DNA from: Gemmatimonadota bacterium
GTDB taxonomy: Bacteria > Gemmatimonadota > Gemmatimonadetes > Gemmatimonadales > Gemmatimonadaceae
Assembly (NCBI GenBank): GCA_016194585.1
Contig: JACQBG010000012.1
Location: 1 to 64,000, forward strand
Reading direction: 5' to 3'
Length of the DNA stretch: 64,000 nucleotides
The notes under the pieces are model-generated. The model was not told where the DNA came from, ran no database searches, and worked only from the letters and a program-made list of their open reading frames with translations. Within the stretch, counting starts at the first letter, position 1, and the number at the start of each line of letters is the position of its first letter. Position numbers and translations under genes: made by a program. Of this stretch, positions 1 through 64,000 are shown piece by piece.

Positions 1-348
1 CTGCTCGTCGATGGCGACCCCGTGCCGTTCGTGGTGCGCGCCGACTATCTGGTGGAGCGCGACGGCGTGCGCTCCGTGGTCGAAGTGAAGACGGGCGCCG
101 TCGCCGACGCGGGGGCGCGCGAGACGCGACGACAGATCCTCGAGTACGCGTGGGTGTACGGCGTGAGCGAGGTGCACCTGTTCAACGCCGACGATCGCTC
201 ACTGCAGCGGGTGAGCGTACCGCCCTCTGCGCATCCGCCAGAGCATTCGTGGTGGACGCGGCGCCGCATCGCGATCGTCGCGTTCGCGGCCGGCGTTGCC
301 GTGGCACTCGTGGCCGCGTGGGCAGTGGCGGCGGCCTTCGCGCGCTGA
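1..348 (+). CDS. PD-(D/E)XK-like protein with C-terminal membrane anchor (5' partial)
   Basis: The reading frame is open from base 1, so the N-terminus lies outside the window. The visible 115 residues contain an acidic residue in ADYLVE, then a strand ending in VVEVKTG about 14 residues later. That D...ExK spacing is the signature of the PD-(D/E)XK nuclease fold. A helix follows (RRQILEYAWVYGV) and a strand (EVHLFNA), the usual order after the ExK strand. The last 25 residues are a hydrophobic segment after a WWTRRR basic patch, giving a C-terminal membrane anchor, which is odd for a nuclease. The gene converges on comEC. Family membership is inferred from the motif only; a degenerate, non-catalytic member is equally possible. 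Confidence 0.55.
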   Translation: MLVDGDPVPFVVRADYLVERDGVRSVVEVKTGAVADAGARETRRQILEYAWVYGVSEVHLFNADDRSLQRVSVPPSAHPPEHSWWTRRRIAIVAFAAGVAVALVAAWAVAAAFAR

Positions 349-516
349 TCGCTCGCGCGCGGCTCGCGTACGAGCGATGGATGCGGTGCGGCGCGCTGGC
401 TTAACGACGAAACGCGAAAAGCGAAGAGCCCCCCGGCCCCCCCACTTCCCGCGATTCGCCGTGCTTGCAACACTTGCACTCATCCTACGCGGGTGCCCGA
501 AAAAGCGTTGAACCGT

Positions 517-2514
517 TCAGGGCACCGGCCAGCGCTGTCCCTGCGCGAGAGCACTGAGCGCATGACCGTCGGTCCGAATCACGACAGTGCCGAGTTGGTC
601 GGTACGCAGGACGAGCGCGCCGGCGTCTAGGAGCCGACGAATAACCGGTGTACCGGGATGGCCGTACGAGTTCACCGCGCCCACGGAGACGACGGCCACG
701 CGCGGACGCACCGCGGCGACGAACTCGGCGGTGCTGCTCGTCGTGCTCCCGTGATGCGCGACCTTCAGTACATCCGCGTGAAGCGTTTGTAACCAGTGTC
801 GCAGTAACCATTCCTCCTCCGGCGCCTCGGCGTCACCAGTCAGCAAGAAGCGCACGCTGCCGTAGCGAACGAGCGCGACCGTGCTCGCCAGGTTGGGGTC
901 CGCCAGTGACGACGTCCATGCGGAATCCGGTGCGAGGAACGTCACCGTCACGCCGTCGACCTCGAGTGAGTCGCCAGGGTGCACGCGCGACCACGCGATC
1001 CCCGCGGCGCGCGCCGCGGCGAGCGATGCGCGATAGGGTTCGCTGCCGCCGGCGAACGCCGCGTCGAGGTAGCGCCGTGGGTGAAGCGCGCGCAGCACCG
1101 TCGCACCGCCGCCGACATGGTCGGCATGCGGATGCGAGAGCGTGAAGAGCGTGAGCTCCCCGCCCCACCGTCGCAGATAGGGGATCACTGTGGAGCGGCC
1201 GGCGTCGCCGCTGCGCCAACTGCGGCCGGCGTCGAACAGCAACCAGCGTCCGGCGGGCGTGCGCACGGCGACGGCGTCCCCCTGCCCGACGTCGATGACG
1301 TGCAACTCGGCGTACCCTCCCGTGGGGCGCGCGTCCGGCCACCACACCGCGGCGGCGAGCACGGCGCAGGAGACGCCGAGCGCGCGCCCCCACTGGCGCG
1401 ACGCCGCGGCGGTGACGAGGGCGGCCGAGGCGATGCCGCAGAGGATCGCGACGGCGAGCGAAGGGGCCACGCCGACGGCGCCACCGGGCACTCGTGCCCC
1501 GGCGTCGGCGATGGCGACGAGCGCGTGCAGCGGCGGCCGTGAGGCGTCGGCGACGAACGCGGCCGTGCCGTGCAGCGGCGCGAGCACGAGCGCGAGGAAG
1601 AGCGCGGGTTGGAGCACCGACACGACGGGGCCCGCGGCGAGGTTCGTCGCGGGGGCGATGAGACTCAGGCGACCGAAGTACCACACGACGAGCGGCGCCG
1701 TCGCGAGGGTGGCGAGCACCGACACGGCGAGATCGGTCGCCAGCGACCGGCGCCACCCACGCAGCGTGTGCGGCAGCGTGCGCCGCGCCCAGAGCTGCGC
1801 CGCGGTGAGCGAGGCGAATCCCGCCACGCTCAGCTGCCAGCCGAGGTCGAGCGCGACGCGTGGGTCAGCAAGCGGGATGGCCGCGCCGAGGGCGAGCGCG
1901 GCCCACGGCGACGTGGGACGCTGGAGCGAGCGGGAAAGCGTCGTGACGCCGAGCATGGCGGCGCTGCGCAAGGCGGGTGGCGGCGCGCCGATGGCGGCGA
2001 CGTAGAGGGCCGTGACGGCGAGCGCCGCCCAACGGGCGCGCGTGCGTGGCATCCGCACCGCCTCGAACAGCAGGAGCACCGCGCCGGCGATGATCGCGAC
2101 GTGGAGGCCGGAGATGGACAGGATATGGACCAACCCGCTCGCCGCGAAGCGGTCGCGCAGGTCGGGCGGGATGGCCTTCATGTCGGCGACGAGCAACGCG
2201 CGGACGACGGGCGCGTCGTCGCCGTAGAGGGAGTCGATGCGTGCCGTCGCCTGCACGCGCCAGTCGGCCAGCGCGCGAGCCACGGGTCCGCCGGCGCCGT
2301 CATCGCGCGGCACCGCGTCGCGGGCGACGAACAGCGCCGCGCACGCGAGCAGCGCGAGAGCGACGGCCGTCCCGCGACCGCGCCGTGCCGCGGCGAGGCT
2401 CGCCACCGCGCCCGCGGCGGCGGCGCACGCCGCGGCGGCGAGCACGTTCAGCTGCGAGAAGCCGAGCCAGAGTCCGACGGTGTACGCGACGACGGCGCAG
2501 GCGACGAGCGGCAC
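517..2514 (-). CDS. comEC: ComEC/Rec2-like DNA-uptake channel protein
   Basis: The 665-residue protein has the full ComEC architecture. It starts with N-terminal hydrophobic segments, followed by a soluble OB-like part and a multi-pass Competence domain carrying the family motif LSISGLHVAIIAG. The C-terminal metallo-beta-lactamase domain begins at HVIDVGQGDAVAVRT and has the metal-binding HPHADH motif about 60 residues later. In transforming bacteria ComEC moves single-stranded DNA through the inner membrane, and the lactamase-like domain is thought to degrade the non-transferred strand. Start is GTG; no in-frame alternative lies upstream. It follows miaB by 71 bp with no other competence genes nearby, a common orphan arrangement, so natural competence cannot be concluded from this gene alone. 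Confidence 0.93.
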   Translation of the reverse strand: MPLVACAVVAYTVGLWLGFSQLNVLAAAACAAAAGAVASLAAARRGRGTAVALALLACAALFVARDAVPRDDGAGGPVARALADWRVQATARIDSLYGDDAPVVRALLVADMKAIPPDLRDRFAASGLVHILSISGLHVAIIAGAVLLLFEAVRMPRTRARWAALAVTALYVAAIGAPPPALRSAAMLGVTTLSRSLQRPTSPWAALALGAAIPLADPRVALDLGWQLSVAGFASLTAAQLWARRTLPHTLRGWRRSLATDLAVSVLATLATAPLVVWYFGRLSLIAPATNLAAGPVVSVLQPALFLALVLAPLHGTAAFVADASRPPLHALVAIADAGARVPGGAVGVAPSLAVAILCGIASAALVTAAASRQWGRALGVSCAVLAAAVWWPDARPTGGYAELHVIDVGQGDAVAVRTPAGRWLLFDAGRSWRSGDAGRSTVIPYLRRWGGELTLFTLSHPHADHVGGGATVLRALHPRRYLDAAFAGGSEPYRASLAAARAAGIAWSRVHPGDSLEVDGVTVTFLAPDSAWTSSLADPNLASTVALVRYGSVRFLLTGDAEAPEEEWLLRHWLQTLHADVLKVAHHGSTTSSTAEFVAAVRPRVAVVSVGAVNSYGHPGTPVIRRLLDAGALVLRTDQLGTVVIRTDGHALSALAQGQRWPVP

Positions 2515-2585
2515 GCCGCACGTTCGCGGCGCGCCACCGCTCGAGTCAGCGGCGGCGCATCGCGAGGCGGATCAATCGAGCGCCG

Positions 2586-3908
2586 TTACGCGACCGGAAG
2601 CGGCGCCCGCACGCTCACCGGCGTACCGCTGAACGTCGAGCCGGTCGTGCCGGTCAGTTCGACGGTCAGGTACGTGCCGATCATCGTCGCGTCGCCGGGG
2701 ACGATCACCGTCTTGAAGTCGCGCGACCGCGCCTGGAGCATGTCGCCCCCTTTGCGCGCCTCCTTCTCGATGAGCACTTCCATGCGCTCGCCAAGGCGGC
2801 GGAGGTTCTTCTCCCGCGCGATGCCGCGCACGGTCTCGAGCAGGCGGTCGAACCGCTCGTCCACGACCGCCTCGGGCACGAGGAGCTCCGCCGGGAGCCG
2901 CGTCGCCGGGGTCCCCTCGCGCATCGAGAACTTGAACAGGAAGGCGTCGTCGAAGGCGACCTCGCGCACGGCGCTCAGCGTCTCCTCGAAATCCTCGTCG
3001 GTCTCGCCCGGGAAACCGACGATGATGTCGGTCGTGAGGCCGAGGCGGGGCACGGCGGCGCGCAACGCGGCGGCACAGGCGAGGTACTCCTCGCGCGTGT
3101 AGCGTCGGAGCATGCGCTTGAGCGTGCGGCTCGACCCGCTCTGCATCGGCAGGTGCACATGCTCGCACACCGTCTCCACCTCGGCCATCGCGGCGATGAC
3201 GCGCTCGCTGAAGTCGTTCGGGTGCGGACTCGTGAAGCGCACGCGGCGGATGCCGTCGACGGCGCCGACGGCGCGCAGCAGGTCGGCGAAGTCGTGCGTG
3301 CCGTCGGTGTAGGAGTTCACCGTCTGGCCGAGGAGCACGACCTCGGTGAGTCCCTGCTCCACGATCTCGCGCGTCTCGCGCACGACGTCGTCGAGGCGGC
3401 GGCTCCGCTCGGGGCCGCGCGTGTAGGGCACGATGCAGTAGGTGCACCGGTAGTCGCAGCCGCGCTGCACCGGGATCCACGCCTTCACGCCGTCGAAGCG
3501 GCGGGCCTGGAAATCCTCGTAGTGCTCCTCGAGGTCGAAGTCGGTCGCCGCGAAGCGCTCTCCCTTGCGAGCCGCCTCGATGAGGTGCGGGAGCGAGCGA
3601 TAGGCGTCGGGGCCGACGACGAGCGACACGCGCGTGTCGCTCTCGAGCAGGCGCGGGCCGAGGCGCTGCGCCATGCATCCAGTGACGCCGAGGATGGTGT
3701 CCTTCCCCACATGCCTGCGCATCTCGCCGAGGCGGCCGATGACGCGCTGCTCGGCGTTCTCGCGGATGGCGCAAGTGTTCACCAGCACGACGTCGGCTCC
3801 CTCGGGGGAATCGACGGGCGTGTAGCCTTCGGCGGCCAGCTTTCCGAGCATGAGCTCGGAGTCGCTGACGTTCATTTGGCAGCCGTAGGTTTCGATGTAG
3901 ACTTTCAG
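2586..3908 (-). CDS. miaB: tRNA-2-methylthio-N6-dimethylallyladenosine synthase MiaB, probable CTG start
   Basis: This radical-SAM methylthiotransferase converts i6A37 to ms2i6A37 in tRNAs. The N-terminal UPF0004 domain supplies three Cys for the auxiliary 4Fe-4S cluster, the first in ETYGCQMNV. The radical SAM motif is RGCDYRCTYCIVPYTRG (CxxxCxxC), and a C-terminal TRAM-like domain follows. The first in-frame ATG (3875) lies just after the conserved first Cys and would remove it. Upstream of it the frame reads KVYIETYGCQ, the expected family N-terminus, preceded by CTG (3908-3906). No ATG, GTG or TTG occurs in frame between there and the stop codon at 3992-3990, so CTG is the likely initiator. 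The codons upstream are a C-rich simple repeat. Neighbour mtaB is a paralogue. Confidence 0.9.
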   Translation of the reverse strand: MKVYIETYGCQMNVSDSELMLGKLAAEGYTPVDSPEGADVVLVNTCAIRENAEQRVIGRLGEMRRHVGKDTILGVTGCMAQRLGPRLLESDTRVSLVVGPDAYRSLPHLIEAARKGERFAATDFDLEEHYEDFQARRFDGVKAWIPVQRGCDYRCTYCIVPYTRGPERSRRLDDVVRETREIVEQGLTEVVLLGQTVNSYTDGTHDFADLLRAVGAVDGIRRVRFTSPHPNDFSERVIAAMAEVETVCEHVHLPMQSGSSRTLKRMLRRYTREEYLACAAALRAAVPRLGLTTDIIVGFPGETDEDFEETLSAVREVAFDDAFLFKFSMREGTPATRLPAELLVPEAVVDERFDRLLETVRGIAREKNLRRLGERMEVLIEKEARKGGDMLQARSRDFKTVIVPGDATMIGTYLTVELTGTTGSTFSGTPVSVRAPLPVA

Positions 3909-3968
3909 GGGGAGGGGGAGGGAAAGGGGGAGGGGGAGGGACAGGGGACAGGGGACAGGGGACAGGGA
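3907..3968. repeat. Purine-rich simple tandem repeat upstream of miaB
   Basis: The plus strand holds repeated GGGGGA-like hexamers (about 3907-3940) followed by about 3.5 copies of the heptamer AGGGGAC (about 3943-3967). Several runs of five G in a row separated by single A make the plus strand (miaB template) a candidate G-quadruplex former. The tract abuts the miaB coding region directly, exactly where a start codon and ribosome binding site would be expected. Slippage in such tracts is common, so its length may vary between strains. Confidence 0.85.
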
Positions 3969-4009
3969 AGAGTGTTCAGACGGGGCCGTTCACCAGCGAG
4001 TGTGCACGG

Positions 4010-5263
4010 TCAACCGTCCAGTTCCTTCGCCATGGCCAGCGGCATCGCGACGAGGCCGGTGTCACGCAGCACGAGTTCCGCATCGAACCGGCTGCGCCGC
4101 GGCATCGCGGGGTCGCTCAACTGCACCGAAAGATAGTCCTCCGTGAGTCCGTGCCGCCGCGCGCCGTCGCCGACGACCACCACGTCGGCCGTGCCGCCGG
4201 CGCGGGAGGCGCGGTGTGCGGCGGCCTTGGCCGCGCCCAGCGCGCGAAGTTCCGCGGCGCGGTCGCGGGCGAGCGCCGGCGGCACCGCGCGCTCGAGCCG
4301 GGTCGCCGGCGTGCCGGGGCGCGGCGAGTACGGGAAGACGTGCAGGCTCGTGAACGGCAGGTCGCGGACGAGCGCGACGGTCGCGGCGTGGTCCGCGGCC
4401 GTCTCGCCGGGGAATCCGGTGATGATGTCGGCGGCGAGGGCTATGGGCGCCACCCGCGAGGCCAGTCGTTCGACCGCCCGCGCGTACGACGCGGCTGTGT
4501 ACCAGTGCCGCCCCATGCGGCGCAGCACGGCGTCGGAGCCGCTCTGCAGTGGCGCGTGCAGGTGCGGTGCGAGCCGGCGCTGATCGCCGGCGTAGAGCGC
4601 GGCGAGCCGGTCGTCCACCTCGGTGGCCTCGATGGAGGTCAGGCGGAAGCGCACGTCGGGGATGTCGGCGATGAGCCGCTCGACGAGCAAGCCGAGTGAC
4701 GACCCAGCGTCGACACCATACGATCCGATGTGGATCCCCGTGACGACGATCTCGGGGTGCGTCTCCGCGAGCGCGCGCGCTTCCGCGACGACGTCTTCGG
4801 CCGGGCGCGAGCGATTCGCGCCGCGGGCGAGGGTCGTCGCGCAGAAGGTGCAGTGCTCGTCGCACCCATCCTGGATGCGCAGCAGGGCGCGGGCGCCGGT
4901 CTGCACACCGGGACGCGCCGCGGCCGCGGCGGCGACGGCGCTCGCCGGGAGCCCGAGCGCGATGGCGACGGCTGCGACATCGGCTCCCTGCACGACGTGG
5001 GTGACGTTCGGGAGCGCCCCGACGGCCTCGGGCGCGCGCGCCGACGCACAACCCATCACGATCGAGGGGCGCGACGCTCCGCGCACCGCCCGCCGAAGAT
5101 CGGCTTCGGCATCGGCGGTGACGGTGCAGGAATTGAAGATCGCGACGTCGGCGGCGGCGGGCGTGTCGACGATCTCGCCGCCGGCCGCCTCGATGAGTCC
5201 GCGGACGACCTCGCTGTCGTACTGGTTCGCGCGGCACCCGAAGGTGCGGACGTAGGCCTTCAC
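4010..5263 (-). CDS. mtaB: MtaB-type tRNA t6A37 methylthiotransferase
   Basis: A 417-residue radical-SAM methylthiotransferase paralogous to the adjacent MiaB. It begins VKAYVRTFGCRANQ, whose Cys is the first auxiliary-cluster ligand. It carries FNSCTVTADAE (second Cys region) and the radical SAM motif DGCDEHCTFCATTLARG. The FGCRxNQ N-terminus is typical of MtaB/YqeV, which makes ms2t6A37 in tRNAs reading ANN codons, rather than of MiaB or RimO. The GTG start (5263) overlaps the stop of the upstream kinase gene by four bases (GTGA), suggesting translational coupling. A continuous frame extends far upstream, but that part is the out-of-frame shadow of the kinase gene. Confidence 0.88.
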   Translation of the reverse strand: MKAYVRTFGCRANQYDSEVVRGLIEAAGGEIVDTPAAADVAIFNSCTVTADAEADLRRAVRGASRPSIVMGCASARAPEAVGALPNVTHVVQGADVAAVAIALGLPASAVAAAAAARPGVQTGARALLRIQDGCDEHCTFCATTLARGANRSRPAEDVVAEARALAETHPEIVVTGIHIGSYGVDAGSSLGLLVERLIADIPDVRFRLTSIEATEVDDRLAALYAGDQRRLAPHLHAPLQSGSDAVLRRMGRHWYTAASYARAVERLASRVAPIALAADIITGFPGETAADHAATVALVRDLPFTSLHVFPYSPRPGTPATRLERAVPPALARDRAAELRALGAAKAAAHRASRAGGTADVVVVGDGARRHGLTEDYLSVQLSDPAMPRRSRFDAELVLRDTGLVAMPLAMAKELDG

Positions 5264-6492
5264 GCGCGCGGGGGCGCGTCGGCGGCGCGCGGCACCGCGA
5301 ACTCGCCGGTACGTCCGGGCGGGCGCGCGGGCTCGCGCGGTTCGCGCGGCAACTGGACGTAGAAGGTGCTCCCCTCGCCGTCGGCGCTCTTCACCCAGAT
5401 GCGGCCGCCGTGCGATTCCACGGCGAGCCGGCAGAACGTGAGCCCGAGCCCGCTGCTGCGCACGCGCGGCGCGTTCGGCGTGCGCACGCGCTCGAACTTG
5501 CGGAAGATGATGTCCTGGAATTCCTCGGGGATCCCCGGGCCGTCGTCGGTGACCGTGAAGAGGATCCCCGATTCGTCGGCGCGCGCGGCGAGGGCGAGCC
5601 GCACCGGCCCCGCCGAGTGCGTGACGGCGTTCTGCACGAGGTTCGAGAGCACGCGCTTGATGAGCGCCTTGTCGGCCGTGAACACTGGCGCGTCGTCGGC
5701 GCACTCGGTGGTGGCGGTGGTCCCCTCCTGCTGGAAGCGGAGCGACCAGTCGTACGCGATCTCGGCGAGGAGCGCCGCGGGGGCGATCGGCTCGAGGGTG
5801 AGCGTGATCGTCTGCTCCTCGATGCGCGCCACCTCGAGGAGGTCCTCGATGAGCGCGAGGAGGTCCTCGGCCTTCCCCTCGGCGTCGGAGAGGGCGCGCG
5901 ACTGCGGCGCGCTGAGGTCGCCGAAGTCGCCGTCGCGCATCATCTCGAGCGTGGCGAGGATCGACGTGAGCGGCGTCTTGAGGTCGTGGACGATCATCTT
6001 CATCAGATCGTCGCGCACCTTCTGCAGTTCGCGCTGGCGGCGGAGTGACTCCTCGAGCGCGTCGGTGGCGCCCTTGAGCTTGAGCAGGGCCCGGACGCGC
6101 GCGTTGAGCACGAGGCGATGGTGCGGCTTCGTGAGGAAGTCGTCGCCGCCGGCTTCGATCGCCTTCACCCGGTCGGAAGTGTCGTTGAGCGCGGTGACGA
6201 AGATGACGGGGATGCGCGCCGTGCGCGCGTCGCGCTTGATGCGACGGCAGACCTCGAAGCCCGCGTCCCGGTCGTCGACGCCGAGGTCGCCGCCGGGCAT
6301 CGACACGTCGAGGATGACGAGGTCGGGCCGGTGATCGCGGCACGCCGCGATGGCGGCCGGTCCGTTCATCGCGACGACCGTGCGGAACCCGAGCGTCTCG
6401 AGCTGGTCGACGAGGAGTTCGACGTTCGCCTCGACGTCGTCGGCCACGAGGATGAGTGGCGTCGCCGCGTCGCGTCCGGTGGGGGCGTCCAT
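5260..6492 (-). CDS. Response regulator-histidine kinase hybrid (REC-HisKA-HATPase)
   Basis: A 410-residue soluble protein with a receiver domain first and a kinase core second. The receiver (about 12-138) has the acidic pair D18/D19, phosphoacceptor D62 in LVILDVSMPG, T100 and K122 (LTKP). It contains a 12-residue insertion after the phosphoacceptor loop (GGDLGVDDRDAG). A short helix leads to HisKA with H169 in IVHDLKTPLTSIL, then a HATPase_c domain with N box, DDGPGIP (G1) and SSGLGL (G2) boxes. No membrane segment is present. In this order the receiver usually acts as an input that controls the attached kinase. No partner output regulator is adjacent; downstream are mtaB and miaB, so co-transcription may be incidental. 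Confidence 0.9.
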   Translation of the reverse strand: MDAPTGRDAATPLILVADDVEANVELLVDQLETLGFRTVVAMNGPAAIAACRDHRPDLVILDVSMPGGDLGVDDRDAGFEVCRRIKRDARTARIPVIFVTALNDTSDRVKAIEAGGDDFLTKPHHRLVLNARVRALLKLKGATDALEESLRRQRELQKVRDDLMKMIVHDLKTPLTSILATLEMMRDGDFGDLSAPQSRALSDAEGKAEDLLALIEDLLEVARIEEQTITLTLEPIAPAALLAEIAYDWSLRFQQEGTTATTECADDAPVFTADKALIKRVLSNLVQNAVTHSAGPVRLALAARADESGILFTVTDDGPGIPEEFQDIIFRKFERVRTPNAPRVRSSGLGLTFCRLAVESHGGRIWVKSADGEGSTFYVQLPREPREPARPPGRTGEFAVPRAADAPPRA

Positions 6493-6506
6493 CGAACGCG
6501 TGCCGG

Positions 6507-7655
6507 TCAGGGCCGGATCGAGAGCCCGACGCTCAGGATCATGCCGGTCTCGTCGGCGCCCACGGTCGTGCGGTGCGCGCGCGAGAGCGCGATGTCGATC
6601 ATCCCCTTGCCCGAGGCCACAGGCAGGCCGATCCCACCCGTGTAGGAGAGCTCCTTCACCGCGTTGCCGCGCAGGCTGAACGGCAGATCGCGCTGGCGGT
6701 AGCCGAGCCGGATGGCGACGTCGCTGTTGTTCATCTTCGGCCCCGAGAGCTCGGCACCGAACCCGATGTCGGTCGCGTCCTGGATGGGGAGCGTGGCGGT
6801 GCCGAGCCCCTTGAGATCGCTGAACCGCTCGGAGGACCAGCGGAAGGCGAACGACGAGCCGGGGATGCCGTCGTAGCCGATCGAGGCGCTGTAGCGCCCC
6901 GGGATGCGCGCCCGGCCGAGCACGGTCGAATCACCCTGCCGGACGTCGATGTTGCTGCCGAAGCGCGCCGACGCGGCGACGTTCAGGTGCGAGAACGGCG
7001 TGCCGACCATGCCGACCGAGAGCGCGCTCCCGGCATAGGTGATCTCGCCGTTCTGGGTGAAGCCGCCGAACGTTCCGGAATCGGTGAACTCGCGGCCGAT
7101 GGAGGTGTTGTTGCGCCCGGGATAGAAGTGCAGGCCGACACCGAGCACGAACCGGTCGCTGAAGCGCCACGCCCCGGCGGCGCGGATGTCGGAGATGCCG
7201 CCATCGCTCGACGCGTTGACATTCGAGGCGACCCGCGTGCCGCTGACCGTGATCGTGTCGGCGTAGCTGTTCGACCACGAACGGTCGAGGTAGCTCGAGA
7301 AGGAGAGGCCGAAGGTGGCCTGCCCCGCCTGCGCGGTGATGCCGAACATCGGGAACCGGGCGGTGGTCGCGTGCGACGTAAGCCCGCCGACCGACGAGGT
7401 GCGGAACTCGGGGTCGTACTGCGCGTAGACGAGCGCGCGCGCGCCAGCGCCGATCGCGGCGGGGTTGAGCGGCGACTGCGGATCGAAATCGGCGAGCGAC
7501 CCGCCCGTGGCGAGCGAGCGCGTGCTCAGCTGCCCGCCGGGATACCCGAACCCCTGCAGGCCGAGGGCGCCCTGCGCGCGGAGCGCCGGCACGGTGATGG
7601 CCGCGAGCGCGAGCGTGCGCACGACGCGCCGGAACGGAAGCGACGTGATGCGCAT
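6507..7655 (-). CDS. Exported protein, probable outer-membrane beta-barrel
   Basis: A 382-residue protein with a signal peptide (basic start, hydrophobic stretch, cleavage near ALRAQ). The body consists of alternating amphipathic strands rich in Tyr, Ser and Gly (for example RYSASIGYDGIPG, DVAIRLGYRQ). The final strand, ILSVGLSIRP, resembles a barrel end although the terminal residue is not aromatic. Overall it looks like a barrel or porin-like protein of unassigned family. The start overlaps the stop of the upstream lipoprotein gene by one base (TGATG), so the two are probably made together and may form an envelope complex. I do not recognise a specific function. Confidence 0.65.
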   Translation of the reverse strand: MRITSLPFRRVVRTLALAAITVPALRAQGALGLQGFGYPGGQLSTRSLATGGSLADFDPQSPLNPAAIGAGARALVYAQYDPEFRTSSVGGLTSHATTARFPMFGITAQAGQATFGLSFSSYLDRSWSNSYADTITVSGTRVASNVNASSDGGISDIRAAGAWRFSDRFVLGVGLHFYPGRNNTSIGREFTDSGTFGGFTQNGEITYAGSALSVGMVGTPFSHLNVAASARFGSNIDVRQGDSTVLGRARIPGRYSASIGYDGIPGSSFAFRWSSERFSDLKGLGTATLPIQDATDIGFGAELSGPKMNNSDVAIRLGYRQRDLPFSLRGNAVKELSYTGGIGLPVASGKGMIDIALSRAHRTTVGADETGMILSVGLSIRP

Positions 7656-8929
7656 CAGGGGACTCCGAAAGTGACTTTGGGGATGTACGTGATGCGCATC
7701 GAGGGACGCAGCGCCGGCGGCGCGTTCGTGCCGTAGAAGCGCACTTCGGTCGGATAGAGCGATTCCTCCGAGGCGCGCAGCACGACGGAGCGCGTAGGAG
7801 GCGCGAGGAGCGACACCTGCGCGCCCCACAGGCGCACGAGCCCGTACATCTCGACGTTCTTCACGCCGGTGTCGGTCGGCACGACGAGGAGCGAATCGTA
7901 CACGCCGATGCCGGAACTGCCGAGGATCGTCGCGGCGCGGCGAAGGTCGGTGACGAGCGGGCCGGCGAGCACGGGATGCGTCTTGACGGTGATCGAGTCG
8001 TTCACGCCGCCGAACGCCACTGGCACCTGCGTGAGCCGCAGCGTGGCCCGCACGACGGTCGTCGAATCGGTGATGTAGCGCGGGAGGTTGAAGCGCAGGT
8101 ACGTGCGCCGCCCGGGGACGCCGCCCACCGACATCGTGTTCGGCGGCGCGGGGGGCATGTTGTACTTGGCGATGACCTGATAATCCGTGAGCGTCGTCTG
8201 CAGGTCGGGCTGCGCCTTGGGCGTGCCCGAGAATGCGCTGATCGTGATCGGGAGGATCGTCGAGTCGCGCGCTGGACGGAAGGTGACCGTCGTGGTCCAC
8301 CCCGTCTCGGTCGTCTTCATGATCACCGAGGCCGACCCCGTGCCGTCGACGCGGAAGCCGAGACGAAGGCGCGACTTCGCCTTGATCTTCGCGAGCATCG
8401 CCGAATCGCTGATCGGCACGAGCAACGTGTCGGTGAGCGAGTCCTTGAGCACCGTGAGGGAGCCGAGGCGGCGCGACGGCACGAACTTCGCCAGCACCGC
8501 CGTCGTCGTCGTGTCGTCGGCGGTCGAGTCGTCGACGTCGTACACCTCGAAGCGCACCGACGACGGGAGGGTCGCGCGCGTGCGGTCGAGTACGATCTTC
8601 ACGCGCGTCGAGTCCACCGTCGTGATGGGACGCGCCGTGTCGCTCGGCACGGGATAGGAGAAGAGGAGCGAATCGAACCGCACGACGCCACGCGTCTCCA
8701 CCGTGTCACCGCGGGTGGCGAGGAGCAGGCCGAGCTCGTTGCCGCGGTCGGGGAAGCCCACGAACGTGCTGTCGAACGCGAGCACCGGCGAGATGACGGT
8801 GTCGTGCACGGCGACATCCTGGGCCGGACAGAGGGCCGGGCAGGTGTTGCTCGTGGTGAGCGACTCCCCGCAGGCGGCGATTCCCGTGGCGAGAACGACC
8901 GCGAGGAGGAGAGAGATGCGACGGATCAT
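7655..8929 (-). CDS. Lipoprotein of unknown function
   Basis: A 424-residue protein starting [21 protein letters not shown]20 sits in a lipobox-like IAAC, so it is probably lipidated and inserted in the envelope. The mature part is rich in Thr, Ser, Val and Asp and predicted mostly beta, without a recognised catalytic motif. The upstream frame is open for another 47 codons, but ATG at 8929 directly precedes a perfect lipoprotein signal and overlaps the cdd stop by four bases. It is coupled downstream to the putative barrel protein. Function unknown; an accessory partner of that barrel is a reasonable guess. Confidence 0.7.
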
Positions 8930-9333
8930 AGATGATGCAGGGACTGCGGCGTGAACGGATGCGGCAGCAGGTCGCTCAGCGACCAGTGCGCTTCCGCGCC
9001 CGAGGTCGTGATGCTGACGATGTCGAGGGACGGAGCGAACTCGACCAGCGCCTGGCGGCAGATGCCGCACGGTGGGGTCGGCACTTCGGCCTCGGTGACG
9101 ATGACGATGCGGGTGAACGTGCGGTGCCCGGCGACGACCGCGGCCGCGAGTGCGCCACGTTCGGCGCAGGTGCCGGCCGGGAACGCCGAGTTCTCGACGT
9201 TGCAGCCGGAGAAGACCGTGCCGTCGGCGGCGACGAGCGCCGCGCCGACGCGGAATCCGGAGTACGGGGCGTACGCGTGCGCCATCGCCTCACGCGCCAC
9301 CGTCTGCGGCGCCGTCGCCGTCGCGCCGCTCAT
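8926..9333 (-). CDS. cdd: Cytidine deaminase
   Basis: A 135-residue homotetramer-type cytidine deaminase, which converts cytidine or deoxycytidine to uridine or deoxyuridine in pyrimidine salvage. The zinc site is visible: C56-A-E58 (general base Glu) and P88-C89-G-I-C92. The substrate-binding [11 protein letters not shown] stretch (41-51) precedes it. ATG overlaps the deoB stop by four bases and its own stop overlaps the lipoprotein start. With deoB immediately upstream this is a nucleoside catabolism pair: deaminated nucleosides are phosphorolysed and the pentose phosphate is isomerised by DeoB. Confidence 0.95.
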
Positions 9334-10499
9334 CGCGCCACCAGCAACGGGAGGAACGATCGTCCGGCGCCACGGAAGGCGAGCCCCATCCAGTCGGCCA
9401 CCGTCGCGCCGAGATCGGCGAAGGTCGACCGGCGGCCGATGGCGACCGGACGCACCGCGGGACCGAGCACGATCACCGGCACGACCTCGCGCGCGTGATC
9501 GGTCGACGCCGTCGTCGGGTCGTTGCCATGGTCGGCAGTGATGAAGAACAGGTCGTCCTCGCGGAGGGCGGCAATGAGGGATGGCAGGGCGTCGTCGAAC
9601 TCGCGCAACGCTCTATAGAACCCCGGCACGTCGTTTCGGTGCCCGTACAACTGGTCGAAATCTACAAGGTTGGCGAACAAGAACCCACTTCCGGCCGCCA
9701 ACCACTCCCGGATGCGCACGATCCCCTCGGCGTTGCCCGAGGTGTGACCCCCCTCGATCCCCCGGCGCGCGAAGAGGTCGTCGACCTTCCCCACCCCGGT
9801 GCGCGCGATGCCGGCGGCGGCCAGCGCGTCGACCAGCGTCTCGCCAAGCGGCTCGAGCGAGAAGTCGCGCCGGTTGCCCGTGCGCACGAACGCCCCCGCC
9901 GCACCGGTGAACGGGCGCGCGATGACGCGCGAGACGTTGTGCGGCGGCACCAGCAGTTCGCGCGCCGCCTCGCAGGCCGCGTACAGCTCGGCGAGCGGCA
10001 CGACGTCCTCGTGCGCCGCCACCTGGAAGACCGAATCCGCGGACGTGTAGACGATCCACTGGCCGGTCGCCACATGCTCGGCGCCATACCGGTCGATCAT
10101 CGCCGTGCCGCTCCCCGCGACGTTGGCGATCACACCCCGCCCCGTGCGCGCAGCGAATGCCTCGATGACGTCGGGCGGGAAGCCGTTCGGATACGTCGGG
10201 AACGGCACCTTCAACTGCAGCCCGGCGAGCTCCCAATGCCCCGTGGTGCTGTCCTTCCCCGCCGAGTTCGGCTCGAGCAGTCCGTAGGCGCCGCGCGGGG
10301 CCGTGACCTTCGCGACACCCGCGAGCGGCGCGATGAGGCCGAGCCCGGCGGCTTCGAGGTTGGGGAGCGCGAGGCCACCGACGGCGCGCGCGACGTTGCC
10401 CAGCGTGTCGCTGCCTGCGTCGCCGTACGCCGCCGTGTCGGGGGCCGGACCGATGCCCACCCCGTCGAGCACGAGGATGACGGCGCGACGCGCGCTCAC
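9330..10499 (-). CDS. deoB: Phosphopentomutase
   Basis: An alkaline-phosphatase-superfamily mutase of 389 residues that interconverts (deoxy)ribose-1-phosphate and -5-phosphate. The N-terminal metal site is in [22 protein letters not shown] matches the family active-site loop holding the phosphorylated Thr. C-terminal metal ligands appear in DFDQLYGH and [14 protein letters not shown] at 10499 is chosen because it overlaps the alr stop by four bases and gives the family N-terminus [13 protein letters not shown]; longer frames would run into alr. Cytoplasmic, in operon with cdd. Confidence 0.94.
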
Positions 10500-11572
10500 G
10501 CGTACACCCGCGGGAGCCGCATCCGGAGTCCGGTGAGCAGTTCGTACGGCGAGAGGCCGCACTCAACCGCGAGCTCCTCGGCGGTGATCGTGCGGGAGCC
10601 GTCCCGACCGAGGAGGGTCACGACGTCGCCGGGCGCGCAGGGGACGCCGGTGACATCGACCATCGTCATGTCCATCGTCACGGTGCCCCGCACCGGCACG
10701 CGCTCGCCGTGCAGGAGCGCGGTGCCGGCGTTGCCGAGCGATCGCGCGTACCCGTCGGCGTAGCCGGCGTTGACGGTGGCGATGCGTGCCGGCGCGGCCG
10801 CCATCCACGTGGCGCCATAGCTCACCGACTCGCCCGCCTCCAACGCGTGCACTTCGACGACGCGCGCCCGCAGGTGGGCGACGGCTTCGGGCTGCATCGC
10901 CGCCTTGGGCCCGCTCCCGACGCCGTAGAGGAACACGCCCGGGCGCACGAAGCTCCACGCCGAGGGGGAGCGGCGGACGATGGCGCCGCTGTTGTCGGCG
11001 TGGAGCAGCACGGGGCGCACGGGGAGCGCGTCGAGGGCGTCGCGGAACCGCTGTTCCTGCACCTCGAGCGTGCCGTCGTCGTTCTCCGACGAGTGGAAGT
11101 GCGTGAGGGCGCCCGCCGGCGGGGCGGCGCGCACCGCGTCGGCGACGTCGGCGATGCGATCCCAGCGCACCCCCGCGCGATGCATGCCGGTGTCGATCGA
11201 GAGGTGCCACTCGCCACCCCCGCTCTCGCGCCACGCCTGGATCACCGAGGGGTCGCCGAGGCATGGGGTGAGCGATGCGGCGCGCAGCGCCGCAAAATCG
11301 AGCGGCAGCACGGGGGTGAAGACGAGCACGCGGCGTGTGACGCCGAGGGCGCGGAGTTCGCGCCCCTCATCGGCGGTGGAAACGCCGAAGCCGATGGGGT
11401 CGAGCGGTTCGAGGGCGCGCACGACGGGGCCGACCCCCATCCCGTAGGCGTCGGCCTTCACCATGGGGAGGATCGGCACGCCGGCATGGCGCGCGAGCCG
11501 CTCCCCATTGCGCACAAGCGCGCCGAGATCGATGTCGATCCAGGCGCGCAATGAGTCTCGATCCTGATTCAT
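10496..11572 (-). CDS. alr: Alanine racemase
   Basis: A fold-type III PLP enzyme of 358 residues making D-alanine for peptidoglycan. PLP lysine is K39 in PMVKADAYG; the catalytic Tyr of the second domain lies in SVSYGATWMA. The beta-domain end LSPYELLTGLRMRLPRVY is typical. ATG at 11572 is chosen; a TTG two codons further upstream is possible. It is first in the alr-deoB-cdd-lipoprotein-barrel run, and GTG of deoB overlaps its stop. The mixing of wall precursor and nucleoside salvage genes suggests packing rather than a functional unit. Confidence 0.94.
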   Translation of the reverse strand: MNQDRDSLRAWIDIDLGALVRNGERLARHAGVPILPMVKADAYGMGVGPVVRALEPLDPIGFGVSTADEGRELRALGVTRRVLVFTPVLPLDFAALRAASLTPCLGDPSVIQAWRESGGGEWHLSIDTGMHRAGVRWDRIADVADAVRAAPPAGALTHFHSSENDDGTLEVQEQRFRDALDALPVRPVLLHADNSGAIVRRSPSAWSFVRPGVFLYGVGSGPKAAMQPEAVAHLRARVVEVHALEAGESVSYGATWMAAAPARIATVNAGYADGYARSLGNAGTALLHGERVPVRGTVTMDMTMVDVTGVPCAPGDVVTLLGRDGSRTITAEELAVECGLSPYELLTGLRMRLPRVYA

Positions 11573-11599
11573 TGGCAACCTTTAATGCTATCCCCTGTC

Positions 11600-12421
11600 T
11601 CAGGGGCGGGCAAGCGCGGCGGCGAGCGCGCGTGCCGCCTCGAGGGCGTCGTCGCTCTCGAGGTGCCGGGCATCCGAGGTGCGCCACGCGCGGTCGCCAA
11701 GCCGGAGGCGCGGGAACTCGCGCTCCGGAAGCTCCTCGTCGACGATCCGGCGTGCGGCCCGGCGCGCCGCCGACTCCATCACGAGCTGGTGCTGCGGCAG
11801 CTCGACGAGCACGACGCGCACCCCCTGCCGCTGCCACGTCCGAAGCCACGTGGCGACCCAGCGCGCGACGGTGCGCGCGCCGGCGGTATCGGGCGGCAGC
11901 GACGCCCATCGCTCCGCCACGCGGCGCTCGGCGGCGCGCTTCCCCGCCTCGGGCTCGAGACGTCGAACCAGGCGCGACACGCGCACGAGCGCGGCGATGG
12001 CCTGCGTCGACGGGCGGAACTCGAAGCGCATCGCGCGGAGCGGGAGCGAGCGGCGCGACACGCCGGCGCGAAGCGAATCGACGTAGGCGCTGTCGGGAGG
12101 AGCCAGGAGCTCGTTGGTCTCGACGACCGCGACGGCGGGCAGGTGCGCGTCGCGATCGACGAGGCGTACCCCCGTGGCCGCCCCGTGCGCGCTGAGGCCG
12201 AGGTTCAGCGCGCCGGGAACGAAGCGCGCGATGGGGAGCTGCCCGATGAGCGAGCTGCCGAGCAGCACGGTGCGACCGTCGAGGGCGTCGCTGCGGAGGC
12301 GCTCGGCGGCGATGGCGTTGTTGAGCGCGCTGTCGGGGATGGCGGGGGTGCGCGGCAACGACGCCGCGACGAGCGCCCAGAGGGCGAGCCACCCGACGGT
12401 GAACGCGGCGATGGCGCGCAT
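11600..12421 (-). CDS. SGNH-like/DltD-AlgJ-type partner of MBOAT acyltransferase (putative)
   Basis: A 273-residue protein with one N-terminal membrane segment (MRAIAAFTVGWLALWALV). The extracytoplasmic domain contains VLLGSSLIGQL, resembling block I of SGNH/DltD/AlgJ-like proteins, and later VRVVLVELPQHQLV. Its ATG overlaps the MBOAT stop by one base (TGATG). MBOAT proteins of the AlgI/DltB family commonly work with such a single-pass partner that hands the acyl group to an extracytoplasmic glycan or protein. I infer that role from the pairing. A complete SGNH catalytic set (Asp-His) is not obvious, so it could be a non-catalytic accessory. Confidence 0.6.
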   Translation of the reverse strand: MRAIAAFTVGWLALWALVAASLPRTPAIPDSALNNAIAAERLRSDALDGRTVLLGSSLIGQLPIARFVPGALNLGLSAHGAATGVRLVDRDAHLPAVAVVETNELLAPPDSAYVDSLRAGVSRRSLPLRAMRFEFRPSTQAIAALVRVSRLVRRLEPEAGKRAAERRVAERWASLPPDTAGARTVARWVATWLRTWQRQGVRVVLVELPQHQLVMESAARRAARRIVDEELPEREFPRLRLGDRAWRTSDARHLESDDALEAARALAAALARP

Positions 12422-13791
12422 CAGAACTGGAAGTAGATGAAGGGCGCCGGCGGCGCCGCATCGAGGATGATGAGCGCGAGCATCAGACCGTCGATCGCCG
12501 GAGCCCAGCGGGCCCACCGCGCCGCCGTGCGCGCGCCGAGGCGCGGCATGGCGTGGAGCGCGATCACGGGAAGCGCGTAGAGCGCGAGCACGAGGAGCGG
12601 CAGCACGATCGGCGTCTCCGTCGCGCCGTCGCGCAGGGCGAGGGCGAAGAGGCGCAGCCGGTCGAGCGTGGTGAAGCGGAAGAGTGTCCAGCCGGCCGTG
12701 ACGACCGCGAACACCGCCGTCGCGCGCAGCGCGCCGGCGATCCCGCGCCCGGGCGTCGGTGGCGCGTCACCGACGAGCGCGCGCTCGACGACGAGAGCGA
12801 TGCCGTGCCAGAGTCCCCAGAGCGCGAAGCCCCACGCCGCGCCGTGCCAGAGCCCGCCCAACGCCATGACGACGAGGATGTTGAACGCCGTGCGCGCGCG
12901 GCCGCGGCGGCTGCCGCCGAGCGGACGGTAGAGGTAGTCGCGCAGCCACTGCGAGAGCGAGCGATGCCACCGGCGCCAGAAGTCGCGCATCGACGTGGCG
13001 GCGTAGGGACGGTCGAAGTTCTGCGGCAGCACGTAGCCGAAGAGCGCCGCGAGGCCGACGGCGATGAGCGAGTAGCCGGCGAAGTCGGCGAAGATCTGCG
13101 CCGAGTAGCCGGCGAGCAGCGCGAGCACGTTCATCGCGGGGAGCGCCGTGAAGAGCGGCGCGTCGAGGAGCGCCGTGAGCGGGTGGAGGTGGTCGGCGAC
13201 GCAGAGCTTGAGGAAATAGCCCGCGATGAGGGCGCGCGCGGCCGTGCGCCACCGGATGTCGCGCGATCGCTTCGGCGTGACCTGCGGCAGGAACTTGCGC
13301 GCCCGGGCGATGGGGCCGGCGATCAGCTGCGGGAAGAAGACGAGATAGAGCAGCGTGTCGCGCGCGTGGCGCGCGGGGCGGTCCGGTGGGCGGTAGTCGC
13401 GTCGCCACACATCGACGACGAGACTGATGCCATGGAACGTGTAGAAGGAGATCCCGACCGGGAGCGGCAGCGTGGCCGGCAGCAGGGGGAGCGAGAGGAG
13501 CGCGCGATACTTGAAGACGGCGAGCACGCCGAGGTTGAGCGCGACGCCGGCGACGGCCCAGGCGCGTCGGGCGGGCGCCGTGGCGCTCCGCGCGACGAGC
13601 CACGACGCACCGCCGTTGAGGAGCGCGCTCGCGAGGAGCAGCGCGACGAGCGGCGCCCCCTGCCCCGTGGCGTAGAAGGCGAGGCTCGCGACGACGAGCG
13701 TCGCCGGTTGCCACGCGCGCAACGGTCGCGCGTAGTACGCGGCGAGCGCGACGGCGACGAAGAGGGCGAAGCGCGGTTCGGTGAAGAGCAC
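12421..13791 (-). CDS. MBOAT-family O-acyltransferase (AlgI/DltB-like)
   Basis: A 456-residue multi-pass protein starting MLFTEPRFALFVAVALAAYY, the typical AlgI-family beginning. Family blocks are FPQLIAGPIARARKFLPQ, SMRDFWRRWHRSLSQWLRDY followed by LYRPLGG, and the catalytic-His region LGGLWHGAAWGFALWGLWHG. These inner-membrane enzymes move acyl groups across the membrane to modify exported polysaccharides (alginate, teichoic acid, exopolysaccharide). No polysaccharide synthesis genes are adjacent, so the substrate is unknown. The ATG lies only 8 bases downstream of a minus-strand TATAAT, so the transcript may be almost leaderless. Confidence 0.9.
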   Translation of the reverse strand: MLFTEPRFALFVAVALAAYYARPLRAWQPATLVVASLAFYATGQGAPLVALLLASALLNGGASWLVARSATAPARRAWAVAGVALNLGVLAVFKYRALLSLPLLPATLPLPVGISFYTFHGISLVVDVWRRDYRPPDRPARHARDTLLYLVFFPQLIAGPIARARKFLPQVTPKRSRDIRWRTAARALIAGYFLKLCVADHLHPLTALLDAPLFTALPAMNVLALLAGYSAQIFADFAGYSLIAVGLAALFGYVLPQNFDRPYAATSMRDFWRRWHRSLSQWLRDYLYRPLGGSRRGRARTAFNILVVMALGGLWHGAAWGFALWGLWHGIALVVERALVGDAPPTPGRGIAGALRATAVFAVVTAGWTLFRFTTLDRLRLFALALRDGATETPIVLPLLVLALYALPVIALHAMPRLGARTAARWARWAPAIDGLMLALIILDAAPPAPFIYFQF

Positions 13792-13799
13792 GTTCGGCT

Positions 13800-13807
13800 A
13801 TTATAAT
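13800..13807. promoter_or_regulatory. Shared symmetric -10 element between MBOAT gene and mazG
   Basis: ATTATAAT reads TATAAT on both strands (plus 13802-13807, minus 13805-13800). It is the only AT-rich spot in the divergent intergenic region. On the plus strand it would start transcripts about 40 bases before mazG; on the minus strand about two bases before the MBOAT ATG. No convincing -35 hexamer is visible on either side. Confidence 0.6.
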
Positions 13808-13852
13808 GGCGTCCGACCCACCCCGCCGTCCGTTCCTCCAGCTGCCCCGCCG

Positions 13853-14650
13853 ATGACCGCCGACGCTCCTCGCCGCGCCACGCTCGACGACGCCCTCGCC
13901 ATCATGCGCGACCTTCGCGCCCGCGACGCGTGGGACAAGGCGCAGACGCATGAGTCGCTGCGCCCGTACCTCAACGAGGAGATGCACGAGCTCGACGACG
14001 CGATCCTCGCCGGCAACGACGCGGAGATGCGGAGCGAGCTCGGCGACGTGCTGCTGCAGGTGCTGTTCCACGCGATCATCGCCGAGGAGCGCGGCGCGTT
14101 CGACGTGCAGGACGTGGCGGGCTCGCTGGTGCAGAAGATGGAGAAGCGGCACCCGTGGCTCTACGGCGACGCGCCGGCGCGCGAGCCGTGGGAGCAGATG
14201 AAGTCGAAGACGCGCCGGTCGCTCGGCGACGGGCTGCCGGCGGGACTGCCGTCACTCCATCGCGCGCACCGGTTGCAGGAGCGGGCGGCCGGGGTCGGGT
14301 TCGACTGGCCCGACGTGACGGGGCCGGCTGCGAAGGTGCGCGAGGAACTCGCCGAGGTGGAGGCGGTGATCGCCGAGCACGGCGCGACGTTCGATACGCA
14401 CGGCGTGCCGAGCGGCGACGCGCGTCACCAGCTGCTCGAGGATGAGCTGGGCGACCTCATGTTCGCCGTGGTGAATCTGTGCCGCAAAGCCGGCGTGCAC
14501 CCGGCGCTGGCGCTCGACCGCGCGAACGGCAAGTTCCAGCGGCGGTTCGAGGCGATCGAGCGGCTCGCCGCCGAGCGAGGGGTCGAAGTGCGCACGGCGG
14601 GGCTGGCCGTGCTCGACGCGATGTGGGACGAGGTGAAGAAGGGAGAGTGA
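13853..14650 (+). CDS. mazG: Nucleoside triphosphate pyrophosphohydrolase MazG
   Basis: A 265-residue MazG protein with two tandem MazG folds. The first has the metal-binding EEMHELDDAI and ELGDVLLQVLFHAIIAEE helices, followed by HPWLYGD and a W-x-x-K segment. The second repeat carries EELAEVEAVI and EDELGDLMFAVVNLCRKAG. The family hydrolyses NTPs and dNTPs to monophosphates and in some bacteria lowers ppGpp or removes damaged nucleotides. The ATG at 13853 starts the conserved part (LDDALAIMRDLR); an earlier in-frame start would overlap the promoter element. No Shine-Dalgarno sequence is obvious. Divergent from the MBOAT gene. Confidence 0.92.
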   Translation: MTADAPRRATLDDALAIMRDLRARDAWDKAQTHESLRPYLNEEMHELDDAILAGNDAEMRSELGDVLLQVLFHAIIAEERGAFDVQDVAGSLVQKMEKRHPWLYGDAPAREPWEQMKSKTRRSLGDGLPAGLPSLHRAHRLQERAAGVGFDWPDVTGPAAKVREELAEVEAVIAEHGATFDTHGVPSGDARHQLLEDELGDLMFAVVNLCRKAGVHPALALDRANGKFQRRFEAIERLAAERGVEVRTAGLAVLDAMWDEVKKGE

Positions 14651-14710
14651 CCTGCGATGGCAGGGCCGCATCGACACGCTGAGCTTCACGCCCAAACGAG
14701 GAAGTCGCTG

Positions 14711-16426
14711 ATGCATACGCACCGAGCCGCCGTCGCCGCCGCCCTGCTCATGCTGAGCGTCCCGCTCGCCGCGCAGCGCGTCATCCCTTTGTACCCGGGC
14801 ACCGCGCCTGGCTCGCAGCCCGCCGCACAGGACGAACGCGCGTACTACTCGCCTGCGTGGGGCACGCAGATCGTGGCGAACGTCACGCGCCCCACGCTGA
14901 CGGTGTATCAGCCGGCACCGGGGAAGGCCACGGGCACGTCGGTCGTGATCTGCCCCGGCGGCGGATTCGTCGCGCTGTCGATCAACAGCGAAGGCGTGGA
15001 CGTCGCGAAATGGCTGGCCGCGCGAGGCGTCACGGCGTTCGTCCTCAAGTACCGGCTCGCCCACACGGGCGATGACGCGGTGGCGGAGTTCTCGAACGCG
15101 ATGAAGACACCGGGCGCGTTCCAGGCGCTGACTGGAGCGGTCATCCCGCTCGCGATCGCGGACGGGCAGAACGCCGTCACGTGGGTTCGCGCGCACGCGG
15201 ACGAGTTCGGCATCGCGCCGAACCGGGTGGGGATGATGGGCTTCTCGGCGGGCGGTACGATCGTCGCGGCCCTCGCCTATCACTACACGCCCGACAGCCG
15301 GCCCGCGTTCGTGGCGCCGGTGTACGCGTACACCGGCGCGCTGCCGGCGAGTCCCGTTCCGGCCGACGCGCCGCCGATGTTCGTCACCGCCGCGACCGAC
15401 GACGACCTCGGTCTCGCGCCGCAGAGCGTGGCGCTCTATTCGGCATGGCTTGCCGCGAAGCATCCGGCGGAACTGCACATGTACGCGCACGGCGGACACG
15501 GCTTCGGGATGCGAACCAAGCATATCGCGACGGACACGTGGATCGAGCGTTTCGCCGCATGGCTCGACGAGCAGGGGCTACTGACGCCGCTGCGCGCGCC
15601 GACCGTCCAGTACCGCTCGCCGGCCGGGATCGCATACCGCTCGCAGCGCGACACCGGCGCCGTGGCGCGCGCTGAGCATGCGCTCGCGCTCGACCCGAAG
15701 AACGTGGACAAGATCATCGCGCTCGGTACGGCGCAGGCCGGCGTGCGCGACATGCGCGGCGCGATCGCGACGTTCACGAAGGGGCTGGCGGCTCATCCGA
15801 ACGACGCCCTGCTCTACCGTTGGCGCGGCCACCGCCACCTCTCGGTGCGCGAGTTCGCCGCGGCGAAGGCCGACTTCGCGCGCGGGCTCGCCCTCGACAG
15901 CGCCGTCTACGGCCTCTGGTACCATCTGGGCATCGTGCGCTTCGTCGAGGGGAAGTTCGACGCCGCCGCGGCGGCGTTCACGCGGGCCCAGCCGCTGGCC
16001 CCCGATGCGGGGGAACTCGCCGGAAGCACCGACTGGCTCTGGATGTCGCTCGCGCGCGCCGGCCGCCTGGCCGAGGCGAAGGCGATGCTCGACCGCCATC
16101 CCGATTCGCTCGCGGTGCACGATCCGGAGTACGCCTACGTGAAGCGGCTGCGGCTGTACCGTGGCGAGGTGAGTCCCGAACAGTTGATCGCGCCCTCCGA
16201 CACCGCCGACGTGCAGGCCGCGACGCTGAACTTCGGGCTGGGCAACTGGTACCTCGTGAGAGGCGACACGGCGCAGGCGAAGGCCGCGTTCGAGCGCGCC
16301 GTGCGGTCGGGAGGATGGCCCGGCTTCGGGTTCATCGTCTCGGAGGTGGAGCTCCGGCGGATGAGGCAGACCACGCCGGCGCGGCGGAGCCGTGCCGGCA
16401 TCCGAGAGGGTGTTACGCCGTCGTGA
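14711..16426 (+). CDS. Secreted alpha/beta-hydrolase (esterase-like) fused to TPR domain
   Basis: A 571-residue protein with a signal peptide (MHTHRAAVAAALLMLSVPLAAQ). The alpha/beta-hydrolase domain (to about residue 300) has the oxyanion segment VVICPGGGFVAL, nucleophile elbow MMGFSAGGT, a candidate acid in TAATDDDLGL and the catalytic His in AHGGHGFGM. This resembles acetylxylan-esterase/BD-FAE-like hydrolases. After a short linker, roughly four TPR-like helical pairs follow (from about residue 320; for example KNVDKIIALGTAQAGVRDM). The fusion is unusual and suggests docking to a partner. Preceded by a GAGG ribosome binding site. The last 14 bases overlap the end of the convergent gene. 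Confidence 0.82.
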   Translation: MHTHRAAVAAALLMLSVPLAAQRVIPLYPGTAPGSQPAAQDERAYYSPAWGTQIVANVTRPTLTVYQPAPGKATGTSVVICPGGGFVALSINSEGVDVAKWLAARGVTAFVLKYRLAHTGDDAVAEFSNAMKTPGAFQALTGAVIPLAIADGQNAVTWVRAHADEFGIAPNRVGMMGFSAGGTIVAALAYHYTPDSRPAFVAPVYAYTGALPASPVPADAPPMFVTAATDDDLGLAPQSVALYSAWLAAKHPAELHMYAHGGHGFGMRTKHIATDTWIERFAAWLDEQGLLTPLRAPTVQYRSPAGIAYRSQRDTGAVARAEHALALDPKNVDKIIALGTAQAGVRDMRGAIATFTKGLAAHPNDALLYRWRGHRHLSVREFAAAKADFARGLALDSAVYGLWYHLGIVRFVEGKFDAAAAAFTRAQPLAPDAGELAGSTDWLWMSLARAGRLAEAKAMLDRHPDSLAVHDPEYAYVKRLRLYRGEVSPEQLIAPSDTADVQAATLNFGLGNWYLVRGDTAQAKAAFERAVRSGGWPGFGFIVSEVELRRMRQTTPARRSRAGIREGVTPS

Positions 16427-16778
16427 AGGTGAACAGCATGCCGAATGTGCCGTCAGACGCCTTCCAGCCGGCGCCGGACATGCCGGGCCCCCACGATCCG
16501 TTCATCATGCCACCACCGGCGGAGCCCATCATGCCGCCGGTGACGACCTGGCCGCCGATCTTCATTCCCTGCGACATGTCGATCGTCTTGCCGTTCGTCG
16601 CGGCGAGGCTCGGCGAGAGATGGATGACATAGGTCGTCTTCGATTTGAGCGCGGCGGCCGGCATGAACGTGAGCGTGCGCCGGTCGGTCGACCAGCTCGA
16701 GGTGCCGGCGACCTGGGGTCCGGTCACGGTTCCCTCGTTCACGACGACGAGCATCTCCATCCCCGTCATCATCGCCAT
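16413..16778 (-). pseudogene. 5'-truncated Ig-like (Big_5 type) Met/Gly-rich protein
   Basis: The 121-residue frame begins in the middle of an SbsA/Big_5 Ig-like fold: MAMMTGMEMLVVVNEG corresponds to the second strand region, followed by TVTGPQVAGTSSWSTDRRTL and TYVIHLSPSL. A Met/Gly-rich loop follows, and a final strand ends LFTFTTA. The usual signal peptide or lipobox and the first Ig strand are missing; going upstream the frame meets TAA at 16815-16817 after 12 further codons. It is the last gene of the metal-efflux island, and the Met-rich loop fits a copper or silver binding exported protein. I read it as a remnant; a short unexported protein is the alternative. Confidence 0.5.
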
Positions 16779-16908
16779 GTGGAGTCCGCCGATCGCCGTA
16801 ACCGGGTCAGGGGATTACTGACACCAGCTGACCGCCGGACCTGCGCTGCCTCGATCGTGACGTCCGCTCCGGCGCCGAAGACGATACCTCTGCCGGCCCG
16901 CGCGACGG

Positions 16909-17031
16909 TCACTTCTGCTTGACCATCCTGACGATGGCCAGGATCAGGAAGATCGCCAGCAGCACGCCGAGGATCGTCGCGGTGCCGGACCCGTTCATCA
17001 TGCCGTAGCCGTTCGCCATGCGGTTCTGCAT
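16909..17031 (-). CDS. 40-residue single-pass membrane peptide of metal-efflux island
   Basis: Begins MQNRMANGYGMMNGSG, then one hydrophobic helix (ATILGVLLAIFLILAIV) and a basic end RMVKQK. ATG overlaps the stop of the HMA chaperone gene by one base (TGATG), which is strong support for translation. The Met/Asn/Gly-rich head resembles the Met-rich loop of the neighbouring Ig-like remnant and could bind Cu(I) or Ag(I). Small hydrophobic proteins are often missed in efflux operons. Function is unknown; an accessory subunit is suggested by position only. Confidence 0.65.
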   Translation of the reverse strand: MQNRMANGYGMMNGSGTATILGVLLAIFLILAIVRMVKQK

Positions 17032-17234
17032 CACGCCGCCGCGGTGAACCCGGCCGCGGCGACAGCACCGCTCAGCGCGTCGGGATTGGTGACGGCGGGA
17101 TCGTACGTGACCGTCGCGGATCCGATCTTCACGTCGGCGTGCATCACGCCGGGGCTCCGCACGAGCGCGGCGCGGACGCCGCTGACGCAGCCGCCGCACG
17201 TCATGCCCGTGATCGTCATCGTCAGCTTGCTCAT
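17031..17234 (-). CDS. HMA-domain copper chaperone (CopZ-like)
   Basis: A 67-residue single HMA domain: ferredoxin-like fold with metal site GMTCGGCV (CxxC) after the first strand, and the usual DVKIGSATVTYDP strand pair. Such proteins carry Cu(I) in the cytoplasm to exporters or sensors. ATG at 17234 gives the conserved start MSKLTMTITGMTCGGC; twelve further in-frame residues upstream are not conserved-looking. It lies 184 bases downstream of the CusA-like gene and overlaps the 40-residue peptide gene. Mercury (MerP-like) specificity cannot be excluded. Confidence 0.85.
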   Translation of the reverse strand: MSKLTMTITGMTCGGCVSGVRAALVRSPGVMHADVKIGSATVTYDPAVTNPDALSGAVAAAGFTAAA

Positions 17235-17418
17235 CTCGCCGTCCTGGGTTCGGGGTGATCCCGCGCGCATGTGTCGTGCGCATGATGCGCGCGACTCGCG
17301 GCGCGCACCATCGCACCGACGGCGTACTCCGTCGGCACGCGGTGGGCCAGCGGCAGGCCATCGGAGGGCTCGCAGAGGCCCTCACGCGCCGTGGCGCGCG
17401 TGTAGCGGCGGTCCGCGG

Positions 17419-20400
17419 TCAGCGGGCCACGTCCCGTTCCTTCCAGAGGGAGTAGACCGCCGGGATCACCAGCAGCGTGAGCACGGTGCTGCTCACCATC
17501 CCGCCGATCATCGGCGCGGCGATGCGCTTCATGACGCTGGCCCCAGTGCCGTTCGACCACATGATCGGGAGGAGTCCCGCCATGATCGCCGTGACCGTCA
17601 TCATCTTGGGGCGCACGCGGTCGACGGCGCCTTCCATCACGGCGTCGTACAGATCGTGCAGCGTCGCGGCGTGCCCGGCGCGCAGGCGCGCCTCCCACGC
17701 GTGGTCGAGGTAGATCAACATCACCACGCCGGTCTCCGCGGCCACGCCGGCGAGGGCGATGAATCCGATCGCCACCGCGACCGACCAGTTGTAGCCCAGC
17801 GCCCACACGAACCAGAGGCCGCCGACGATCGCGAACGGCAGCGAGAGCATCACGATGACCGTCTCGCCCACCCGCTTGAAATTGAAGAAGAGCAGCAGGA
17901 AGATGATCGCGAGCGTCGTGGGGATGACGAGCGCCATCGTCGCTTTCGCGCGGAGCATGTACTCGTACTGTCCGCTCCAGACGACGCTGTAGCCCGCCGG
18001 GATCACGACCGTCCTGGCGACGGCGGCCTGTGCCTCCTTCACGTAGCTGCCGATGTCCCGGCCGACGACGTCCACGTACACCCACGCCGTGGGCTGCGCG
18101 GCCTCGGTGCGCACGACCATCGGACCGGCCACCTGCTTGATCGTCGCGAGTTGCCCGAGCGGCACCTGCGTCACGCCTCCCGGCGAGCCAGCGCCGGCGG
18201 CGCCCATCCCTCCCCCGGAGCCGGCGGTGGCGGCGCCGCCCGCTGTGGCGACCGGCACGAGCACGGCGGCCAGCTTCTCCGGCGTGTCGCGCAACTCCGG
18301 CGGATAGCGCACGCGCACGCCATACCGCTCGCGTCCCTCGATCGTCTGCGTGATCACCATGCCGCCGATCGCGGTCGCGATCACCGTCTGCACGTCGCCG
18401 ACGTTGAGACCGTAGCGCGCCGCCGCCTGGCGGTCGATGTCGATGTCGAGGTAGTAGCCCGACACCGCGCGCTCCGCGAAGGCGCTCCGCGTACCGGGCA
18501 CCTGCTGCACGGCGCGCTCGATCTCCCGGCCGACGCGTTCGAGCGTCGCCAGGTCGGGGCCGAACACCTTGATGCCCACCGGCGTGCGGATGCCGGTCGC
18601 GAGCATGTCGTTGCGCGCCTTGATGGGCATCGTCCAGGCGTTCGTCACGCCAGGCAACCGCACGGCCGAATCCATCTGCGCCACGAGCTTGTCGTAGGTC
18701 ATCCCGGCGCGCCACGTGCCCTCGGGCTTCAGCGTGATGGTCGTCTCGATCATGTCGAGTCCCGCCGGATCGGTCGCCGTCTCGGCGCGACCCGCCTTGC
18801 CCCACACGTGATCGACCTCGGGGAACGACTTGATGATGCGGTCCTGGGTCTGGAGGATCTCACGCGCCCGCGCCACGCTCACCCCCGGCAGCGTCGTCGG
18901 CATGTACAGGATCGTCCCCTCCTCGACCGGTGGCATGAACTCGCTGCCGAGCAGTGACCAGGGGATCCAGGTGAGGGCCACGGCCGCCAACGCTCCGCCG
19001 ATGACGATCCACCGGTGCCGCAACACCGTCGTGATGACGGGACGGTAGACGGCGATGAGGAATCGGTTGATGGGGTTCGCCCGTTCGCGGTACAGCCGGC
19101 CGCGGATGAAGAGCCCCATCGCGACGGGCACGAGCGACACGGAGAGCACGCTCGCCGCGGCCATCGAGAACGTCTTGGTGAACGCGAGCGGCTTGAAGAG
19201 CCGCCCTTCCTGCCCCTCGAGCGTGAAGACCGGCAGGAACCCCACGGTGATGATGAGCAGCGAGAAGAAGAGCGCCGGTCCCACCTCCTGCGCCGATTCG
19301 ACGACGACGCGCCAGCGCTCCGCGGTGGTGAGCAGCGCCGTGTCCATATGCGCGGCGTCCGCACGCACCGCCCCCGGCGTGCCCGCCGCCTCCTTGGCCA
19401 CGATCGCCCGTTCGAGGTGCTTGTGCATGTTCTCGATCATCACGATGGCCGCGTCGATCATCGCGCCGATGGCGATGGCGATCCCGCCGAGCGACATGAT
19501 GTCGGCGCCCACCGGGACGAACCGCATCGCCACGAACGCGATGAGGATGCCCACCGGCAAGGTGAGGATCGCGACGAGCGCCGAACTCGCGTGCAGGAGG
19601 AACACGATGCAGACGACGGCGACGATGATGCTCTCCTCGACCAGCTTCTCGCGCAGCGTGCCGATGGCGCGCTCGATGAGGCCGCTGCGGTCGTACACCG
19701 GGCGCAGCACGACGCCGGGCGGCAGCCCCGGCTGGATCTCGGCGAGGCGCGCTTTCACGTTGGCGATGGTCGTCAGCGCGTTCTGCCCGAACCGCATGAC
19801 GACGATGCCCCCCACGGCGTCGCCGCGCCCGTCGTACTCGGCCACGCCCCGGCGCACCGCGGGGCCGATGTACACCCGCCCCAGTTCCGCCACGCGCACG
19901 GGCGTACCCGACGCCGTCGCGCCGACGACGACGTTCTCGATATCGGCCATCGATCTGATGTAGCCCAGCCCGCGCACCATGTACTCGCGCTCGGAGAGCT
20001 CCATCACCATGCCACCGACGTCGGCGTTGGCGTCCTGGATCGCCGACATCACGCGCGTGATGGGGATGCGGTAGGCGAGCAGCTTCGCGGGATCGAGATC
20101 GACCTGGTACTGCTTCTCGTATCCGCCGATGCTCGCCACCTCGGCGACGCCCGGCACGGAGAGCAGATAGTGATGCACGTACCAGTCCTGCACGCTGCGC
20201 AGTTCGGCGAGCGAGAGCCGACCAGTGGTGTCCTCGAGGGCGTACTGGTACACCCACCCGAGCCCCGTCGCGTCGGGGCCGAGCGTGGGCACGACGGCCT
20301 TCGGGAGCTGGCCGGCGATGCCGTTCAGGTATTCGAGCACGCGGCTGCGCGCCCAATACAGATCGGTGCCGTCCTCGAAGATCACGTAGACGAACGAGAC

Positions 20401-20667
20401 GCCGAAAAAGGAATAGCCGCGCACGGCCTTCGCGCCGGGCACCTTGAGCATCCCGGCGGCGATCGGGTACGTCACCTGGTCCTCGACGATGCGCGGCGCC
20501 TGCTCGCTGTACTCCGTCTGCACGATGACCTGCACGTCGCTCAGGTCGGGAAGCGCCTCGAGCGGCGTGCGCTTGAGCGCCCACACGCCGGCCGCGATGG
20601 CGCCCGCCGTGAACAGCAACACGATGAGACGCTCGCGGACCGACCAGGCGATGATGCGTTTCAGCAT
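17419..20667 (-). CDS. CusA/CzcA-family heavy-metal RND efflux pump
   Basis: A 1082-residue inner-membrane RND protein with two six-helix halves and two large periplasmic loops. The heavy-metal subfamily start is MLKRIIAWSVRERLIVLLF followed by PLEALPDLSDVQVIVQTEY. The TM4 region has GGIAIAIGAMIDAAIVMIEN, including the acidic proton-relay residue; the GTRSAFAERA and NVGDVQTVIA blocks are typical of CusA/CzcA. The periplasmic second half carries a Gly/Ala-rich insertion (ATAGSGGGMGAAGAGSPGG) not usual in CusA. It pumps Cu(I)/Ag(I) or divalent cations out with the adaptor and outer-membrane factor encoded just upstream. The Met-rich neighbours favour monovalent copper or silver. Eight bases separate it from the adaptor gene. 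Confidence 0.93.
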   Translation of the reverse strand: MLKRIIAWSVRERLIVLLFTAGAIAAGVWALKRTPLEALPDLSDVQVIVQTEYSEQAPRIVEDQVTYPIAAGMLKVPGAKAVRGYSFFGVSFVYVIFEDGTDLYWARSRVLEYLNGIAGQLPKAVVPTLGPDATGLGWVYQYALEDTTGRLSLAELRSVQDWYVHHYLLSVPGVAEVASIGGYEKQYQVDLDPAKLLAYRIPITRVMSAIQDANADVGGMVMELSEREYMVRGLGYIRSMADIENVVVGATASGTPVRVAELGRVYIGPAVRRGVAEYDGRGDAVGGIVVMRFGQNALTTIANVKARLAEIQPGLPPGVVLRPVYDRSGLIERAIGTLREKLVEESIIVAVVCIVFLLHASSALVAILTLPVGILIAFVAMRFVPVGADIMSLGGIAIAIGAMIDAAIVMIENMHKHLERAIVAKEAAGTPGAVRADAAHMDTALLTTAERWRVVVESAQEVGPALFFSLLIITVGFLPVFTLEGQEGRLFKPLAFTKTFSMAAASVLSVSLVPVAMGLFIRGRLYRERANPINRFLIAVYRPVITTVLRHRWIVIGGALAAVALTWIPWSLLGSEFMPPVEEGTILYMPTTLPGVSVARAREILQTQDRIIKSFPEVDHVWGKAGRAETATDPAGLDMIETTITLKPEGTWRAGMTYDKLVAQMDSAVRLPGVTNAWTMPIKARNDMLATGIRTPVGIKVFGPDLATLERVGREIERAVQQVPGTRSAFAERAVSGYYLDIDIDRQAAARYGLNVGDVQTVIATAIGGMVITQTIEGRERYGVRVRYPPELRDTPEKLAAVLVPVATAGGAATAGSGGGMGAAGAGSPGGVTQVPLGQLATIKQVAGPMVVRTEAAQPTAWVYVDVVGRDIGSYVKEAQAAVARTVVIPAGYSVVWSGQYEYMLRAKATMALVIPTTLAIIFLLLFFNFKRVGETVIVMLSLPFAIVGGLWFVWALGYNWSVAVAIGFIALAGVAAETGVVMLIYLDHAWEARLRAGHAATLHDLYDAVMEGAVDRVRPKMMTVTAIMAGLLPIMWSNGTGASVMKRIAAPMIGGMVSSTVLTLLVIPAVYSLWKERDVAR

Positions 20668-20674
20668 GGCGGCC

Positions 20675-22021
20675 TCACGGCTTCTTCGAGGTGTGGTCCA
20701 TCCCGGGCATATCCCGCATCGGGTCGGCCGGCTTCGCGGCCGGAGTCTTCACCGGCGATGCCGCCGGCGGATTCGCCGGCGACGCGGACTTTGGCGCGGC
20801 GCCGTCCATCCCCGGCATGTTCGCCATCGCCCCGAGCGCGGCACCGAGGTTCGACTCGGCGTCGACGAGGAACGTGGCCGATGAGACCACGGTCTCGCCT
20901 TCGGCGACGCCGCGGCGGATCTCCATGCGGTCGTCGGTGTTGCCGCCCAGTTCGACCTCGCGCGGCGTGAGCATCCCGTCGGCGCCCTTCACGAACACGA
21001 AGACGCGAGTGCCCGTCATCAGCACGGCGCCACGCGGGACGCTGAGCACGCTCGCGCCCGCATCGCCCCGGATGCGGATCGTGGCATACATCCCCGGCTT
21101 GAGCGCCCCGTCGACGTTCAACAGCGCCACGCGGATGCGCGTGGTGCGCGTGTCGGCCGAGATCGTCGGCGCGATGAACGTGATGCGTCCCTCGCGGGGC
21201 TTCCCGGGCGCCGAGGCGAATTCCGCGGTCACCGCCTCGCCCAGGCGCACCGCCGCGAGATCGCGCTCGAACACCTCGCCCTCGAGCCACACCTCGCGCA
21301 AGTCCGCCACCTGCAGGACCGGGTCGCCCGCCATGATCCGCTGCCCCGACTGGACGTTCTTCTGCACGACGACCCCGCGCAGCGGCGAGCGAAGGGTGAG
21401 CGTCTTCTGCACTTCGCCGGTGCGCTCGAGTCGCGCCACGTCGGCATCGGGCACATCCCAGTACTTGAGGCGGCGTCGCGCGCCGGCGAGGAGCGACTCG
21501 GCGTTCCGCGTCGCCTCGGCGTCGCCGTGCGCGACGTCGGCGACGAGCTTGCGGGCGAGCAAGAGCTCTTCTTGCGCCGTGACGAGCATCGGCGAGTAGA
21601 GCCGCAGGACGGGATCGTTCTCCTCCACCTGCTGACCGGTGAAGGACACGTACAGCTGCTCCACGTACCCGTCGACCTTCGGTGCGATGGTCTTCACGTT
21701 CGACTCGTCGACGGTCACGAGGCCGACGGTCCGGACCTCCGACAGGAGCGGCCCACGCTCGACGACGGCGTAGGTGACGCCGATGCGCCGGGCCGCGTCG
21801 GGCGCGAGCATCACCGGACTCCCGGTCGAGTCCAGCGCTGCCGCCGGAGCGGGCGGTGCGCTCGCCCGCTTCGCCCGGGTGAACCACCACGCGCCGGCGA
21901 TCCCGCCGGCGACGATGACGGTGAAGATCACCCAGCGCCGTGCGGCGGCCGCGGCACCGCGGGGTGCGGGATCGAACGGCGAGCGTTCACGCGCGGGCGG
22001 CGATGTGGTCTGGTCGTTCAT
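20675..22021 (-). CDS. RND periplasmic adaptor (CusB-like)
   Basis: A 448-residue membrane-fusion protein. An N-terminal membrane anchor (WVIFTVIVAGGIAGAWWF) is followed by CusB-type barrel-hairpin-lipoyl order: RTVGLVTVDESNVKTIAPKV, YVEQLYVSFTGQQV, a coiled hairpin (EELLLARKLVADVAHGDAEA), then the second lipoyl half RSPLRGVVVQKNVQSGQRI and the beta-barrel part. The last 60 residues are Pro/Ala/Met-rich with two copies of PGMD (MANMPGMDG and RDMPGMDH), a likely metal-collecting tail. ATG overlaps the outer-membrane factor stop by four bases. Confidence 0.92.
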   Translation of the reverse strand: MNDQTTSPPARERSPFDPAPRGAAAAARRWVIFTVIVAGGIAGAWWFTRAKRASAPPAPAAALDSTGSPVMLAPDAARRIGVTYAVVERGPLLSEVRTVGLVTVDESNVKTIAPKVDGYVEQLYVSFTGQQVEENDPVLRLYSPMLVTAQEELLLARKLVADVAHGDAEATRNAESLLAGARRRLKYWDVPDADVARLERTGEVQKTLTLRSPLRGVVVQKNVQSGQRIMAGDPVLQVADLREVWLEGEVFERDLAAVRLGEAVTAEFASAPGKPREGRITFIAPTISADTRTTRIRVALLNVDGALKPGMYATIRIRGDAGASVLSVPRGAVLMTGTRVFVFVKGADGMLTPREVELGGNTDDRMEIRRGVAEGETVVSSATFLVDAESNLGAALGAMANMPGMDGAAPKSASPANPPAASPVKTPAAKPADPMRDMPGMDHTSKKP

Positions 22022-23373
22022 CGGCGTGGTTCTCCTGCCGGGCGCGCCGGCTGGGCGGATCGCGCGTCGACGAGCACGCGCCCGGTGAGCATCTCGAGTG
22101 TGGCCCAGGCCTTCCCTTCCTCGGCCTCGAGCGTGACCAACTCCTGACGGTAGCGATTGAGCGTCATCTGCGCGTCGAGCAGCGTCATGAAGTTCACGCT
22201 GCCCACGCGATACGAGGCGAGCGAAGACGTGACCGTCGCCTCCGCCTGCGGCAGCACGGATGTGCGATAGAGCTCCGTGAGGCGTCGCGCGCGCACGAGG
22301 TCCGCACGCGCTTCGCCGACAGCGCCGCGCGTGTCGGCGCGCATCGAGGCGAGTTCCGCCGCCGCCATGGCACGCATCGCGCTCGCCTCCTCGCGCATCT
22401 GGAGCTGACGGCTCCCGGCGAAGACCGGCAGCGACGCGCCCACCATGAGGCTCCCCATGCGCTGCGGCCCCATCGCACCGCCCTGCGTGCCGAGTTGCAC
22501 GCCCACCTGCACGTCCGGCCAGATCTCGCGCTGCGCGAGGCGCGCCGAGGCGTCCGCGGCCTCTACGTCTTGCTCACCCGCGCGAAGCATCGGACGATGC
22601 CGCTCGGCGAGCTGGGCGAGCGAATCGAGCGTGGGCAGTGCCGCCGGAAAGCGCGGCAGTTGGGGCGCGCCGACCGCGGCATCCGATGGCGCCGCGAGCA
22701 GCGCGTTCAGTCGCGCCGCCATCGTCGTCCGCATCGTCTCCATGCGGATGATGTCCTCCTGCATCCTCGCGAGCTCGACGTCGGCCCTGAGGACGTCGGC
22801 CTGACGTCCCTCTCCCACCTGATACATCTTGGCCGCGAGATCGCTGATCTCCTGCAACAGGCGCTTCGTGTCGCGCGCGACGCCGAGGGTGCCATCGGCG
22901 ACGTAGATGTCGTAGAAGATCATCGACGCGCGCGCTCGCAGGTCGAGGGAGACGTCCATCACGCGCGTGGCGCTCGCGTCGGCCCGCGCCGTCTCGGCCT
23001 CGCCGGCGAGCCGCAGTTTGCCGGCCACGGGCACCATCTGCATGAGCTGCACCTGCGTCATGCCGAGCACGTCCATCGGCCGGAGACCGGGCAGTTCGTA
23101 ATTCATCCACCCGACCTGGAATTGCGGGTCCGGGGGACGCGTGACGCCCGGCACGCGCGCACGGGCCGCGCGGGCCGTGGCACGGGCGGCTTCGAGACGG
23201 GGGCTCCCCCGCTCGACCGCGTCGAGCAGCGTGCCCAGCCGGAGCGAATCGCGCGGCGGCGCGGCGGGAGACTGCGACGACGCGCACGCCGGAAGGGCGA
23301 GCAGGGCGATGACGAGATGAGCGACGGTCCGCGACCAACGGCGCGGCCCGGCACGATGCATGACGGGAAACAC
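22018..23373 (-). CDS. TolC/CusC-family outer-membrane factor
   Basis: A 451-residue outer-membrane efflux protein with two OEP repeats of long coiled helices and barrel strands. GTG at 23373 is preceded by GGAGGA at a six-base spacing, a better start than the frame's first ATG or the internal ATG at 23361. The N-terminal hydrophobic segment ends LIALLALPACASSQ; LPAC may be a lipobox, as in CusC, which is a lipoprotein. It forms the exit duct for the CusBA-like pump. ASATRVMDVSLDLRARASMI and similar helices match the family. Confidence 0.88.
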   Translation of the reverse strand: MFPVMHRAGPRRWSRTVAHLVIALLALPACASSQSPAAPPRDSLRLGTLLDAVERGSPRLEAARATARAARARVPGVTRPPDPQFQVGWMNYELPGLRPMDVLGMTQVQLMQMVPVAGKLRLAGEAETARADASATRVMDVSLDLRARASMIFYDIYVADGTLGVARDTKRLLQEISDLAAKMYQVGEGRQADVLRADVELARMQEDIIRMETMRTTMAARLNALLAAPSDAAVGAPQLPRFPAALPTLDSLAQLAERHRPMLRAGEQDVEAADASARLAQREIWPDVQVGVQLGTQGGAMGPQRMGSLMVGASLPVFAGSRQLQMREEASAMRAMAAAELASMRADTRGAVGEARADLVRARRLTELYRTSVLPQAEATVTSSLASYRVGSVNFMTLLDAQMTLNRYRQELVTLEAEEGKAWATLEMLTGRVLVDARSAQPARPAGEPRR

Positions 23374-23477
23374 GAGCTTCCTCCGATCCTGATGTCGTGG
23401 CATCCGATGGTGCCGGATGCGGCTCGACGGCGGACGCGCGTCGAGGGCGCGGCCGTGGGGCCGCGCGGACGATCAGG

Positions 23478-23876
23478 TCAGGCTCGAGGCGGCGGGTCGG
23501 CCGGCGAGATGTCGCGCCAGAGCGGCGCGTTCGCGAACGGGGCCGACCGCGCGGATGGCGCGTAGGCCGGCGCGGCGAAGGCCGCGGACGTGACGGTCGC
23601 CGCGACGATACAACCGCTGCCGAGGGCGCAGCACGCCGACGGTACGGCGCCGTCGCACCCCGCGTCGTGTCGCGGTGCCGCCGGTGCGGTGGGAGCGGCC
23701 GGCGCGTGATGATGCTGCATCATCCCCGGCATCGCCGCCGGAGCGGCAGAGGCCGCCGACGGCACCATCATCCAGGCCATCGCCATCGATTGCCGCGCGA
23801 AGAGCGCGAGCACGACGACTCCCGTCGCCCGGCGAAGGGCGGCGAGCGAGGCACGGCGGTGGAGGAGGCGGTGCAC
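23478..23876 (-). CDS. Small exported Met/His/Cys-rich protein heading the efflux operon
   Basis: A 132-residue protein with GTG start. A basic N-terminus and hydrophobic stretch (ATGVVVLALFARQSMAMAWMMV) form a signal or anchor. Then come potential metal ligands: AMPGMMQHHHAP, then CDGAVPSACCALGSGC with four Cys, and a second hydrophobic stretch. No family is recognised. It is the first gene downstream of a TTGACA-type promoter and 104 bases upstream of the outer-membrane factor. Ligand composition and position suggest a periplasmic copper or silver binding or sensing role; that is inference. Confidence 0.6.
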   Translation of the reverse strand: MHRLLHRRASLAALRRATGVVVLALFARQSMAMAWMMVPSAASAAPAAMPGMMQHHHAPAAPTAPAAPRHDAGCDGAVPSACCALGSGCIVAATVTSAAFAAPAYAPSARSAPFANAPLWRDISPADPPPRA

Positions 23877-23910
23877 GAGAGTCAGCGTCGGAACCGGATG
23901 ATGGGTCTCC

Positions 23911-23944
23911 TGACACTAACCCCCGCCGCGCGCTGTCAACAGCG
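23911..23944 (-). promoter_or_regulatory. Candidate promoter with dyad operator for the metal-efflux operon
   Basis: On the minus strand a perfect TTGACA (23939-23934) is followed 15 bases later by TAGTGT (23918-23913). The -35 hexamer lies inside the perfect dyad CGCTGT-CA-ACAGCG (23931-23944), and a second short inverted repeat TGACA/TGTCA brackets the spacer. This arrangement suits a repressor site. The 15-base spacer is short for sigma-70. No regulator gene is adjacent. Confidence 0.45.
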
Positions 23945-24016
23945 GCGATGATCGACAGCCGAGTCGGTGAAAACCTGACAGGCGGTGACTATGCGCCGCC
24001 GGGTGGCGTCGCAACT

Positions 24017-24063
24017 GCAGTGTACCGTGCACCGTTCACGGAGAACGTTACACGGTACACTGC
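24017..24063. repeat. Inverted repeat with 13-bp perfect arms downstream of asnS
   Basis: GCAGTGTACCGTG (24017-24029) and its exact complement (24051-24063) enclose a 21-base interior that itself contains the stem CGTTC/GAACG (24033-24037, 24043-24047). It lies just after asnS and before the efflux promoter. A transcript could form a two-part hairpin, but no T-run follows on the minus strand, so a classical terminator is uncertain. The mixed direct and inverted ACCGT/ACGGT units look like a short interspersed intergenic repeat. Confidence 0.8.
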
Positions 24064-24071
24064 TTTACTAG

Positions 24072-25370
24072 TTACGGGCGCAGCCGGTGCATCATCCTCG
24101 GGAACGCGATGCACTCGCGGATGTGCTGGCTCCCGCAGATCCACGCCACCGTACGCTCCAGCCCGAGCCCGTACCCCGAGTGGGGGAACGTGCCGTACTT
24201 CCGCAGCGCGAGGTACCAGTCGTACGCCTCCTCGGGGAGCTTCTCCTCGCGCAGGCGGTGCAGGATCTTCTCGAGGTCGTCCTCGCGCTGCGAGCCGCCG
24301 ATGATCTCGCCGTACCCCTCTGGCGCCAGGCAGTCGTCGCACAACACCGTGCGCGGATCGGCCGGGTTCTCCTTCATGTAGAAGGCCTTCGCCTCCTTGG
24401 GGTAGTTCATGACGAAGACGGGGCGGTCGTAATCCTCGACGAGCAGCGCCTCGTCCTCGGCGCCGAGGTCGTCCCCCCACTGCACCTTGCTCCCCTTCTT
24501 TTGGAGCGTGGCGACGGCGTCGGAGTAGTCGATGCGCGGGAACGGCGTCTTCACGCTCTCGAGCTTGCTGACGTCGCGCTCGCACTCCTTGAGCTCGGCC
24601 TGCCGGCGCTCGAGCACTCGGCCGACGATGAAGGTCAACATGTCTTCCTGCAGCTTCATGTTGTCTTCACTTTCGTTGAACGCGACCTCCGGTTCGATCA
24701 TCCAGAACTCGGTGAGGTGGCGCCGCGTCTTGCTCTTCTCGGCGCGGAACGTCGGCCCGAAGGTGTAGATCTTCCCGAACGCGGCGGCCGCCGCCTCGCC
24801 GTAGAGCTGCCCCGTCTGCGCGAGGAAGGCGTTCCCTTCCTCGAAGTACTCGGTGCTGAAGAGCCCGCTACGCTCGCCGATGGCCGCCGTGAGGATCGGG
24901 GTGTCGACGCGCAGGAAGCCGCGGTCGTAGAAGAAGTCGTGGATCGCCTGCTCGATCTCGTTGCGGATGCGGAAGATCGCGACCTGCCGCGGCGTGCGGA
25001 GCCAGAAGTGGCGGTTGTCGAGCAGGAAGTCGATCCCGTGTTCCTTCGGCTGGATCGGATAGTCGAGCGGGCTCGCGCCGATGAGCTCGAGCCCCGCGAT
25101 CCCCAGTTCATAGCCGCCCGGCGCGCGCGCATCGGCCCGCACCTCGCCGGTGACGGCGATGCACGCCTCCTGCGTGAGTTCCCCGAAGAGCGCCCACGCC
25201 TCCGGCGGGACGGCGTTCTTCACGAGCACCGTCTGCAGGATGCCGGTGCCGTCGCGCATCACGATGAAGGCGACCTTCCCGGACGAGCGGAGATGGGTGA
25301 CCCAGCCGCGGACGGTGACCGTCGTGCCGGCGTGGGCGGAGAGTTCGTCGATGCGCGCGTACGTGGTCAT
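24072..25370 (-). CDS. asnS: Asparaginyl-tRNA synthetase
   Basis: A class IIb synthetase of 432 residues that charges tRNA-Asn. The N-terminal OB anticodon-binding domain has VTVRGWVTHLRSSGKVAFIV. Class II motif 2 is visible in FRAEKSKTRRHLTEFWMIEP and motif 3 in GYGLGLERTVAWICG. Asn specificity is supported by IDFLLDNRHFWLRTPRQ and the AsnRS-type PEVAFNE segment. ATG overlaps the upstream propeller stop by one base. It implies direct asparaginylation, although an amidotransferase route may also exist elsewhere. Confidence 0.95.
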   Translation of the reverse strand: MTTYARIDELSAHAGTTVTVRGWVTHLRSSGKVAFIVMRDGTGILQTVLVKNAVPPEAWALFGELTQEACIAVTGEVRADARAPGGYELGIAGLELIGASPLDYPIQPKEHGIDFLLDNRHFWLRTPRQVAIFRIRNEIEQAIHDFFYDRGFLRVDTPILTAAIGERSGLFSTEYFEEGNAFLAQTGQLYGEAAAAAFGKIYTFGPTFRAEKSKTRRHLTEFWMIEPEVAFNESEDNMKLQEDMLTFIVGRVLERRQAELKECERDVSKLESVKTPFPRIDYSDAVATLQKKGSKVQWGDDLGAEDEALLVEDYDRPVFVMNYPKEAKAFYMKENPADPRTVLCDDCLAPEGYGEIIGGSQREDDLEKILHRLREEKLPEEAYDWYLALRKYGTFPHSGYGLGLERTVAWICGSQHIRECIAFPRMMHRLRP

Positions 25371-26683
25371 CACTTGCCCTTGTAGCTGACCTTGTAGATG
25401 GTGCCGCCGACGTCGTCGGCGATGTAGACGGAGCCGTCGGTGCCCTGCGCGAGTCCGGTGGGACGGTGCAGATGCCCATCCTTCCCTGGGCCGCCGTTGT
25501 TCGAGAAGTCGGTGGCGAAATCCTTGTGCGTGCCGGCCTTGCCGCCGCTGATCGGCAGGAACACCACGCGGAAGCCCTGCTGCGGGAGCGGGGCGCGGTT
25601 CCAGGAGCCGTGGAAGGCGACGAAGGCGCCGGCGCGGTACTCGGCCGGGAACTGCTTGCCCGAGTAGAACATCATGTCGTTCGGGGCCCAGTGCGCCGGG
25701 AACCAGTACACGGGCTGCGACTTGTCGGCGCAGCGATCGCTCTTCTTGCCGTCGCCGCCGTATTCCGGCGCCGTCACCAGCTTCTCCTCCTCGGTGGAGA
25801 AATAGCAGTAGGGCCAGCCGAAGTTCGAACCCTTGGTGATGTGGTTGACCTGCTCGGCCGGGTTCTCGGCGCCGTACTCGTTGGTGAAGGTCCACTGCCC
25901 CACGGGAGGCGACTGGAGGCCGTCGCGACCGTGCATCGTGGCCCACAGCGTGTTGTCGCGCGGATCGACGGTGAGCGAGACCGAGTTGCGGATGCCGGTG
26001 GCGTAGTGCGTGCCGTCGGCCATGTGCTGGCCGGTCTTGTCGGCGTCGAAGGCCCAGATGCCGGCGCGCGTCTCGAGCTCCACGCACGGGTCGACACCCT
26101 TCACGCCGGGCTTCCGGTCGGGGTTCTGGCACGAGTTCGTGGCCGATCCGACGTTGAGGTACAGCGTCGAGCCGTTGATGACGAAGTTGTTCGCGCGGTG
26201 GTTGCCGTTGTTCGGCAGGTCGGCGATCACCGTCTCGACGGGGCCGATGGTGGTGTCGCCGGCGCGGTAGCTCGCGCGGACGATGGTCGAGGCGGTCGAG
26301 AAGTAGACGTAGCCGCCGTGGAGGCCGATGCCGGTGCCGCTCCCCGGCGCGAGCTTCTTGCGGAACTCCGCCTTGCCGTCGCCGTTGGCGTCGCGCAGCA
26401 GGGTGAGGGAGCCGCCCTCACGCGCGCCTCCCGCCTCGGCGTTCGTCGCGAAGGGGTTGATGATGACGAGCACATCGCCATTCGGCGCGACGACCATGTG
26501 GCGCGGGGCGCCGAGGCCGGTGGCGAACACCGTCGCGCAGAAGCCGGCCGGGAGAGTGAGGCTCGCGTTGTCGGGATCGCAGGGGGCGGCGGCGGTCGTC
26601 GAACGGGACATCGCCGCGCCGGAGACGATGAGAACGGCGGCGGCCGACAGCAGGGTGGCGCCGCGCAGCACTCGTGGAGACAT
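25370..26683 (-). CDS. Exported sorbosone/glucose-dehydrogenase-like beta-propeller
   Basis: A 437-residue protein with a signal peptide (VLRGATLLSAAAVLIVSG). The six-bladed GSDH-type propeller has LPAGFCATVFATGLGAPRHM, GGYVYFSTASTIVRAS, a blade around NHRANNFVINGSTLYLNVGS, and FTNEYGAENPAEQVNHI with GSNFGWPYCYF. The C-terminal blade FHGSWNRAPLPQQGFRV and HRPTGLAQGTDGSVYIADD is typical of the sorbosone dehydrogenase family. Several Cys pairs suggest periplasmic disulfides. Known members use PQQ and oxidise sugars, but many exported homologues are of unknown substrate. AGAGGT precedes the ATG. Its overlap with asnS downstream is probably incidental. Confidence 0.85.
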   Translation of the reverse strand: MSPRVLRGATLLSAAAVLIVSGAAMSRSTTAAAPCDPDNASLTLPAGFCATVFATGLGAPRHMVVAPNGDVLVIINPFATNAEAGGAREGGSLTLLRDANGDGKAEFRKKLAPGSGTGIGLHGGYVYFSTASTIVRASYRAGDTTIGPVETVIADLPNNGNHRANNFVINGSTLYLNVGSATNSCQNPDRKPGVKGVDPCVELETRAGIWAFDADKTGQHMADGTHYATGIRNSVSLTVDPRDNTLWATMHGRDGLQSPPVGQWTFTNEYGAENPAEQVNHITKGSNFGWPYCYFSTEEEKLVTAPEYGGDGKKSDRCADKSQPVYWFPAHWAPNDMMFYSGKQFPAEYRAGAFVAFHGSWNRAPLPQQGFRVVFLPISGGKAGTHKDFATDFSNNGGPGKDGHLHRPTGLAQGTDGSVYIADDVGGTIYKVSYKGK

Positions 26684-26730
26684 CAGCTACCTCTGGGGGG
26701 ACGGTTCTGGACGGGTGCGGGAATCGCTAA

Positions 26731-26738
26731 AGTATAGT
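26731..26738. promoter_or_regulatory. Shared symmetric -10 element between two propeller genes
   Basis: AGTATAGT gives TATAGT on the plus strand (26733-26738) and TATACT on the minus strand (26736-26731) within the 82-bp divergent region. Expected start points leave leaders of about 20 bases for the plus gene and about 40 for the minus gene. -35 boxes are not clear. This is the second symmetric divergent -10 in the window. Confidence 0.55.
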
Positions 26739-26765
26739 CGAACACGCCACCCGAACGGAGACTCG

Positions 26766-27812
26766 ATGCGCCGTCACACCCTGCTCCTCCCGCTCGTCCT
26801 CGGCACGCTCGCCGCCCCCCGGGCCGGGGCCGCCCAGCAGCCCGGACTCGTCGTGCTCAACAAGAGCGAGGCGACGGCGTCGATCATCTCGCTCGCCGAC
26901 GGCCGCACCGTGGCGACGATGCCGGTGGGAGACGGCCCGCACGAGATCGCCGTGTCGCCCGACGGGCGGTGGGCGATGGCGTCGAACTATGGCGGCACCA
27001 CCCCGGGGCATTCGCTCACGCTGCTCGACCTGCGCGCGCGGACGGCCGTGCGGACGATCGAGCTCGGTGAATACAAGCGCCCGCACGGCATCGCCTGGCT
27101 CCCCGACGGCAAGCGCGTGGTGGTGACGAGCGAGCTCGCGCAGGCGGTGTTCGTCGTCGAGGCGGCCACGGGGAAGATCGAGAAGGCGATCAGCACGGGG
27201 GTCGGGGGCACGCATCTGCTCGTCCTGTCGAAGGACGGCAAGCGGGTGTGGACGTCGAACATCTTCTCGGGCTCGAACTCGCTGCTCGATCTCGAGAAGG
27301 GGGTGCTCGTGAAGACGGCGCCGAACGGCAAGGGGCCCGAGGCGATCGACCTCTCCCCCGACGGGCGCGAGCTGTGGACCGCGGACCGTCCGCTCAACCG
27401 CATCACGATCCTCGATGCGAACACGCTCGACTCGATCGCCGCGTGGCCGAGCGGGCAGTTCCCCAACCGTCTGCATTTCACCCCCGACGGCCAGACGGTG
27501 CTCCAGTCGAACGCTCAGTCGAGCACGGTGGGCGTGTACGACGCGAAGAGCCGGAAGCTCCTCGGCAACATCGAGTTCCCCTACGACGAAGCGCTCGGCA
27601 AGCCGACGGTGCTCACGCAGTTCGGCCGCTCGGCGACGCCGCTCGGCATCCTCATCGCGCCGGATGGGAAGCGGGCGTGGGTCGCGCTGGCGGCCCACGA
27701 CCGGCTCGCCGAAGTGGACATCGCGACGCGGAAGGTCGTGCGCACGATCACGGCCGGACGTGAGCCGGATGGGATGGCGTACGTGCCGGACATCGGCGCG
27801 GGCAAGCCGTGA
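26766..27812 (+). CDS. Exported YVTN/YncE-type beta-propeller protein
   Basis: A 348-residue protein with a signal peptide (MRRHTLLLPLVLGTLAAPRAGAAQ) and seven-blade-type repeats of about 40 residues. Repeat hallmarks include GDGPHEIAVSPDGRWAMASN, YKRPHGIAWLPDGKRVVVTS, GKGPEAIDLSPDGRELWTAD, FPNRLHFTPDGQTVLQSN and GREPDGMAYVPD. These propellers are usually periplasmic or surface binding proteins; no enzyme residues can be named. ACGGAG is a good ribosome binding site five bases before the ATG. Divergent from the other propeller gene and 31 bases before the GNAT gene. Confidence 0.85.
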   Translation: MRRHTLLLPLVLGTLAAPRAGAAQQPGLVVLNKSEATASIISLADGRTVATMPVGDGPHEIAVSPDGRWAMASNYGGTTPGHSLTLLDLRARTAVRTIELGEYKRPHGIAWLPDGKRVVVTSELAQAVFVVEAATGKIEKAISTGVGGTHLLVLSKDGKRVWTSNIFSGSNSLLDLEKGVLVKTAPNGKGPEAIDLSPDGRELWTADRPLNRITILDANTLDSIAAWPSGQFPNRLHFTPDGQTVLQSNAQSSTVGVYDAKSRKLLGNIEFPYDEALGKPTVLTQFGRSATPLGILIAPDGKRAWVALAAHDRLAEVDIATRKVVRTITAGREPDGMAYVPDIGAGKP

Positions 27813-27843
27813 CCGCGGGCTTGGCTGACGTGCCGGTGGCCGC

Positions 27844-28353
27844 GTGACCGCGCCGGACGCACGCGAGACCGGTCCGTTCGAGTGGCGGCGTGACGACGGC
27901 GTGGTCGTCTCGACGGACGACGCACGGCTCGACATCGATGTGGTGCACGGATTCCTCTCGACGAGCTACTGGGCGCCGGGGATGCCGCGCGCGGTGCTCG
28001 AGCGGGGACTGCGTCACTCACTGAACTTCGGCGTGTATCTCGCCGACGGTACGCAGGTGGGATTCGCCCGGGCGATCACCGACCGGGCGACGTACGCCTA
28101 CTTGAGCGACGTATTCGTGCTCGACGCACACCGCGGGCGAGGGCTTGGCAAGTTCCTCGTCGCGTGCATCGTGGAGTGCCCCGCGCTGCAGGGGCTACGC
28201 CGGTTCGCGCTGATGACGCGCGACGCGCAGACGCTCTATGCGCCGTTCGGGTTCGGGCCGTTCAGCGGGGCGTCGACGTACATGGAGATCCGGGATGGAT
28301 CCATGTACGACCGGAAGCGGGATGCAGCGGGGTGGCCGCTCACCCCACCCTGA
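27844..28353 (+). CDS. GNAT-family N-acetyltransferase
   Basis: A 169-residue single GNAT domain. The acetyl-CoA pyrophosphate loop is visible in VLDAHRGRGLGKFLV (R/Q-x-x-G-x-G/A), preceded by the strand YAYLSDVFV and followed by strand RRFALMTRDA and YAPFGFGPF. Acceptor is unknown. GTG start 31 bases after the propeller stop; likely co-transcribed. The last 14 bases overlap the end of convergent recG. Confidence 0.88.
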   Translation: MTAPDARETGPFEWRRDDGVVVSTDDARLDIDVVHGFLSTSYWAPGMPRAVLERGLRHSLNFGVYLADGTQVGFARAITDRATYAYLSDVFVLDAHRGRGLGKFLVACIVECPALQGLRRFALMTRDAQTLYAPFGFGPFSGASTYMEIRDGSMYDRKRDAAGWPLTPP

Positions 28354-30424
28354 ACAACTCGATCGCCCGCGCATACCGTTTCCGCAGCACGTCGTGGAAC
28401 GCCTTATGCTCCTTCTTCGACAGCGCGGGGTCGGCGGCGAGCAACTCGGTGGCGCACGCGCGCGCGACCTCGTTCAACTCCTCGTCGCGCAGCGGGTCGG
28501 CCACCTTGAACATCGTCTCGCCGTGCTGGCGCTCGCCGAAGAGGTCGCCCATCCCGCGCAGCTGCAGGTCCGCGCGCGCGATCTCGAAACCATCCTCGGT
28601 GTCGACGAAGATGTCGAGGCGCCCGGCGGTCTCGGGGCTCACGTCGCCGAGCAGGATGCAGAACGATTCCTCGGCGCCGCGACCGACGCGCCCTCGAAGC
28701 TGGTGCAGCTGCGAGAGGCCGAACCGTTCCGGGTGCTCGATGAGCATCACGGTCGCGTTCGCGACGTCGATGCCGACCTCGATCACCGTCGTCGCGACGA
28801 GCACGTCGACGGTGCCGTCGCGGAAGGCGCGCATCGTCGCGTCCTTCTCGTCCGACGACTGGCGGCCGTGCAGGAGCGCGACGCGTCGGTGCGCGAAGTG
28901 CCCGGTGCGCAGCTCCTCGAACGCCTGAGTCGCCGCGCGGAGCGCCAGCTTCTCGCTCTCTTCGATGATGGGGAGCACGACGTACGCCTGTCGTCCGGCC
29001 TCGAGCTGTTTCTCGACGAACGCATACACCTTCTCGCGCGCCGACTCGGGACGGCGCGCCGTGGTGACGGGTTGCCGCCCCGGGGGGCGCTCGTCGAGCA
29101 CGCTCACGTCGAGATCGCCGTAGAGTGTGAGGGCGAGCGAACGCGGGATGGGCGTGGCCGACATGAGCAGCACGTCGGGACGCGCCCCCTTCTTGCCGAG
29201 CGCACCGCGTTGCTCGACGCCGAACCGGTGCTGCTCGTCGACGATGGCGAGGCCGAGCCGCGCGAAGGTCGTGCTCTCCTGCACGAGGGCGTGCGTGCCG
29301 ACCGCGAGCACGGGCGCCGCGCCGGCAAGGAGCGTCGCCGCCTCGCGCCGAGCTTTCGCGCCAAGACTGCCGGTGACGAGCACGGGCGAGATGCCGAGCG
29401 GCGCGAGCAGCGTCGTGAACGTGCGCGCGTGCTGCTCGGCGAGCAGTTCCGTCGGCGCCATCATCGCGACCTGATAGTCGTTCTCCATCGCGAGCAGCGC
29501 GGCGAAGAGCGCGACGACGGTCTTCCCGCTCCCCACGTCGCCCTGGAGCAGCCGGTGCATGCGGCGGTCGCTGCACATGTCGGCGACGATCTCGCGTACG
29601 GCGTGCACCTGCGCGCCCGTGAGCTCGAACGGCAGCGACGCTTTGAGCTTCGAGGTGAGTTCGCGCCGATTGGTGAACGTGATCCCCGCCCGGGCCTCGC
29701 GCGCCAGCGCCTTGGCGCGCGCCTGCAGCACATGCACGCTCAGCAGTTCCTCGAAGGCGAGCCGCGAGCGACCGCGATGCGCCTCGGCGAGCGAGGTGGG
29801 GCGATGCACGGCGCGAAGGGCCTCGCCGATCGGCGGCACGCCGGCGCGCGCGATCACCTCCGGCGGGAGGTACTCCGTGAACAGCGGCAGGTATTCGTCG
29901 AGATGGCGCTCGATGAGCGACCGGATCTGCTTGAACGAGAATCCCTCGGTCGCCGGGTAGACGGAGAGCACGCGCCCTTCGGCGGTGGCCCCCTCGTCGG
30001 CGCCGAGGTTGACGAACTCGCGCGGCACGAGCTGCCGCCCGTGGAAGAAGCGCACCGGCCCCGTGAGGAGCAGCACGTCGTCCTTCTTGATCGTGCGGTC
30101 GAGGAAGGGCTGTCCCGGGAACGACGCTTCGATGAGGCCGCTCGCGTCCTGCACCACCGCCTGGAACACGCGCAGTCCCTTCCGCGTCGGCAGCACGCCT
30201 TTCGAGACGACCTTGCCGATGACGGTGACGTCGTCGCCGATGCGCAGCTTGGCGATGGGTGAGACGGTGCTCGCGTCCTCGTAGCGGTGCGGGATGTGCA
30301 GGAAGAGGTCGCGCGCCGTGAAGATGCCGAGCCGACGGAGGGCATCGGCGCGGGCCGGGCCCACGCCGGAGAGATACGTGACGGCGGTGTCGAGTGAGCG
30401 GCCCGGCGCTCGCGCGGCGCTCAC
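28340..30424 (-). CDS. recG: ATP-dependent DNA helicase RecG
   Basis: A 694-residue branch-migration helicase for stalled forks and Holliday junctions. Order: N-terminal HhH-like/wedge part (YLSGVGPARADALRRLG), OB-like wedge domain, then the SF2 motor. The motor has motif I GDVGSGKT, motif II DEQH in LAIVDEQHRFG, motif III SATPIPRSLA, motif V VGIDVANATVM and motif VI QLRGRVGRG, followed by the RecG C-terminal QLRGMGDLFGERQHG hook. GTG start overlaps the ftsY stop by four bases. Converges on the GNAT gene with a 14-base tail overlap. Confidence 0.97.
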   Translation of the reverse strand: MSAARAPGRSLDTAVTYLSGVGPARADALRRLGIFTARDLFLHIPHRYEDASTVSPIAKLRIGDDVTVIGKVVSKGVLPTRKGLRVFQAVVQDASGLIEASFPGQPFLDRTIKKDDVLLLTGPVRFFHGRQLVPREFVNLGADEGATAEGRVLSVYPATEGFSFKQIRSLIERHLDEYLPLFTEYLPPEVIARAGVPPIGEALRAVHRPTSLAEAHRGRSRLAFEELLSVHVLQARAKALAREARAGITFTNRRELTSKLKASLPFELTGAQVHAVREIVADMCSDRRMHRLLQGDVGSGKTVVALFAALLAMENDYQVAMMAPTELLAEQHARTFTTLLAPLGISPVLVTGSLGAKARREAATLLAGAAPVLAVGTHALVQESTTFARLGLAIVDEQHRFGVEQRGALGKKGARPDVLLMSATPIPRSLALTLYGDLDVSVLDERPPGRQPVTTARRPESAREKVYAFVEKQLEAGRQAYVVLPIIEESEKLALRAATQAFEELRTGHFAHRRVALLHGRQSSDEKDATMRAFRDGTVDVLVATTVIEVGIDVANATVMLIEHPERFGLSQLHQLRGRVGRGAEESFCILLGDVSPETAGRLDIFVDTEDGFEIARADLQLRGMGDLFGERQHGETMFKVADPLRDEELNEVARACATELLAADPALSKKEHKAFHDVLRKRYARAIELFRVG

Positions 30425-31356
30425 CCCTCGAGCAGCTCCCGGGCGTACTGCGCGGCGTCGAACGGCACGAGGTCCTCGGCGCGCTCTCCGAGCCCCACGA
30501 ACTTCACCGGCACGTCGAGCGCCTCGTGCACGGCGAGCACGACGCCCCCTTTCGCGGTGCCGTCGAGCTTCGTCACGACGAGCCCCGTCACCGTGACGGC
30601 GGCCGCGAAGGTCTTCGCCTGCGCGACGGCGTTCTGGCCGATCGTGCCGTCGAGCACGAGCAGCGATTCGTGCGGCGCGCCGTCGAGCCGCTTGCCGATG
30701 ACGCGGTTCACCTTCATGAGCTCGGCCATCAGGTCGTCGCTCGTGTGGAGCCGTCCCGCGGTGTCGACGATGATGACGTCGACGCCGCGCGACACGCCGG
30801 CGTCGATGGCGGTGAACGCCACGGCGGCGGGATCGCCGCCGGGGAAGCCAGCGACGAACTCGGAGCCGGTGCGCTCGGCCCAGATCTTCAACTGGTCGAT
30901 CGCGCCGGCACGGAAGGTGTCGCCCGCCGCCATCAGCACTCGCTTCCCCTCACCGCGCAGCCGCGACGCGAGCTTGCCGATGAAGGTGGTCTTCCCCGCC
31001 CCGTTCACGCCGAGCACGAGGATGACCGTCGGCCCCTCGGCGGCGAACGCGAGCGCGGGATCGCTGCGCCCCGCCGTCAGCGCGGCGGCGACGCTATCGC
31101 GCAGCGCCGTCTCGAAATCATCGCGCGACTTGACCTCGCCGCGCGCGGCGCGGCGCTGGATGTCGGCCACGAGGCGCTGCGTGACGGGCACGCCGAAATC
31201 CGATTCGAGGAGGATCTGCTCGAGATGTTCGAGTGACCCCGCGTCCACGCCGCCGCGCGCGAGCACCGTGACGTCGGTGAGCGCGACGTCCTTGATGCGC
31301 TGCCAGAGCGTGCGGCGCGGCGTGTCGGTCTTGGAGCGGGCGAACCAGGCGGCCAT
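30421..31356 (-). CDS. ftsY: Signal recognition particle receptor FtsY
   Basis: A 311-residue SRP GTPase receptor that docks ribosome-SRP complexes at the membrane. N domain helices (about 10-100) are followed by the G domain: G1 GVNGAGKTTFIGKLA, DTAGRLHT (G3), TKLDGTAKGG (G4). It lacks the long acidic A domain of enterobacterial FtsY, which is usual outside that group; membrane contact would use the N-terminal helix. Coupled to recG downstream by a GTGA overlap. Confidence 0.96.
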   Translation of the reverse strand: MAAWFARSKTDTPRRTLWQRIKDVALTDVTVLARGGVDAGSLEHLEQILLESDFGVPVTQRLVADIQRRAARGEVKSRDDFETALRDSVAAALTAGRSDPALAFAAEGPTVILVLGVNGAGKTTFIGKLASRLRGEGKRVLMAAGDTFRAGAIDQLKIWAERTGSEFVAGFPGGDPAAVAFTAIDAGVSRGVDVIIVDTAGRLHTSDDLMAELMKVNRVIGKRLDGAPHESLLVLDGTIGQNAVAQAKTFAAAVTVTGLVVTKLDGTAKGGVVLAVHEALDVPVKFVGLGERAEDLVPFDAAQYARELLEG

Positions 31357-31383
31357 TCAAGAAAGATGCGCCATGGGCGCGGC

Positions 31384-33177
31384 TCAGCGTAGCCCGATCC
31401 TGCGGCGCAGGAGCCATTCCGCGCAGAGCGCGCCGAGGGCGAGGGCGTAGAGCCACCAGGCGCCACGGGCGCGGGGGGCCCGGTCGCCGGGCGGCGCGGC
31501 ACCGATCGCGCCGGAGTGCGTCGAGGCGCGGCGCGGCAGCCACTCGGCGCTCTCGTTCACGGCGAGCAGCCCTTCGGCATCGCCGACTTTCGTCTGGTAC
31601 ACGCCGGGGGTGAGCGGCGGCGAGACGGCTTCGCCCTCCTCCCCCGCAAACCGGACGCGCACGGTGTCGGCCCCCTTCGCGCCGCGGCGCCGGAGCACGA
31701 TCGTCGCCGCGGAGTCGCGCGCCGCGCCACGCCGCCAGCGCACGGGCTCGCCGGCGCGGAGCCAGGCGGTGGCCGGGTGGGCCGCGCGCGTGTCGGAGGC
31801 ATCGCCGGTCATCCAGTCGAAGATCGAGCCCCAGAGCGCCGTGAAGGCGTCGGCACTGCGCCCGGCACGGAAGCGCCAGCGCCAGAGCCCCGTCGCCGGG
31901 ACGACGACGACGCGTCGCGGCCGCGCCGAGCCGGCGACGAGCGCCCGCTCGTCGAGGCGACGAGCCCGGCGCGCCATCAGCGCCACCCAGTCGAAATCGT
32001 GGCCGGCGTCGCCGAGTTCCACGGGAGGGAGCGAGTCCCACGGGAGCGCCCCGAGCGCCGCGGCGAGCGGGGAGGGCGGCGCGGAGGTCGCGTAGTAGTC
32101 CTCGCCGTGCTGCGCCGGCGGCGCCAGCAGGGCGAGGGCGCCGTGCACGAGCGCGCGCGGCGCCCCGAAGAGGGCGGTGTCGCCGTGGATGATCGCCAGC
32201 GGCGCGTCAGCGAGCGCGCGCTTCACTTCCTCCTCCGGCACGGCCGACAGGTTGCCGTCGACGCGCCACTGCCCCGGTGCGACGCGCAGGTAGCCGCGCG
32301 TCGGCACGGCGAGCGTGCCACGCAACACGGCGAGCGCGTAGCGCGCATCCTCGTCGGGTGACGTGCTCGCGAAGACGGCCGACGCGCCGCGCGCGACGTC
32401 GAGCACGGCGACCAGCGTGTCGTTGCGTGCGAGCGCGTCGCCGGCACTCGTCACGACGGCGCGCAGCACGCGGGCGCCAGGCGCCCCGGCGACGGCGCCA
32501 TGCACGCGCAGTTCGCGCTCCGCGAACGGCGCGAGCGAATCGAGCACGGCGGTCGCGAACGGCTCGCCATCGAGCGTGACCTCGACGCGCCCGGCGCCGG
32601 CGCCGGCGCCGCCCGACGCGATGACGATCGCGTAGTCCGCGGTGTCGCCACTGACGACCGCCGCGGGACCGTCGAGCGATACCAGCGCCGCGTCACGCCG
32701 CGCCGTGCCCTCGAGTTGCACCACGCGCGAACCGCCGGGGAGGTCGGCGAGCCGGTCGGCATCGTCGATGCGCCCGTCGGTGACGAGCACCACGGCACGC
32801 CCGGCGCCGAGCGCGCGCTCGACGAGCGGCGCCACGCGGGTCGCGCCGTCGGTGGGGAGCGCCGGCGCGGGCGCGACGCGCACCGAGTCACCGAGGAGCA
32901 GCGTCGTGTCGGCGCCGACGGAGTCGGCGCTGTGGCGGGCGCGCTCCCAGAGGGCGCTGTCGCCGGTGACGAGCCAGCTCGACGACGCGTCGAGCGCGAC
33001 GTACGGATGCGCCGCCCCGGCCCGTCCGAGCGGCGCGTCGAAGGCCAGCGCCAGCACGATGGCGAGCGCGCCGGCGCGCAGGGCGAGCGGCACCGTCGCG
33101 CGGGCGGCCCCGGTGAGACGGTAGTGCGCGAACGTGAGGGCGGCCGCGGCCGCGACCGCGAGCAGCCAGGTCAGCAT
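31384..33177 (-). CDS. VWA-like membrane protein of unknown function
   Basis: A 597-residue protein with two N-terminal membrane helices (MLTWLLAVAAAAALTFAHY and the following PLALRAGALAIVLALAF) and one C-terminal helix (WWLYALALGALCAEWLL). The periplasmic part begins with a von Willebrand A-like core containing a MIDAS-type DASSS in VALDASSSWLVTG and VVLVTDGRIDDAD. The layout resembles BatA/aerotolerance-type or DUF4159-like membrane proteins that are made with MoxR ATPases, but none of those genes is near. Function is not assignable. It precedes ftsY by 27 bases. Confidence 0.7.
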   Translation of the reverse strand: MLTWLLAVAAAAALTFAHYRLTGAARATVPLALRAGALAIVLALAFDAPLGRAGAAHPYVALDASSSWLVTGDSALWERARHSADSVGADTTLLLGDSVRVAPAPALPTDGATRVAPLVERALGAGRAVVLVTDGRIDDADRLADLPGGSRVVQLEGTARRDAALVSLDGPAAVVSGDTADYAIVIASGGAGAGAGRVEVTLDGEPFATAVLDSLAPFAERELRVHGAVAGAPGARVLRAVVTSAGDALARNDTLVAVLDVARGASAVFASTSPDEDARYALAVLRGTLAVPTRGYLRVAPGQWRVDGNLSAVPEEEVKRALADAPLAIIHGDTALFGAPRALVHGALALLAPPAQHGEDYYATSAPPSPLAAALGALPWDSLPPVELGDAGHDFDWVALMARRARRLDERALVAGSARPRRVVVVPATGLWRWRFRAGRSADAFTALWGSIFDWMTGDASDTRAAHPATAWLRAGEPVRWRRGAARDSAATIVLRRRGAKGADTVRVRFAGEEGEAVSPPLTPGVYQTKVGDAEGLLAVNESAEWLPRRASTHSGAIGAAPPGDRAPRARGAWWLYALALGALCAEWLLRRRIGLR

Positions 33178-33230
33178 CAGGTAAAGTTACGCGCCGGAGC
33201 GGTGTTCGGTTGGCGGCACCGACGCGCTGT

Positions 33231-34505
33231 TCAGGGCGAGCCGGAAGCGCCGCGCAGGTTCCCGGCCGACTGCTCCAACTCGGCGGCGGCGAGTCGCTGC
33301 ACGCGGGCGAACGCCGGCTGGTCGGCGCGGGCGAGTGGCATCCCCTGGCTCGCCTTCAACGCCAGCCTCGGGTCGCGCTGCACGCCCCCGACGAGCACCT
33401 CGAAGTGCAGGTGCGGCGCCGTCGCGAGTCCGGTCATCCCCACGTAGCCGATCGTCTTCCCCATCTGCACATGCAGCCCGGGGCGCACGCCGCTCGCGAA
33501 CCCGCGCAGGTGGCCGTAGCGCGTCACGTAGCCGTTGGGATGGCGCACCTCGATCGTGTTGCCGAACCCGTTCTTCGTGCCCGCGAAGATGACGGTGCCG
33601 TCGCCGATGGCGCGCACCGGCGTGCCGGCGTTCGCCGCATAGTCCGTCCCCTTGTGGGCGCGCCATTCGCCGAGGATGGGGTGCTTGCGGAGGCCGAACA
33701 CGCTCGAGATGCGGCGGAAGCTGAGCGGCGCGCGGAGGAACGCCGCCCGCAGCGAATGCCCGCTCTCGTCGTAGTATTCGGCGCGCGTCGACCCCTTCGG
33801 CACGTAGCGGTACGCCTGCAATTCGCGCCCGTTGCGCTCGACGCCGGCGGCGATCACGTCGCCGACCCGGACACCGCCCTTCGGCGAACGGCCGCGCTCG
33901 AACACGACCCGCACGCGGTCGCCGTCCTGCAGCTCACGGCTCATGTCGATGCGGTACTCGTAGACGTCGGCGATGGCCCACGCGAGTTCGGCGCGGGCGC
34001 TCTTGGCCGGGAGCAGCGCGCCGGCGCCCTCGTCGACGGCCTCGTACAGGTTGTGGTGCACCACCCCGCGGGCGACGACCGTGTCGACCGTCCAGGTGAT
34101 GCGCTCGTCCTCGGCGACCCACTTCGTGCCCTGGCGCGTGAAGTGGAGGAGGCGATCGGGGGAGAGGTGGAGGGTGACCGCGGCCGCCGGCGAGGCGATG
34201 CCGAGGCGGCGATTCCCGTCGACGTCCACGACGAGCCCGGCGGGCACGTGGCGGTCGTCGAGTGCCGTGGCCGCGGCAAGGACCGCCGTGGCGTCGTCGC
34301 GTGACAGGTGGTGGCGCTGGAGGAGCTTGGCGAGCGGTTCGCCGGCGTCGAGCGTGTCGCTCTCGTGCCAGCGCACGGTCACCGGCGCTCGCGATGCATC
34401 GTCGCCGGCTGCCGAGCTGTCGTCGGGGCGCAGACGAATCGCGGCGGCGGCCCCGAGGACCGCCGCCGCACCGATGCCGAGCGCGATCGTTCGCGTCGGC
34501 GCCAT
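33231..34505 (-). CDS. M23-family (LytM-like) murein endopeptidase
   Basis: A 424-residue protein with an N-terminal anchor or signal (TIALGIGAAAVLGAAAAI). A LysM/OapA-like region of about 100-250 residues precedes the LytM domain. Zinc ligands are visible: H-x-x-x-D in RAHKGTDYAANAG and the H-x-H of PHLHFEV, with GNTIEVRHPNGYVTRYGHL between. It would cut peptide cross-links or serve as an amidase activator. ATG overlaps the ftsZ stop by one base, so septal hydrolysis coupled to FtsZ production is a reasonable inference. Confidence 0.9.
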   Translation of the reverse strand: MAPTRTIALGIGAAAVLGAAAAIRLRPDDSSAAGDDASRAPVTVRWHESDTLDAGEPLAKLLQRHHLSRDDATAVLAAATALDDRHVPAGLVVDVDGNRRLGIASPAAAVTLHLSPDRLLHFTRQGTKWVAEDERITWTVDTVVARGVVHHNLYEAVDEGAGALLPAKSARAELAWAIADVYEYRIDMSRELQDGDRVRVVFERGRSPKGGVRVGDVIAAGVERNGRELQAYRYVPKGSTRAEYYDESGHSLRAAFLRAPLSFRRISSVFGLRKHPILGEWRAHKGTDYAANAGTPVRAIGDGTVIFAGTKNGFGNTIEVRHPNGYVTRYGHLRGFASGVRPGLHVQMGKTIGYVGMTGLATAPHLHFEVLVGGVQRDPRLALKASQGMPLARADQPAFARVQRLAAAELEQSAGNLRGASGSP

Positions 34506-35713
34506 CAATCCATCTGGCGCCGGATGAACGTCGGGATCTCGAGATCGTCGAGGTCGGCCTGCGGACGGCGCTCCGGCGCCGCGGCGGGACGACGCGCCGG
34601 CGCCGCACCACCGGCCGGACTGGCCGCCGCGCCGGAACTGTTCTGCCACGCGCTGCCGATCACGGGCTTGGGACGCCCGCCGTCGATCGGGATCACCGGC
34701 GTGCCGCTCGCGCCGGTCACCCGCCCGGTCGGCGCGGCGGCGTGGTTCACGCCCTTGCCGAAACCGGTCGCCACGACCGTCACGCGGATCTCGCCGGTCA
34801 TCGCCGGCTCGCGCACCGTGCCGAAGATGATCTCGGCGTCGTCGCCCGCGGCGTCGTGGATGATGTCGGCCACGCCGGTCACTTCGCCGAGCGTGAGGTC
34901 GTCGCCGCCCGTGACGTTGATGAGCACGCCGCGCGCGCCCATGATCGAGACGTTGTCGAGCAGCGGGCTCGAGATCGCCTGCTGGGCCGCTTCCATCGTG
35001 CGGTTGTCGCCGCGTCCGATGCCGGTGCCCATGAGCGCCGCGCCGCCGTCCTTCATGATGGTGCGCACGTCGGCGAAGTCGACGTTGATCATGCCGACGC
35101 CGCTGATGATGTTCGAGATGCCGCTCGTCGCGTGCAGCAGCACTTCATCGGCCTTCTTGAGCGCGTCCTGGAACGGGATCCCCTTGCCGACGACGGCGAG
35201 CAGCCGCTCGTTCGGCACGACGATCATCGTGTCGACGTATTTCGCCATCTCGGCGATCCCTTCCTCGGCCTGGCGCATGCGCTTGCGGCCTTCGAACAGG
35301 AAGGGCTTGGTGACGATGCCCACGGTGAGCGCGCCGGCTTCGCGGGCCAGCTCGCAGACGATCGGCGCCGCGCCGGTGCCCGTGCCGCCCCCCATGCCGC
35401 AGGTGACGAACACGAGGTCGGTGTTGGCGAGCACCTTGCCGACCTCGTCGCGGTTCTCCTCGATGGCCTGGCGCCCGATCTCGGGGCGGGCGCCGGCACC
35501 GAGTCCGCGCGTCAGCTTCTTGCCGATCTGGATCTTGACGTCGGACTTCGAGCTCAGGAGCGCCTGCGCGTCGGTGTTGACGGAGATGAACTCCACGCCA
35601 CTGAGGGATTCCTCGATCATTCGATTGACCGCGTTGCCGCCACCGCCGCCGACCCCGACGACTTTCATCCGGGCGTGCTGGGCGGGGGTCTCCTCGAACT
35701 CGAAGATGCTCAT
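34505..35713 (-). CDS. ftsZ: Cell division GTPase FtsZ
   Basis: A 402-residue tubulin homologue that forms the Z ring. It shows KVVGVGGGGGNAVNRMI, the tubulin signature GGGTGTGAAP, and the T7 loop region NVDFADVRTIM. A Pro/Ala-rich linker follows, and the C-terminal FtsA-binding peptide is LDDLEIPTFIRRQ. ATG at 35713 (MSIFEFEETPAQ) is chosen; TTG ten codons upstream is a weaker option, and neither has a strong ribosome binding site. It is separated from ftsA by 434 bp, so it probably has its own promoter. Confidence 0.97.
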   Translation of the reverse strand: MSIFEFEETPAQHARMKVVGVGGGGGNAVNRMIEESLSGVEFISVNTDAQALLSSKSDVKIQIGKKLTRGLGAGARPEIGRQAIEENRDEVGKVLANTDLVFVTCGMGGGTGTGAAPIVCELAREAGALTVGIVTKPFLFEGRKRMRQAEEGIAEMAKYVDTMIVVPNERLLAVVGKGIPFQDALKKADEVLLHATSGISNIISGVGMINVDFADVRTIMKDGGAALMGTGIGRGDNRTMEAAQQAISSPLLDNVSIMGARGVLINVTGGDDLTLGEVTGVADIIHDAAGDDAEIIFGTVREPAMTGEIRVTVVATGFGKGVNHAAAPTGRVTGASGTPVIPIDGGRPKPVIGSAWQNSSGAAASPAGGAAPARRPAAAPERRPQADLDDLEIPTFIRRQMD

Positions 35714-36147
35714 GGCGCGTGGCGCTCCGTGTTTCTCGCTCAATGGTCACCTTGCGGCCGTGCTGACGGCCGGGATGCTGGACGGAAATATACGCGCGTG
35801 ATGCGTTCGCACCACGTCAGAAAGACGACCGAAGTTCGAAAAAAGCACACCTTGCGGTTAGCTGGTTTTCCACACAGCCCGCGAAGGTATTGCCTTTGTG
35901 AAGTGCGAGTGGGAGGGGTGAGCGTGCCCTGGTATCGGTCCGGCGACGTTTTGGGGGGATCAGGGCGGACGGATCTGATAACGGCGGATCAAGCAACCGC
36001 AACTGAATTGGGGGAACGGCGCCCACTCTCACGGCGTAGTTCCCCCATTCGTGTAGTTGCAGTATCAGCAGTGATCAGAGTCTTCAGATCTGATCCCCTC
36101 AAGAATTTCGGCGCTCGTACGCCAGATCCGCCGACGCCGACCCTGAC
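35714..36147. other. Intergenic region between ftsA and ftsZ (no gene seen)
   Basis: This 434-bp stretch is less GC-rich than its surroundings. I see no credible gene; a 71-codon minus frame at 35817-36032 has no coding character. The half next to ftsZ has a minus-strand TATATT (35792-35787) that could be a -10 box for ftsZ, without a clear -35. TTTTCCACA at 35866-35874 is one mismatch from a DnaA box but stands alone. The other half holds a large nested palindrome described separately. Confidence 0.7.
35951..36102. repeat. Nested imperfect palindrome of about 150 bp
   Basis: Outer arms TTGGGGGGATCAG (35951-35963) and CTGATCCCCTCAA (36090-36102) match at 12 of 13 positions. Between them lie further paired segments centred on the same point (about 36027-36031): GATCA/TGATC (35987-35991, 36072-36076), GCAACT/AGTTGC (35999-36004, 36055-36060), perfect GGGGGAAC/GTTCCCCC (36010-36017, 36039-36046) and CGCC/GGCG at the apex. 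The series of collinear matches with small offsets looks like one long decayed inverted repeat. The inner hairpin could also terminate or attenuate ftsA transcripts; no T-run follows. Confidence 0.75.
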
Positions 36148-37413
36148 CTAGAAGAAATCCTGCAGCCAGGTCTTGAACCGTCCCGCCAGCCCGTCGAAGG
36201 TCGGCGTGGCGCCGCTCATCGAGATGCGCTTCCCCTTGCCGCTCCCGGCCCCGATGGCGAGGCGATGGGCGCCGTACTGCACCAGCCCCACCACGGTCGA
36301 GAAGCGCGGCGCCTGCACGCTGTCGGCGAGGCCGCCGAGGAACTCGCCGGGCTCGCCCACGCGGGCGCCGGTGCCGAACACGTCGCTCGCCAACTCGCCG
36401 GTGCCCGGCTGTGCGGCCGCACCGCCCGTCACCACGACACCCGCCGCGAGGCGCTTGATGTAGCCGGCATGCTCCACATCGCGCATCACCAGTTCGAAGA
36501 TCTCGGAGGTGCGCTGGTGGATGATGTGGGCGAGCAATTCTCTCGGGATCTGCCGGTCGCCTTGGGCGACGGTGCTCGGCAGCTTGATCACTTCGCTGTG
36601 GTCGACCATCGGCTCGTACGCGCAGCCGTAGGTCTCCTTGAGCCGCTCGGCGTCGGCCTGCGTCACGCCGAGTCCGTGCACGACGTCGCTCGTGACGTTG
36701 TTGCCGCCGTAGGGCACGGTGCCGAGGTAGCGGATCTTCCCTTCGTGGAAGACGGCGACGTCGGTCGTCCCCGCGCCCATCTCGACGAGGCAGACGCCGA
36801 GTTCCTTCTCGTCCTCGGTGAGCACACTGAGCGCGCTCGCGAGCGGCTCGAGCACCAGCTCGCCCACCCGGTACCCGCTCTTCTCGACCGCCTTGCGCAG
36901 GTTCATGGCCGGCGACGAACCGATCGTGACGAGGTACATCTCCGTCTCGAGCCGCGTGCCGATCATGCCGATGGGGTCGCGGATGCCGATGTTCTTGTCG
37001 ACCGTGTATTCCTGCGGGATCGCGTGGATGAGCTCGCGGTCCTGCGGGATGGCCTGGGCGCGGGCGACGGCGTTGGCGCGGTCGACGTCGGCCTTGCTGA
37101 TCTCGGCGCCGTTCACCGACGCGATGCCGCGCGACGTCATGGCCTGCATGTGCTCGCCGGCGATGCCGGCGTAGAGCGTCTGCACCTGCGCGCCCGCCAT
37201 CCGTTCGGCGTCCTGCATCGCCTTGGTGATGGAGCGCGTGGTTTCGTCGATGTCGGCGACGACGCCGCGCCGGAGCCCCGTGGTGCGGGCCTGGCCGACG
37301 CCGAGGATATTCACCGTCGGATGCTTGGGCAGATCGCCCACGACCTCCGCGATCACCGCGGTGGTCTTGGCCGATCCGATGTCGAGGCCGGCAACGAGGC
37401 GGTCTACGTTCAT
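36148..37413 (-). CDS. ftsA: Cell division protein FtsA
   Basis: A 421-residue actin-like ATPase that tethers FtsZ to the membrane and recruits late division proteins. Motifs include phosphate 1 GLDIGSAKTTAVIAEV, the 1C subdomain (RNAVARAQAIPQDRELIHAI-like region), phosphate 2 MGAGTTDVAVF and the adenosine motif VVVTGGAA. The C-terminal amphipathic membrane-binding helix is FKTWLQDFF. ATG overlaps the ftsQ stop by four bases. The gene is followed by a 434-bp gap before ftsZ rather than the more usual tight spacing. Confidence 0.96.
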   Translation of the reverse strand: MNVDRLVAGLDIGSAKTTAVIAEVVGDLPKHPTVNILGVGQARTTGLRRGVVADIDETTRSITKAMQDAERMAGAQVQTLYAGIAGEHMQAMTSRGIASVNGAEISKADVDRANAVARAQAIPQDRELIHAIPQEYTVDKNIGIRDPIGMIGTRLETEMYLVTIGSSPAMNLRKAVEKSGYRVGELVLEPLASALSVLTEDEKELGVCLVEMGAGTTDVAVFHEGKIRYLGTVPYGGNNVTSDVVHGLGVTQADAERLKETYGCAYEPMVDHSEVIKLPSTVAQGDRQIPRELLAHIIHQRTSEIFELVMRDVEHAGYIKRLAAGVVVTGGAAAQPGTGELASDVFGTGARVGEPGEFLGGLADSVQAPRFSTVVGLVQYGAHRLAIGAGSGKGKRISMSGATPTFDGLAGRFKTWLQDFF

Positions 37414-38138
37414 GGCAGGCGGACGATGACTTGGTCGCGGAATCGCAAATCGATCTCGGTGGCGCGCACCTGACGGCGCACGAGGTCCTGTTCGACGGGA
37501 ATAAGGTCGCTCAACCGTTCCGCGCTGACGTCCGGCCCCGCGAGGATGTCGCGGAACGCCGCGGGGGACGCGTCGGTGAGACGGAACAGCAGGTCGCCGC
37601 GCGCGATCCGCCGCACTTCGCCGATGCGGGCGAAGAGCGCCGGCTCGCCGATACGCATCTCGCCGAGCACGCGCAGCGCCGTCGAATCGCGCGTCGCGAG
37701 CACCGGCAGATCCACGTCGGCGGCCGCCGGATCGACGGGCAGCGACTTCCCCGCCGCGTCCACCGGCACGAGCCCGCCCGCCGTCTGCACGAGCGCGACC
37801 GGCAGGTTCTCCGTCACCTTCACGACCAGCGTGCCCGGCAGCCGTCGCTCGATGCGCACGTCGCGCACCGACGGATGCTGCCGCACCCGCCGTTCCCACG
37901 GTCCCACGTCGTCCCACACGGACGCCGTGGTATCCACCCTCATTCGCGAAACGATTTCATCGGGACTGACGTAACGGGTGCCGTCGATCTCCACGCGCCG
38001 CACGCGGAAGAAGGCGAGGCTGCGCAGCGCGGCCCGCCCCCACCAGGGACTCGACACGAGCGCCAGTGCCGCCAGCACGAGGCCGGCTGCCCGCAGGCGG
38101 CGACGCCAGCGCGGCGTCTCGTCAGCCACGCGGAGCAC
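37410..38138 (-). CDS. ftsQ: Cell division protein FtsQ
   Basis: A roughly 242-residue bitopic protein: short cytoplasmic tail, one membrane helix (LRAAGLVLAALALVSSPWW), POTRA domain (FFRVRRVEIDGTRYVSPDEI, VRDVRIERRLPGTLVVKVTE) and an FtsQ beta domain ending TEIDLRFRDQVIVRLP. It links FtsL/FtsI and the divisome. The start is uncertain: GTG at 38138 or 38129 both fall just after the murC stop; longer frames overlap murC heavily. Ends overlapping ftsA by four bases. Confidence 0.9.
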   Translation of the reverse strand: MLRVADETPRWRRRLRAAGLVLAALALVSSPWWGRAALRSLAFFRVRRVEIDGTRYVSPDEIVSRMRVDTTASVWDDVGPWERRVRQHPSVRDVRIERRLPGTLVVKVTENLPVALVQTAGGLVPVDAAGKSLPVDPAAADVDLPVLATRDSTALRVLGEMRIGEPALFARIGEVRRIARGDLLFRLTDASPAAFRDILAGPDVSAERLSDLIPVEQDLVRRQVRATEIDLRFRDQVIVRLP

Positions 38139-38164
38139 CCGAACAGACCGCGGCCACCGCCCGC

Positions 38165-39544
38165 TCAGCCATCGCCCAGCGCCGCGAGCAGCTCGGGCCC
38201 GGTCCTGGTGATGTCGCCGGCGCCGATCGTCAGGACGACGTCTCCCTCGCGCACGCCCCCGGCCAGCGCCGCCGCCGCGTCGCCACGGGCGCCGCGCCAC
38301 GCCGGCGCCTTCCCCGCGCGCGCCATGTCGTCGGCGATGAGCGCACTCGTCACGCCGGCCATGGGCTGCTCGCGCGCCGGATAGATGTCGGCGAGGTAGA
38401 CCACGTCGGCCGCGCCGAGTGCCTCGGCGAACGCCCCATGGAAGTCGCGGGTGCGCGAGAAGAGGTGCGGTTGGAATGCGACGACGAGCCGCCGGCCACC
38501 GAAGGCGTCGCGCGCCGCGGCGAGCGTCGCCTGGATCTCGGTGGGATGGTGCGCGTAATCGTCGATCACCAGCACCCCCTTCCGCTCCCCGAGCCGCTGG
38601 AACCGCCGCTCGGCGCCGACGAAACGCGCGAGGCCGTCGCGCATCTTGTCCACGGTGAGTCCCCAGGTGCCCAGCCCCACGGCGAGCGCGGCCAGCGCGT
38701 TGCGCACGTTGTGGTCGCCGGGCACGCCGAGCGTCACCTCGCCCAAGGCCTTGCCGTCGAACGTCACGGTGAAGCGCGAGGCGCTGCCGTCATGGCGCAC
38801 ATCGCGCGCGACGAGCCGCGCGTCGGGGCTCGTCAGGCCGTAGCGCACCACCTCCGCCGACGGAGGCGTGGGGAGCGCGTTCGCGTGAGGGTCGTCGGCA
38901 CAGAGCACGATCCACCGCGCGCCGCGCACGTACTGCGCGAAGGCGCCACGGATGTCGTCGAGGTCGCGGTAGATGTCGAGGTGGTCGGCCTCGATGTTGG
39001 TGACGACGGCCACGTCGGGGGAGAGCGCGAGGAAGCTGCGGTCGTATTCGTCGGCTTCGACGACGAACACTTCGTCGGCCCCCTCGCTGAGATTCCCGCG
39101 CCACGCGGTGACGCGCGCGCCGACCACGCCCGTCGCGTCGATGCCGCCCGCCTTGAGCGCCTCGGTGGTCATCACGGTCGTCGTGCTCTTGCCGTGCGTG
39201 CCGGCGACGCCCACCAGTTGGCCGCCCGCCGTGGCTTCGGCCAGCGCCTCGGCGCGGCGGATCACCGGCACGCCGCGCTCTCGCGCGCGCTCGAGTTCCG
39301 GATGGTGCTTGGGGATGGCGCTCGAGACGACCAGCGCGCGATGTCCGTCGACGTGCGCCGGATCGTGTCCGCGGAGCGCGGCGATGCCGAGCGCGGCGAG
39401 ATCGCCCGCACCCTCGGGATGCTGGTCGCAGCCGGTGACCGCGGCGCCGCGGCGCGCGCACAGTTCCGCGAGCGCGCTCATGCCGGCGCCGGCGATGCCG
39501 ACGAAGTGGATCGGGCGAGGGTCGGTGGGATCGATCAGCGGCAT
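38165..39544 (-). CDS. murC: UDP-N-acetylmuramate-L-alanine ligase
   Basis: A Mur ligase of 459 residues adding L-Ala to UDP-MurNAc. The N-terminal Rossmann start IHFVGIAGAGMSALAEL is MurC-specific. The ATP loop is GVAGTHGKSTTT, the central-domain block is EADEYDRSFLALSP (MurC signature), and the C-terminal domain has DDYAHHPTEIQATL and FQPHLFSRT. ATG at 39544, 14 bases after the murG stop. In many genera murB and ddl follow murC; here ftsQ follows directly. Confidence 0.97.
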   Translation of the reverse strand: MPLIDPTDPRPIHFVGIAGAGMSALAELCARRGAAVTGCDQHPEGAGDLAALGIAALRGHDPAHVDGHRALVVSSAIPKHHPELERARERGVPVIRRAEALAEATAGGQLVGVAGTHGKSTTTVMTTEALKAGGIDATGVVGARVTAWRGNLSEGADEVFVVEADEYDRSFLALSPDVAVVTNIEADHLDIYRDLDDIRGAFAQYVRGARWIVLCADDPHANALPTPPSAEVVRYGLTSPDARLVARDVRHDGSASRFTVTFDGKALGEVTLGVPGDHNVRNALAALAVGLGTWGLTVDKMRDGLARFVGAERRFQRLGERKGVLVIDDYAHHPTEIQATLAAARDAFGGRRLVVAFQPHLFSRTRDFHGAFAEALGAADVVYLADIYPAREQPMAGVTSALIADDMARAGKAPAWRGARGDAAAALAGGVREGDVVLTIGAGDITRTGPELLAALGDG

Positions 39545-39558
39545 GTGTCGGATGATAG

Positions 39559-40665
39559 CTAGCGGCGCGCGCCCTGCGTCGCGGCGACGAGGCGCACGAT
39601 GTGCTGCGCGATGTCGACGGCGGCGTGCGGCCGCGCCCGGGCGCGCGCGCCGCGGGCCAGCGCCGCGAGGCGCGCCGGGTCGTCGAGCAGCGAGCGCACC
39701 AGCGCGTCGAGCCGCGCCGGCGTGAGGTCGCGCTGGGCGAGATGCACCGCGGCACCCGCCGCCTCGAGCGTCGTCGCGTTGGCCGTCTGGTGGTCCTGCG
39801 CCGCCGTGGGCAGCGGGCAGATGACCATCGGCACTCCCCACGCGCACAGCTCGGACGTGCTCATCATGCCGCCGCGCGCGAGCGCGAGGTCGCTCGCCGC
39901 GAACGCGTCGGCGATGGGGGAGAGATACGGCACGACGCGCACGTCGGCGCGATCGAACTGACGGAACGCGTCGTACTGCCCCTTCCCCGTCGCCCAGATG
40001 ACGCAGAGCGACGGCGGCAGCCCCTGCTGCACCCACGCCGCCACCACCTGGTTGATGGCGCGCGCTCCCTGGCTCCCGCCGAACACGAGGAGCACGCGCG
40101 CCCCCGCCGGAAAGCCCCACTTCGCGCGCGCCACCGCGGGATCGGGACGGATGTCCGGGGGCGGCTCGATGGGGTTCCCCGTGTCGCGATACACGCACGC
40201 GCCCTTCGGCAGGAACTTCGTCGCTTCAGGGAAGCCGAGGTACGCCTCCACGGAGAAGCGGCAGAGGAGCCGCGCCGCGATCCCCGGATGGCTGTCGCCG
40301 ATGTGCTGCACCACCGGCACGCCGTGGGCCCACGCCCACGCGAGCGCGGCGCCGCTCGCGTACCCGCCCGTGCCCACGACGATGCTCGGCGCGACCTCAC
40401 GCCCGATGCGCCCCATCGCCGCCCACGCCGTGAACGCTCCGCGCAGCGTGCGCCAGTTGCGCCACACCTTCGGCCGGTAGAGCGGATGCAGGTCGAGCAG
40501 CGTGTGCGGGAACTCCGTGCGCGGCAGCACGTCGGCCTCGATGCCGCGGCGCGCGCCGACGAAATGCGGTCGGATGGAGGGATCGAGCCGGACGAGCGCC
40601 CGCGCGATGGCGAGCCCCGGGTAGAGATGTCCGCCGGTGCCGCCACCGGCGACGATGACGTTCAC
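39559..40665 (-). CDS. murG: Lipid II synthase MurG (UDP-GlcNAc transferase)
   Basis: A 368-residue GT28 glycosyltransferase that adds GlcNAc to lipid I at the inner membrane. The N-terminal G loop is VIVAGGGTGGHLYPGLAIA; further blocks are GTGGYASGAALAWAW, the second G loop VFGGSQGARAINQVV and the UDP-GlcNAc-binding ARGGMMSTSELCAWGVP and PLPTAAQDHQTANA. GTG start overlaps the ftsW stop by four bases. Confidence 0.96.
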   Translation of the reverse strand: MNVIVAGGGTGGHLYPGLAIARALVRLDPSIRPHFVGARRGIEADVLPRTEFPHTLLDLHPLYRPKVWRNWRTLRGAFTAWAAMGRIGREVAPSIVVGTGGYASGAALAWAWAHGVPVVQHIGDSHPGIAARLLCRFSVEAYLGFPEATKFLPKGACVYRDTGNPIEPPPDIRPDPAVARAKWGFPAGARVLLVFGGSQGARAINQVVAAWVQQGLPPSLCVIWATGKGQYDAFRQFDRADVRVVPYLSPIADAFAASDLALARGGMMSTSELCAWGVPMVICPLPTAAQDHQTANATTLEAAGAAVHLAQRDLTPARLDALVRSLLDDPARLAALARGARARARPHAAVDIAQHIVRLVAATQGARR

Positions 40666-41858
40666 CGCGCCGCTCCCAGCGGATCGCTCGCGCCTTCGCC
40701 GATCACCCGTTCTTTCGTGCTCCCGATGTTGACGAGGATCCCGGTCATCAGCATCGAGAGGATCAAATTCGAACGACCGTACGAAATGAAGGGGAGCGTC
40801 AGCCCCGTCGTCGGGAGCAGCCCCGTGACGACGCCGATGTGCAGGTAGGCCGTGACGATCATCGTCACCGTGAGGCCGATGGCGACGAGCTGCAGGAACG
40901 GCGAGCGCGCCTGGCGCGCGATGCGGAAGCCGAGCCAGCCCCAGAGCGCGTAGAGGAGGATGAGCACCGTCAGCCCCACGAACCCCCACTCCTCGCCGAT
41001 GCTCCCGCCGATGAAGTCGTCGTACGACAGCGGCAGGAAGCCGTGCTGCTGCCGCCCCTCCCCGAAGCCGGCGCCGAACCAGCCCCCGGAACCGACGGCG
41101 ATGAGCGACTGGTCGAGCTGGTAGTTCACCTTGGCGTGCGCCTGCCCCGCCATGTCGGCGAAGCCCATGATGCGTTCCATCACGTACTGCAGTCGCTGCG
41201 TCTCGCGCAGGAGGATGGGCGAGAGGACGGCCCCGAGGAACACGAAGTGCCCGATGCGCGCCCCCGCCGCGAAGACGATGATCGCCATCTGCAGCAGGTA
41301 GAAGAGCACGGTCGAGAGGTCGGGCTCGAGCGCCGCCGTGAGCGCCAGCGCGCCGACGACGAGGAGGATCGGGAGCAGTCCCTTGGAGAGCCGGCGGAGC
41401 TGCTCCCCCTTCTTCACGACCAGCATCGCCGTCCACACGATGACGGCCAGCTTCGCGAACTCGCTCGGCTGGATGGAGCCGCGGAAGAGATAGCGGCGCG
41501 CCCCGAGGATCGGCGGCGCGATCGCCTTCGTGAAGGGGAGCACCGTGAGGAGCATGAGGAAGAGGGCGAGCCCCATCACGTGCCATGCGTACTTGCGCCA
41601 CAGGTCGGCGTCGGCCTTCGCGGCGATGGCGAAGCACACCATCCCCACGGCGACGCCGGAGAGCTGCTTGAGCAGGAAGTAGGCGCTGTCCTTGCCGTCC
41701 TGGATCGCCTCGAACGCGCTCGCGCTGTAGAGCGTGGCGAGGCCGAAGGCGAGGAGCACGGCGGTCACGAGGATGAGCGCGCGCGCCTCGAGGCCGATGC
41801 GCCAGCGGTCGCGCGGCGCGGCGGCGGCACCCAGGGCGGGCATCGTCGCGGCGGTCAT
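40662..41858 (-). CDS. ftsW: SEDS peptidoglycan polymerase FtsW
   Basis: A 398-residue membrane protein with about ten helices. SEDS blocks visible: GARRYLFRGSIQPSEFAKLA, ALEPDLSTVLFYLLQMA, FGEGRQQHGFLPLSYDDFI and TGLTLPFISYGRSNLI. It polymerises lipid II at the septum together with the FtsI transpeptidase. ATG overlaps the stop of the frame carrying the murD C-terminus, supporting that frame as the genuine one. Confidence 0.96.
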   Translation of the reverse strand: MTAATMPALGAAAAPRDRWRIGLEARALILVTAVLLAFGLATLYSASAFEAIQDGKDSAYFLLKQLSGVAVGMVCFAIAAKADADLWRKYAWHVMGLALFLMLLTVLPFTKAIAPPILGARRYLFRGSIQPSEFAKLAVIVWTAMLVVKKGEQLRRLSKGLLPILLVVGALALTAALEPDLSTVLFYLLQMAIIVFAAGARIGHFVFLGAVLSPILLRETQRLQYVMERIMGFADMAGQAHAKVNYQLDQSLIAVGSGGWFGAGFGEGRQQHGFLPLSYDDFIGGSIGEEWGFVGLTVLILLYALWGWLGFRIARQARSPFLQLVAIGLTVTMIVTAYLHIGVVTGLLPTTGLTLPFISYGRSNLILSMLMTGILVNIGSTKERVIGEGASDPLGAAR

Positions 41859-43226
41859 GCCGAGGTGGCGAGGCGCCGGAAGGCGGCCCCGCGCTCTTCA
41901 TAGTTCTTGAACATGTCGAAGCTCGAGCAGGCAGGGGACAGCAGCACCGCGTCGCCCGGCCTCGCGGCCGCGCGCGCGCGCGCCATCACGTCCTCGAATG
42001 ACGATCCGAGCCGCTCGAGCGGCACGTGGCCGCGCAGGTCCTGTTCGATGAGCGGCGCCGCCTCGCCATAGGCGATCACCAGCCGCGCGTGGCGCCGCAA
42101 CGCGTCGAGGAGCGCCGTGTACGGCTCCCCCTTGTGGCGGCCACCGAGCAGCACCACCGCCCTCGAGCCGGTGCGGCATCCCGTGGAAGGTGCGCACTCC
42201 CTGCACGAGGCGAGCGAGCGCGTCCGGCGTCGCATGCGACGGGTCAGCCACCGCGACGGCGAGCGCCGCGGCGAGCACGTTCGCCACGTTATGGTCGCCG
42301 AGGAGCGGGATGTCGGCGCGGTCGAGCAGGTCGTGGCCGAGCAGCGACCAGCGGCGCGGGTCGCTCCCGGGTGCGCCGACCTCGCGACCCGCGCCGCGCG
42401 CGCCACCCGGCATTGAGCCGTCCTCTGCGTCCGCCGCGTCCTCTGCGGTAGACGGGGCCGTTGCGGGTCCCGCGTCTGCACCAACATCCCGCAGCGAGAA
42501 CCGGTACCGCGTCCCCGCCACCCGCGCCGTGCGCGCCATCACCTCGGCGTCGTCGGCGTTCAGAACCCAACGGCTCGCCGGCGTGGCGTTGCGGAAGAGC
42601 CGCATCTTGTCGCCGTAGTACTCGTCGAGTGAGGCGTACCGGTCGAGATGGTCGGGGGCGAGGTTGGTGAGCACGCCCACCGCCGGTGCGAGACTCGTCG
42701 TGTCGTGCAGCTGGAAGCTCGACATCTCGAGCGCGACCCACTCCGGCTGCGGTTCGGCCAGCGCGATCTCGCAGAGCGACGTGCCGATGTTGCCGGCGGC
42801 AACTGATCGCTTGCCCAAGGCAACTAACAAGTGGTGCACGAGCGCCGTGACGGTGGTCTTGCCGTTGGTGCCCGTGATGGCGATGCACCGCGCCCCGGGG
42901 AGGAAGGAGAGTCCGACCTCGACCTCGCTCAGCACCGGCACGCCTCGCGCCCGCGCGCACGCGAGGGGGCGCGCCTCCGGCGGCACCCCGGGGCTCGTCA
43001 CGACCACCGCGGCACGCCCGATGCGCTCGAGATCGTGGCCACCCGCCTCGGCGTCGATCCCGAGCGCCCGCAGGGCGGCCGCCTCGCGCACCACGGCGTC
43101 CGTCGCCGAGCCGTCCGACGCATACACCCGCGCCCCCGCGCGATGCAGCAGCCGCGCCGCCGCCCGGCCGCTCCGCCCCAGGCCGACGACCGCCACCTCC
43201 CCGCGCGTGAGCAGTTCGCGGATCAC
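41855..43226 (-). pseudogene. murD: murD with internal deletion and frameshift
   Basis: The N-terminal frame (GTG 43226, overlapping mraY by four bases) has VAVVGLGRSGRAAARLLHR, ATP loop AITGTNGKTTVTALVHH and LTNLAPDHLDRY. It runs to GVRTFHGMPHRLE at about 42162. MurD should then continue for about 37 residues including the NDSKATN motif before reaching VVLLGGRHKGEPYTAL. Here VVLLGG follows at once, in another frame (junction 42156-42162). That second frame continues correctly to SPACSSFDMFKNYEERG and stops at 41855, overlapping ftsW. So roughly 110 bases, not a multiple of three, are missing. The intact part also carries an extra Ala/Asp/Gly-rich stretch. Either an assembly or read error or a real lesion in an essential gene (D-Glu-adding ligase). 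Confidence 0.88.
42421..42450. repeat. CCTCTGCG-type short repeat inside murD
   Basis: Two CGTCCTCTGCG-like units flank a diverged CCGCCG unit (about 42421-42450). Read on the minus strand they give repeats of GAGGACGC, encoding TAEDAADAEDGS. They sit in an Ala/Pro/Gly/Asp-rich extra segment of about 45 residues in the middle domain, between RYRFSLRDV and RRWSLLGHDLL, where MurD proteins normally have a short loop. It looks like an intergenic-type repeat that entered the gene. Confidence 0.6.
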
Positions 43227-44365
43227 CGCAGCTTCAGCGTCGCGAGTCCGATGAACGCACACAGGATGCCGAGGATCCAGAACCGCACGACCACCTGCGT
43301 CTCGGGCCATCCCTTCAGTTCGAAGTGATGGTGCAGCGGCGCCCGCAGGAACACGCGGTGCTGCTGCGCGTACTCGAGCCCGTGCCGCCGGCGCCGCCAC
43401 TTGAACACCGTGCGCTGGATGAGCACCGAGAACGTCTCGGCGACGAACACCCCTCCGATGAACACGTACAGGAACTCGCTCTTGAGCAGGATCGCGACGA
43501 CGCCGAGGGCGCCGCCGAGGGCGAGCGATCCCGTGTCGCCCATGAAGACCTGCGCCGGGTGCGCGTTGTACCAGAGGAAGCCGATCGCCGCGCCGAACAC
43601 GGCGGTGCAGAAGATCGTCAGCTCGCCGGCGTTCCGGAGATAGAAGAGCTGCAGGTAGTTCGCCGCGTTCACGTTCCCCATCGAGTAGGCGAAGATCGCG
43701 AAGGTCCCCATCGCGATGGCCATGAGCCCGGTCGCGAGGCCGTCGAGTCCGTCGGTGAGGTTCACGGCGTTGCTCGTCGCCGTCATCACGAAGGTCACGA
43801 AGGGGACGTACACCCAGGCGAGGCCGATCGTCGCCGGCACGATCAGCATCGACTTCGCGAACGGCACCGTGGTCGAGGCGCCCGGAAGCTGGTTGAGCGG
43901 GAACTTCCAGATGTAGATCGAGAGCGCGAGGCCGCAGATGACCTGCCCGGCGAGCTTGTAGCGCTCGACGAGCCCGCGGTTGGCCTCACCGCGCCGCTTC
44001 TGCACGAGCTTGAGATAGTCGTCGAGGAACCCGATGCCGCCCATCCAGAACATGACGGCGAGGGCGAGCCAGACGTACCGGTTGTCGAGGCGCATCCAGA
44101 GCAGCGTCGGGACGAGCGTCGAGACGAGGATGATGAGGCCGCCCATCGTCGGCGTCGTCCCCTTCCCCGCGTGCGTGTCGGGCGTGCCCTCGCGCACCAC
44201 CTGGTGGATCTGCATCGTCCGCAGCCAGCGGAGAATCATCGGCCCGACGATGAACGCGACGAGCAGCGCCGTCACGGCGGCGCCCGCCGCCCGGAAGCTG
44301 ATGTACCGGAAGACGTTGAACGGACTGAAGTGCTCCCGGAGGGGATAGAGCAGGTAGTAGAGCAT
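43223..44365 (-). CDS. mraY: Phospho-MurNAc-pentapeptide transferase MraY
   Basis: A 380-residue polytopic enzyme forming lipid I from UDP-MurNAc-pentapeptide and undecaprenyl phosphate. Catalytic blocks: GTPTMGGLIIL-like (here GKGTTPTMGGLIIL), GFLDDYLKL with the Asp pair, NAVNLTDGLDGLA and the C-terminal HHHFELKGWPE. ATG at 44365, two bases after the murF stop. Confidence 0.97.
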   Translation of the reverse strand: MLYYLLYPLREHFSPFNVFRYISFRAAGAAVTALLVAFIVGPMILRWLRTMQIHQVVREGTPDTHAGKGTTPTMGGLIILVSTLVPTLLWMRLDNRYVWLALAVMFWMGGIGFLDDYLKLVQKRRGEANRGLVERYKLAGQVICGLALSIYIWKFPLNQLPGASTTVPFAKSMLIVPATIGLAWVYVPFVTFVMTATSNAVNLTDGLDGLATGLMAIAMGTFAIFAYSMGNVNAANYLQLFYLRNAGELTIFCTAVFGAAIGFLWYNAHPAQVFMGDTGSLALGGALGVVAILLKSEFLYVFIGGVFVAETFSVLIQRTVFKWRRRRHGLEYAQQHRVFLRAPLHHHFELKGWPETQVVVRFWILGILCAFIGLATLKLR

Positions 44366-44367
44366 CG

Positions 44368-45732
44368 CTAGACCGGTTGGGTGGCCCATGCCGTGAGCAA
44401 GGGCACGAGTCGTTCGAGCTTCACGCCGCGCGAAGCCTTGAGCAGGATCGCCGCGTCGGCCGCGAGGCGCGGCGCGAGCAGCGGCCACAGATCGTCCACG
44501 TCGCTCGCCGTCACGACGCGCGCGTCGCCGGCGGCGAGTGCGGTGAGCGCGGGCGCGAACTCGCCGATCCCGGCCACGACATCTGCCCCCGAATCGAGCG
44601 CGGCGCGCGCGATCTCGAGGTGGGCGCGCTCCGCCGCCGCGCCCAGCTCGCGCATCGTGCCGAGCACGGCCACGCGCTGGCGCCCCGCGCCGACCTTCGC
44701 CAACAGCGCGAGCGCGGCGCGCGCCGACCCGGGGTTCGCGTTGTACGCGTCGTGCACGAGCAGCGCCGCGCCGAGCGGCGAGACGGCCGAGCGCATCCCG
44801 GGCATCGCGGCGACATCGAGCGAGGCGATGGCGGCCGCCGTCTCGTCGTCGAACAGTCCGCATTCGCGCGCCGCCGCGATGGCGAGCATCGCGTTGCGGA
44901 GGTTGTGCTCTCCCTTGAGCGGCACGTCGACGTGTGCCGCCTCGAGGTCGAGCCAGCCACTGCCGTCCGCGTGCAGGCCATACGCCACGGCCATCACGTC
45001 CCCCGCGCCGAGGCCGGCCGTGACGACGCGCCGCGCCCGCTGCCGCGCTTCGGCGACGAGCGCCGCCTCGTCGGCGGGCACGATCGCCGCCGCCACGCCA
45101 TCGAACAACGACGCCTCCTCGCGCAGCACCCCCGCGAGATCGCCGAACCCCTCGAGATGCTCCTCCTGCACGGTCGTCACCAGCGCGAGGTCGGGCTCGA
45201 CGATGTCGCGAAGCAGTGCGATCTCCCCGGGCATGTTCGTCCCGACCTCGATCACGGCGACGTCGGCGTCGTCGGGGAGCGCGAGCAGCGTGAGCGGCAC
45301 CCCCACCTGATTGTTCAGGTTGCCGCTCGTGGCGTGCACGGTGAGCCGCGCGCCGAGCGCGGCGCGGACGAGTTCCTTGGTGCTCGTCTTGCCGTTCGAC
45401 CCGCCGATGGCGATGACGGGACGCCCCCACGCGCGGCGCCGGTAGCGGGCGAGCGCGCCGAGCGCGTGCAGGGTGTTCTCCACGTCGTACACGGGCACGC
45501 CGAGGCCGGCGGCGCGGCGCGCGTCGTGCACGACGACGGCCACCGCACCCTGGGCCACGGCCTGCGCGAGGAAGTCGTGCGCGTTGAACCGCTCGCCGGC
45601 AAGCGCCACGAACAGGTCTCCGGCCGCGACGGTGCGCGTGTCGGTCGAGATGCCACCGATCGCGCGATCGTCGCGCGGACCGCCACCGAGGGCGTCCGCC
45701 ACGCGCGCGAGCGTCCAGAAGCCGTGCGTCAT
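44368..45732 (-). CDS. murF: UDP-MurNAc-tripeptide-D-Ala-D-Ala ligase
   Basis: A 454-residue Mur ligase adding D-Ala-D-Ala. N-terminal domain GGISTDTRTVAAGDLFVAL, ATP loop AIGGSNGKTSTKELV, central EVGTNMPGEI and EEHLEGFG, and C-terminal DAYNANPGSARAALALL, the MurF signature. ATG overlaps the murE stop by four bases. Confidence 0.97.
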   Translation of the reverse strand: MTHGFWTLARVADALGGGPRDDRAIGGISTDTRTVAAGDLFVALAGERFNAHDFLAQAVAQGAVAVVVHDARRAAGLGVPVYDVENTLHALGALARYRRRAWGRPVIAIGGSNGKTSTKELVRAALGARLTVHATSGNLNNQVGVPLTLLALPDDADVAVIEVGTNMPGEIALLRDIVEPDLALVTTVQEEHLEGFGDLAGVLREEASLFDGVAAAIVPADEAALVAEARQRARRVVTAGLGAGDVMAVAYGLHADGSGWLDLEAAHVDVPLKGEHNLRNAMLAIAAARECGLFDDETAAAIASLDVAAMPGMRSAVSPLGAALLVHDAYNANPGSARAALALLAKVGAGRQRVAVLGTMRELGAAAERAHLEIARAALDSGADVVAGIGEFAPALTALAAGDARVVTASDVDDLWPLLAPRLAADAAILLKASRGVKLERLVPLLTAWATQPV

Positions 45733-47210
45733 GCGCCCGCTCCCGCGCGCTCGGCCATCACCTCGGCCACGATCTCGCGCTCGTCGAAGTGGAACTTCTC
45801 GGTGCCGCGCACCTGGTAGGTCTCGTGCCCCTTGCCGGCGAGCAGTACCACGTCGCGCGCCGGATCGGCGAGCGCGATGGCGCGGGCGATCGCCGCGCGG
45901 CGGTCCTCGATGCGGTCGTAACTCCCCGCCGGCAGCGGCGCGACGATGTCGTCGATGATGCGCGCCGGATCCTCGGTGCGCGGATTGTCGCTCGTCACGA
46001 CGAGCCGGTCGGCGTGGGCACGGGCCATCTCGCCCATGAGCGGGCGCTTGCCGCGGTCGCGGTCGCCGCCCGCCCCGAAGACGACGATGAGTTCTCCCGG
46101 CGTGAACGGGCGGAGCGCCGTGAGCGCGCGCGCCAGCGCGTCGGGGGTGTGCGCGTAGTCGCGCAACACGGTCGGCCGTTCGCCGACGATCTCGAGGCGG
46201 CCCGGTACCTGCGGCATCGTCGAGAGCCGCGCGCCGATGGTCGCCGCGTCCACGCCGAGCGCGTGCGCGGCCGCGGCGGAGCCGACCGCGTTGGCGACGT
46301 TGAAGTCGCCGATGAGCGGGAGATGCACGTCGGCCGTGCCGCGGGGCGTGACGAGGCGCCACGCGCTCCCGCGCGGCGTGAACGTCACCAGCTCGGCGCG
46401 CACGTCGGCGTCTTCCCCGGCACCGAACGACACGCGGCGCGGCGCATGCGGCAGCGCGCGCCACGCGGGATCGTCGGCGTTCGCCACGACGGCGCCATCC
46501 GGCGTGAGGTACGAGACGAGCGCGGCCTTCGCGGCGAAGTACCGCTCCATCGTGCCGTGATAGTCGAGATGGTCGCGCGTGAGGTTGGTGAACACGGCGG
46601 CGTCGAACGCGAGCCCCTCCACGCGGCGCTGGTCGAGCGAGTGGCTCGACACCTCCATCGCGACGGTGCGCACGCCGGCGTCGGCGAGCACACGCAGCAC
46701 GCGCTGCAGCTCGACGGGGCCGGGCGTCGTGAGCCCGCCACCGCCATCGACCTCCTCTCCAGCGCTCCCGACGAGCACGCCGAGCGTGCCGATGCTCGCG
46801 CTGCGAGCCGCGGGCGCGTCGAGCAGGTGGCGCAGCATCCCCACCGTCGTCGTCTTGCCGTTCGTACCGGTGACGGCGACGAGCCGCATGCCCTGCGCCG
46901 GCTCGCCGAAGAACGCCGCGGCGGCGATGGCCGCGGCGCGCCGCCCGTTGCGCACGACGATCGACGGCAGCGCGGTGCGCGAGGCGTCCTCGGCGATCGC
47001 CACGCTGGCGCCCGCGGCCGCGGCCGCGTCGAGGAACTCGTGCCCGTCGCGCGCCGACCCGCGCACGGCGACGAACAGCGCACCGGGCCGCACCGAGCGG
47101 CTGTCGTCGGTGATCGCGCCGATCGCCGCCGGCAGCGCGCCACGCACCTCGACGAGGAGTCCGGCGCGTTCGAGCGCGTCGATGAGACGTTGCGTGGCGA
47201 CGCCCGTCAC
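45729..47210 (-). CDS. murE: UDP-MurNAc-tripeptide synthetase MurE (meso-DAP type)
   Basis: A 493-residue Mur ligase adding the third residue. ATP loop VAVTGTNGKTTTVGMLRH, EVSSHSLDQRRV and TNLTRDHLDYHGTMERYFAAK are present. The C-terminal substrate motif SDNPRTEDP is the DNPR form that recognises meso-diaminopimelate, so the wall is predicted to be DAP type rather than Lys type. The GTG start overlaps the ftsI stop by four bases. Confidence 0.96.
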   Translation of the reverse strand: MTGVATQRLIDALERAGLLVEVRGALPAAIGAITDDSRSVRPGALFVAVRGSARDGHEFLDAAAAAGASVAIAEDASRTALPSIVVRNGRRAAAIAAAAFFGEPAQGMRLVAVTGTNGKTTTVGMLRHLLDAPAARSASIGTLGVLVGSAGEEVDGGGGLTTPGPVELQRVLRVLADAGVRTVAMEVSSHSLDQRRVEGLAFDAAVFTNLTRDHLDYHGTMERYFAAKAALVSYLTPDGAVVANADDPAWRALPHAPRRVSFGAGEDADVRAELVTFTPRGSAWRLVTPRGTADVHLPLIGDFNVANAVGSAAAAHALGVDAATIGARLSTMPQVPGRLEIVGERPTVLRDYAHTPDALARALTALRPFTPGELIVVFGAGGDRDRGKRPLMGEMARAHADRLVVTSDNPRTEDPARIIDDIVAPLPAGSYDRIEDRRAAIARAIALADPARDVVLLAGKGHETYQVRGTEKFHFDEREIVAEVMAERAGAGA

Positions 47211-49312
47211 GGCGCGCGCATCAGGTGGACGGTCGTCCCCGCCGGCGCGACCGTGCCGGCGTCGGGCGACGTGGCCGCGGCGTCGCCCACCCCCGACGCA
47301 TCGAGCGACACGCGGAATCCGGCGCGGTGCAGCGCGTACACGGCGCGCCGCAGCGGCAAACCGCGCACCGACGGCACGGCGCGCGCCGCGACCACCGCGG
47401 GGGGCGCCTTCTTCGCCTCGCCGAGGCGGAACACGAAGGGCACGCTCCCCGACGCCACGGAACGCACCAGCGTGTCGCCGCCCTCGAACGCGCTGTCGCC
47501 GTTCGCCGACGACGCGAACGCCTGCGCCGCGCGGTCGCTGCGGGCGACCGGCGCCGTCGGCGTCGCCGCGGCCGTCGCCACCGGCGTCGCGGACGCGGGC
47601 TTGGGCGCCGGCGTGATGCGCGACGAGGCGAGCTCCGCCCGGTCGAGACTCGCGTCGCGCGAGGCGAGCATCGCCTGGATGATCGTCTTCGACACCGGCG
47701 CCGCCGCCTTGCCGCCGTAGATCGACTTCGAGGGGTCGTCGAGCTTCACGAGGATCACGACCTGCGGCTTGTCGGCCGGGAAGAGACCGACGAAGCTCGC
47801 CGTGTACGATCCGTTGACGTACTTGCCGTGCACGGTCCGCTTGGCGGTGCCGGTCTTCCCCGCGATGTCGAACGTCGCGAGGTTCGCCTGTTCCGCCGTG
47901 CCCCCCTCGACCACGCTGCGCAGCAACCCGCGCACCGTGCGCGCCGTCTCCTCGGTCATGACGCGCCGCACGACGCGCCGCGTGTGCGAGTACTGCACCG
48001 TGCCGTCGCTCGCGCGCACTTCCTTCACGATCGCCGGCTCGAGCAGCTCGCCGCCGTTGGCGATCGCCGCGTACGCGGTCGCCAGCTGCAGCGGCGTGAC
48101 GGTGATCGCGTACCCCATCGCCATCGACGCCGGCGTCAGCTTGTCCCACCCCTTCGGCGCGACGAGCCGCCCCGGGCTCTCCCCGGGATACGGCAACCCG
48201 GTCTGCATGCCGAAGCCCATGTCGCGCATGAGCTCGAACTGCTCGCGCGGCGTGAACCGCTGCGCGAACTGCACGATGCCGATGTTGCTCGAGTACTGGA
48301 TCACCTGGGCGAGCGTGAAACTCGTTCCCTTGTGGTCGTCCTCGATGGTGCGGCCGTTGTAGTCCCACTTGCCGCCGTAGGCATTGACGACCTCGTCGAC
48401 GCGCGCCCGGTGCAGATCGAGCAGGCGCGCCGCCGTGAACGGCTTGAGCGTGGAACCGGGCTCGTACGGCTCGGTCAGCGCGGTCGCCACGGTCGACCGC
48501 TGGTCGGCGCGGCGGCTCGCCATCGCGCGCACCTCGCCGCTCGACGGGTCGAGCACGACGATGTCGCCCCCCTTCGCCCCCATCCCCCGCACCGCGTCGT
48601 CGAGCGCGCGCTCGGCGATGTCCTGCAGCTGCTGGTTGATCGTCAGCACGACGGTGTGCCCGGGACGCGCCGCCGTCCCCTCGACCCCCGGGGAGTCGTA
48701 GCGATGCCCCTTCGCGTCTCGCAGCTCGGCGGTCGTGCCGCGCGTGCCGCGCAGCAGCGCGTCGAGCGACTTCTCGAGGCCGTCCACCGGCTCGCCATTC
48801 TCGTCGGCGCGGCCGACGAGGCGACGCAGCCCGTCCGTCGCCGGCGGCACCCGCTCGATGGCCGGCGTCGAGTGCACGCCGCGCACGGCGACGAGCTCCT
48901 GCACGTCGGAGGCGAGGTACGTCCCCGGCAACTCGACCCACTTGTCGGTGGTGTCGACGGCCTTGCGCGCCCACTCTGAAGAGACGCCCACGCGCGCGAG
49001 CACGCGCGCGACGGTCTGCAGACGCACGCGCGCCGCATCGACCGCCTTCGGCTTCGTGGGTGCGCCCCAGACCTCCTTGGGCGCGATCTGCAGCTTCACC
49101 AGCTGCCGGCTCTCGACGAGCACGTTCCCGCTCGCATCGAGGATCCGCCCGCGCGGCGCCGGGAGCGGCGAATCGGCCACCTGCTGTCGCGTGGCGCGGG
49201 CGCGCCACGTGGCGCCGTCGTACAGCTGCACCTTCGCGGCGCGCCCGACGAGCAGGAGGGCGAACGCCAGGAACGCGCCGTGGACGAGCCCGACCCGGCT
49301 AGTGCGGATCAC
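47207..49312 (-). CDS. ftsI: Septal transpeptidase FtsI (class B PBP) with C-terminal PASTA domain
   Basis: A 701-residue bitopic penicillin-binding protein. An N-terminal anchor (VGLVHGAFLAFALLLVG) precedes the PBP dimer domain starting LPAPRGRILDASGNVL. The transpeptidase has SxxK in YEPGSTLKPFT, SxN in QYSSNIGIVQ and KTG in DIAGKTGTAKRT. An Ala/Thr/Pro linker leads to one PASTA-like domain (AVPSVRGLPLRRAVYALHRA), more typical of Gram-positive or sporulation-type PBPs. GTG start lies inside the end of ftsL (14-base overlap). Confidence 0.95.
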   Translation of the reverse strand: MIRTSRVGLVHGAFLAFALLLVGRAAKVQLYDGATWRARATRQQVADSPLPAPRGRILDASGNVLVESRQLVKLQIAPKEVWGAPTKPKAVDAARVRLQTVARVLARVGVSSEWARKAVDTTDKWVELPGTYLASDVQELVAVRGVHSTPAIERVPPATDGLRRLVGRADENGEPVDGLEKSLDALLRGTRGTTAELRDAKGHRYDSPGVEGTAARPGHTVVLTINQQLQDIAERALDDAVRGMGAKGGDIVVLDPSSGEVRAMASRRADQRSTVATALTEPYEPGSTLKPFTAARLLDLHRARVDEVVNAYGGKWDYNGRTIEDDHKGTSFTLAQVIQYSSNIGIVQFAQRFTPREQFELMRDMGFGMQTGLPYPGESPGRLVAPKGWDKLTPASMAMGYAITVTPLQLATAYAAIANGGELLEPAIVKEVRASDGTVQYSHTRRVVRRVMTEETARTVRGLLRSVVEGGTAEQANLATFDIAGKTGTAKRTVHGKYVNGSYTASFVGLFPADKPQVVILVKLDDPSKSIYGGKAAAPVSKTIIQAMLASRDASLDRAELASSRITPAPKPASATPVATAAATPTAPVARSDRAAQAFASSANGDSAFEGGDTLVRSVASGSVPFVFRLGEAKKAPPAVVAARAVPSVRGLPLRRAVYALHRAGFRVSLDASGVGDAAATSPDAGTVAPAGTTVHLMRAP

Positions 49313-49595
49313 GCGTCGTCCGGCGCGGGGGGCGCGCCACCACGAACACCTGGCTGTCGCTCGGGATGCGCATGTTCAGTCGTTCCTCGGCCACGCGCGC
49401 GAGCCGGGACCGGCTCGCCGCGTCGCGGATGTCGCCATCGAGCTTGGCACGCTCGGCCTCGAGCGCCGAGCGCGCCTGTTCGAGCGCGCTCTGCTCCCGG
49501 GCACGCAGCGTGCCGTAGCTCCTTCTCCATATGACGCCCGTGGCCACGAGGACGAAACCGACCAGCACGAGCGCGACGATGCCGCGGCCGCGCAC
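49299..49595 (-). CDS. ftsL: FtsL-like division protein
   Basis: A 98-residue bitopic protein with a membrane helix at about 6-23 (IVALVLVGFVLVATGVIW) and a periplasmic coiled coil (LRAREQSALEQARSALEAER) ending in the FtsL-like ERLNMRIPSDSQVFVV. Sequence identity in this family is low, so the call relies on size, topology and position between rsmH and ftsI. GTG follows the rsmH stop immediately and has GGAGG upstream inside rsmH. Confidence 0.82.
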   Translation of the reverse strand: MRGRGIVALVLVGFVLVATGVIWRRSYGTLRAREQSALEQARSALEAERAKLDGDIRDAASRSRLARVAEERLNMRIPSDSQVFVVARPPRRTTRDPH

Positions 49596-49596
49596 C

Positions 49597-50550
49597 TCAA
49601 CCCTCCGCGGCGGCCTTGCGCCAGGCGCGGAGGTGGGCGCTGCGGGCGCGCGGATTGCGGGCGATCTCGTCGGCGTTGGCGGTCACGGCTTTCTTGGTGA
49701 GGGGCGTGCCCAGCGGACGGCCGCGGCACGTGCACTGGAGCTGCTTCGGGGGACAGACGCACGACAGGCTCCACTCGCGGAAGGCGTGCTTCACGATCCG
49801 GTCCTCCCCCGAGTGGTAGGCGATCACTGCGAGGACGCCCCCGGGGGCCAATCGGTCACGCAGCGCCGGGAGCGCGCGCGCGAGTCCTTCGAGCTCGTCG
49901 TTGACGACGATGCGGAGCGCCTGGAAGAGCCGCGCGAAGTCCCCCGGCCCGGAGCGCGGGCCGAGCACGGCGCGGATCGCCCCGACGAAGTCGTCGCTCG
50001 TCGCGAACGGGCGGTTCGCCCGGCGCCGCGCCACTTCGTGCGCGAGGCGCGACGCCTTGGGTTCGTCGCCGTACGTCTTGAACACGCGGATGAGCTCGCG
50101 CTCGTCGCTGGCGTTGAGCACGTCGGCGGCGGTGGCGAGCTCCGCGGCGTCGCCGCCCATGCGCATGTCGAGCGGCGCCCCTTCGCGGAACGAGAAGCCG
50201 CGCGCCTCGTCGTCGATCTGGTGCGACGAGATGCCGAGGTCGAGCAGCGCGCCGTCGAACGGCTCGTGCCCGAGGGCGCCGTCGGCGGTCACGAGGTCGG
50301 CGTACGTCCCCGGCACGGCGCGGAAGCGGCCGTCGGCGGCGAACCGGGAGAGCCGCTCGGTGGCGGCGGCGATCGCCTGCGGGTCGCGGTCGATGCCGAC
50401 GACGTGCTTCCCTGCCTCGAGCAGCGCGAGCGAGTGGCCGCCGCCGCCGAGCGTGCAGTCGAGCACGCGGTGCGCGCCGGCGAGCGCGGCCAGCACCTCA
50501 TCGACGAGCACGGGCGCATGGTACGCGGAATCGAAGCGGCCGGAGGTCAT
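49597..50550 (-). CDS. rsmH: 16S rRNA m4C1402 methyltransferase RsmH
   Basis: A 317-residue SAM-dependent enzyme modifying C1402 in the ribosomal P site. Starts with HAPVLVDEVLAAL, SAM loop DCTLGGGGHSLALLE, then GALLDLGISSHQID, GAPLDMRM, and catalytic-domain VIAYHSGEDRIVKHAF near the C-terminus. It is the first gene of the dcw cluster here; mraZ, which usually precedes it, is absent. Upstream are a strong hairpin and then an unrelated TPR gene. Confidence 0.97.
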   Translation of the reverse strand: MTSGRFDSAYHAPVLVDEVLAALAGAHRVLDCTLGGGGHSLALLEAGKHVVGIDRDPQAIAAATERLSRFAADGRFRAVPGTYADLVTADGALGHEPFDGALLDLGISSHQIDDEARGFSFREGAPLDMRMGGDAAELATAADVLNASDERELIRVFKTYGDEPKASRLAHEVARRRANRPFATSDDFVGAIRAVLGPRSGPGDFARLFQALRIVVNDELEGLARALPALRDRLAPGGVLAVIAYHSGEDRIVKHAFREWSLSCVCPPKQLQCTCRGRPLGTPLTKKAVTANADEIARNPRARSAHLRAWRKAAAEG

Positions 50551-50573
50551 CGACGAAAGATAGAGCCTTAAAC

Positions 50574-50610
50574 GACGACGCCCGCCGGCGCGGGGCCGGC
50601 GGGCGTCGTC
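50574..50610 (-). terminator. Strong GC hairpin terminator after TPR gene
   Basis: A perfect 16-bp stem (50574-50589 with 50595-50610) closes a five-base loop. In the minus direction it begins 14 bases after the TPR gene stop and is followed by a weak GTTT tract. It separates that transcript from the dcw cluster, whose own promoter would then lie in the 23 bases before rsmH or inside the stem. Confidence 0.75.
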
Positions 50611-50624
50611 ACGATCGGATCAGG

Positions 50625-52364
50625 CTATTTGCAGAACGCCTTGACGTGCGAGTCCGACGCCGGCGTGTACTGCGCCACGGCGCCAAGCAGCGTCTTCGTC
50701 ACGTCGGGCGCGAACGCGCCGCCCGCCGGCAGGTTGATCTGCGCCTCGAGCAGGTACGCGGCCGCGCGCTTCGCCTGCTCGCACGACTTCTTCGTCTGGT
50801 TCTCCTGGATGAGCGGCGCGGCGAGCGAGTACGCCGCGTAGCCGAGCAGGAACTTGGCCTGCGGCCGCACGGCCACCGGCGCGATGGAATCGGCGTACGA
50901 GAGCACCGCGTACGCCTTCCCCCAATCGTCGGCGGTCTTCGACGCCTCGGCCGCCTTGCGGAGCGCGTCGCCGATCGAGACGGCCATGCCGCCCGTCATC
51001 GTCTTGTCCTCACCGGCCTTCTGCGACGCGTGCACCTCCGCCAGTGCGGAGTCGAGCTGCCCCGCTTCCTTGAACGCGCCGGCGAACTGCGCGTGCGCAT
51101 TCTCCACCGCCTTCGGATCGACCTCGTAGGCGCGGCGCAGCGACGCCATCGACGGCCCCGCCTGCCCGAGCTTCTTCTCGATCTGGCTGCGGAGCAGCCA
51201 GTTCGCCGCCACCTTCGGGAACTTCTGCGTCGCCTTCGACTGCCACTCGAGCGCCTTCGCGAAGTTCGTGTCGGCCGCGTACGCCGCCACCATCTTGTCG
51301 AAGAAGCCCTGGTCGGCCGCCGACGTGTCCATCTTCACCATCTCCTCGCCCACCGACGCCATCTTCTTCGTGTTCTTCGTCGCGCCGAGGAGGTTGAAGT
51401 ACAGCTTCACCAGGTTGATGTCGCCCGGGTTGTCGGTCACCGCCTTCTCGATCACCGGCAGCGCCTGGTCCACCTGCCCCGTCGCCGCCAGCTCGGCGCC
51501 GATCTGCGCGATGAGCGACGAGTTCGTCGGGTCGGCGTCGCGGAGCGCGAACAGCACCTCGATCTTCTTCTTGCGATACCCCTTCTCGTCCTTCTCGTCG
51601 CCCTTGCTCAGCTCGTCGTAGAGCGAGACGGCTTCCTTGAGCGCGATCTTGCTCTTCGGATCCGCGGCGCGGATATCGTCGACGATCTTGAGGACCTCGA
51701 CCGACGGCTTCTTCTGCTCCTTCGCGATCGCGAGCTCGCAGTAGCGGAGCCACGTCGACTTCGGGTACGCCTTGATGGCGCTCTCCGCTTCCTTGAGCGC
51801 GTCGGCCGTCTTCCCCTCACGGTCGTCGCTGCGGCACTTCTTCTCGGCTTCGAACGTCTTGTTGTGCGCGTCCTGGTAGGCGCGGCTCACCTTGTCGGCC
51901 ACCGCGTCGAGCTTGTTCCCCTCGAACGTGCCGAGCGGCTGCACCAGCTGCGCGTCGCGCGTGAGCACGAGCCACGCTTCGATCGAGTAGCCCGCCGCCG
52001 TCTTCGTCACCTGCCCCTCGAGGTACTCGTCACCGCGCAGCTGCTTCGAGAGCAGGTTCGCGTCGGCCGAGCTGAGCGCGTCGGTCGTCGAGTAGCCGGA
52101 GGCCTCGAGCGTGACGTTGATGTCGTTCTTCGGCACCACCCAGAGCGACCGGTAGGAGACGTCGCCGTCGATGTGGCTCCGCACCGCTTCCGCGGCATCC
52201 GGACCGAGCTGCTTGTCGCTGCTCTTGAAGATCACCACCACCAGCTTCGGGGCGTTGGGATTCGCGTTGCGATGTCCCTGCGCATGGGCGGGGAGCGTCG
52301 AGCCGAATCCCACGAAGAGCGCAACGGCGAGCGTCGCCAGCGTGCGCGGTGTCCGAGCCATCAC
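50625..52364 (-). CDS. Exported TPR-repeat protein
   Basis: A 579-residue protein with a signal peptide (LATLAVALFVGFGSTLPAHAQ). An N-terminal globular part of about 130 residues (KLVVVIFKSSDKQLGPDAAE, SYRSLWVVPKNDINVTLEAS) resembles the nucleotide-free TolB/FlgO-like alpha-beta domains often placed before TPRs. From about residue 170 to 500 helical TPR pairs follow; conserved Cys occur near 480-580. GGAGGA lies six bases before GTG 52364 and nine before ATG 52361; either could start. Role unknown; periplasmic scaffold is likely. tRNA-Val lies 76 bases upstream on the same strand. Confidence 0.8.
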   Translation of the reverse strand: MMARTPRTLATLAVALFVGFGSTLPAHAQGHRNANPNAPKLVVVIFKSSDKQLGPDAAEAVRSHIDGDVSYRSLWVVPKNDINVTLEASGYSTTDALSSADANLLSKQLRGDEYLEGQVTKTAAGYSIEAWLVLTRDAQLVQPLGTFEGNKLDAVADKVSRAYQDAHNKTFEAEKKCRSDDREGKTADALKEAESAIKAYPKSTWLRYCELAIAKEQKKPSVEVLKIVDDIRAADPKSKIALKEAVSLYDELSKGDEKDEKGYRKKKIEVLFALRDADPTNSSLIAQIGAELAATGQVDQALPVIEKAVTDNPGDINLVKLYFNLLGATKNTKKMASVGEEMVKMDTSAADQGFFDKMVAAYAADTNFAKALEWQSKATQKFPKVAANWLLRSQIEKKLGQAGPSMASLRRAYEVDPKAVENAHAQFAGAFKEAGQLDSALAEVHASQKAGEDKTMTGGMAVSIGDALRKAAEASKTADDWGKAYAVLSYADSIAPVAVRPQAKFLLGYAAYSLAAPLIQENQTKKSCEQAKRAAAYLLEAQINLPAGGAFAPDVTKTLLGAVAQYTPASDSHVKAFCK

Positions 52365-52440
52365 GGGTATTCCTCCAGTACGGTGGTCATTCTCGTGCGC
52401 GTGCCCCGTCGCGCCCCGGCAGGCGCCCCAGGTCCTCCAA

Positions 52441-52514
52441 TGGGCGAAGAGGGATTCGAACCCCCGACACCCTGCGTGTAAGGCAGGTGCTCTAACCAGC
52501 TGAGCTATTCGCCC
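52441..52514 (-). tRNA. tRNA-Val (anticodon UAC)
   Basis: A 74-base cloverleaf on the minus strand. The acceptor stem pairs GGGCGAA at the 5' end (52514) with TTCGCCC, discriminator A at 52441. The D arm contains AGCTCAGCTGGTTAGAGC, the anticodon stem CCTGC/GCAGG encloses loop CTTACAC giving UAC, and the T arm is GGGGGTTCGAATCCC-like. CCA is not encoded. It lies between the 56-residue membrane protein gene and the exported TPR gene, all on one strand. Confidence 0.97.
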
Positions 52515-52522
52515 GCTCTGTG

Positions 52523-52693
52523 CTACGACATGATGGCGATGGGTACCAATACTGCATACCCGATCACCAGCAGGATCGGAGCGATGGTGGCACCGCCTCT
52601 CGCGAGGTCAGCGTATCCGGCCGCGAGCACTGCGACCGCGATCCCCCATTTCAGCGCGGGCTTGCCGCCGGCCGCTTTTTCCGTATCTCCCAT
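52523..52693 (-). CDS. 56-residue hypothetical membrane protein
   Basis: Short gene from ATG 52693 to TAG 52523. The product starts MGDTEKAAGGKPALKWG and has two hydrophobic helices (IAVAVLAAGYADL and IAPILLVIGYAVLVPIAIM) separated by ARGGAT, with a polar N-terminus. Codon third positions are less GC-biased than in neighbours. A sigma-70-like promoter (TTGACT, 17 bases, TAAACT) ends nine bases before the ATG, so its mRNA may be leaderless. tRNA-Val follows nine bases after the stop and may share the transcript. Family not recognised with certainty. Confidence 0.7.
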   Translation of the reverse strand: MGDTEKAAGGKPALKWGIAVAVLAAGYADLARGGATIAPILLVIGYAVLVPIAIMS

Positions 52694-52702
52694 AGGGAGC
52701 GG

Positions 52703-52731
52703 AGTTTAGACCCCTCCATAGAAGGAGTCAA
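52703..52731 (-). promoter_or_regulatory. Sigma-70-type promoter for small membrane gene and tRNA-Val
   Basis: Minus strand TTGACT (52731-52726), 17-base spacer, TAAACT (52708-52703). Predicted start point is within about two bases of the ATG at 52693. It is the best-matching housekeeping promoter in the window and lies between the stop of the metallopeptidase gene and the small membrane gene. Confidence 0.7.
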
Positions 52732-52753
52732 GCAAGAATAGGACAGTTCACCA

Positions 52754-53788
52754 TCACTTAATCTGATTCTCATTCGTACCCCCTTCCTTCGGCGGAGGCA
52801 CGATCAGACCGCCCGCAGGAGGCTCCGCGGCGGTCCCCTGCAGCAGTGCGTCGAGCGCGACTTCGGTGTCGCGCCGTTCGAGCAACGCATCCGACGCGCG
52901 CATCGCCTCGAGCCGCGCCCTGTCGCGCTGCCGCCGGATGAGCCAGAACGGGCCGATGAGAAGCAGCATCAACACGGCCCCCACGGTCACGTTCGCGACC
53001 AGGGCGAGCCCACCGAACTGCTTGCGGGTATTGGACTTCCAGCGCTTCTCGAAGCCGTCCTCGGTGAGCCCGTACGCCTGCCGCACCGCCTGGTCGAACG
53101 ACCCCGTGGCGCGCCAGTACGCGAAGAATTGGGTGAGTCCCCGCTGCGGGTCGAGCGCCGCCAACTCCGCGACGGCGCGCTGCGACAGCGCGTACCCCTG
53201 CTCCGCCCGCGACGCGCCGCCGGTGAACAGCGTGTCGAGCTCGTCGAGCCCGGGCATGCCGCGCACGACGAGCGCGAGGTTGGTGGCGAGCACCTCGTCG
53301 CGCCCCCACTCGCCGGCCGCGTAGGCGGCGTACCCCTCGTCGAACCAGCGCGGTGGCAGCTCCCCCATCGATTCGTGCAGGGCGAGATGCGCGAGCTCGT
53401 GGCGGAGCGTGGCCCGCGGGTCGCCGGCCGTCCCTGGCGCGCGATGTCCCTGGAGCACGAGCCGCTGCTCGGCCGGGAACGCGATCGCAGCGCCCCACTC
53501 CGGGGCGCCGCGCCCCGACCAGGCGCGGAAGCGCGCGAGATCGGGCGCGATGAGGATCGTCACCGGGGCCGCCGGGCGCGCGAGCCCGGGGAAGGTGTCG
53601 TTGGCCACGGCTTCGCGGAGCATCGACGCGGCCAGTTGGCGGTCGCCGCTCGTCGCGAACACGGTGAACCGGCCGGCGCCCCACCGCTCGGTGCCGGCGG
53701 GTGCGATGGCGAGCGTCGAGTCCTGCGCGGCGATGGGGCGTGCCATCAGGAGCGCCACGGCGAAGCACAGGGCGCTGGCGACGCTCAT
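52754..53788 (-). CDS. Membrane-anchored gluzincin-like peptidase (peptidase MA-like)
   Basis: A 344-residue protein with a signal peptide (MSVASALCFAVALLMARPIAAQ). The zinc motif is HELAH in TLRHELAHLALHE, with a downstream WFDEGYAAYAAGE that supplies the third ligand (gluzincin DEG pattern). One C-terminal membrane helix (LALVANVTVGAVLMLLLIG) is followed by a cytoplasmic tail. It is therefore likely an active periplasmic metallopeptidase facing the envelope. ATG overlaps the TPR gene stop by four bases; it is the last gene of the MglA/Che series. Confidence 0.85.
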   Translation of the reverse strand: MSVASALCFAVALLMARPIAAQDSTLAIAPAGTERWGAGRFTVFATSGDRQLAASMLREAVANDTFPGLARPAAPVTILIAPDLARFRAWSGRGAPEWGAAIAFPAEQRLVLQGHRAPGTAGDPRATLRHELAHLALHESMGELPPRWFDEGYAAYAAGEWGRDEVLATNLALVVRGMPGLDELDTLFTGGASRAEQGYALSQRAVAELAALDPQRGLTQFFAYWRATGSFDQAVRQAYGLTEDGFEKRWKSNTRKQFGGLALVANVTVGAVLMLLLIGPFWLIRRQRDRARLEAMRASDALLERRDTEVALDALLQGTAAEPPAGGLIVPPPKEGGTNENQIK

Positions 53789-54636
53789 CCCCGCGGCGGT
53801 TCCCCTCCCGCCTCGACCGACTGCAGGATCTCCGCGCACCGCTTGCCCCACGGATTGAACTTGTTGGTCGCGTGCCCCTTGGCCCACGCCGCCTTCGCCT
53901 CGTCCTTCTGGTCGTTGAACCAGTACGCGCGCCCGAGTTCGTAATACGCCTCGATGAGGTTCGGCCCGATGGCGAGCGTCTTCTGGAAGAAGTTCTCCGC
54001 GTCCTCGTACATCTCGCGCTCGAGGTACACGAGCCCGAGATAGAAGTGCGCGTAGAGCGTCGCCTTCTTGTCGTTGTCGAGTCGGATCGCCTTCGACAGG
54101 TGCTCGATGGCCTCGCCGAAGATCTTCTTCTTGAGGCAGATGTATCCGACGTTGATGCGCGCCAGCGCGTTCGACGGCTCCTTCATGAGCACCTTCTGGA
54201 AGCTCATCATCGCCTCGTCGTACTTCTCCTGCAGCATCTGCGCCCAGCCGAGCAGCGCGATGGCCTGCACGTCGCCCGGCGAGAGGTCGATCGCCTTGAG
54301 CAGCGCCGTCTCGGCGCCCTCGTGGTCGCCGAGCGAGAGACGGCTCCACCCTTTCTCGATGAACGTCGACGCGCCGATGTGGTCGGCGTGCACCACGGGG
54401 CGCTCGGCGCTGAACTGCGGCGCCAGCGAGGGCGCGGCGGCCTGCGCGGCCTTCCACTTGTCGACGAGCGCCTTGATGTCGTCCTTGAGCGCCGAGAGCT
54501 CGGCCACCTGCTGCTCGACGGTCTTGAAGAGGGCGATGATCTCTCCCTTCACCGCGGCGTCGGCCGTGCCGGCGTCGAGGCGGCGGTCGATGTCGGCGTA
54601 GCGCGCCCTCATGGCGCCGATGAGGTCGTCAGTCAT
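53785..54636 (-). CDS. Cytoplasmic TPR protein of the Che series
   Basis: A 283-residue protein without signal. The N-terminal 60 residues form a helix likely to coil (IIALFKTVEQQVAELSALKD), then at least five TPRs run from about 105 to the C-terminus (ASTFIEKGWSRLSLGDHEGA, VQAIALLGWAQMLQEKYDEA, and AHFYLGLVYLEREMYEDAEN). ATG at 54636 overlaps the CheW-like gene by eight bases. A scaffold function is inferred from repeats and position. Confidence 0.85.
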   Translation of the reverse strand: MTDDLIGAMRARYADIDRRLDAGTADAAVKGEIIALFKTVEQQVAELSALKDDIKALVDKWKAAQAAAPSLAPQFSAERPVVHADHIGASTFIEKGWSRLSLGDHEGAETALLKAIDLSPGDVQAIALLGWAQMLQEKYDEAMMSFQKVLMKEPSNALARINVGYICLKKKIFGEAIEHLSKAIRLDNDKKATLYAHFYLGLVYLEREMYEDAENFFQKTLAIGPNLIEAYYELGRAYWFNDQKDEAKAAWAKGHATNKFNPWGKRCAEILQSVEAGGEPPRG

Positions 54637-55138
54637 GTCGGGTGGCTCCGGCGACGGCGTGTTCGAGGACGATCCGCTCGCGCGCCGTGAGCAGTTGGGC
54701 GACGTCGAGCACGACGAGCGGGGGCGCGCCCTCGGTGGCCCCGCGCACGAGGGCACGGAGGTACTGCTTGGCGAGGCCGCGGAAGAACGCCGGCGGCGCT
54801 TCCATCTGCGCGGCGGTCACCGTAGCGACCTCGTCGACGGCGTCGACGATCGCGCCCATCAGTTCGTCGCCGGCGCTCACGACGACGATGCGCGCGCCCT
54901 CGCGCGACGCGGCCGCGGGGAGTTCGAAGCGCGTGCGCAGGTCGATCACCGGCACCACCTTGCCGCCGAAGTCGATGACCCCCTCGAGCCAGGCGGGGAC
55001 GTTCGGGATCGGGCGGGGCGGCGCGAATCGCAGCACGCGCTTGACGGAGAAGATGTCGACGGCGAAGCGGTCGTCGCCGACGCGGAAGGTCACGAGCTGC
55101 TGCCGCTCGGCGGCGGCGCCGGCCGGTGGTGCGTTCAT
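54629..55138 (-). CDS. CheW-like adaptor 1
   Basis: A 169-residue single CheW domain: LVTFRVGDDRFAVDIFSVKR, VPAWLEGVIDFGGKVVPVIDLRTRF and IVVVSAGDELMGAIVDAVDE are the diagnostic strands. CheW adaptors couple receptors to CheA. Beginning four bases inside the end of the second CheW-like gene, it is followed by the TPR gene. No CheA is in the window. Confidence 0.92.
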   Translation of the reverse strand: MNAPPAGAAAERQQLVTFRVGDDRFAVDIFSVKRVLRFAPPRPIPNVPAWLEGVIDFGGKVVPVIDLRTRFELPAAASREGARIVVVSAGDELMGAIVDAVDEVATVTAAQMEAPPAFFRGLAKQYLRALVRGATEGAPPLVVLDVAQLLTARERIVLEHAVAGATRHD

Positions 55139-55608
55139 CGGGCGCTCTCCGTGGTCATGGGCGCGGTCGCCGCCGCCTTCTCGAGCAGCGTGGCGACCCG
55201 CACGAGGTTCACGAGTTGTCCGTCGTGGCGCGCGCCGACGCAGACGCCGGCGAGCACGCCGTCGGCGTCGCTCCCGGCGGGCGCGGGGCGCAGCGTGGTC
55301 ACGTCGAGCGCCGTGAGGTCGTCGACGTCGTCGACGACGAGCACGGCGCGGCGGTCGCCGACGCGCAGCACGAGCGCGGTCGACGCGGTTCCGTCACGAG
55401 CGACGCCGAACGCCCAGCCGGCGTCGAACGCGGTGAGGGTGCGGTCGCGATGGCGCATCTGCCCGGCGAGTCCCGGCGGCGCGGCGGGCACCCATTCGAG
55501 CGCCGGCCGGTCGATGGCCTCCTCGACGTCGGCGACGGCGAAGGCGAACCGCTCGCTCCCCACGCGCGCGATCACATGGAGGTCGCGGATCGGCGCGCCG
55601 CCGGTCAT
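55135..55608 (-). CDS. CheW-like adaptor 2
   Basis: A 157-residue CheW-type domain more diverged than its neighbour: LHVIARVGSERFAFAVADVE, PGLAGQMRHRDRTLTAFDAG and ALVLRVGDRRAVLVVDDVDD. The loop that normally reads GVINLRG is LAGQMRHR. Two unlike CheW proteins in one series suggest two receptor or kinase contacts, or a specialised connector. ATG overlaps the cheB stop by four bases. Confidence 0.85.
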   Translation of the reverse strand: MTGGAPIRDLHVIARVGSERFAFAVADVEEAIDRPALEWVPAAPPGLAGQMRHRDRTLTAFDAGWAFGVARDGTASTALVLRVGDRRAVLVVDDVDDLTALDVTTLRPAPAGSDADGVLAGVCVGARHDGQLVNLVRVATLLEKAAATAPMTTESAR

Positions 55609-56687
55609 GCGGTGCCCCGTGCGGCGCGGCGCGCGCGCAGCAGCGTCGCGACGTGCGACGCGATGTCGCCGAGCGGCGCGACGGCGTCGGCGCCGGCGCT
55701 CTCGAGCGCGGCGGCGGGCATGCCGTAGATGATGCTCGTCGCGCGGTCCTGCACCACCGCGCCCCCTCCCGCACCACGCATCGCGAGCAGCCCGGCGCTC
55801 CCGTCGCGCCCCATGCCGGTGAGCACCACGCCCACGGCGGCGGCGCCGAAGGTGCGCGCCACCGACGCGAAGAGCGGATCGGCGGCGGGCTTCACGCCCC
55901 ACACGGCGGCGCCGTCGTCGAGATGCACGCGCGCGCCATCCGGCGCGCCGGCGACCGTCATGTGCTGGCCGCCCGGCGCGATGTACACGTGGTTGGGGAG
56001 CACGAGCTCGCCGTCCGCCGCCTCGGTCACCTCGAGCCGCGCCTGCGCGTCGAGGCGCTGGGCGAGTCCGGCGGTGAAGCCGCGCGGCATGTGCTGCGCG
56101 ACGAGCACGGCGGCGTCGAGGTCGGCGGGGAGCGCGGGGATGAATTCGGCGAGCGCGCGCGGCCCGCCGGTCGACGACGCGACGGCGACCGCCGCGCGCG
56201 CGCCGAGGGTGCCGTGCGCCGCCCGCTTCTCGGCATGCTTCGGGCGCGCGAGCATCGGCACGCCGCGCAGGTTGACCACCGCCGCGGCGCGCAGTGCCTC
56301 GAGCAGTCGCTCGCGCACCTCGGTCACCTGGCGCGCGCCGGCGGCCTGCGGCTTGCGCACGAAATCCACCGCGCCGAGTTCGAGGGCGCGCAGCGTGAGG
56401 TCGACGTCGCCGTGCGACTCGGCGCCGCTGAGCATCACGACGGGGCGCGGCGTCTCGCTCATGATGTACCCGAGCGCGCCGATGCCGTCGAGCCCCGGCA
56501 TCGCGATGTCGAGAGTGACGATGTCGGGGTCGAGGGCGTGCACCTGGGCGAGCGCGTCGAGGCCGTCCTTCGCGACGCCGATCACGGTGAACTCGTCGAA
56601 TCCGCCGACGACGTCGCTGATGACGGTGCGCATGAGCGCGCTGTCGTCGACGACGAGCACGGTGCGGCGTGGCCGGTCAGAGGACAT
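55605..56687 (-). CDS. cheB: Chemotaxis protein-glutamate methylesterase CheB
   Basis: A 360-residue response-regulator methylesterase. Receiver: VLVVDDSALMRTVIS with acidic pair, phosphoacceptor in DIVTLDIAMPGLDG, and RKP lysine. Catalytic domain: serine in VASSTGGPRALAE, histidine in VAQHMPRGFT, aspartate in GMGRDGSAGL. It demethylates and deamidates receptors for adaptation. Start overlaps the cheD end by 11 bases. Confidence 0.96.
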   Translation of the reverse strand: MSSDRPRRTVLVVDDSALMRTVISDVVGGFDEFTVIGVAKDGLDALAQVHALDPDIVTLDIAMPGLDGIGALGYIMSETPRPVVMLSGAESHGDVDLTLRALELGAVDFVRKPQAAGARQVTEVRERLLEALRAAAVVNLRGVPMLARPKHAEKRAAHGTLGARAAVAVASSTGGPRALAEFIPALPADLDAAVLVAQHMPRGFTAGLAQRLDAQARLEVTEAADGELVLPNHVYIAPGGQHMTVAGAPDGARVHLDDGAAVWGVKPAADPLFASVARTFGAAAVGVVLTGMGRDGSAGLLAMRGAGGGAVVQDRATSIIYGMPAAALESAGADAVAPLGDIASHVATLLRARRAARGTA

Positions 56688-57153
56688 GTTCCCCTCCCCG
56701 CACCGACCGCACGGCGACGACCCCGGTGGCGACGTCGAAGCGGATGGTGCGGCCGAAGTCGCCGCCGATCTCCTCGCCGGCGAGCCGCACCCGCGCCGCG
56801 GCGAGCGCGGCGCGCGCGGCGTCGGCGTTGCGCGCCCCCATCGTGCCGCCGGTCGAGGCGAGGAGGTCGCCGAAGAGCTTCGCCCCGCCGACGATCTTCC
56901 CGACGAACGGCCCCGTCGCGCCGAGCGCGCGCATCTCCCCGAGCAGGAGCGGCACGGCGGTGCTCGCGTACTTCGCGCGGTTCTCCACGGCGCGGCTGGC
57001 CGGCGGCGCCGGCAGCAGGATGTGCGCGAGCCCGCCGACGCGCGCCATCGGATCGTGGATCGCGATCGCGATGCACGATCCGAGGCCGACGCTCACGAGC
57101 TCGCCGGCCTCCGCCACGACCGCGTGATGGGCGATGCGTACCATGTGTTCCAC
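56677..57153 (-). CDS. cheD: Chemoreceptor glutamine deamidase CheD
   Basis: A 158-residue CheD with catalytic Cys in SVGLGSCIAIAIHDP, the His in RVGGLAHILLP, KIVGGAKLFG and a final VRSVRGGEHVL strand. It deamidates receptor glutamines and can interact with CheC. GTG at 57153 overlaps the cheR TAG by one base; ATG at 57144 is an alternative start. No cheC is adjacent. Confidence 0.92.
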   Translation of the reverse strand: MEHMVRIAHHAVVAEAGELVSVGLGSCIAIAIHDPMARVGGLAHILLPAPPASRAVENRAKYASTAVPLLLGEMRALGATGPFVGKIVGGAKLFGDLLASTGGTMGARNADAARAALAAARVRLAGEEIGGDFGRTIRFDVATGVVAVRSVRGGEHVL

Positions 57154-57968
57154 TACACGCGCCGGAAGATGCGTTGGCGCTGGTCGACGACCTCGAACAG
57201 CGCCCGCGCCGGGCCGAGCAACGTCTCGACCTTCCCGAGCACGAGCAGTCCGCCGGGCGCGAGCGCGTCGTGGAAGCGGCGCAGCAGCCCCTCCTGCGAG
57301 GCGCGGTCGAAGTAGATGATCACGTTGCGGCAGGTGATGAGCTGGTACGGCCCGTTGGGCGGCGCCTCGCGCAGCATGTCGTGGCGGCGGAAGTCGAGCA
57401 GCGCGCGGAGTTCGGGGGCCGCGGTGCGCGCCGCGCCGAAGTATCGCTCGCGCAGCGCGGCGGGCATCTCGGCGAACGCCGCCTCGTCGTAGCGGCCGGC
57501 CGCCGCGGCCTCGAGACTCGCCCGGTCGATGTCGGTCGCGACGATGCGCAGCCGCGCGAGCCGCTCCGTCTCGTGCCGCGCCGCGGCGTAGGCGTGCCAG
57601 AGGGCGGCGAGCGTGTACGCTTCCTCCCCCGACGAACAGCCGGCGACCCAACCGCGGAGCCGTGGCGTCGGGAGCGCCCACAACTCCGGGAGCACCTGCT
57701 CGCGGACCGCGTGCCACGCCTCGGAGTTGCGATAGAGCTTGGTGACGTTGATCGTGAGGGCGTCGAGCAGCCGTTCGTATTCGGCCGGGTCCTGGTCGAG
57801 CAGGCGGCCGTACGCCGCGTAGTCGGTCTGGCCGCGCGCGCGCATGCGCACGGCGATGCGGCGGCGCAGGCAGGTGCCCTTGTAACTCGGCGCGACGAAG
57901 CCGCGGTCGCGCGCGATCTTGTCGGTGAGCGCCAGGAACGCCTCGGCGTCGTCGGCGGGGGCGGTCAC
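57153..57968 (-). CDS. cheR: Chemotaxis protein methyltransferase CheR
   Basis: A 271-residue SAM-dependent methyltransferase. N-terminal helices (DKIARDRGFVAPSYKGTCLR), LTINVTKLYRNSEAW, SAM motif VAGCSSGEEAYTLA, IVATDIDRASLEAA and ITCRNVIIYFDRA. It methylates receptor glutamates. GTG start overlaps the DUF4388-TPR stop by four bases, linking it to the DnaA-like and MglA genes upstream. Confidence 0.95.
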   Translation of the reverse strand: MTAPADDAEAFLALTDKIARDRGFVAPSYKGTCLRRRIAVRMRARGQTDYAAYGRLLDQDPAEYERLLDALTINVTKLYRNSEAWHAVREQVLPELWALPTPRLRGWVAGCSSGEEAYTLAALWHAYAAARHETERLARLRIVATDIDRASLEAAAAGRYDEAAFAEMPAALRERYFGAARTAAPELRALLDFRRHDMLREAPPNGPYQLITCRNVIIYFDRASQEGLLRRFHDALAPGGLLVLGKVETLLGPARALFEVVDQRQRIFRRV

Positions 57969-59584
57969 GACAGGCCCTTGGCCGCCTCGAGGTTCTGGCG
58001 GACGATCCTGTTGCCTGGGTCGAGGGCGAGCGCGCGTTCCCAGCTCTGGATCGCGTCGGCGCGTTCGCGGCGCTTCAGGCGGATGTTGCCGAGCTTGAAC
58101 CAGACGTCGGGGCCGAGGCGCTCGTTGAGCTTGACGGCGCGCTGGTACGCGTCGAACGCCTCGTCGAACCGTCCGGCGCGGTACAGGCAGTCGCCGTGGT
58201 TCTTGTAGAGCGTGGCGATGCCCGGATCCTCGGCGATGCCGCGCTCGGCCGCGGCCATGGCCTCGGCGTTCTGTCCCTTGCGCTCGAGCGCCACGGCGAG
58301 GTTGTTGTGCAGCACGGCCGCGTGCGGATAGGCGGACGTCCCTTCGCGGAGCAGTTCGACGGCCTCGTCGGTGCGCCCGCCGAGCCAGGCGGTGAGCGCG
58401 GCGAAGTGGAACCAGACGGCGCTCGGCGTGTTCTCGCCGAACAGCGGGCGCGCCGCCTGCAGCGCGGTGTCGGCGCCCTCGAGGCTCCCCTCGCGCAGCG
58501 CGAGCACGGCGAGCGAGACGTGCACGCGCGGGTCGCGGTCGCCGCCGCGCGTCATCGCCTCGCGCAGCGCGTCGCGCGCCTTGGCGAACTCGCCGCGCCG
58601 TTCGAAGGCGAAGGCGAGGTTGTGGAACACGGCGGGCGCGGCGAGCCGGGAGTGCGAGGCCGCTTCGAAGTCGGCGACGGCGCCGTCCCACCGGCCGAGC
58701 CGCAGGTGCACGAGTCCGAGCACGAAGCGCGCCTGCAGGTCGCCGGGGCGCAGGTCGGCGACGCGGCGGAACTCGCGCTCGGCCTCGTCGAGCATCCCGG
58801 TCTTGTAGAATGCGATGCCGAGGTTGCGGTGCTCCTCGACGCGCGCGTCGGGCGCCATCACCTCGGCGGCCTTCGTCTTCCCCACGCGGTGCAGGAAGCC
58901 GGCCGTGGCGAGGCCGTACAGCGCCTTCCCCACCTCGAACTCGACGAGCCCCGATTCCTCGACGAGCACCGTGACGTCGCGCCGCCCGTCGATGAGGGGG
59001 AGCAGCACCTCCTGTTCCTTCGACAGGCTGCCGCGGCTCTCCTCGACGCGCCGGCGGTCGACGTCGAACACGATGTCGAACGAGGGGATCTTCTTCTCGA
59101 TCAAGCCCCACTCGTCGACGCGGCGCGCGCCCTCGAGCAGCAGCGACTCGGGGTTGATCGAGACCAGGAAGTCCTGCTCCTCGGGGGCGAGGTCGGGCTC
59201 GAAGTTGAACGTGCCCTGCGACCAGGTGAAGAGGAAGTACACCGCCTCCTCGATCTGCACGCGGATCTGGTCGTGGAGCGCCTCGCGCGAGATGATGCCG
59301 AGCGAGACGAGGATCTCGCCGAGCCGCTTGTCGCGCTGCTTCCCTTGCGCGGCGATCGCCTCGTCGAGCTGCGCCGGCGAGATCGCCCCGCTCTTCAGCA
59401 GGATGTCGCCGAGCCGGTCGCGCCGGTTGACGATCGACGCGTAGCAGATGCGTCCCTTGTCGAAGTAGATGGAGCCGAAGTTGTTCCGGTGCGTGACCGA
59501 CAGGCATCCGGTCTTCTTCCCCATCGAGAGGAGCTGGAGGACGTCGGGAAGGCTGGCTTCCTTGAGGCTGCCCTTGATGGCCAT
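57965..59584 (-). CDS. DUF4388/PATAN-type domain protein with C-terminal TPRs
   Basis: A 539-residue cytoplasmic protein. The N-terminal domain starts MAIKGSLKEASLPDVLQLLS with GCLSVTHRNNFGSIYFDKGR, the DUF4388 pattern found in two-component and gliding-motility proteins of myxobacteria and cyanobacteria. A GSPII_E-like helical piece follows (DRLGDILLKSGAISPAQLDE, KRLGEILVSLGIISREALHD). From about residue 260 at least six TPRs extend to the end. ATG shares one base with the stop of the DnaA-like gene (TGATG). A scaffold linking output proteins is plausible; this is inference. Confidence 0.85.
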   Translation of the reverse strand: MAIKGSLKEASLPDVLQLLSMGKKTGCLSVTHRNNFGSIYFDKGRICYASIVNRRDRLGDILLKSGAISPAQLDEAIAAQGKQRDKRLGEILVSLGIISREALHDQIRVQIEEAVYFLFTWSQGTFNFEPDLAPEEQDFLVSINPESLLLEGARRVDEWGLIEKKIPSFDIVFDVDRRRVEESRGSLSKEQEVLLPLIDGRRDVTVLVEESGLVEFEVGKALYGLATAGFLHRVGKTKAAEVMAPDARVEEHRNLGIAFYKTGMLDEAEREFRRVADLRPGDLQARFVLGLVHLRLGRWDGAVADFEAASHSRLAAPAVFHNLAFAFERRGEFAKARDALREAMTRGGDRDPRVHVSLAVLALREGSLEGADTALQAARPLFGENTPSAVWFHFAALTAWLGGRTDEAVELLREGTSAYPHAAVLHNNLAVALERKGQNAEAMAAAERGIAEDPGIATLYKNHGDCLYRAGRFDEAFDAYQRAVKLNERLGPDVWFKLGNIRLKRRERADAIQSWERALALDPGNRIVRQNLEAAKGLS

Positions 59585-61464
59585 CAGCGCAGCTCCTCGA
59601 TGAGCCGCGCCGTCGCGTCGGGCCACTCCCAGACGATCTTCTCGGCGTCGTACGGCACGCTGTCGCGCGTCGCGACCGTGCTCACGGCGAGCACGCCGGC
59701 GTACGGCGTGGCGAGGCCGAGCTCGGCGCGCGCGAGCTGCACGCTGATCGGCGTGCGGGAGGCGTCGGCGGCCGCGCCGAGCCGGTTCACGACGCCGACG
59801 ATCTCGCGCACGCTCTGCACCGGCTGGTCGGCGAGCAGGGTGAGCAGCGCGTCGTCGGCCGGGCGCCCCGCGTCGGCGAGGTAGCGCGCGAACAGCCGCT
59901 GGCGCAGCGTGCGGTCGGGCGCCTGGATCGGCACGACGAGCCCGCCCTCGAAGCGCGAGCGCAACCGCGCCTCGAGGTCGGGGATCTCCGCCGGCGTGCG
60001 GTCGCTCGTCAGCACGATCTGCTTGCCCGCACCGGCGAGCGCGTTGAAGAGCAGGAAGAGTTCGTCCTGCGTGCGTTCCTTGCCGGCGACGAACTGCACG
60101 TCGTCGATGATGAGCGCGTCGGCGTGCCGGTAGCGCAGCCGCCAGCGCTCGATCGTGCCTCCCTGGATCGCCGCGATGAGCTCGTCGATGAACTTCTGCG
60201 CGTGTACGCACGCCACGACCATGCGGCCGCCGCTCGAGGCGAGCAGCGCGTTGCCGATCGCGTTGAGGAGGTGCGTCTTGCCGACGCCGCTCGGGCCGTG
60301 GAAGAGGAGCGGGTTGTACTTCGTCCCGGGCTCGGCGACGACGGTGTCGGCGGCGTGCGCGGCGAGCTGGTTCGAGCTGCTCACCTCGAACGCCTCGCGC
60401 ACGAACGCGGGGCTCGGCCCGTCGGGCGGCGTCGCGCCGGCGAGCGCCCGCTCGACGAGGTCCTCCGCCTCCGCCATCCGCTCGGGATCGCGGAACACGG
60501 AGTTGCCGCCGAGCGACGGGTCCACCGACGTCGCCGTGCGCTCGAGGTTGCGCAGGTGCTCGATCGCCGCCGCGAACGTCGCGAGCAGCCCCGCCACGTC
60601 GGGCTCGCGCGGCAGCGTGAGCGCGCGCTCGATGACCCCGGTCTTGTACCCCTCGCCCTGCCAATACTGCCGCGCCTCGGCGAGCCGGGCCTGCCACGAC
60701 TCGACGTGTTCCTGCACGACGCTCGACACGTCGGAGAGGAAGTCCTCGAACTCGCCGGTGGGGCGTCCCGCGGGCTGCGCCGGCCGGGGGGCGTCGTCCA
60801 CCCCCAGCGCCTGATGCGCGACGAGCCGGTTGAGCGCCCCCTGCAGTTCGCGCACGTTGCCGAAGCTGAACTGCGCGAGCTCCTCGAGCACCCCCTCCTT
60901 GAACGTGAGGTGGCGCTCCTCGCAGTTGGCGCGGAGGATGGCCACGCGCGTCTCGAAGTCGGGCGCCGTCACGTCGACGATGAGCCCGCCCGAGAGGCGG
61001 CTGATGAGCCGCTCGTCGACGTCCCGGATCTCGGCCGGGGGGCGGTCGCTCGTGAGCACGATCTGGCGTCCGGCGCGCTGCATCCGCTCGAACAACTTGA
61101 GCAGCTCGGCCTGCATCTCGCGGTGCCCCGTGAGGAACTGCACGTCGTCGATCAGCAGCACGCTGCACCGCTCGTAGCGGCGCGAGAAGAGTTCGATCTG
61201 CCCGGTCGACGTCGCGGCGAGGAGCTGCCCGACGAACTCCTCGAGCGTGACGTACTCGACCTCGCTCCCGGGCTGCAGCGCCTCGGCGAGGTGGCCGATG
61301 CCGCCGAGCAGGTGCGTCTTGCCCAGTCCGGTGCCGCCGTAGATGAAGAGCGGGTTGTACACCGTGCCCGGCGACTCGGCGACGGCGCGCGCCGCCGCCA
61401 CGGCGAGGCGGTTCCCCGCGCCGACGACCAGCGTGTCGAACCGGAGACGCGCGTCGAGCCGCAC
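59584..61464 (-). CDS. Tandem DnaA-type AAA+ ATPase without DNA-binding domain
   Basis: A 626-residue protein with two DnaA domain-III-like modules. Module 1 (about 8-215): Walker A GGTGLGKTH with K49, Walker B LLIDD (103-107), sensor I LTSDRPPAEI, arginine-finger region RLISRLSGGL and sensor II GNVRELQGALNRL. Module 2 (about 358-550): Walker A GPSGVGKTH with K396, IIDD (452-455), LTSDRTPAEI, RLRSRFEGGL and SVREIVGVVNRL. A 140-residue helical linker lies between. DnaA domains I and IV are absent, so it should not bind DnaA boxes. Both modules keep ATPase residues. GTG start one base after the mglA stop; coupled to the DUF4388 gene. Role unknown. Confidence 0.93.
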   Translation of the reverse strand: MRLDARLRFDTLVVGAGNRLAVAAARAVAESPGTVYNPLFIYGGTGLGKTHLLGGIGHLAEALQPGSEVEYVTLEEFVGQLLAATSTGQIELFSRRYERCSVLLIDDVQFLTGHREMQAELLKLFERMQRAGRQIVLTSDRPPAEIRDVDERLISRLSGGLIVDVTAPDFETRVAILRANCEERHLTFKEGVLEELAQFSFGNVRELQGALNRLVAHQALGVDDAPRPAQPAGRPTGEFEDFLSDVSSVVQEHVESWQARLAEARQYWQGEGYKTGVIERALTLPREPDVAGLLATFAAAIEHLRNLERTATSVDPSLGGNSVFRDPERMAEAEDLVERALAGATPPDGPSPAFVREAFEVSSSNQLAAHAADTVVAEPGTKYNPLLFHGPSGVGKTHLLNAIGNALLASSGGRMVVACVHAQKFIDELIAAIQGGTIERWRLRYRHADALIIDDVQFVAGKERTQDELFLLFNALAGAGKQIVLTSDRTPAEIPDLEARLRSRFEGGLVVPIQAPDRTLRQRLFARYLADAGRPADDALLTLLADQPVQSVREIVGVVNRLGAAADASRTPISVQLARAELGLATPYAGVLAVSTVATRDSVPYDAEKIVWEWPDATARLIEELR

Positions 61465-61465
61465 G

Positions 61466-62071
61466 CTAGAACCGCCCGCCGCCGCTCGTGCTCAGCTTGC
61501 GCAGCACGAGCTCCGACACCGCCCGCAGCGTCTCGAACACGCCGGGCCCGTGCAGCGCGTCGGCCGCGAAGCTCGGCACGTTGCGGAAGTTGAGCTGCTC
61601 GTCGAGCTCGGGCACGGGGAGCAGGAGGTCCTCCGGGAGGTCGCGCTTGTTGTACTGGATGACGAGCGGGATGGTGCGCGCGTCGATGCCGTGGTCGGCG
61701 AGGTTCGCATGCAGGTCCTGCATCGACTCGACGTTCTCGCCGAGCTGCCGCGCCTGGCTGTCGGCGACGAACACGACGCCGTCGGCGCCCTGGAGCACGA
61801 GTTTGCGAGTGGTCTGGTAGTACACCTGGCCGGGCACCGTGTACAGCTGGAAGCGCGTCGTGAAGCCGGAGATCGTGCCGAGGTCGAGCGGCAGGAAGTC
61901 GAAGAACAGCGTCCGGTCGGTCTGGGTCGCGAGCGACACCATCTGCCCTTTCCGGTCGGCCGGCACCTGCGAGTAAATGTAATGCAGGTTCGTCGTCTTC
62001 CCCGACCGCCCGGGGCCGTAGTAGACGATCTTGCAGGTGATCTCGCGCGTCGCGTAGTTGACCAGGCTCAT
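61466..62071 (-). CDS. mglA: MglA-like small GTPase
   Basis: A 201-residue Ras-like GTPase of the MglA family that sets cell polarity in gliding or twitching bacteria. P loop [17 protein letters not shown] (K25), switch I/II regions [12 protein letters not shown] and the MglA-type [20 protein letters not shown], and base motif [10 protein letters not shown]. In Myxococcus its cognate GAP MglB is a roadblock protein; here two roadblock genes lie directly upstream. ATG at 62071. Confidence 0.95.
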
Positions 62072-62078
62072 GGCGTCC

Positions 62079-62549
62079 TCAGGCTCGGCCGAACATCACG
62101 GCGAGGTTGCGATTGAGCTCGCTCTCGAAATTCTCGGCGAGCGCGGCCGGTTCCGCATCGGCCGCCGGCGCCAGCGCCGCGACGGCCTCGCAGAACTGGC
62201 GGAAGAAGAGCTGCACCAGCCCCAGCGAACTCTCCTCGTCGAACACGGCGAACAGGATCAGCGGCGTCGACGTCGTCGGCACCGTCGCGCGCCAGAACTG
62301 GCGCGTCGCGCCCACGTAATGCACCCCCGTGAACGGCTGTCCCTCCAGCATGCGGCCGAGCTCCGCCGACGACGCATGCGTCGCCGCGGCGAGCGCGCAC
62401 GCCGTCATCACGTCCACCGAGCGCGCGAACCCGAACTGCCCGAGCACCTGCCCCGACGGGTGCAGCAACACCCCCAGCTCGAGACGCGCGTCCGCGACGA
62501 GTTGCCGCAACGGCCCCTCCACCCAGCTGGCGGCGACGGTCAGCCTCAC
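62079..62549 (-). CDS. Roadblock/LC7-like protein (MglB-type candidate)
   Basis: A 156-residue single-domain protein: [19 protein letters not shown], helix [20 protein letters not shown], then [16 protein letters not shown] and [12 protein letters not shown] strands, with a helical tail. The fold order matches roadblock/LC7. Lying seven bases before mglA, it is the best candidate for the GTPase partner. GTG start overlaps the upstream roadblock gene by four bases. Confidence 0.8.
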
Positions 62550-62893
62550 TGGAACAGCTCCAGCGCCCGCAGCATCTCCACGCGGATGATCCCCACGTTC
62601 ACCCCGGGCTCGCCGATCACCACGAGCACGAGTTCGTTGCGCCCCACGGCGCACACGCGGCCACCGTCCGCCGTCAGCTCGAAGAAGCCGGCCTCGCCGA
62701 ACCCCGCCGCGAGCGCCGAGCGCCGCGCCTTGCGATAGAGCGACGCGCTCAGCGCCGCGATCGCGTCGCCTTTCACCCCGATCTGCAGGTTCGCCTCGAC
62801 GATCATCCCGTCACGCTCGCCCACGACCAGGCACCCCGACACCCCACGGTGGCGGATGAGCGATCCGAGCACCGCCGTGAACGGACTCGTCAT
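62546..62893 (-). CDS. Roadblock/LC7 protein
   Basis: A 115-residue protein with the roadblock order: SGCLVVGERDGMIVEANLQI, helix DAIAALSASLYRKARRSALA, FFELTADGGRVCAVGRNELV and a final LVVIGEPGVNVGIIRVEML. Second consecutive single-domain roadblock, so a heterodimer with its neighbour is possible. ATG overlaps the upstream stop by four bases. Confidence 0.82.
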   Translation of the reverse strand: MTSPFTAVLGSLIRHRGVSGCLVVGERDGMIVEANLQIGVKGDAIAALSASLYRKARRSALAAGFGEAGFFELTADGGRVCAVGRNELVLVVIGEPGVNVGIIRVEMLRALELFQ

Positions 62894-63711
62894 GTGCCCG
62901 TCTCCAGCCAGCGCTGCGCGCGCGCCACCGACCGCTCGAGCAGCCGCCGCACGAAGCCGAGCGGCACGCTGCGCGGCGTCGCCACGAGCAACACCCCCTC
63001 CCCGCTCGGCGCCATCGCGAGCGATGCCGCCTCCGACTCGAACACGATCTGCTTCCACGCCCCCAGCTTGAGATACTCCACGGCGCGTTCCGCCTCGTCG
63101 CTCACGCCCGAGAGCTGCGCGGCGAGGTCGGCACCGAGGTCGCGTCCGTCGGCCGTCCGGTACTGCCCCGCCACGACATACCCGTCGCGGTCGATGAGCA
63201 GCGCCGTCTGCGGCTGGTCGCCGAGGATCTCGTCGAAGAGCGCGCGCGCGTCGGTCACGGCGTGGGCGTCGCTCGCGCCGGGCGGCGCCGCGGCGACCGC
63301 CGACTCGTCGACGGCGGCGCGCAACGTGCCGAGCGCCGCGGCGAGCGACTGGTCGTCGGGGTCGGCGAGCAGCGCGGCGCCGAGCAGCTCCGCGGCGCCC
63401 GCGAAGTCGCCCTGCTGGAAGCGGAGGAACCCGAGCCCCTTCTGCGCGGCGGCGTGCCCCGGGGCGAGACGCAACACCGCCTCCCATTCCGACTGCGCGC
63501 GCGACGGCTCACCGCGGTCGATGGCGATGCGCGCCAGCAGGTCGTGCGCGTCGGGACGCTGCGGATGCCGCTCGGCGCCACGCTGTGCGACCTTCCACGC
63601 CACGTCGAGCTGGCCGCGCCGGCGCAGCGCCTCCCCGAGCGGGAGGAACGCGATGCTCGACGGGTCGGCCGCGAGCTGGTCGCTGATGGCGCGGACCTCG
63701 TCAGTTGCCAT
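62890..63711 (-). CDS. TPR-roadblock fusion protein
   Basis: A 273-residue protein: three TPR-like pairs (about 20-125; for example FLPLGEALRRRGQLDVAWKV, AAAQKGLGFLRFQQGDFAGA), then a roadblock/LC7 domain (about 150-265) with TALLIDRDGYVVAGQYRTAD, KLGAWKQIVFESEAASLAMA and VLLVATPRSVPLGFVRRLLE. It adds a third roadblock to the MglA neighbourhood and may bridge the GTPase to TPR partners. ATG overlaps the preceding gene by 11 bases. Confidence 0.85.
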   Translation of the reverse strand: MATDEVRAISDQLAADPSSIAFLPLGEALRRRGQLDVAWKVAQRGAERHPQRPDAHDLLARIAIDRGEPSRAQSEWEAVLRLAPGHAAAQKGLGFLRFQQGDFAGAAELLGAALLADPDDQSLAAALGTLRAAVDESAVAAAPPGASDAHAVTDARALFDEILGDQPQTALLIDRDGYVVAGQYRTADGRDLGADLAAQLSGVSDEAERAVEYLKLGAWKQIVFESEAASLAMAPSGEGVLLVATPRSVPLGFVRRLLERSVARAQRWLETGT

Positions 63712-64000
63712 ACCACGTCTCCAGCATCGCGCGCAGACGCGCGGCCGCCGCGAGCCCCGCCCGGATCTCCTCGGCGTGCTCGTGATGCGGCTCGGTGTGC
63801 AGCACCCGCTCCCAGGCGACGGCCGCGCCCTCGAAATCGCCGCGGCGCAACAGGTAGAACCCGCGGTCGAGGTCGTCGGTCGGTTCGGGGGGCGCGCCGA
63901 GCGCGTGGGCGGGCGTCGCCGACGGCGTGACCGCCGGCATGGCGGCGGGGGTCGGCGCCGCGGCGGCCACCGCGGCAGCGGCGCGGTCGAGCGCCTCCGC
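63701..64000 (-). CDS. TPR-like protein (5' end outside window)
   Basis: The frame is open to the window end, so only the last 99 residues are seen. An Ala/Pro/Thr-rich linker is followed by one TPR-like pair (GFYLLRRGDFEGAAVAWERV, HAEEIRAGLAAAARLRAM). Its stop overlaps the TPR-roadblock start. It belongs to the MglA/Che series and shows the series continues upstream. Confidence 0.75.
   Translation of the reverse strand, partial: AEALDRAAAAVAAAAPTPAAMPAVTPSATPAHALGAPPEPTDDLDRGFYLLRRGDFEGAAVAWERVLHTEPHHEHAEEIRAGLAAAARLRAMLETWYGN

Follow-up and report, generated by a model that had tools for sequence, protein, structure and literature searches.

MITEs are short non-coding palindromic repeats that occur in several copies and are marked by constant terminal inverted repeats, target-site duplication and a cognate transposase. 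Among other described palindromes, REP sequences occupy mainly the gaps between convergent or co-directional genes and sites downstream of coding regions (PMC3733652); a REPIN is a doublet of REPs that forms a hairpin and is tied to a RAYT (PMC3116915). Inverted uptake signals act as terminators and are enriched where genes meet tail to tail (PMC1852404). Perfect inverted repeats, surveyed in 118,019 genomes, are described as enriched at transcript ends in a study whose main text does not name Gemmatimonadota (PMC13155455); two further papers mention the phylum or Gemmatimonas, not such hairpins, in their accessible text (PMC11237797, PMC12985086). Literature searches, mostly outside subscription journals, returned no description of such hairpins in Gemmatimonadota and nothing on termination in this phylum.

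Here we describe a long nested palindrome in the gap that separates two division genes, ftsA and ftsZ, in a Gemmatimonadota genome. We suggest, with about even confidence, that it is one copy of a dispersed set of hairpins, long and nested, which stand directly downstream of genes and would serve as weak (bidirectional) terminators or as protectors of transcript ends. Like REP, BIME and REPIN elements, these are dispersed extragenic palindromes, mainly in convergent or co-directional gaps and downstream of coding regions. However, they are about 76–200 bp long, compared with units of 20–40 bp that bear a GTAG or CGTC tag at one end, their arms consist of tandem words and their copy number is lower. 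Their extragenic location, mostly downstream of coding regions, is that of REPs and REPINs. Membership in the classical REP/REPIN class is nevertheless rejected, because none of the 18 genomes of the genus contains PF01797, the RAYT-type Y1 transposase domain of the IS200/IS605 kind (a control search found it in 5 of 14 known genomes). With uptake-signal terminators the hairpins share inverted pairs of short words and tail-to-tail enrichment, but the words vary by copy and species and no single word is known here at high copy number. With bidirectional intrinsic terminators they share a GC hairpin, A-rich 5′ and T-rich 3′ flanks and convergent genes, whereas their nested arms are much longer and the U-tract is weak or absent in this genome. 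Finally, they are short, non-coding, multi-copy and palindromic as MITEs are, but the arms are not constant and no transposase was identified (PF01797 searched).

The locus and its palindrome

The window, i.e. the whole stretch of 64,000 nucleotides analysed (G000:C21:1-64000), belongs to a genome of 3.34 Mb in 50 contigs, denoted G000. According to the gene calls, made with a codon-usage caller, the minus strand carries in order a Mur-ligase gene, ftsQ, ftsA (36148–37413), a gap of 434 bp and ftsZ (34505–35713), and Pfam confirms the identities of FtsA, FtsZ and FtsQ. The nearest named relatives of FtsA come from Gemmatimonadota MAGs, the closest being 95% identical (CAIRBD010000646.1, Kiruna2_bin-1709). 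The gap length given in the first-pass annotation is correct, with the ftsA stop codon at 36148–36150 and the ftsZ ATG at 35713, the start kept in relatives. Its description as unusual holds only in part: the gap spans 118 to 1290 bp in 61 relatives, with a median of 282 bp, and 204–338 bp within the genus, except for one of 877 bp.

The palindrome (35951–36102) starts 45 bp past the ftsA stop codon. The inverted-repeat search returns its outer arms, 35951–35997 and 36056–36102, as a pair (I1) of 47 nt each, 72% complementary and spaced by 58 nt, which matches exactly the span of the nested palindrome of about 150 bp noticed earlier. A further pair (I3, 36009–36023 and 36033–36047, 87% complementary) is nested inside, and the perfect stem, also noticed earlier, is found as GGGGGAAC/GTTCCCCC. 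In the ungapped palindrome scan the element scores 21. Both strands were folded, as the annotation had proposed. One strand as RNA reaches −80.1 kcal/mol against −50.5 (sd 4.05) for shuffles (z −7.3; 0 of 200 as good), and the opposite strand −70.2 kcal/mol (z −5.8); the fold with DNA parameters gives z −6.3. The anatomy is that of a GC-rich core hairpin flanked by A-rich DNA on its near side and T-rich DNA on its far side, all within longer self-pairing arms. The core, GGGGAAC...GTTCCCC, lies at 36011–36045.

The gap between ftsA and ftsZ in relatives

Comparison of the gap in relatives, another proposed check, shows that palindromes recur behind ftsA mostly with other sequence. From 80 loci, 78 were tried (two with partial matches were dropped) and 61 gave the gap. 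Palindromes scoring at least 17 are present in 13 of the 61, all starting at most 88 nt from the ftsA stop, compared with 0–1 in shuffled gaps. Their sequence is mostly unlike the G000 element, and 8 of these 13 have word-repeat arms scoring at least 10.

Within the genus 16 of 17 loci gave sequence, 14 of them with an automatic ftsZ start. The stretch just past the ftsA stop is variable: G000 has the nested element, G072 a short ACGGTGAACCGT hairpin, G019 and G059 palindromes of ATCCGTGG words, and G062 a nested palindrome whose core resembles the G000 core on the other strand. In the FtsA tree G072, G000, G068 and G073 form an unordered group at 87/99. No palindrome of note lies behind ftsA in G068, G073, G065, G045 and G067.

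Past this variable stretch TCACA, GTGGA.AA, a T-run and TCGTC are present in nearly all genus gaps, and a TATATT box is present in 11 of 16. On the minus strand of the window the conserved region starts at TTCACAAAGG (35893–35902), with the palindrome upstream of it. Then come the T-run (35837–35846), terminator-like behind an imperfect hairpin (z −3.3) and separate from the palindrome, and CGTATATTTCC (35784–35794), a conserved promoter-like box ahead of ftsZ. In 9 of the 16 genus gaps a stable hairpin (z −2.8 or lower) stands before the T-run; for this count the script chose another T-run in G019, where the hairpin is nonetheless seen in the gap comparison.

The first-pass annotation proposed that the palindrome could uncouple expression of ftsA and ftsZ. 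As the cause of such uncoupling the palindrome is not supported, because the five congeners without a palindrome keep the T-run and the TATATT promoter-like region; in G045, G067 and G065 the T-run lies behind a stable hairpin. A predicted hairpin past ftsA recurs with different sequence, and the putative ftsZ promoter region is kept with or without a palindrome. An ftsA–ftsZ-specific regulatory element is likewise rejected, since the core and the end recur elsewhere in the genome and congeners lack the palindrome.

Several further features of these gaps were observed. The hairpin and T-run past ftsA together occupy 35837–35900 on the minus strand, and the hairpins of congeners differ from it in sequence. 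Of the 61 gaps from relatives, 52 have the TATATT promoter-like box (35784–35794, minus strand) and 27 have TGTGGA[AT]AA (35864–35874, minus strand), where shuffled gaps give 1.65 and 0.05, respectively. The second motif we take to read on the other strand as the DnaA-box-like TTWTCCACA, and judged by this motif a link between DnaA and ftsZ is possible. Gaps of 865–982 bp at three loci (L048, L049 and L055, in G058, G035 and G001) appear to hold an antisense gene, putatively for an Ogt/MGMT-like DNA repair protein, as judged by eye from a PCHRV motif. A gap of 1113 bp (L044, in G009) holds an apparent glycosyltransferase-like frame in the ftsA direction, also judged by eye.

Related hairpins elsewhere in the genome

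The proposed genome search for related copies finds two parts of the element, its end and its core, and also a second long form at other places. Its last 24 bases (36084–36107, plus strand) recur at six more places of the genome with 93–100% identity. Beside one of these copies the first 51 bases (35940–35990, plus strand) match at 79% identity (G000:C16:41029-41080), which defines a second long element, G000:C16:41029-41183. The remaining right-end copies form the end of a near-perfect hairpin of about 76 bp (model R1), with the consensus GCCGGCGAATTCTTGAGGGGATCAGNNCTGATC-loop-GATCAGNNCTGATCCCCTCAAGAATTCGCCGGC. A covariance model of this hairpin finds 18 loci in G000 (11 strong and 7 weaker, each on both strands) among the 150 of 1190 candidates that were scored, and no match below E 0.26 among 17 congeners. 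An exact-pattern scan of GTDB contigs, a set that possibly leaves the genome itself outside, gives no match. Shared ends are seen across the family. The window copy is absent from the covariance-model matches and has only its end in common with them. Thus, the window element is modular: its core is common, while the end of its arms is shared with the ~76-bp family of its own genome. Within this family the pairs with double changes number 3 of 22, a weak sign of compensatory evolution. Two copies lie at contig ends (G000:C31:38164-38190 and G000:C50:8-34), where the assembly probably broke.

The core occurs 23 times in G000 and 1–25 times in each of the 17 congeners, while the reversed pattern gives 0 and 0–1, respectively. 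In G000, 20 cores are intergenic (12 convergent, 8 tandem and 0 divergent), 2 lie in genes and 1 at a contig edge. Most of the intergenic ones are inside much longer palindromes, whose folding energies, with 90-bp flanks included, lie between about −98 and −161 kcal/mol, and the arms around them differ, carrying for instance CCACGGATCGCACGGATC, AACGACGCCTCAGATC or CACGGAGG words. In the 10 nt flanking the 20 intergenic cores A makes up 46% upstream and T 39% downstream, against an intergenic background of 17% each. This is the polarity of a bidirectional terminator.

A known RNA family is rejected, as nine loci gave no Rfam match at the gathering threshold; in window positions 35000–37000 the only match was a sub-threshold miRNA one outside the palindrome. 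Plasmid or phage origin is also rejected, with no match at E 0.01 in 72,556 plasmid and 50,697 phage records.

The strongest alternative to a dispersed 3′-end hairpin is a selfish miniature element, MITE- or REPIN-like, which would be moved by a transposase in trans, have no host function and survive where its insertion is harmless, i.e. behind genes. We regard it as a lesser but real possibility. The restriction of the ~76-bp amplification to one species, the copies at the two contig ends and the end common to the long and short forms all speak for it, as does a word pattern, CCACGGATNNCACGGAT, abundant in scattered lineages. Among 200 genomes of the phylum, 16 contain this pattern: G000 has 19 copies, G158 has 26, G201 has 46 and the others have few or none; the three rich genomes come from two families (f1, f1 and f9), G201 being the one of another family. 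On the other hand, PF01797, the sole transposase family searched, is missing from all 18 genomes of the genus, the flanks have T-polarity, and a MITE pattern would not show one core within arms that are unrelated to each other, or arms made of tandem words. In the earlier description, the dispersed repeat element is supported. The decayed MITE is a candidate reading, no transposase being tied to the element (PF01797 searched).

Members of the ~76-bp family keep GATCAG..CTGATC almost unchanged but differ in their central bases, which do not always pair. This resembles sequence recognition, and repeated GATCAGNNCTGATC halves could be the sites of a cruciform or a protein-binding DNA element (for gyrase, a nucleoid protein or a dimeric regulator). 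Such a role is improbable, however, as the window copy retains the motifs only partly and other palindromes of the genome are without them.

Placement behind genes and a proposed role at transcript ends

We surveyed palindromes scoring at least 18 in samples of 456 kb from G000 and 400 kb from G019. Part of the G000 sample (contigs C3, C46, C16 and C9) was picked for holding copies, which biases density and not orientation. The G000 sample holds 37 palindromes against 1 in a first-order Markov copy (a single run per genome): 14 overlap genes, 1 is at an edge and 22 are intergenic. The intergenic ones are 12 convergent, 10 tandem and 0 divergent, where random placement gives 10%, 55% and 35%, and all 10 tandem ones are closer to the upstream 3′ end (binomial p 2e-7 for convergent, 1e-4 for divergent and 6e-4 for the 3′ side). 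In G019 there are 8 convergent, 13 tandem (12 of them closer to the 3′ end) and 2 divergent palindromes. Here the convergent share, 8 of 23, is not above the random expectation of 40%, convergent space being large in this genome. G068, G013 and G022 have 8, 9 and 6 intergenic palindromes; 2 of the 8 in G068 are divergent, and just 2 of the 4 tandem ones in G013 are closer to the 3′ end. Two genomes thus show a strong 3′ bias, and the other three supply few data. At orthologous 3′ ends of G000 and G019 palindromes occur in both genomes at 3, in either alone at 3 and 2, and in neither at 17, a suggestive, not significant sharing (p 0.07). A short palindrome of score 17 with GTGCACCGTTCACGG-type words was also noted in the window at 24017–24063, about 8 bp past a gene.

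The arms are often built of short words. Tandem near-repeats reach a repeat score of 10 in 16 of 65 arms, against about 0.2 expected from shuffled arms (4/23 in G000, 6/22 in G019, 2/8 in G068, 4/7 in G013 and 0/5 in G022). In G000 alone the signal is weak, with a mean score of 6.9 compared with 5.0 for shuffled arms and 6.0 for other intergenic DNA. That the words are inverted pairs of a DNA-uptake-type sequence doubling as terminator, as in Neisseria and Pasteurellaceae, is very improbable: short inverted-pair words are enriched between convergent genes as described for paired uptake signals (PMC1852404), but they vary by copy and species, and none was seen at the copy number usual for uptake signals, at least 1,000 per genome; CCACGGATNNCACGGAT, the word that was counted, has 19 copies in G000.

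Strict hairpins with a T-tract were called at 12 of 69 palindromes in five genomes, and at 0 of 69 in the A-tract polarity control; other 3′ intergenic regions give 31 of 421 and 4 of 421, respectively. The four genomes other than G000 supply these 12, G000 itself giving 0 of 23, and the terminator scan makes no call at the window copy, whose flanks, CATTCG and CAATTC, are weakly T-rich. Of the features of an intrinsic terminator, the GC-rich hairpin is present and the U-tract directly after it is absent from the 23 G000 palindromes; around the cores the excess of T is weak. Taking the flank polarity and the T-tract counts together with the weak tail of the window copy, we favour a weak terminating or protecting role. 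The avoidance of 5′ regions is equally expected of neutral insertion. We prefer the dispersed 3′-end hairpin to a functionless mobile element, giving it about half of our credence.

We suggest that the dispersed hairpin would work as follows. Transcribed from either side, its RNA would fold into a hairpin, which may slow or end RNA polymerase and may shield the preceding transcript at its 3′ end, which in this case is the ftsA end of the division-gene operon. The copies would spread within the species by some process and be retained at sites that tolerate a transcript end or benefit from one. Expression of ftsZ probably starts from a conserved promoter-like region of its own, with or without the palindrome. 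If this account is right, a species-specific palindrome in the division-gene cluster need not regulate those genes. The region behind ftsA would then offer a natural series, unrelated hairpins at a single conserved position, which allows a test of whether selection keeps the transcript end rather than the sequence.

More tentatively, and as a possibility that we consider doubtful, Gemmatimonadaceae may repeatedly build long hairpins at gene 3′ ends, with inverted pairs of tandem words enclosing a core like that of a terminator, and with fast turnover of the words while position and pairing are kept. If true, close species would spell the hairpin behind the same gene differently, and the family would have a distinct, word-based way to make and renew transcript-end hairpins without a known transposase.

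Follow-up and report, generated by a model that had tools for sequence, protein, structure and literature searches.

An interrupted murD in an otherwise complete peptide-ligase operon of a Gemmatimonadota bacterium is probably an assembly artefact

MurD is an essential enzyme. In the Escherichia coli protein the D-Glu-binding C-terminal domain spans residues 299-437, and T321 contacts inhibitors at the D-Glu site (PMC3527612), while K319 lies near ADP (PMC8788868). It has also been shown that errors of assembly account for many pseudogenes in bacteria (PMC11017572). We analysed a murD gene in a 64,000-nucleotide window (the whole stretch of DNA under study, positions 1 to 64,000 of contig JACQBG010000012.1) from a Gemmatimonadota bacterium. 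A first-pass annotation of this DNA had described the gene as broken.

The window carries an ordinary set of cell-wall and division genes on the minus strand, between 49.3 and 34.5 kb, in the order FtsI-type penicillin-binding protein, murE, murF, mraY, murD, ftsW, murG, murC, ftsA and ftsZ. Intact genes surround murD on this strand: murF and murE (44374..47252; TIGR01143, E 1e-105, and TIGR01085, E 2e-139), mraY (43223..44386; TIGR00445, E 9e-109), ftsW (40662..41858; TIGR02614, E 4e-85) and murC (38192..39544; TIGR01082, E 2e-131). The gene murG is also present, and the peptide-ligase operon is complete apart from murD. The murD gene itself occupies 43226-41855 and sits in the mraY-murD-ftsW context of canonical MurD. 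Its GTG start at 43226 overlaps the mraY stop (GTGA) and its TGA at 41857-41855 overlaps the ftsW start at 41858 (ATGA), so both gene overlaps reported in the first-pass annotation are present.

Between these ends, the gene is cut at 42162/42160. The 5' part (42162..43226, minus strand, frame A) covers the N-terminal and central domains and the beginning of the C-terminal domain, up to ...GMPHRLE, and matches positions 2-309 of the murD profile TIGR01087 at 43196-42162 (E 5e-66). The reading then passes into another frame, in which the 3' part (41855..42160, minus strand, frame B) begins with AVVLLGGRHKGEPY..., matches profile positions 342-439 at 42160-41867 (E 1e-25) and runs to the TGA. A break with a change of frame thus lies where it had been annotated, and a continuous one-frame match over about positions 2-440 is not found; the profile score of 223 bits, just over the cut-off of 211.95, comes from the N-terminal part alone. 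Neither half contains further stops. The split is far beyond chance, as both halves match murD and the gene is uninterrupted at this place in 16 genus mates.

Alignment with the closest relative, G017 (locus L024), defines the junction (42160..42162, minus strand). Where the relative reads CTCGAA-GTG...CCG-GCGGTGGTG, the murD described here reads CTCGAG-G-GCGGTGGTG. By both DNA and protein alignment, 32 codons (96 nt, encoding VVADRDGVQWIDDSKATNVASTLVAVQGMTRP) of the G017 gene are replaced by a single nucleotide between the same flanks; this leaves the gene 95 bp shorter overall, with 1 bp ambiguous, and shifts the frame. The deletion is therefore real as a feature of the contig, although the earlier figure of about 37 codons was slightly too high. 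Alignments with relatives also bear out that the (N/D)DSKATN motif lies inside the missing stretch and is absent from the locus. The absent piece corresponds approximately to residues 305-338 of E. coli MurD (E. coli numbering). Because it includes the equivalents of K319 and T321, either half, or a frameshifted fusion of the two, would still be without these residues. This bears on the idea that the two halves cooperate, whether as separate peptides or by way of a programmed frameshift. The downstream frame does remain open on the upstream side of the junction (ORF 42487-41855), but about 32 residues, including the beginning of the C-terminal domain and ligand-contacting residues, would stay missing, and no such arrangement occurs in any genus mate; we regard this reading as scarcely credible.

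Upstream of the junction, the MurD central domain carries a lineage-specific in-frame insert (approximately 42390..42480, minus strand) with an arm of a dispersed (GCAGAGGAC)n repeat, whose core lies at 42428-42449. G017 has the insert too, in a murD that is intact in all other respects. Such arms often have inverted partners about 50-340 bp away, and the pattern matches about 50 times in this genome, six times in G017 and not at all in 16 other genus members. No Y1/RAYT-type transposase was found for the repeat. The insert resembles in-frame repeat insertions such as the Rickettsia palindromic elements.

To place the break in context, we turned to related genomes. All 16 genus mates with a murD match carry a full-length gene, uninterrupted over the stretch deleted here. 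We surveyed 151 genomes of the order; in 150, completeness was at least 90% and contamination no more than 5%. Nearly every MurD gene in this survey is full length, and the short versions in G056, G078, G080, G107 and G113 lie at contig edges. The only other break within a contig occurs in G091, a member of another family, in which about 116 bp are lost with a change of frame; murD is intact in three genomes of the genus to which G091 belongs. That break, independent of the one described here, lies on contig C42, at 26781-27656 and downstream (L078 / L084). The G091 deletion starts upstream of the one described here and ends earlier, taking the same motif but sharing no breakpoint. By our estimate, chance would make two deletions of about 100 bp overlap in roughly one case in six when the gene is 1.3 kb long, so the coincidence does not by itself prove a hot spot. 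A genuine recurrent deletion hot spot at this C-terminal motif within the order (G000, G091), tolerated for a time through some bypass of MurD, seems to us very improbable. We examined murC across these genomes as a control and found one break within a contig, in G134 (L087, contig C18, about 30.1 kb), where an 18-bp duplication flanks an 'NN' at the DDYAHHP motif; this is evidently a scaffold stitch, two overlapping contig ends having been set side by side. The other weak murC matches that we checked (G156, G145 and G048) end at contig edges. In-contig breaks in essential Mur ligase genes thus have a background frequency of about 1% for each gene, against which the murD break does not stand out. 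Two genomes that are 92-93% complete, G137 and G060, gave no match to either murD or murC at the thresholds applied, probably because a contig is missing.

The sequence of the two halves bears on the age of the lesion. In a three-way comparison, the protein distance along the window's branch was 0.150 for the N-terminal part and 0.043 for the C-terminal part, and along the G006 branch 0.150 and 0.178; the murD branch distances are in line with those of murE, murG, murC and others. Relative to G017, dN/dS is about 0.20 for the N-terminal and about 0.34 for the C-terminal part. The raised dN/dS and extra stops of a pseudogene in neutral drift are not seen, and both halves were under constraint until at most very recently. 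Nor is splitting common along the 113-kb contig: of 66 non-overlapping loci matched by proteins of two relatives, none is divided over two frames by the query that matches it best. In that tally murD was counted as its larger piece alone, the smaller, at about 296 bp, falling under the 300-bp limit; its two-frame split registered in a separate comparison with the relatives' proteins, some of whose flagged two-frame matches were paralogues or overlapping shadow frames, as judged by eye.

We also searched the genome assembly (3.34 Mb in 50 contigs, 98.3% complete) for a substitute or for the missing piece. A profile search returned no other murD, and the whole-genome search for a second MurD, a MurD2-like protein or a replacing ligase, which had been proposed as a check, was negative. 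Mur-ligase middle domains occur in MurC, MurD, MurE, MurF and one further protein, on contig C23, which looks like FolC from its sequence and an accD-like neighbour, both read by eye. A degenerate pattern for the NDSKATN motif had no match in the whole genome, and the relative's version of the missing piece was not found elsewhere in the assembly. A contig search for a second assembly of the same species returned none, only two genus mates and one distant match.

These searches weigh on the possibility that MurD has been lost for good and is compensated by another enzyme or wall chemistry. Such a reading could draw on the D-Glu branch of the pathway, which is not textbook in this genus: the usual glutamate racemase MurI is absent from all 18 genus genomes (G000-G017), whereas 9 of the 13 members of the order sampled outside the genus have it. 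Since the absence is genus-wide, it is a trait of the lineage and not a response to the murD lesion. Matches resembling D-amino-acid transaminase are found in all 18 genus genomes, 13 of them over the family cut-off, the best in G000, the genome studied here, scoring 270 bits, just below the cut-off of 277. We therefore do not take the absence of MurI to mean that the pathway has changed in this genome; D-Glu, the substrate of MurD, is plausibly still made via the transaminase-like gene, which can account for its supply. A fixed loss is further opposed by the lack of a second MurD or MurD2-like ligase in the genome, the continued constraint on both halves, the intact state of every other murD identified in the genus and the otherwise complete operon, and we consider it very unlikely.

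Taken together, the slow evolution of the halves, the complete operon, the retained source of D-Glu and the absence of other split loci point to either a misassembly or an extremely recent lesion. The latter, our main rival explanation, would be a real deletion in the sampled population or strain; the allele could be lethal, or almost so, and carried by some of the cells, or it could be tolerated beside coexisting intact alleles. A genuine small deletion would leave a clean junction such as this one, which has 1 bp of microhomology and lacks Ns, and G091 carries a different deletion over the same motif. Against this, MurD is essential and single copy here, the lost segment takes the equivalents of E. 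coli residues 305-338, K319 and T321 among them, and a consensus assembly should display the majority allele. We judge a recent deletion improbable. Of the two readings offered in the first-pass annotation, an artefact or a compensated lesion, the artefact is favoured by the negative search for compensation, the lack of decay and the comparable breaks found among sister assemblies, which make this choice probable but do not prove it.

We thus think it most likely that the organism carries an intact, single-copy, canonical murD from which about 95 bp were lost in assembly, in keeping with relatives that lack the lesion and a gene that is not ageing. The missing stretch holds a conserved Mur-ligase motif, and its DNA is locally enriched in short words that related species have in common. 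At these words the assembly graph, of the de Bruijn or scaffold type, could break, and the two flanks would then be joined without the intervening bases, a join that we infer was made by the assembler or scaffolder. This graph-tangle mechanism, the one that we prefer, is plausible, although not specifically supported. Shared 19-mers over the deleted motif occur in about 3% of pairs, as against less than 1% in much of murD, but reach 15% at the 3' SPACSSYDMF motif, which is intact here; cross-species shared words were therefore rejected as the sole cause, the deleted motif being enriched without being the peak. The contig contains no N bases, and no direct repeat of at least 8 bp or duplicated overlap was found around the junction, so the junction bears no direct trace of a faulty join. 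Slippage between direct repeats was rejected because the GTGGTG repeats do not match the junction, which shows 1 bp of microhomology only, and hairpin-driven loss because the matching G017 region folds no better than shuffled sequences (z -0.5).

If the deletion were real, the organism would be surviving without MurD although the rest of its wall pathway is normal, and MurD could no longer be regarded as indispensable. If it is an artefact, the lesson is one of caution, since about 1% of the genomes of this order that are at least 90% complete have an in-contig break per essential Mur ligase gene. Such breaks can pass for gene loss, and completeness scores are blind to them: here, a broken murD still exceeds its family cut-off in an assembly scored at 98.3%, so the score does not reveal the break.

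Compared with known systems, the gene resembles canonical MurD of E. coli (1UAG/2UAG) in its place in the mraY-murD-ftsW-murG-murC order, in its P-loop GTNGKT, HKGE and SPACSS motifs and in the D-Glu-type lysine (K348 equivalent). It differs from the E. coli gene in lacking the equivalent of about residues 305-338, including (N/D)DSKATN, and in its shift of frame. The alternative pathway through MurD2 and MurL is a route for lineages without MurI (PMC8788868), and the present genus is also without MurI; unlike MurD2, which has Arg (PMC8788868), this MurD has the canonical Lys, and its genome holds the transaminase-like gene. The assembly-derived pseudogenes described previously (PMC11017572) cover frameshifts and internal stops as a general class, whereas the present gene has lost about 95 bp with no visible scar. 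As in those cases, an otherwise constrained gene is broken in one assembly only.

Follow-up and report, generated by a model that had tools for sequence, protein, structure and literature searches.

A DnaA-derived tandem AAA+ protein as a candidate RomR-like adaptor of the MglA polarity module in Gemmatimonadota

The window, by which is meant the whole stretch of 64 000 nucleotides of Gemmatimonadota DNA that was analysed, carries on its minus strand an operon in which chemosensory genes stand together with those of a polarity module (Table 1). In order, the operon contains genes for CheW, CheY, CheA, CheC, a long TPR protein, a DUF4388 protein, a TPR-roadblock protein, a roadblock protein, MglB and MglA, followed after MglA by a tandem DnaA-type AAA+ protein, a DUF4388-TPR protein, CheR, a CheD-like protein, CheB, two CheW proteins and a TPR protein. 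The combination that defines an MglA polarity operon, an MglA GTPase with adjoining MglB, is thus present, and no replication gene was found in the operon. The tandem gene is tightly packed between its neighbours, as the initial annotation had noted, with a gap of 1 base between the mglA stop and its start, and with 1 base shared between its TGA and the ATG of the DUF4388-TPR gene. The product of the latter matches the MshE-type c-di-GMP motif model NF053729 at 55.6 bits (curated cut-off 38), which suggests a c-di-GMP input to the polarity operon. It may also be observed that this one operon holds three roadblock-type proteins, the TPR-roadblock fusion among them; MglC was absent from the PDB matches for these roadblock proteins.

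Table 1. Positions, within the window, of the putative adaptor gene, its parts and its neighbours.
Feature	Position	Strand	Remarks
Tandem DnaA-type AAA+ gene (putative polarity adaptor)	59584–61464	minus	626 aa; two Bac_DnaA matches
Module 1	60799–61464	minus	Residues 1–222; complete DnaA domain III; HREM at the ssDNA-contact position (KE.T in DnaA)
Inter-module helical domain (‘linker’)	60409–60759	minus	Residues 236–352 (117 residues)
Module 2	59710–60408	minus	Residues 353–585; second DnaA domain III; intact in the window genome, decayed or lost in other families
C-terminal tail	59587–59643	minus	EKIVWEWPDATARLIEELR; residues 608–626; resembles the RomR C-terminal helix
MglA (operon type)	61466–62071	minus	60% identity to Myxococcus xanthus MglA, E 2e-76
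MglB homologue (roadblock)	62079–62549	minus	Directly upstream of mglA; solved MglB chains, E 3e-6
Second roadblock protein	62546–62893	minus	115 aa; candidate partner on which the tail may dock
TPR-roadblock fusion protein	62890–63711	minus	
DUF4388-TPR protein	57965–59584	minus	MshE-type c-di-GMP-motif match; most constant neighbour of the adaptor
CheR	57153–57998	minus	5′ boundary provisional
CheB	55605–56687	minus	
Two CheW proteins	54629–55605	minus	

The tandem gene runs from a GTG start at 61464 to a stop at 59584–59586, and its product gives two matches to Pfam Bac_DnaA (345 bits in all), of which that in module 1 is full-length. As the initial annotation had claimed, the ATPase apparatus of DnaA domain III is found in each module: Walker A (GGTGLGKTH in module 1, GPSGVGKTH in module 2), Walker B (LLIDDVQF and LIIDDVQF, respectively), sensor I (SDR), the box VII arginine, the arginine finger and sensor II (NVREL and SVREI, respectively). 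With an AAA+ domain III that carries both Walker motifs, the sensors and the arginine finger, the protein belongs among the DnaA-type ATPases. Equally borne out is the absence of the other DnaA domains. No match to domain IV (Bac_DnaA_C) was found in the protein or anywhere in the assembly, and with only some 7 residues ahead of domain III, the mglA stop lying 1 base further upstream, there is no space for domains I and II. At the position that contacts single-stranded DNA, where the DnaA initiator motif reads KE.T, module 1 has HREM or RRET and module 2 has KERT. Since module 1 is without the contacting lysine, it appears unlikely to contact DNA.

An AlphaFold2 model of the protein (mean pLDDT 84.8, pTM 0.47) is confident for the individual domains, not for their relative arrangement, and lays them out as module 1, a helical inter-module domain, module 2 and, from residue 586, a predicted disordered tail. 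The helical linker proposed initially is therefore real, yet it is also a conserved domain of 117 residues, and the protein ends in a conserved tail motif, neither of which had been remarked upon. With Foldseek, the best match of the model is domain III of Bacillus subtilis DnaA (8bv3), with which the modules share the AAA+ fold, ca 45% identity and all the ATPase and arginine-finger motifs; unlike DnaA, the protein is without domains I, II and IV, is duplicated, lacks the ssDNA-contact lysine in module 1 and is encoded in a polarity operon. Lower-ranked Foldseek matches to the tandem AAA proteins p97 and Rix7 are generic, and kinship with these was set aside. Hda, DnaC and IstB likewise belong to the DnaA clade of AAA+ proteins and have no DNA-binding domain, but the protein falls under the curated cut-offs of these families (152 bits with the Hda models, against a cut-off of 194.8), has no clamp-binding motif at its N-terminus, contains two modules and lies outside any replication or transposition context. 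In contrast, NCBIfam TIGR00362, the DnaA equivalog model, scores it at 499 bits (cut-off 343.9), such that automatic pipelines are likely to label it ‘chromosomal replication initiator DnaA’, which is an annotation trap.

In this regard, the draft assembly (G000, 98% complete) lacks both dnaA and dnaN and has no other DnaA module, such that the tandem protein might be taken for the DnaA of this genome. This is ruled out, because dnaN is missing as well and because genus-mates that bear the tandem gene also carry a normal dnaA, the product of which has about 480 aa. In the genus-mates of the window genome dnaN adjoins dnaA, and from the loss of both neighbours the missing region is most likely an assembly gap. 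The true dnaA genes are separate from the adaptor and form their own clade. In the same tree, modules 1 and 2 form one clade each and stand jointly apart from true DnaA (SH-aLRT 98, by a quick method), a topology that fits a history in which domain III of DnaA was recruited once, was duplicated internally once and then decayed repeatedly.

Comparison of the proteins that occupy the same operon slot in other genomes separates the constant from the variable parts. The inter-module domain is conserved and nearly gap-free across the order of the window genome, and gave no convincing match to any Pfam or PDB family, only weak ones at chance level. The last ca 20 residues follow the motif EKxVW[ED]WPxxxxR[ILV][IVL]EExR and, though predicted to be disordered, are about as conserved as the modules. 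By comparison the modules come and go. In families f4 and f5 the slot holds module 1, the linker, a decayed module 2 and the tail, the lid of module 2 being lost and, in one case, its Walker A also; in f6, f9 and Gemmatirosa it holds module 1, the linker and the tail, in a protein of about 400 aa, with sensor and finger residues of module 1 lost in f6. Two genomes (G178 and G260) have the linker and tail with no detectable AAA+ module, one (G016) has a single degenerate module with the tail, and three (G021, G023 and G134) have a mini-protein of about 70 aa made up only of the first helix of the linker (EFxxFLSxV...) and the tail. The G016 copy, at 7389–8237 of locus L044, lies beside a DUF4388-TPR gene and has the same tail, in a genus-mate without an operon-type mglA. 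At L097 9924–10145 and L099 9571–9807, mini-proteins of about 70–80 aa, with linker helix and RomR-like tail, stand between mglA and the DUF4388-TPR gene, where the window genome has its 626-aa protein.

Loss is the best reading of the reduced forms, because module 2 is still present, though broken, in f4 and f5. The occurrence of two-, one- and zero-module versions in one slot marks the AAA+ part as an optional layer upon a core of helix and tail. In other words, judged from these sequences, the two-module tandem is not the essential part of the protein; the first linker helix and the tail are its constant parts. The module-free mini-proteins amount to a series of natural deletions, by which docking can be told apart from ATP control.

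The initial annotation had allowed that the linkage to mglA and che genes might be unique to this genome. It is not: the inter-module domain is present in 176 of 298 Gemmatimonadota genomes, and of 148 copies listed, 125 share their contig with an operon-type mglA no more than 3.5 kb away, and 8 more lie near a contig start. For some of the remaining copies mglA is divergent or unlisted (for example, in G029 and G077), while three genomes (G020, G294 and G260) retain the adaptor without an operon-type mglA, and the linkage of adaptor and MglA is accordingly not absolute. What holds across the phylum is thus the tie between the operon and a DnaA-type AAA+ protein without domain IV, and not the tandem form on which the annotation had laid weight, which is optional. 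Gene order is kept in the inspected genomes of the window genome's order, and other families of the class show it with some genes lost; the DUF4388-TPR gene follows the adaptor in the loci inspected, including four that have no mglA (L033, L044, L087 and L107). The search set includes a genome of the same family, G103, which is Gemmatirosa kalamazoonensis, two large contigs being 100% identical to NZ_CP007129.1 and NZ_CP007130.1.

Group 1 members of MglA in Gemmatimonadetes are already on record (PMC4316618). Two types of MglA are found in the phylum: that of the operon, with best E mostly below 1e-74, and another, at about 1e-60 to 1e-66. Most of the operon-less genomes of the family retain this second type alone. 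MglA–MglB operons elsewhere share with the present one the MglB–MglA pair, the roadblock proteins and the linkage to Che genes, but 80 mglA loci from outside the phylum (Myxococcota, Desulfuromonas/Geobacter-type and Nitrospirota) were examined, and in none of them was an adaptor or DnaA-like gene found beside mglA. Searches with the inter-module domain in 237 genomes of Myxococcota, the phylum of Sorangium, gave two spurious matches only, which on inspection are a TPR-type protein and a Clp-type ATPase. The matches listed from plasmid records all look like ordinary dnaA.

The tail offers the closest point of contact with a known polarity protein. In M. xanthus, the C-terminal helix of RomR (residues 371–420) binds the roadblock protein MglC; E390, K391, W394 and E402 are conserved residues at the modelled MglC interface, and the substitution W394A abolishes binding (PMC12719032). 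RomR also depends on this helix in order to oligomerise and to localise at the pole (PMC10329633). A RomR homologue was located in a Myxococcus-type genome, among its receiver-domain ORFs, from its architecture of receiver, proline-rich stretch and EKxxW, and a RomR tail was then found in 14 of 14 further genomes drawn from the mglA-bearing loci (Myxococcota, Geobacter-type deltaproteobacteria and Nitrospirota). Aligned with hhalign, the adaptor tail family and the RomR C-terminal family agree over 18 columns (E 1.5e-5, probability 79.5), sharing the E-K-x-x-W spacing, a proline thereafter and a closing I-x-E-E, the adaptor tail being about two residues shorter. The best single pair, EKIVWE-WPDATARLI-EELR and EKIVWEVVPDLAETIIKEEIR, needs two one-residue gaps, and most adaptor tails score z 3–6 over shuffles against RomR. 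Scores of the RomR HMM on individual tails are insignificant, although about 7 family members are among the top ca 26 of 8546 ORFs, and in the reverse direction the tail as HMM query gave nothing significant in Myxococcus, Geobacter and Nitrospirota genomes. With single tails insignificant, the likeness is to be treated as a strong lead, not as proof, and it is possible that a similarity of ca 18 columns is convergent or accidental. None of the 150 Gemmatimonadota genomes searched gave a canonical RomR tail, a count that had no positive control from within the phylum.

The best reading of these findings is that the DnaA-derived AAA+ modules stand in place of the receiver domain of RomR in an adaptor of the MglA/MglB polarity module, wired to the chemosensory array, whose oligomerisation the modules may control. 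We put this at roughly even odds (about 0.5). No Response_reg match was found in the 626-aa protein; where RomR has a receiver domain and a proline-rich linker, the adaptor has DnaA-type modules and a unique helical domain, and it is, unlike RomR, encoded within the mgl/che operon. The proposed likeness would extend to the partners, namely MglA, MglB and further roadblock proteins, and to chemosensory input. The roadblock proteins and MglB in the same operon count in favour of an adaptor of RomR type, and the three genomes that have the adaptor and no operon-type MglA count against it. Taken together, a tail that does not change, that resembles the RomR docking helix and that is encoded in a conserved cluster for polarity and movement over surfaces suggests that a replication enzyme has been recruited as a polarity adaptor in Gemmatimonadota, a phylum of soil bacteria.

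Such an adaptor would most likely link the DUF4388-TPR effector to the module's roadblock proteins and in this way steer the polarity of type IV pili, which are the likely target because PilT-family ATPases are found in 41 of 41 relatives; these ATPases are present also in genomes without the operon. The tail would dock on an MglC-like roadblock dimer, as the C-terminus of RomR does on MglC, and thereby place the protein at the pole, while the linker domain, the tail or both would bind the DUF4388-TPR protein. Where the modules are intact, they keep arginine fingers for contacts in trans, and an ATP-dependent head-to-tail assembly in the manner of DnaA could therefore set the number of adaptors in a cluster. 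Chemosensory input would arrive through the same operon, and neither replication nor DNA binding would be the main role. It should be said that ATP control by the modules is something that they may exert, as judged from conserved motifs which some lineages have lost. A more elaborate and less probable version can be offered tentatively, in which the ATPase of the replication initiator was exapted to form the polymerising core of a polarity scaffold: DnaA-style ATP-dependent filaments would carry RomR-type tails and bring roadblock proteins and MglA to the pole under chemosensory control, the ATPase having later been lost in some lineages that kept the docking elements.

Other explanations draw upon the same observations. 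The adaptor might be a partner or chaperone of the DUF4388-TPR protein in c-di-GMP-linked control of pili, unrelated to MglA and with a coincidental likeness to RomR, as could be supposed from the constancy with which the DUF4388-TPR gene comes next, even in the four inspected loci that lack mglA, and from the c-di-GMP motif of its product. Most adaptor copies, however, have mglA and roadblock genes as neighbours, and the helix that the tail matches is one that binds a roadblock protein, which makes this explanation a rather unlikely one. The proposal of the initial annotation, taken as requiring both modules, is that these form an AAA+ dimer within one chain and that the ATP state of the dimer switches or bundles the GTPase apparatus of MglA; it has in its favour that the motifs of both modules are intact in the window genome and its close relatives, and that a conserved helical domain joins them. 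As a general mechanism it is unsupported, and improbable, given that orthologues with one module or none occupy the same slot and that, where modules do persist, module 2 of f4 and f5 has no lid (and in one case no Walker A) and module 1 of f6 has lost sensor and finger residues.

The relationship to DnaA raises a further alternative, in which the modules act as Hda does by binding true DnaA, and so couple replication initiation or the level of ATP-DnaA to polarity or surface signalling. The domain III modules, which retain their arginine fingers and every ATPase motif and are next to DnaA in sequence, the DnaA-like KERT at the ssDNA-contact position of module 2 and the canonical dnaA of adaptor carriers would each agree with such a role. 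Against it stand the sub-threshold Hda scores, the missing N-terminal extension with its clamp-binding motif, an operon without a replication gene and, again, the persistence of module-free versions in that operon, such that an Hda-like regulator is improbable.

MglA and PilT-family ATPases are present in the phylum, yet no canonical RomR tail was found there; a RomR-like adaptor would offer a candidate to fill the vacant role of RomR. We know of no DnaA-derived ATPase with a role outside replication, and no published link between a DnaA-type protein and MglA was found in the literature. If the proposed role is true, the adaptor would be the first known DnaA-derived ATPase to act outside replication. 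As a minor observation, the public genome that bears the label Comamonas sp. KCTC 72670 (L124) contains a 99% M. xanthus-type MglA, together with a RomR homologue, and this record is probably a mislabelled myxobacterium.
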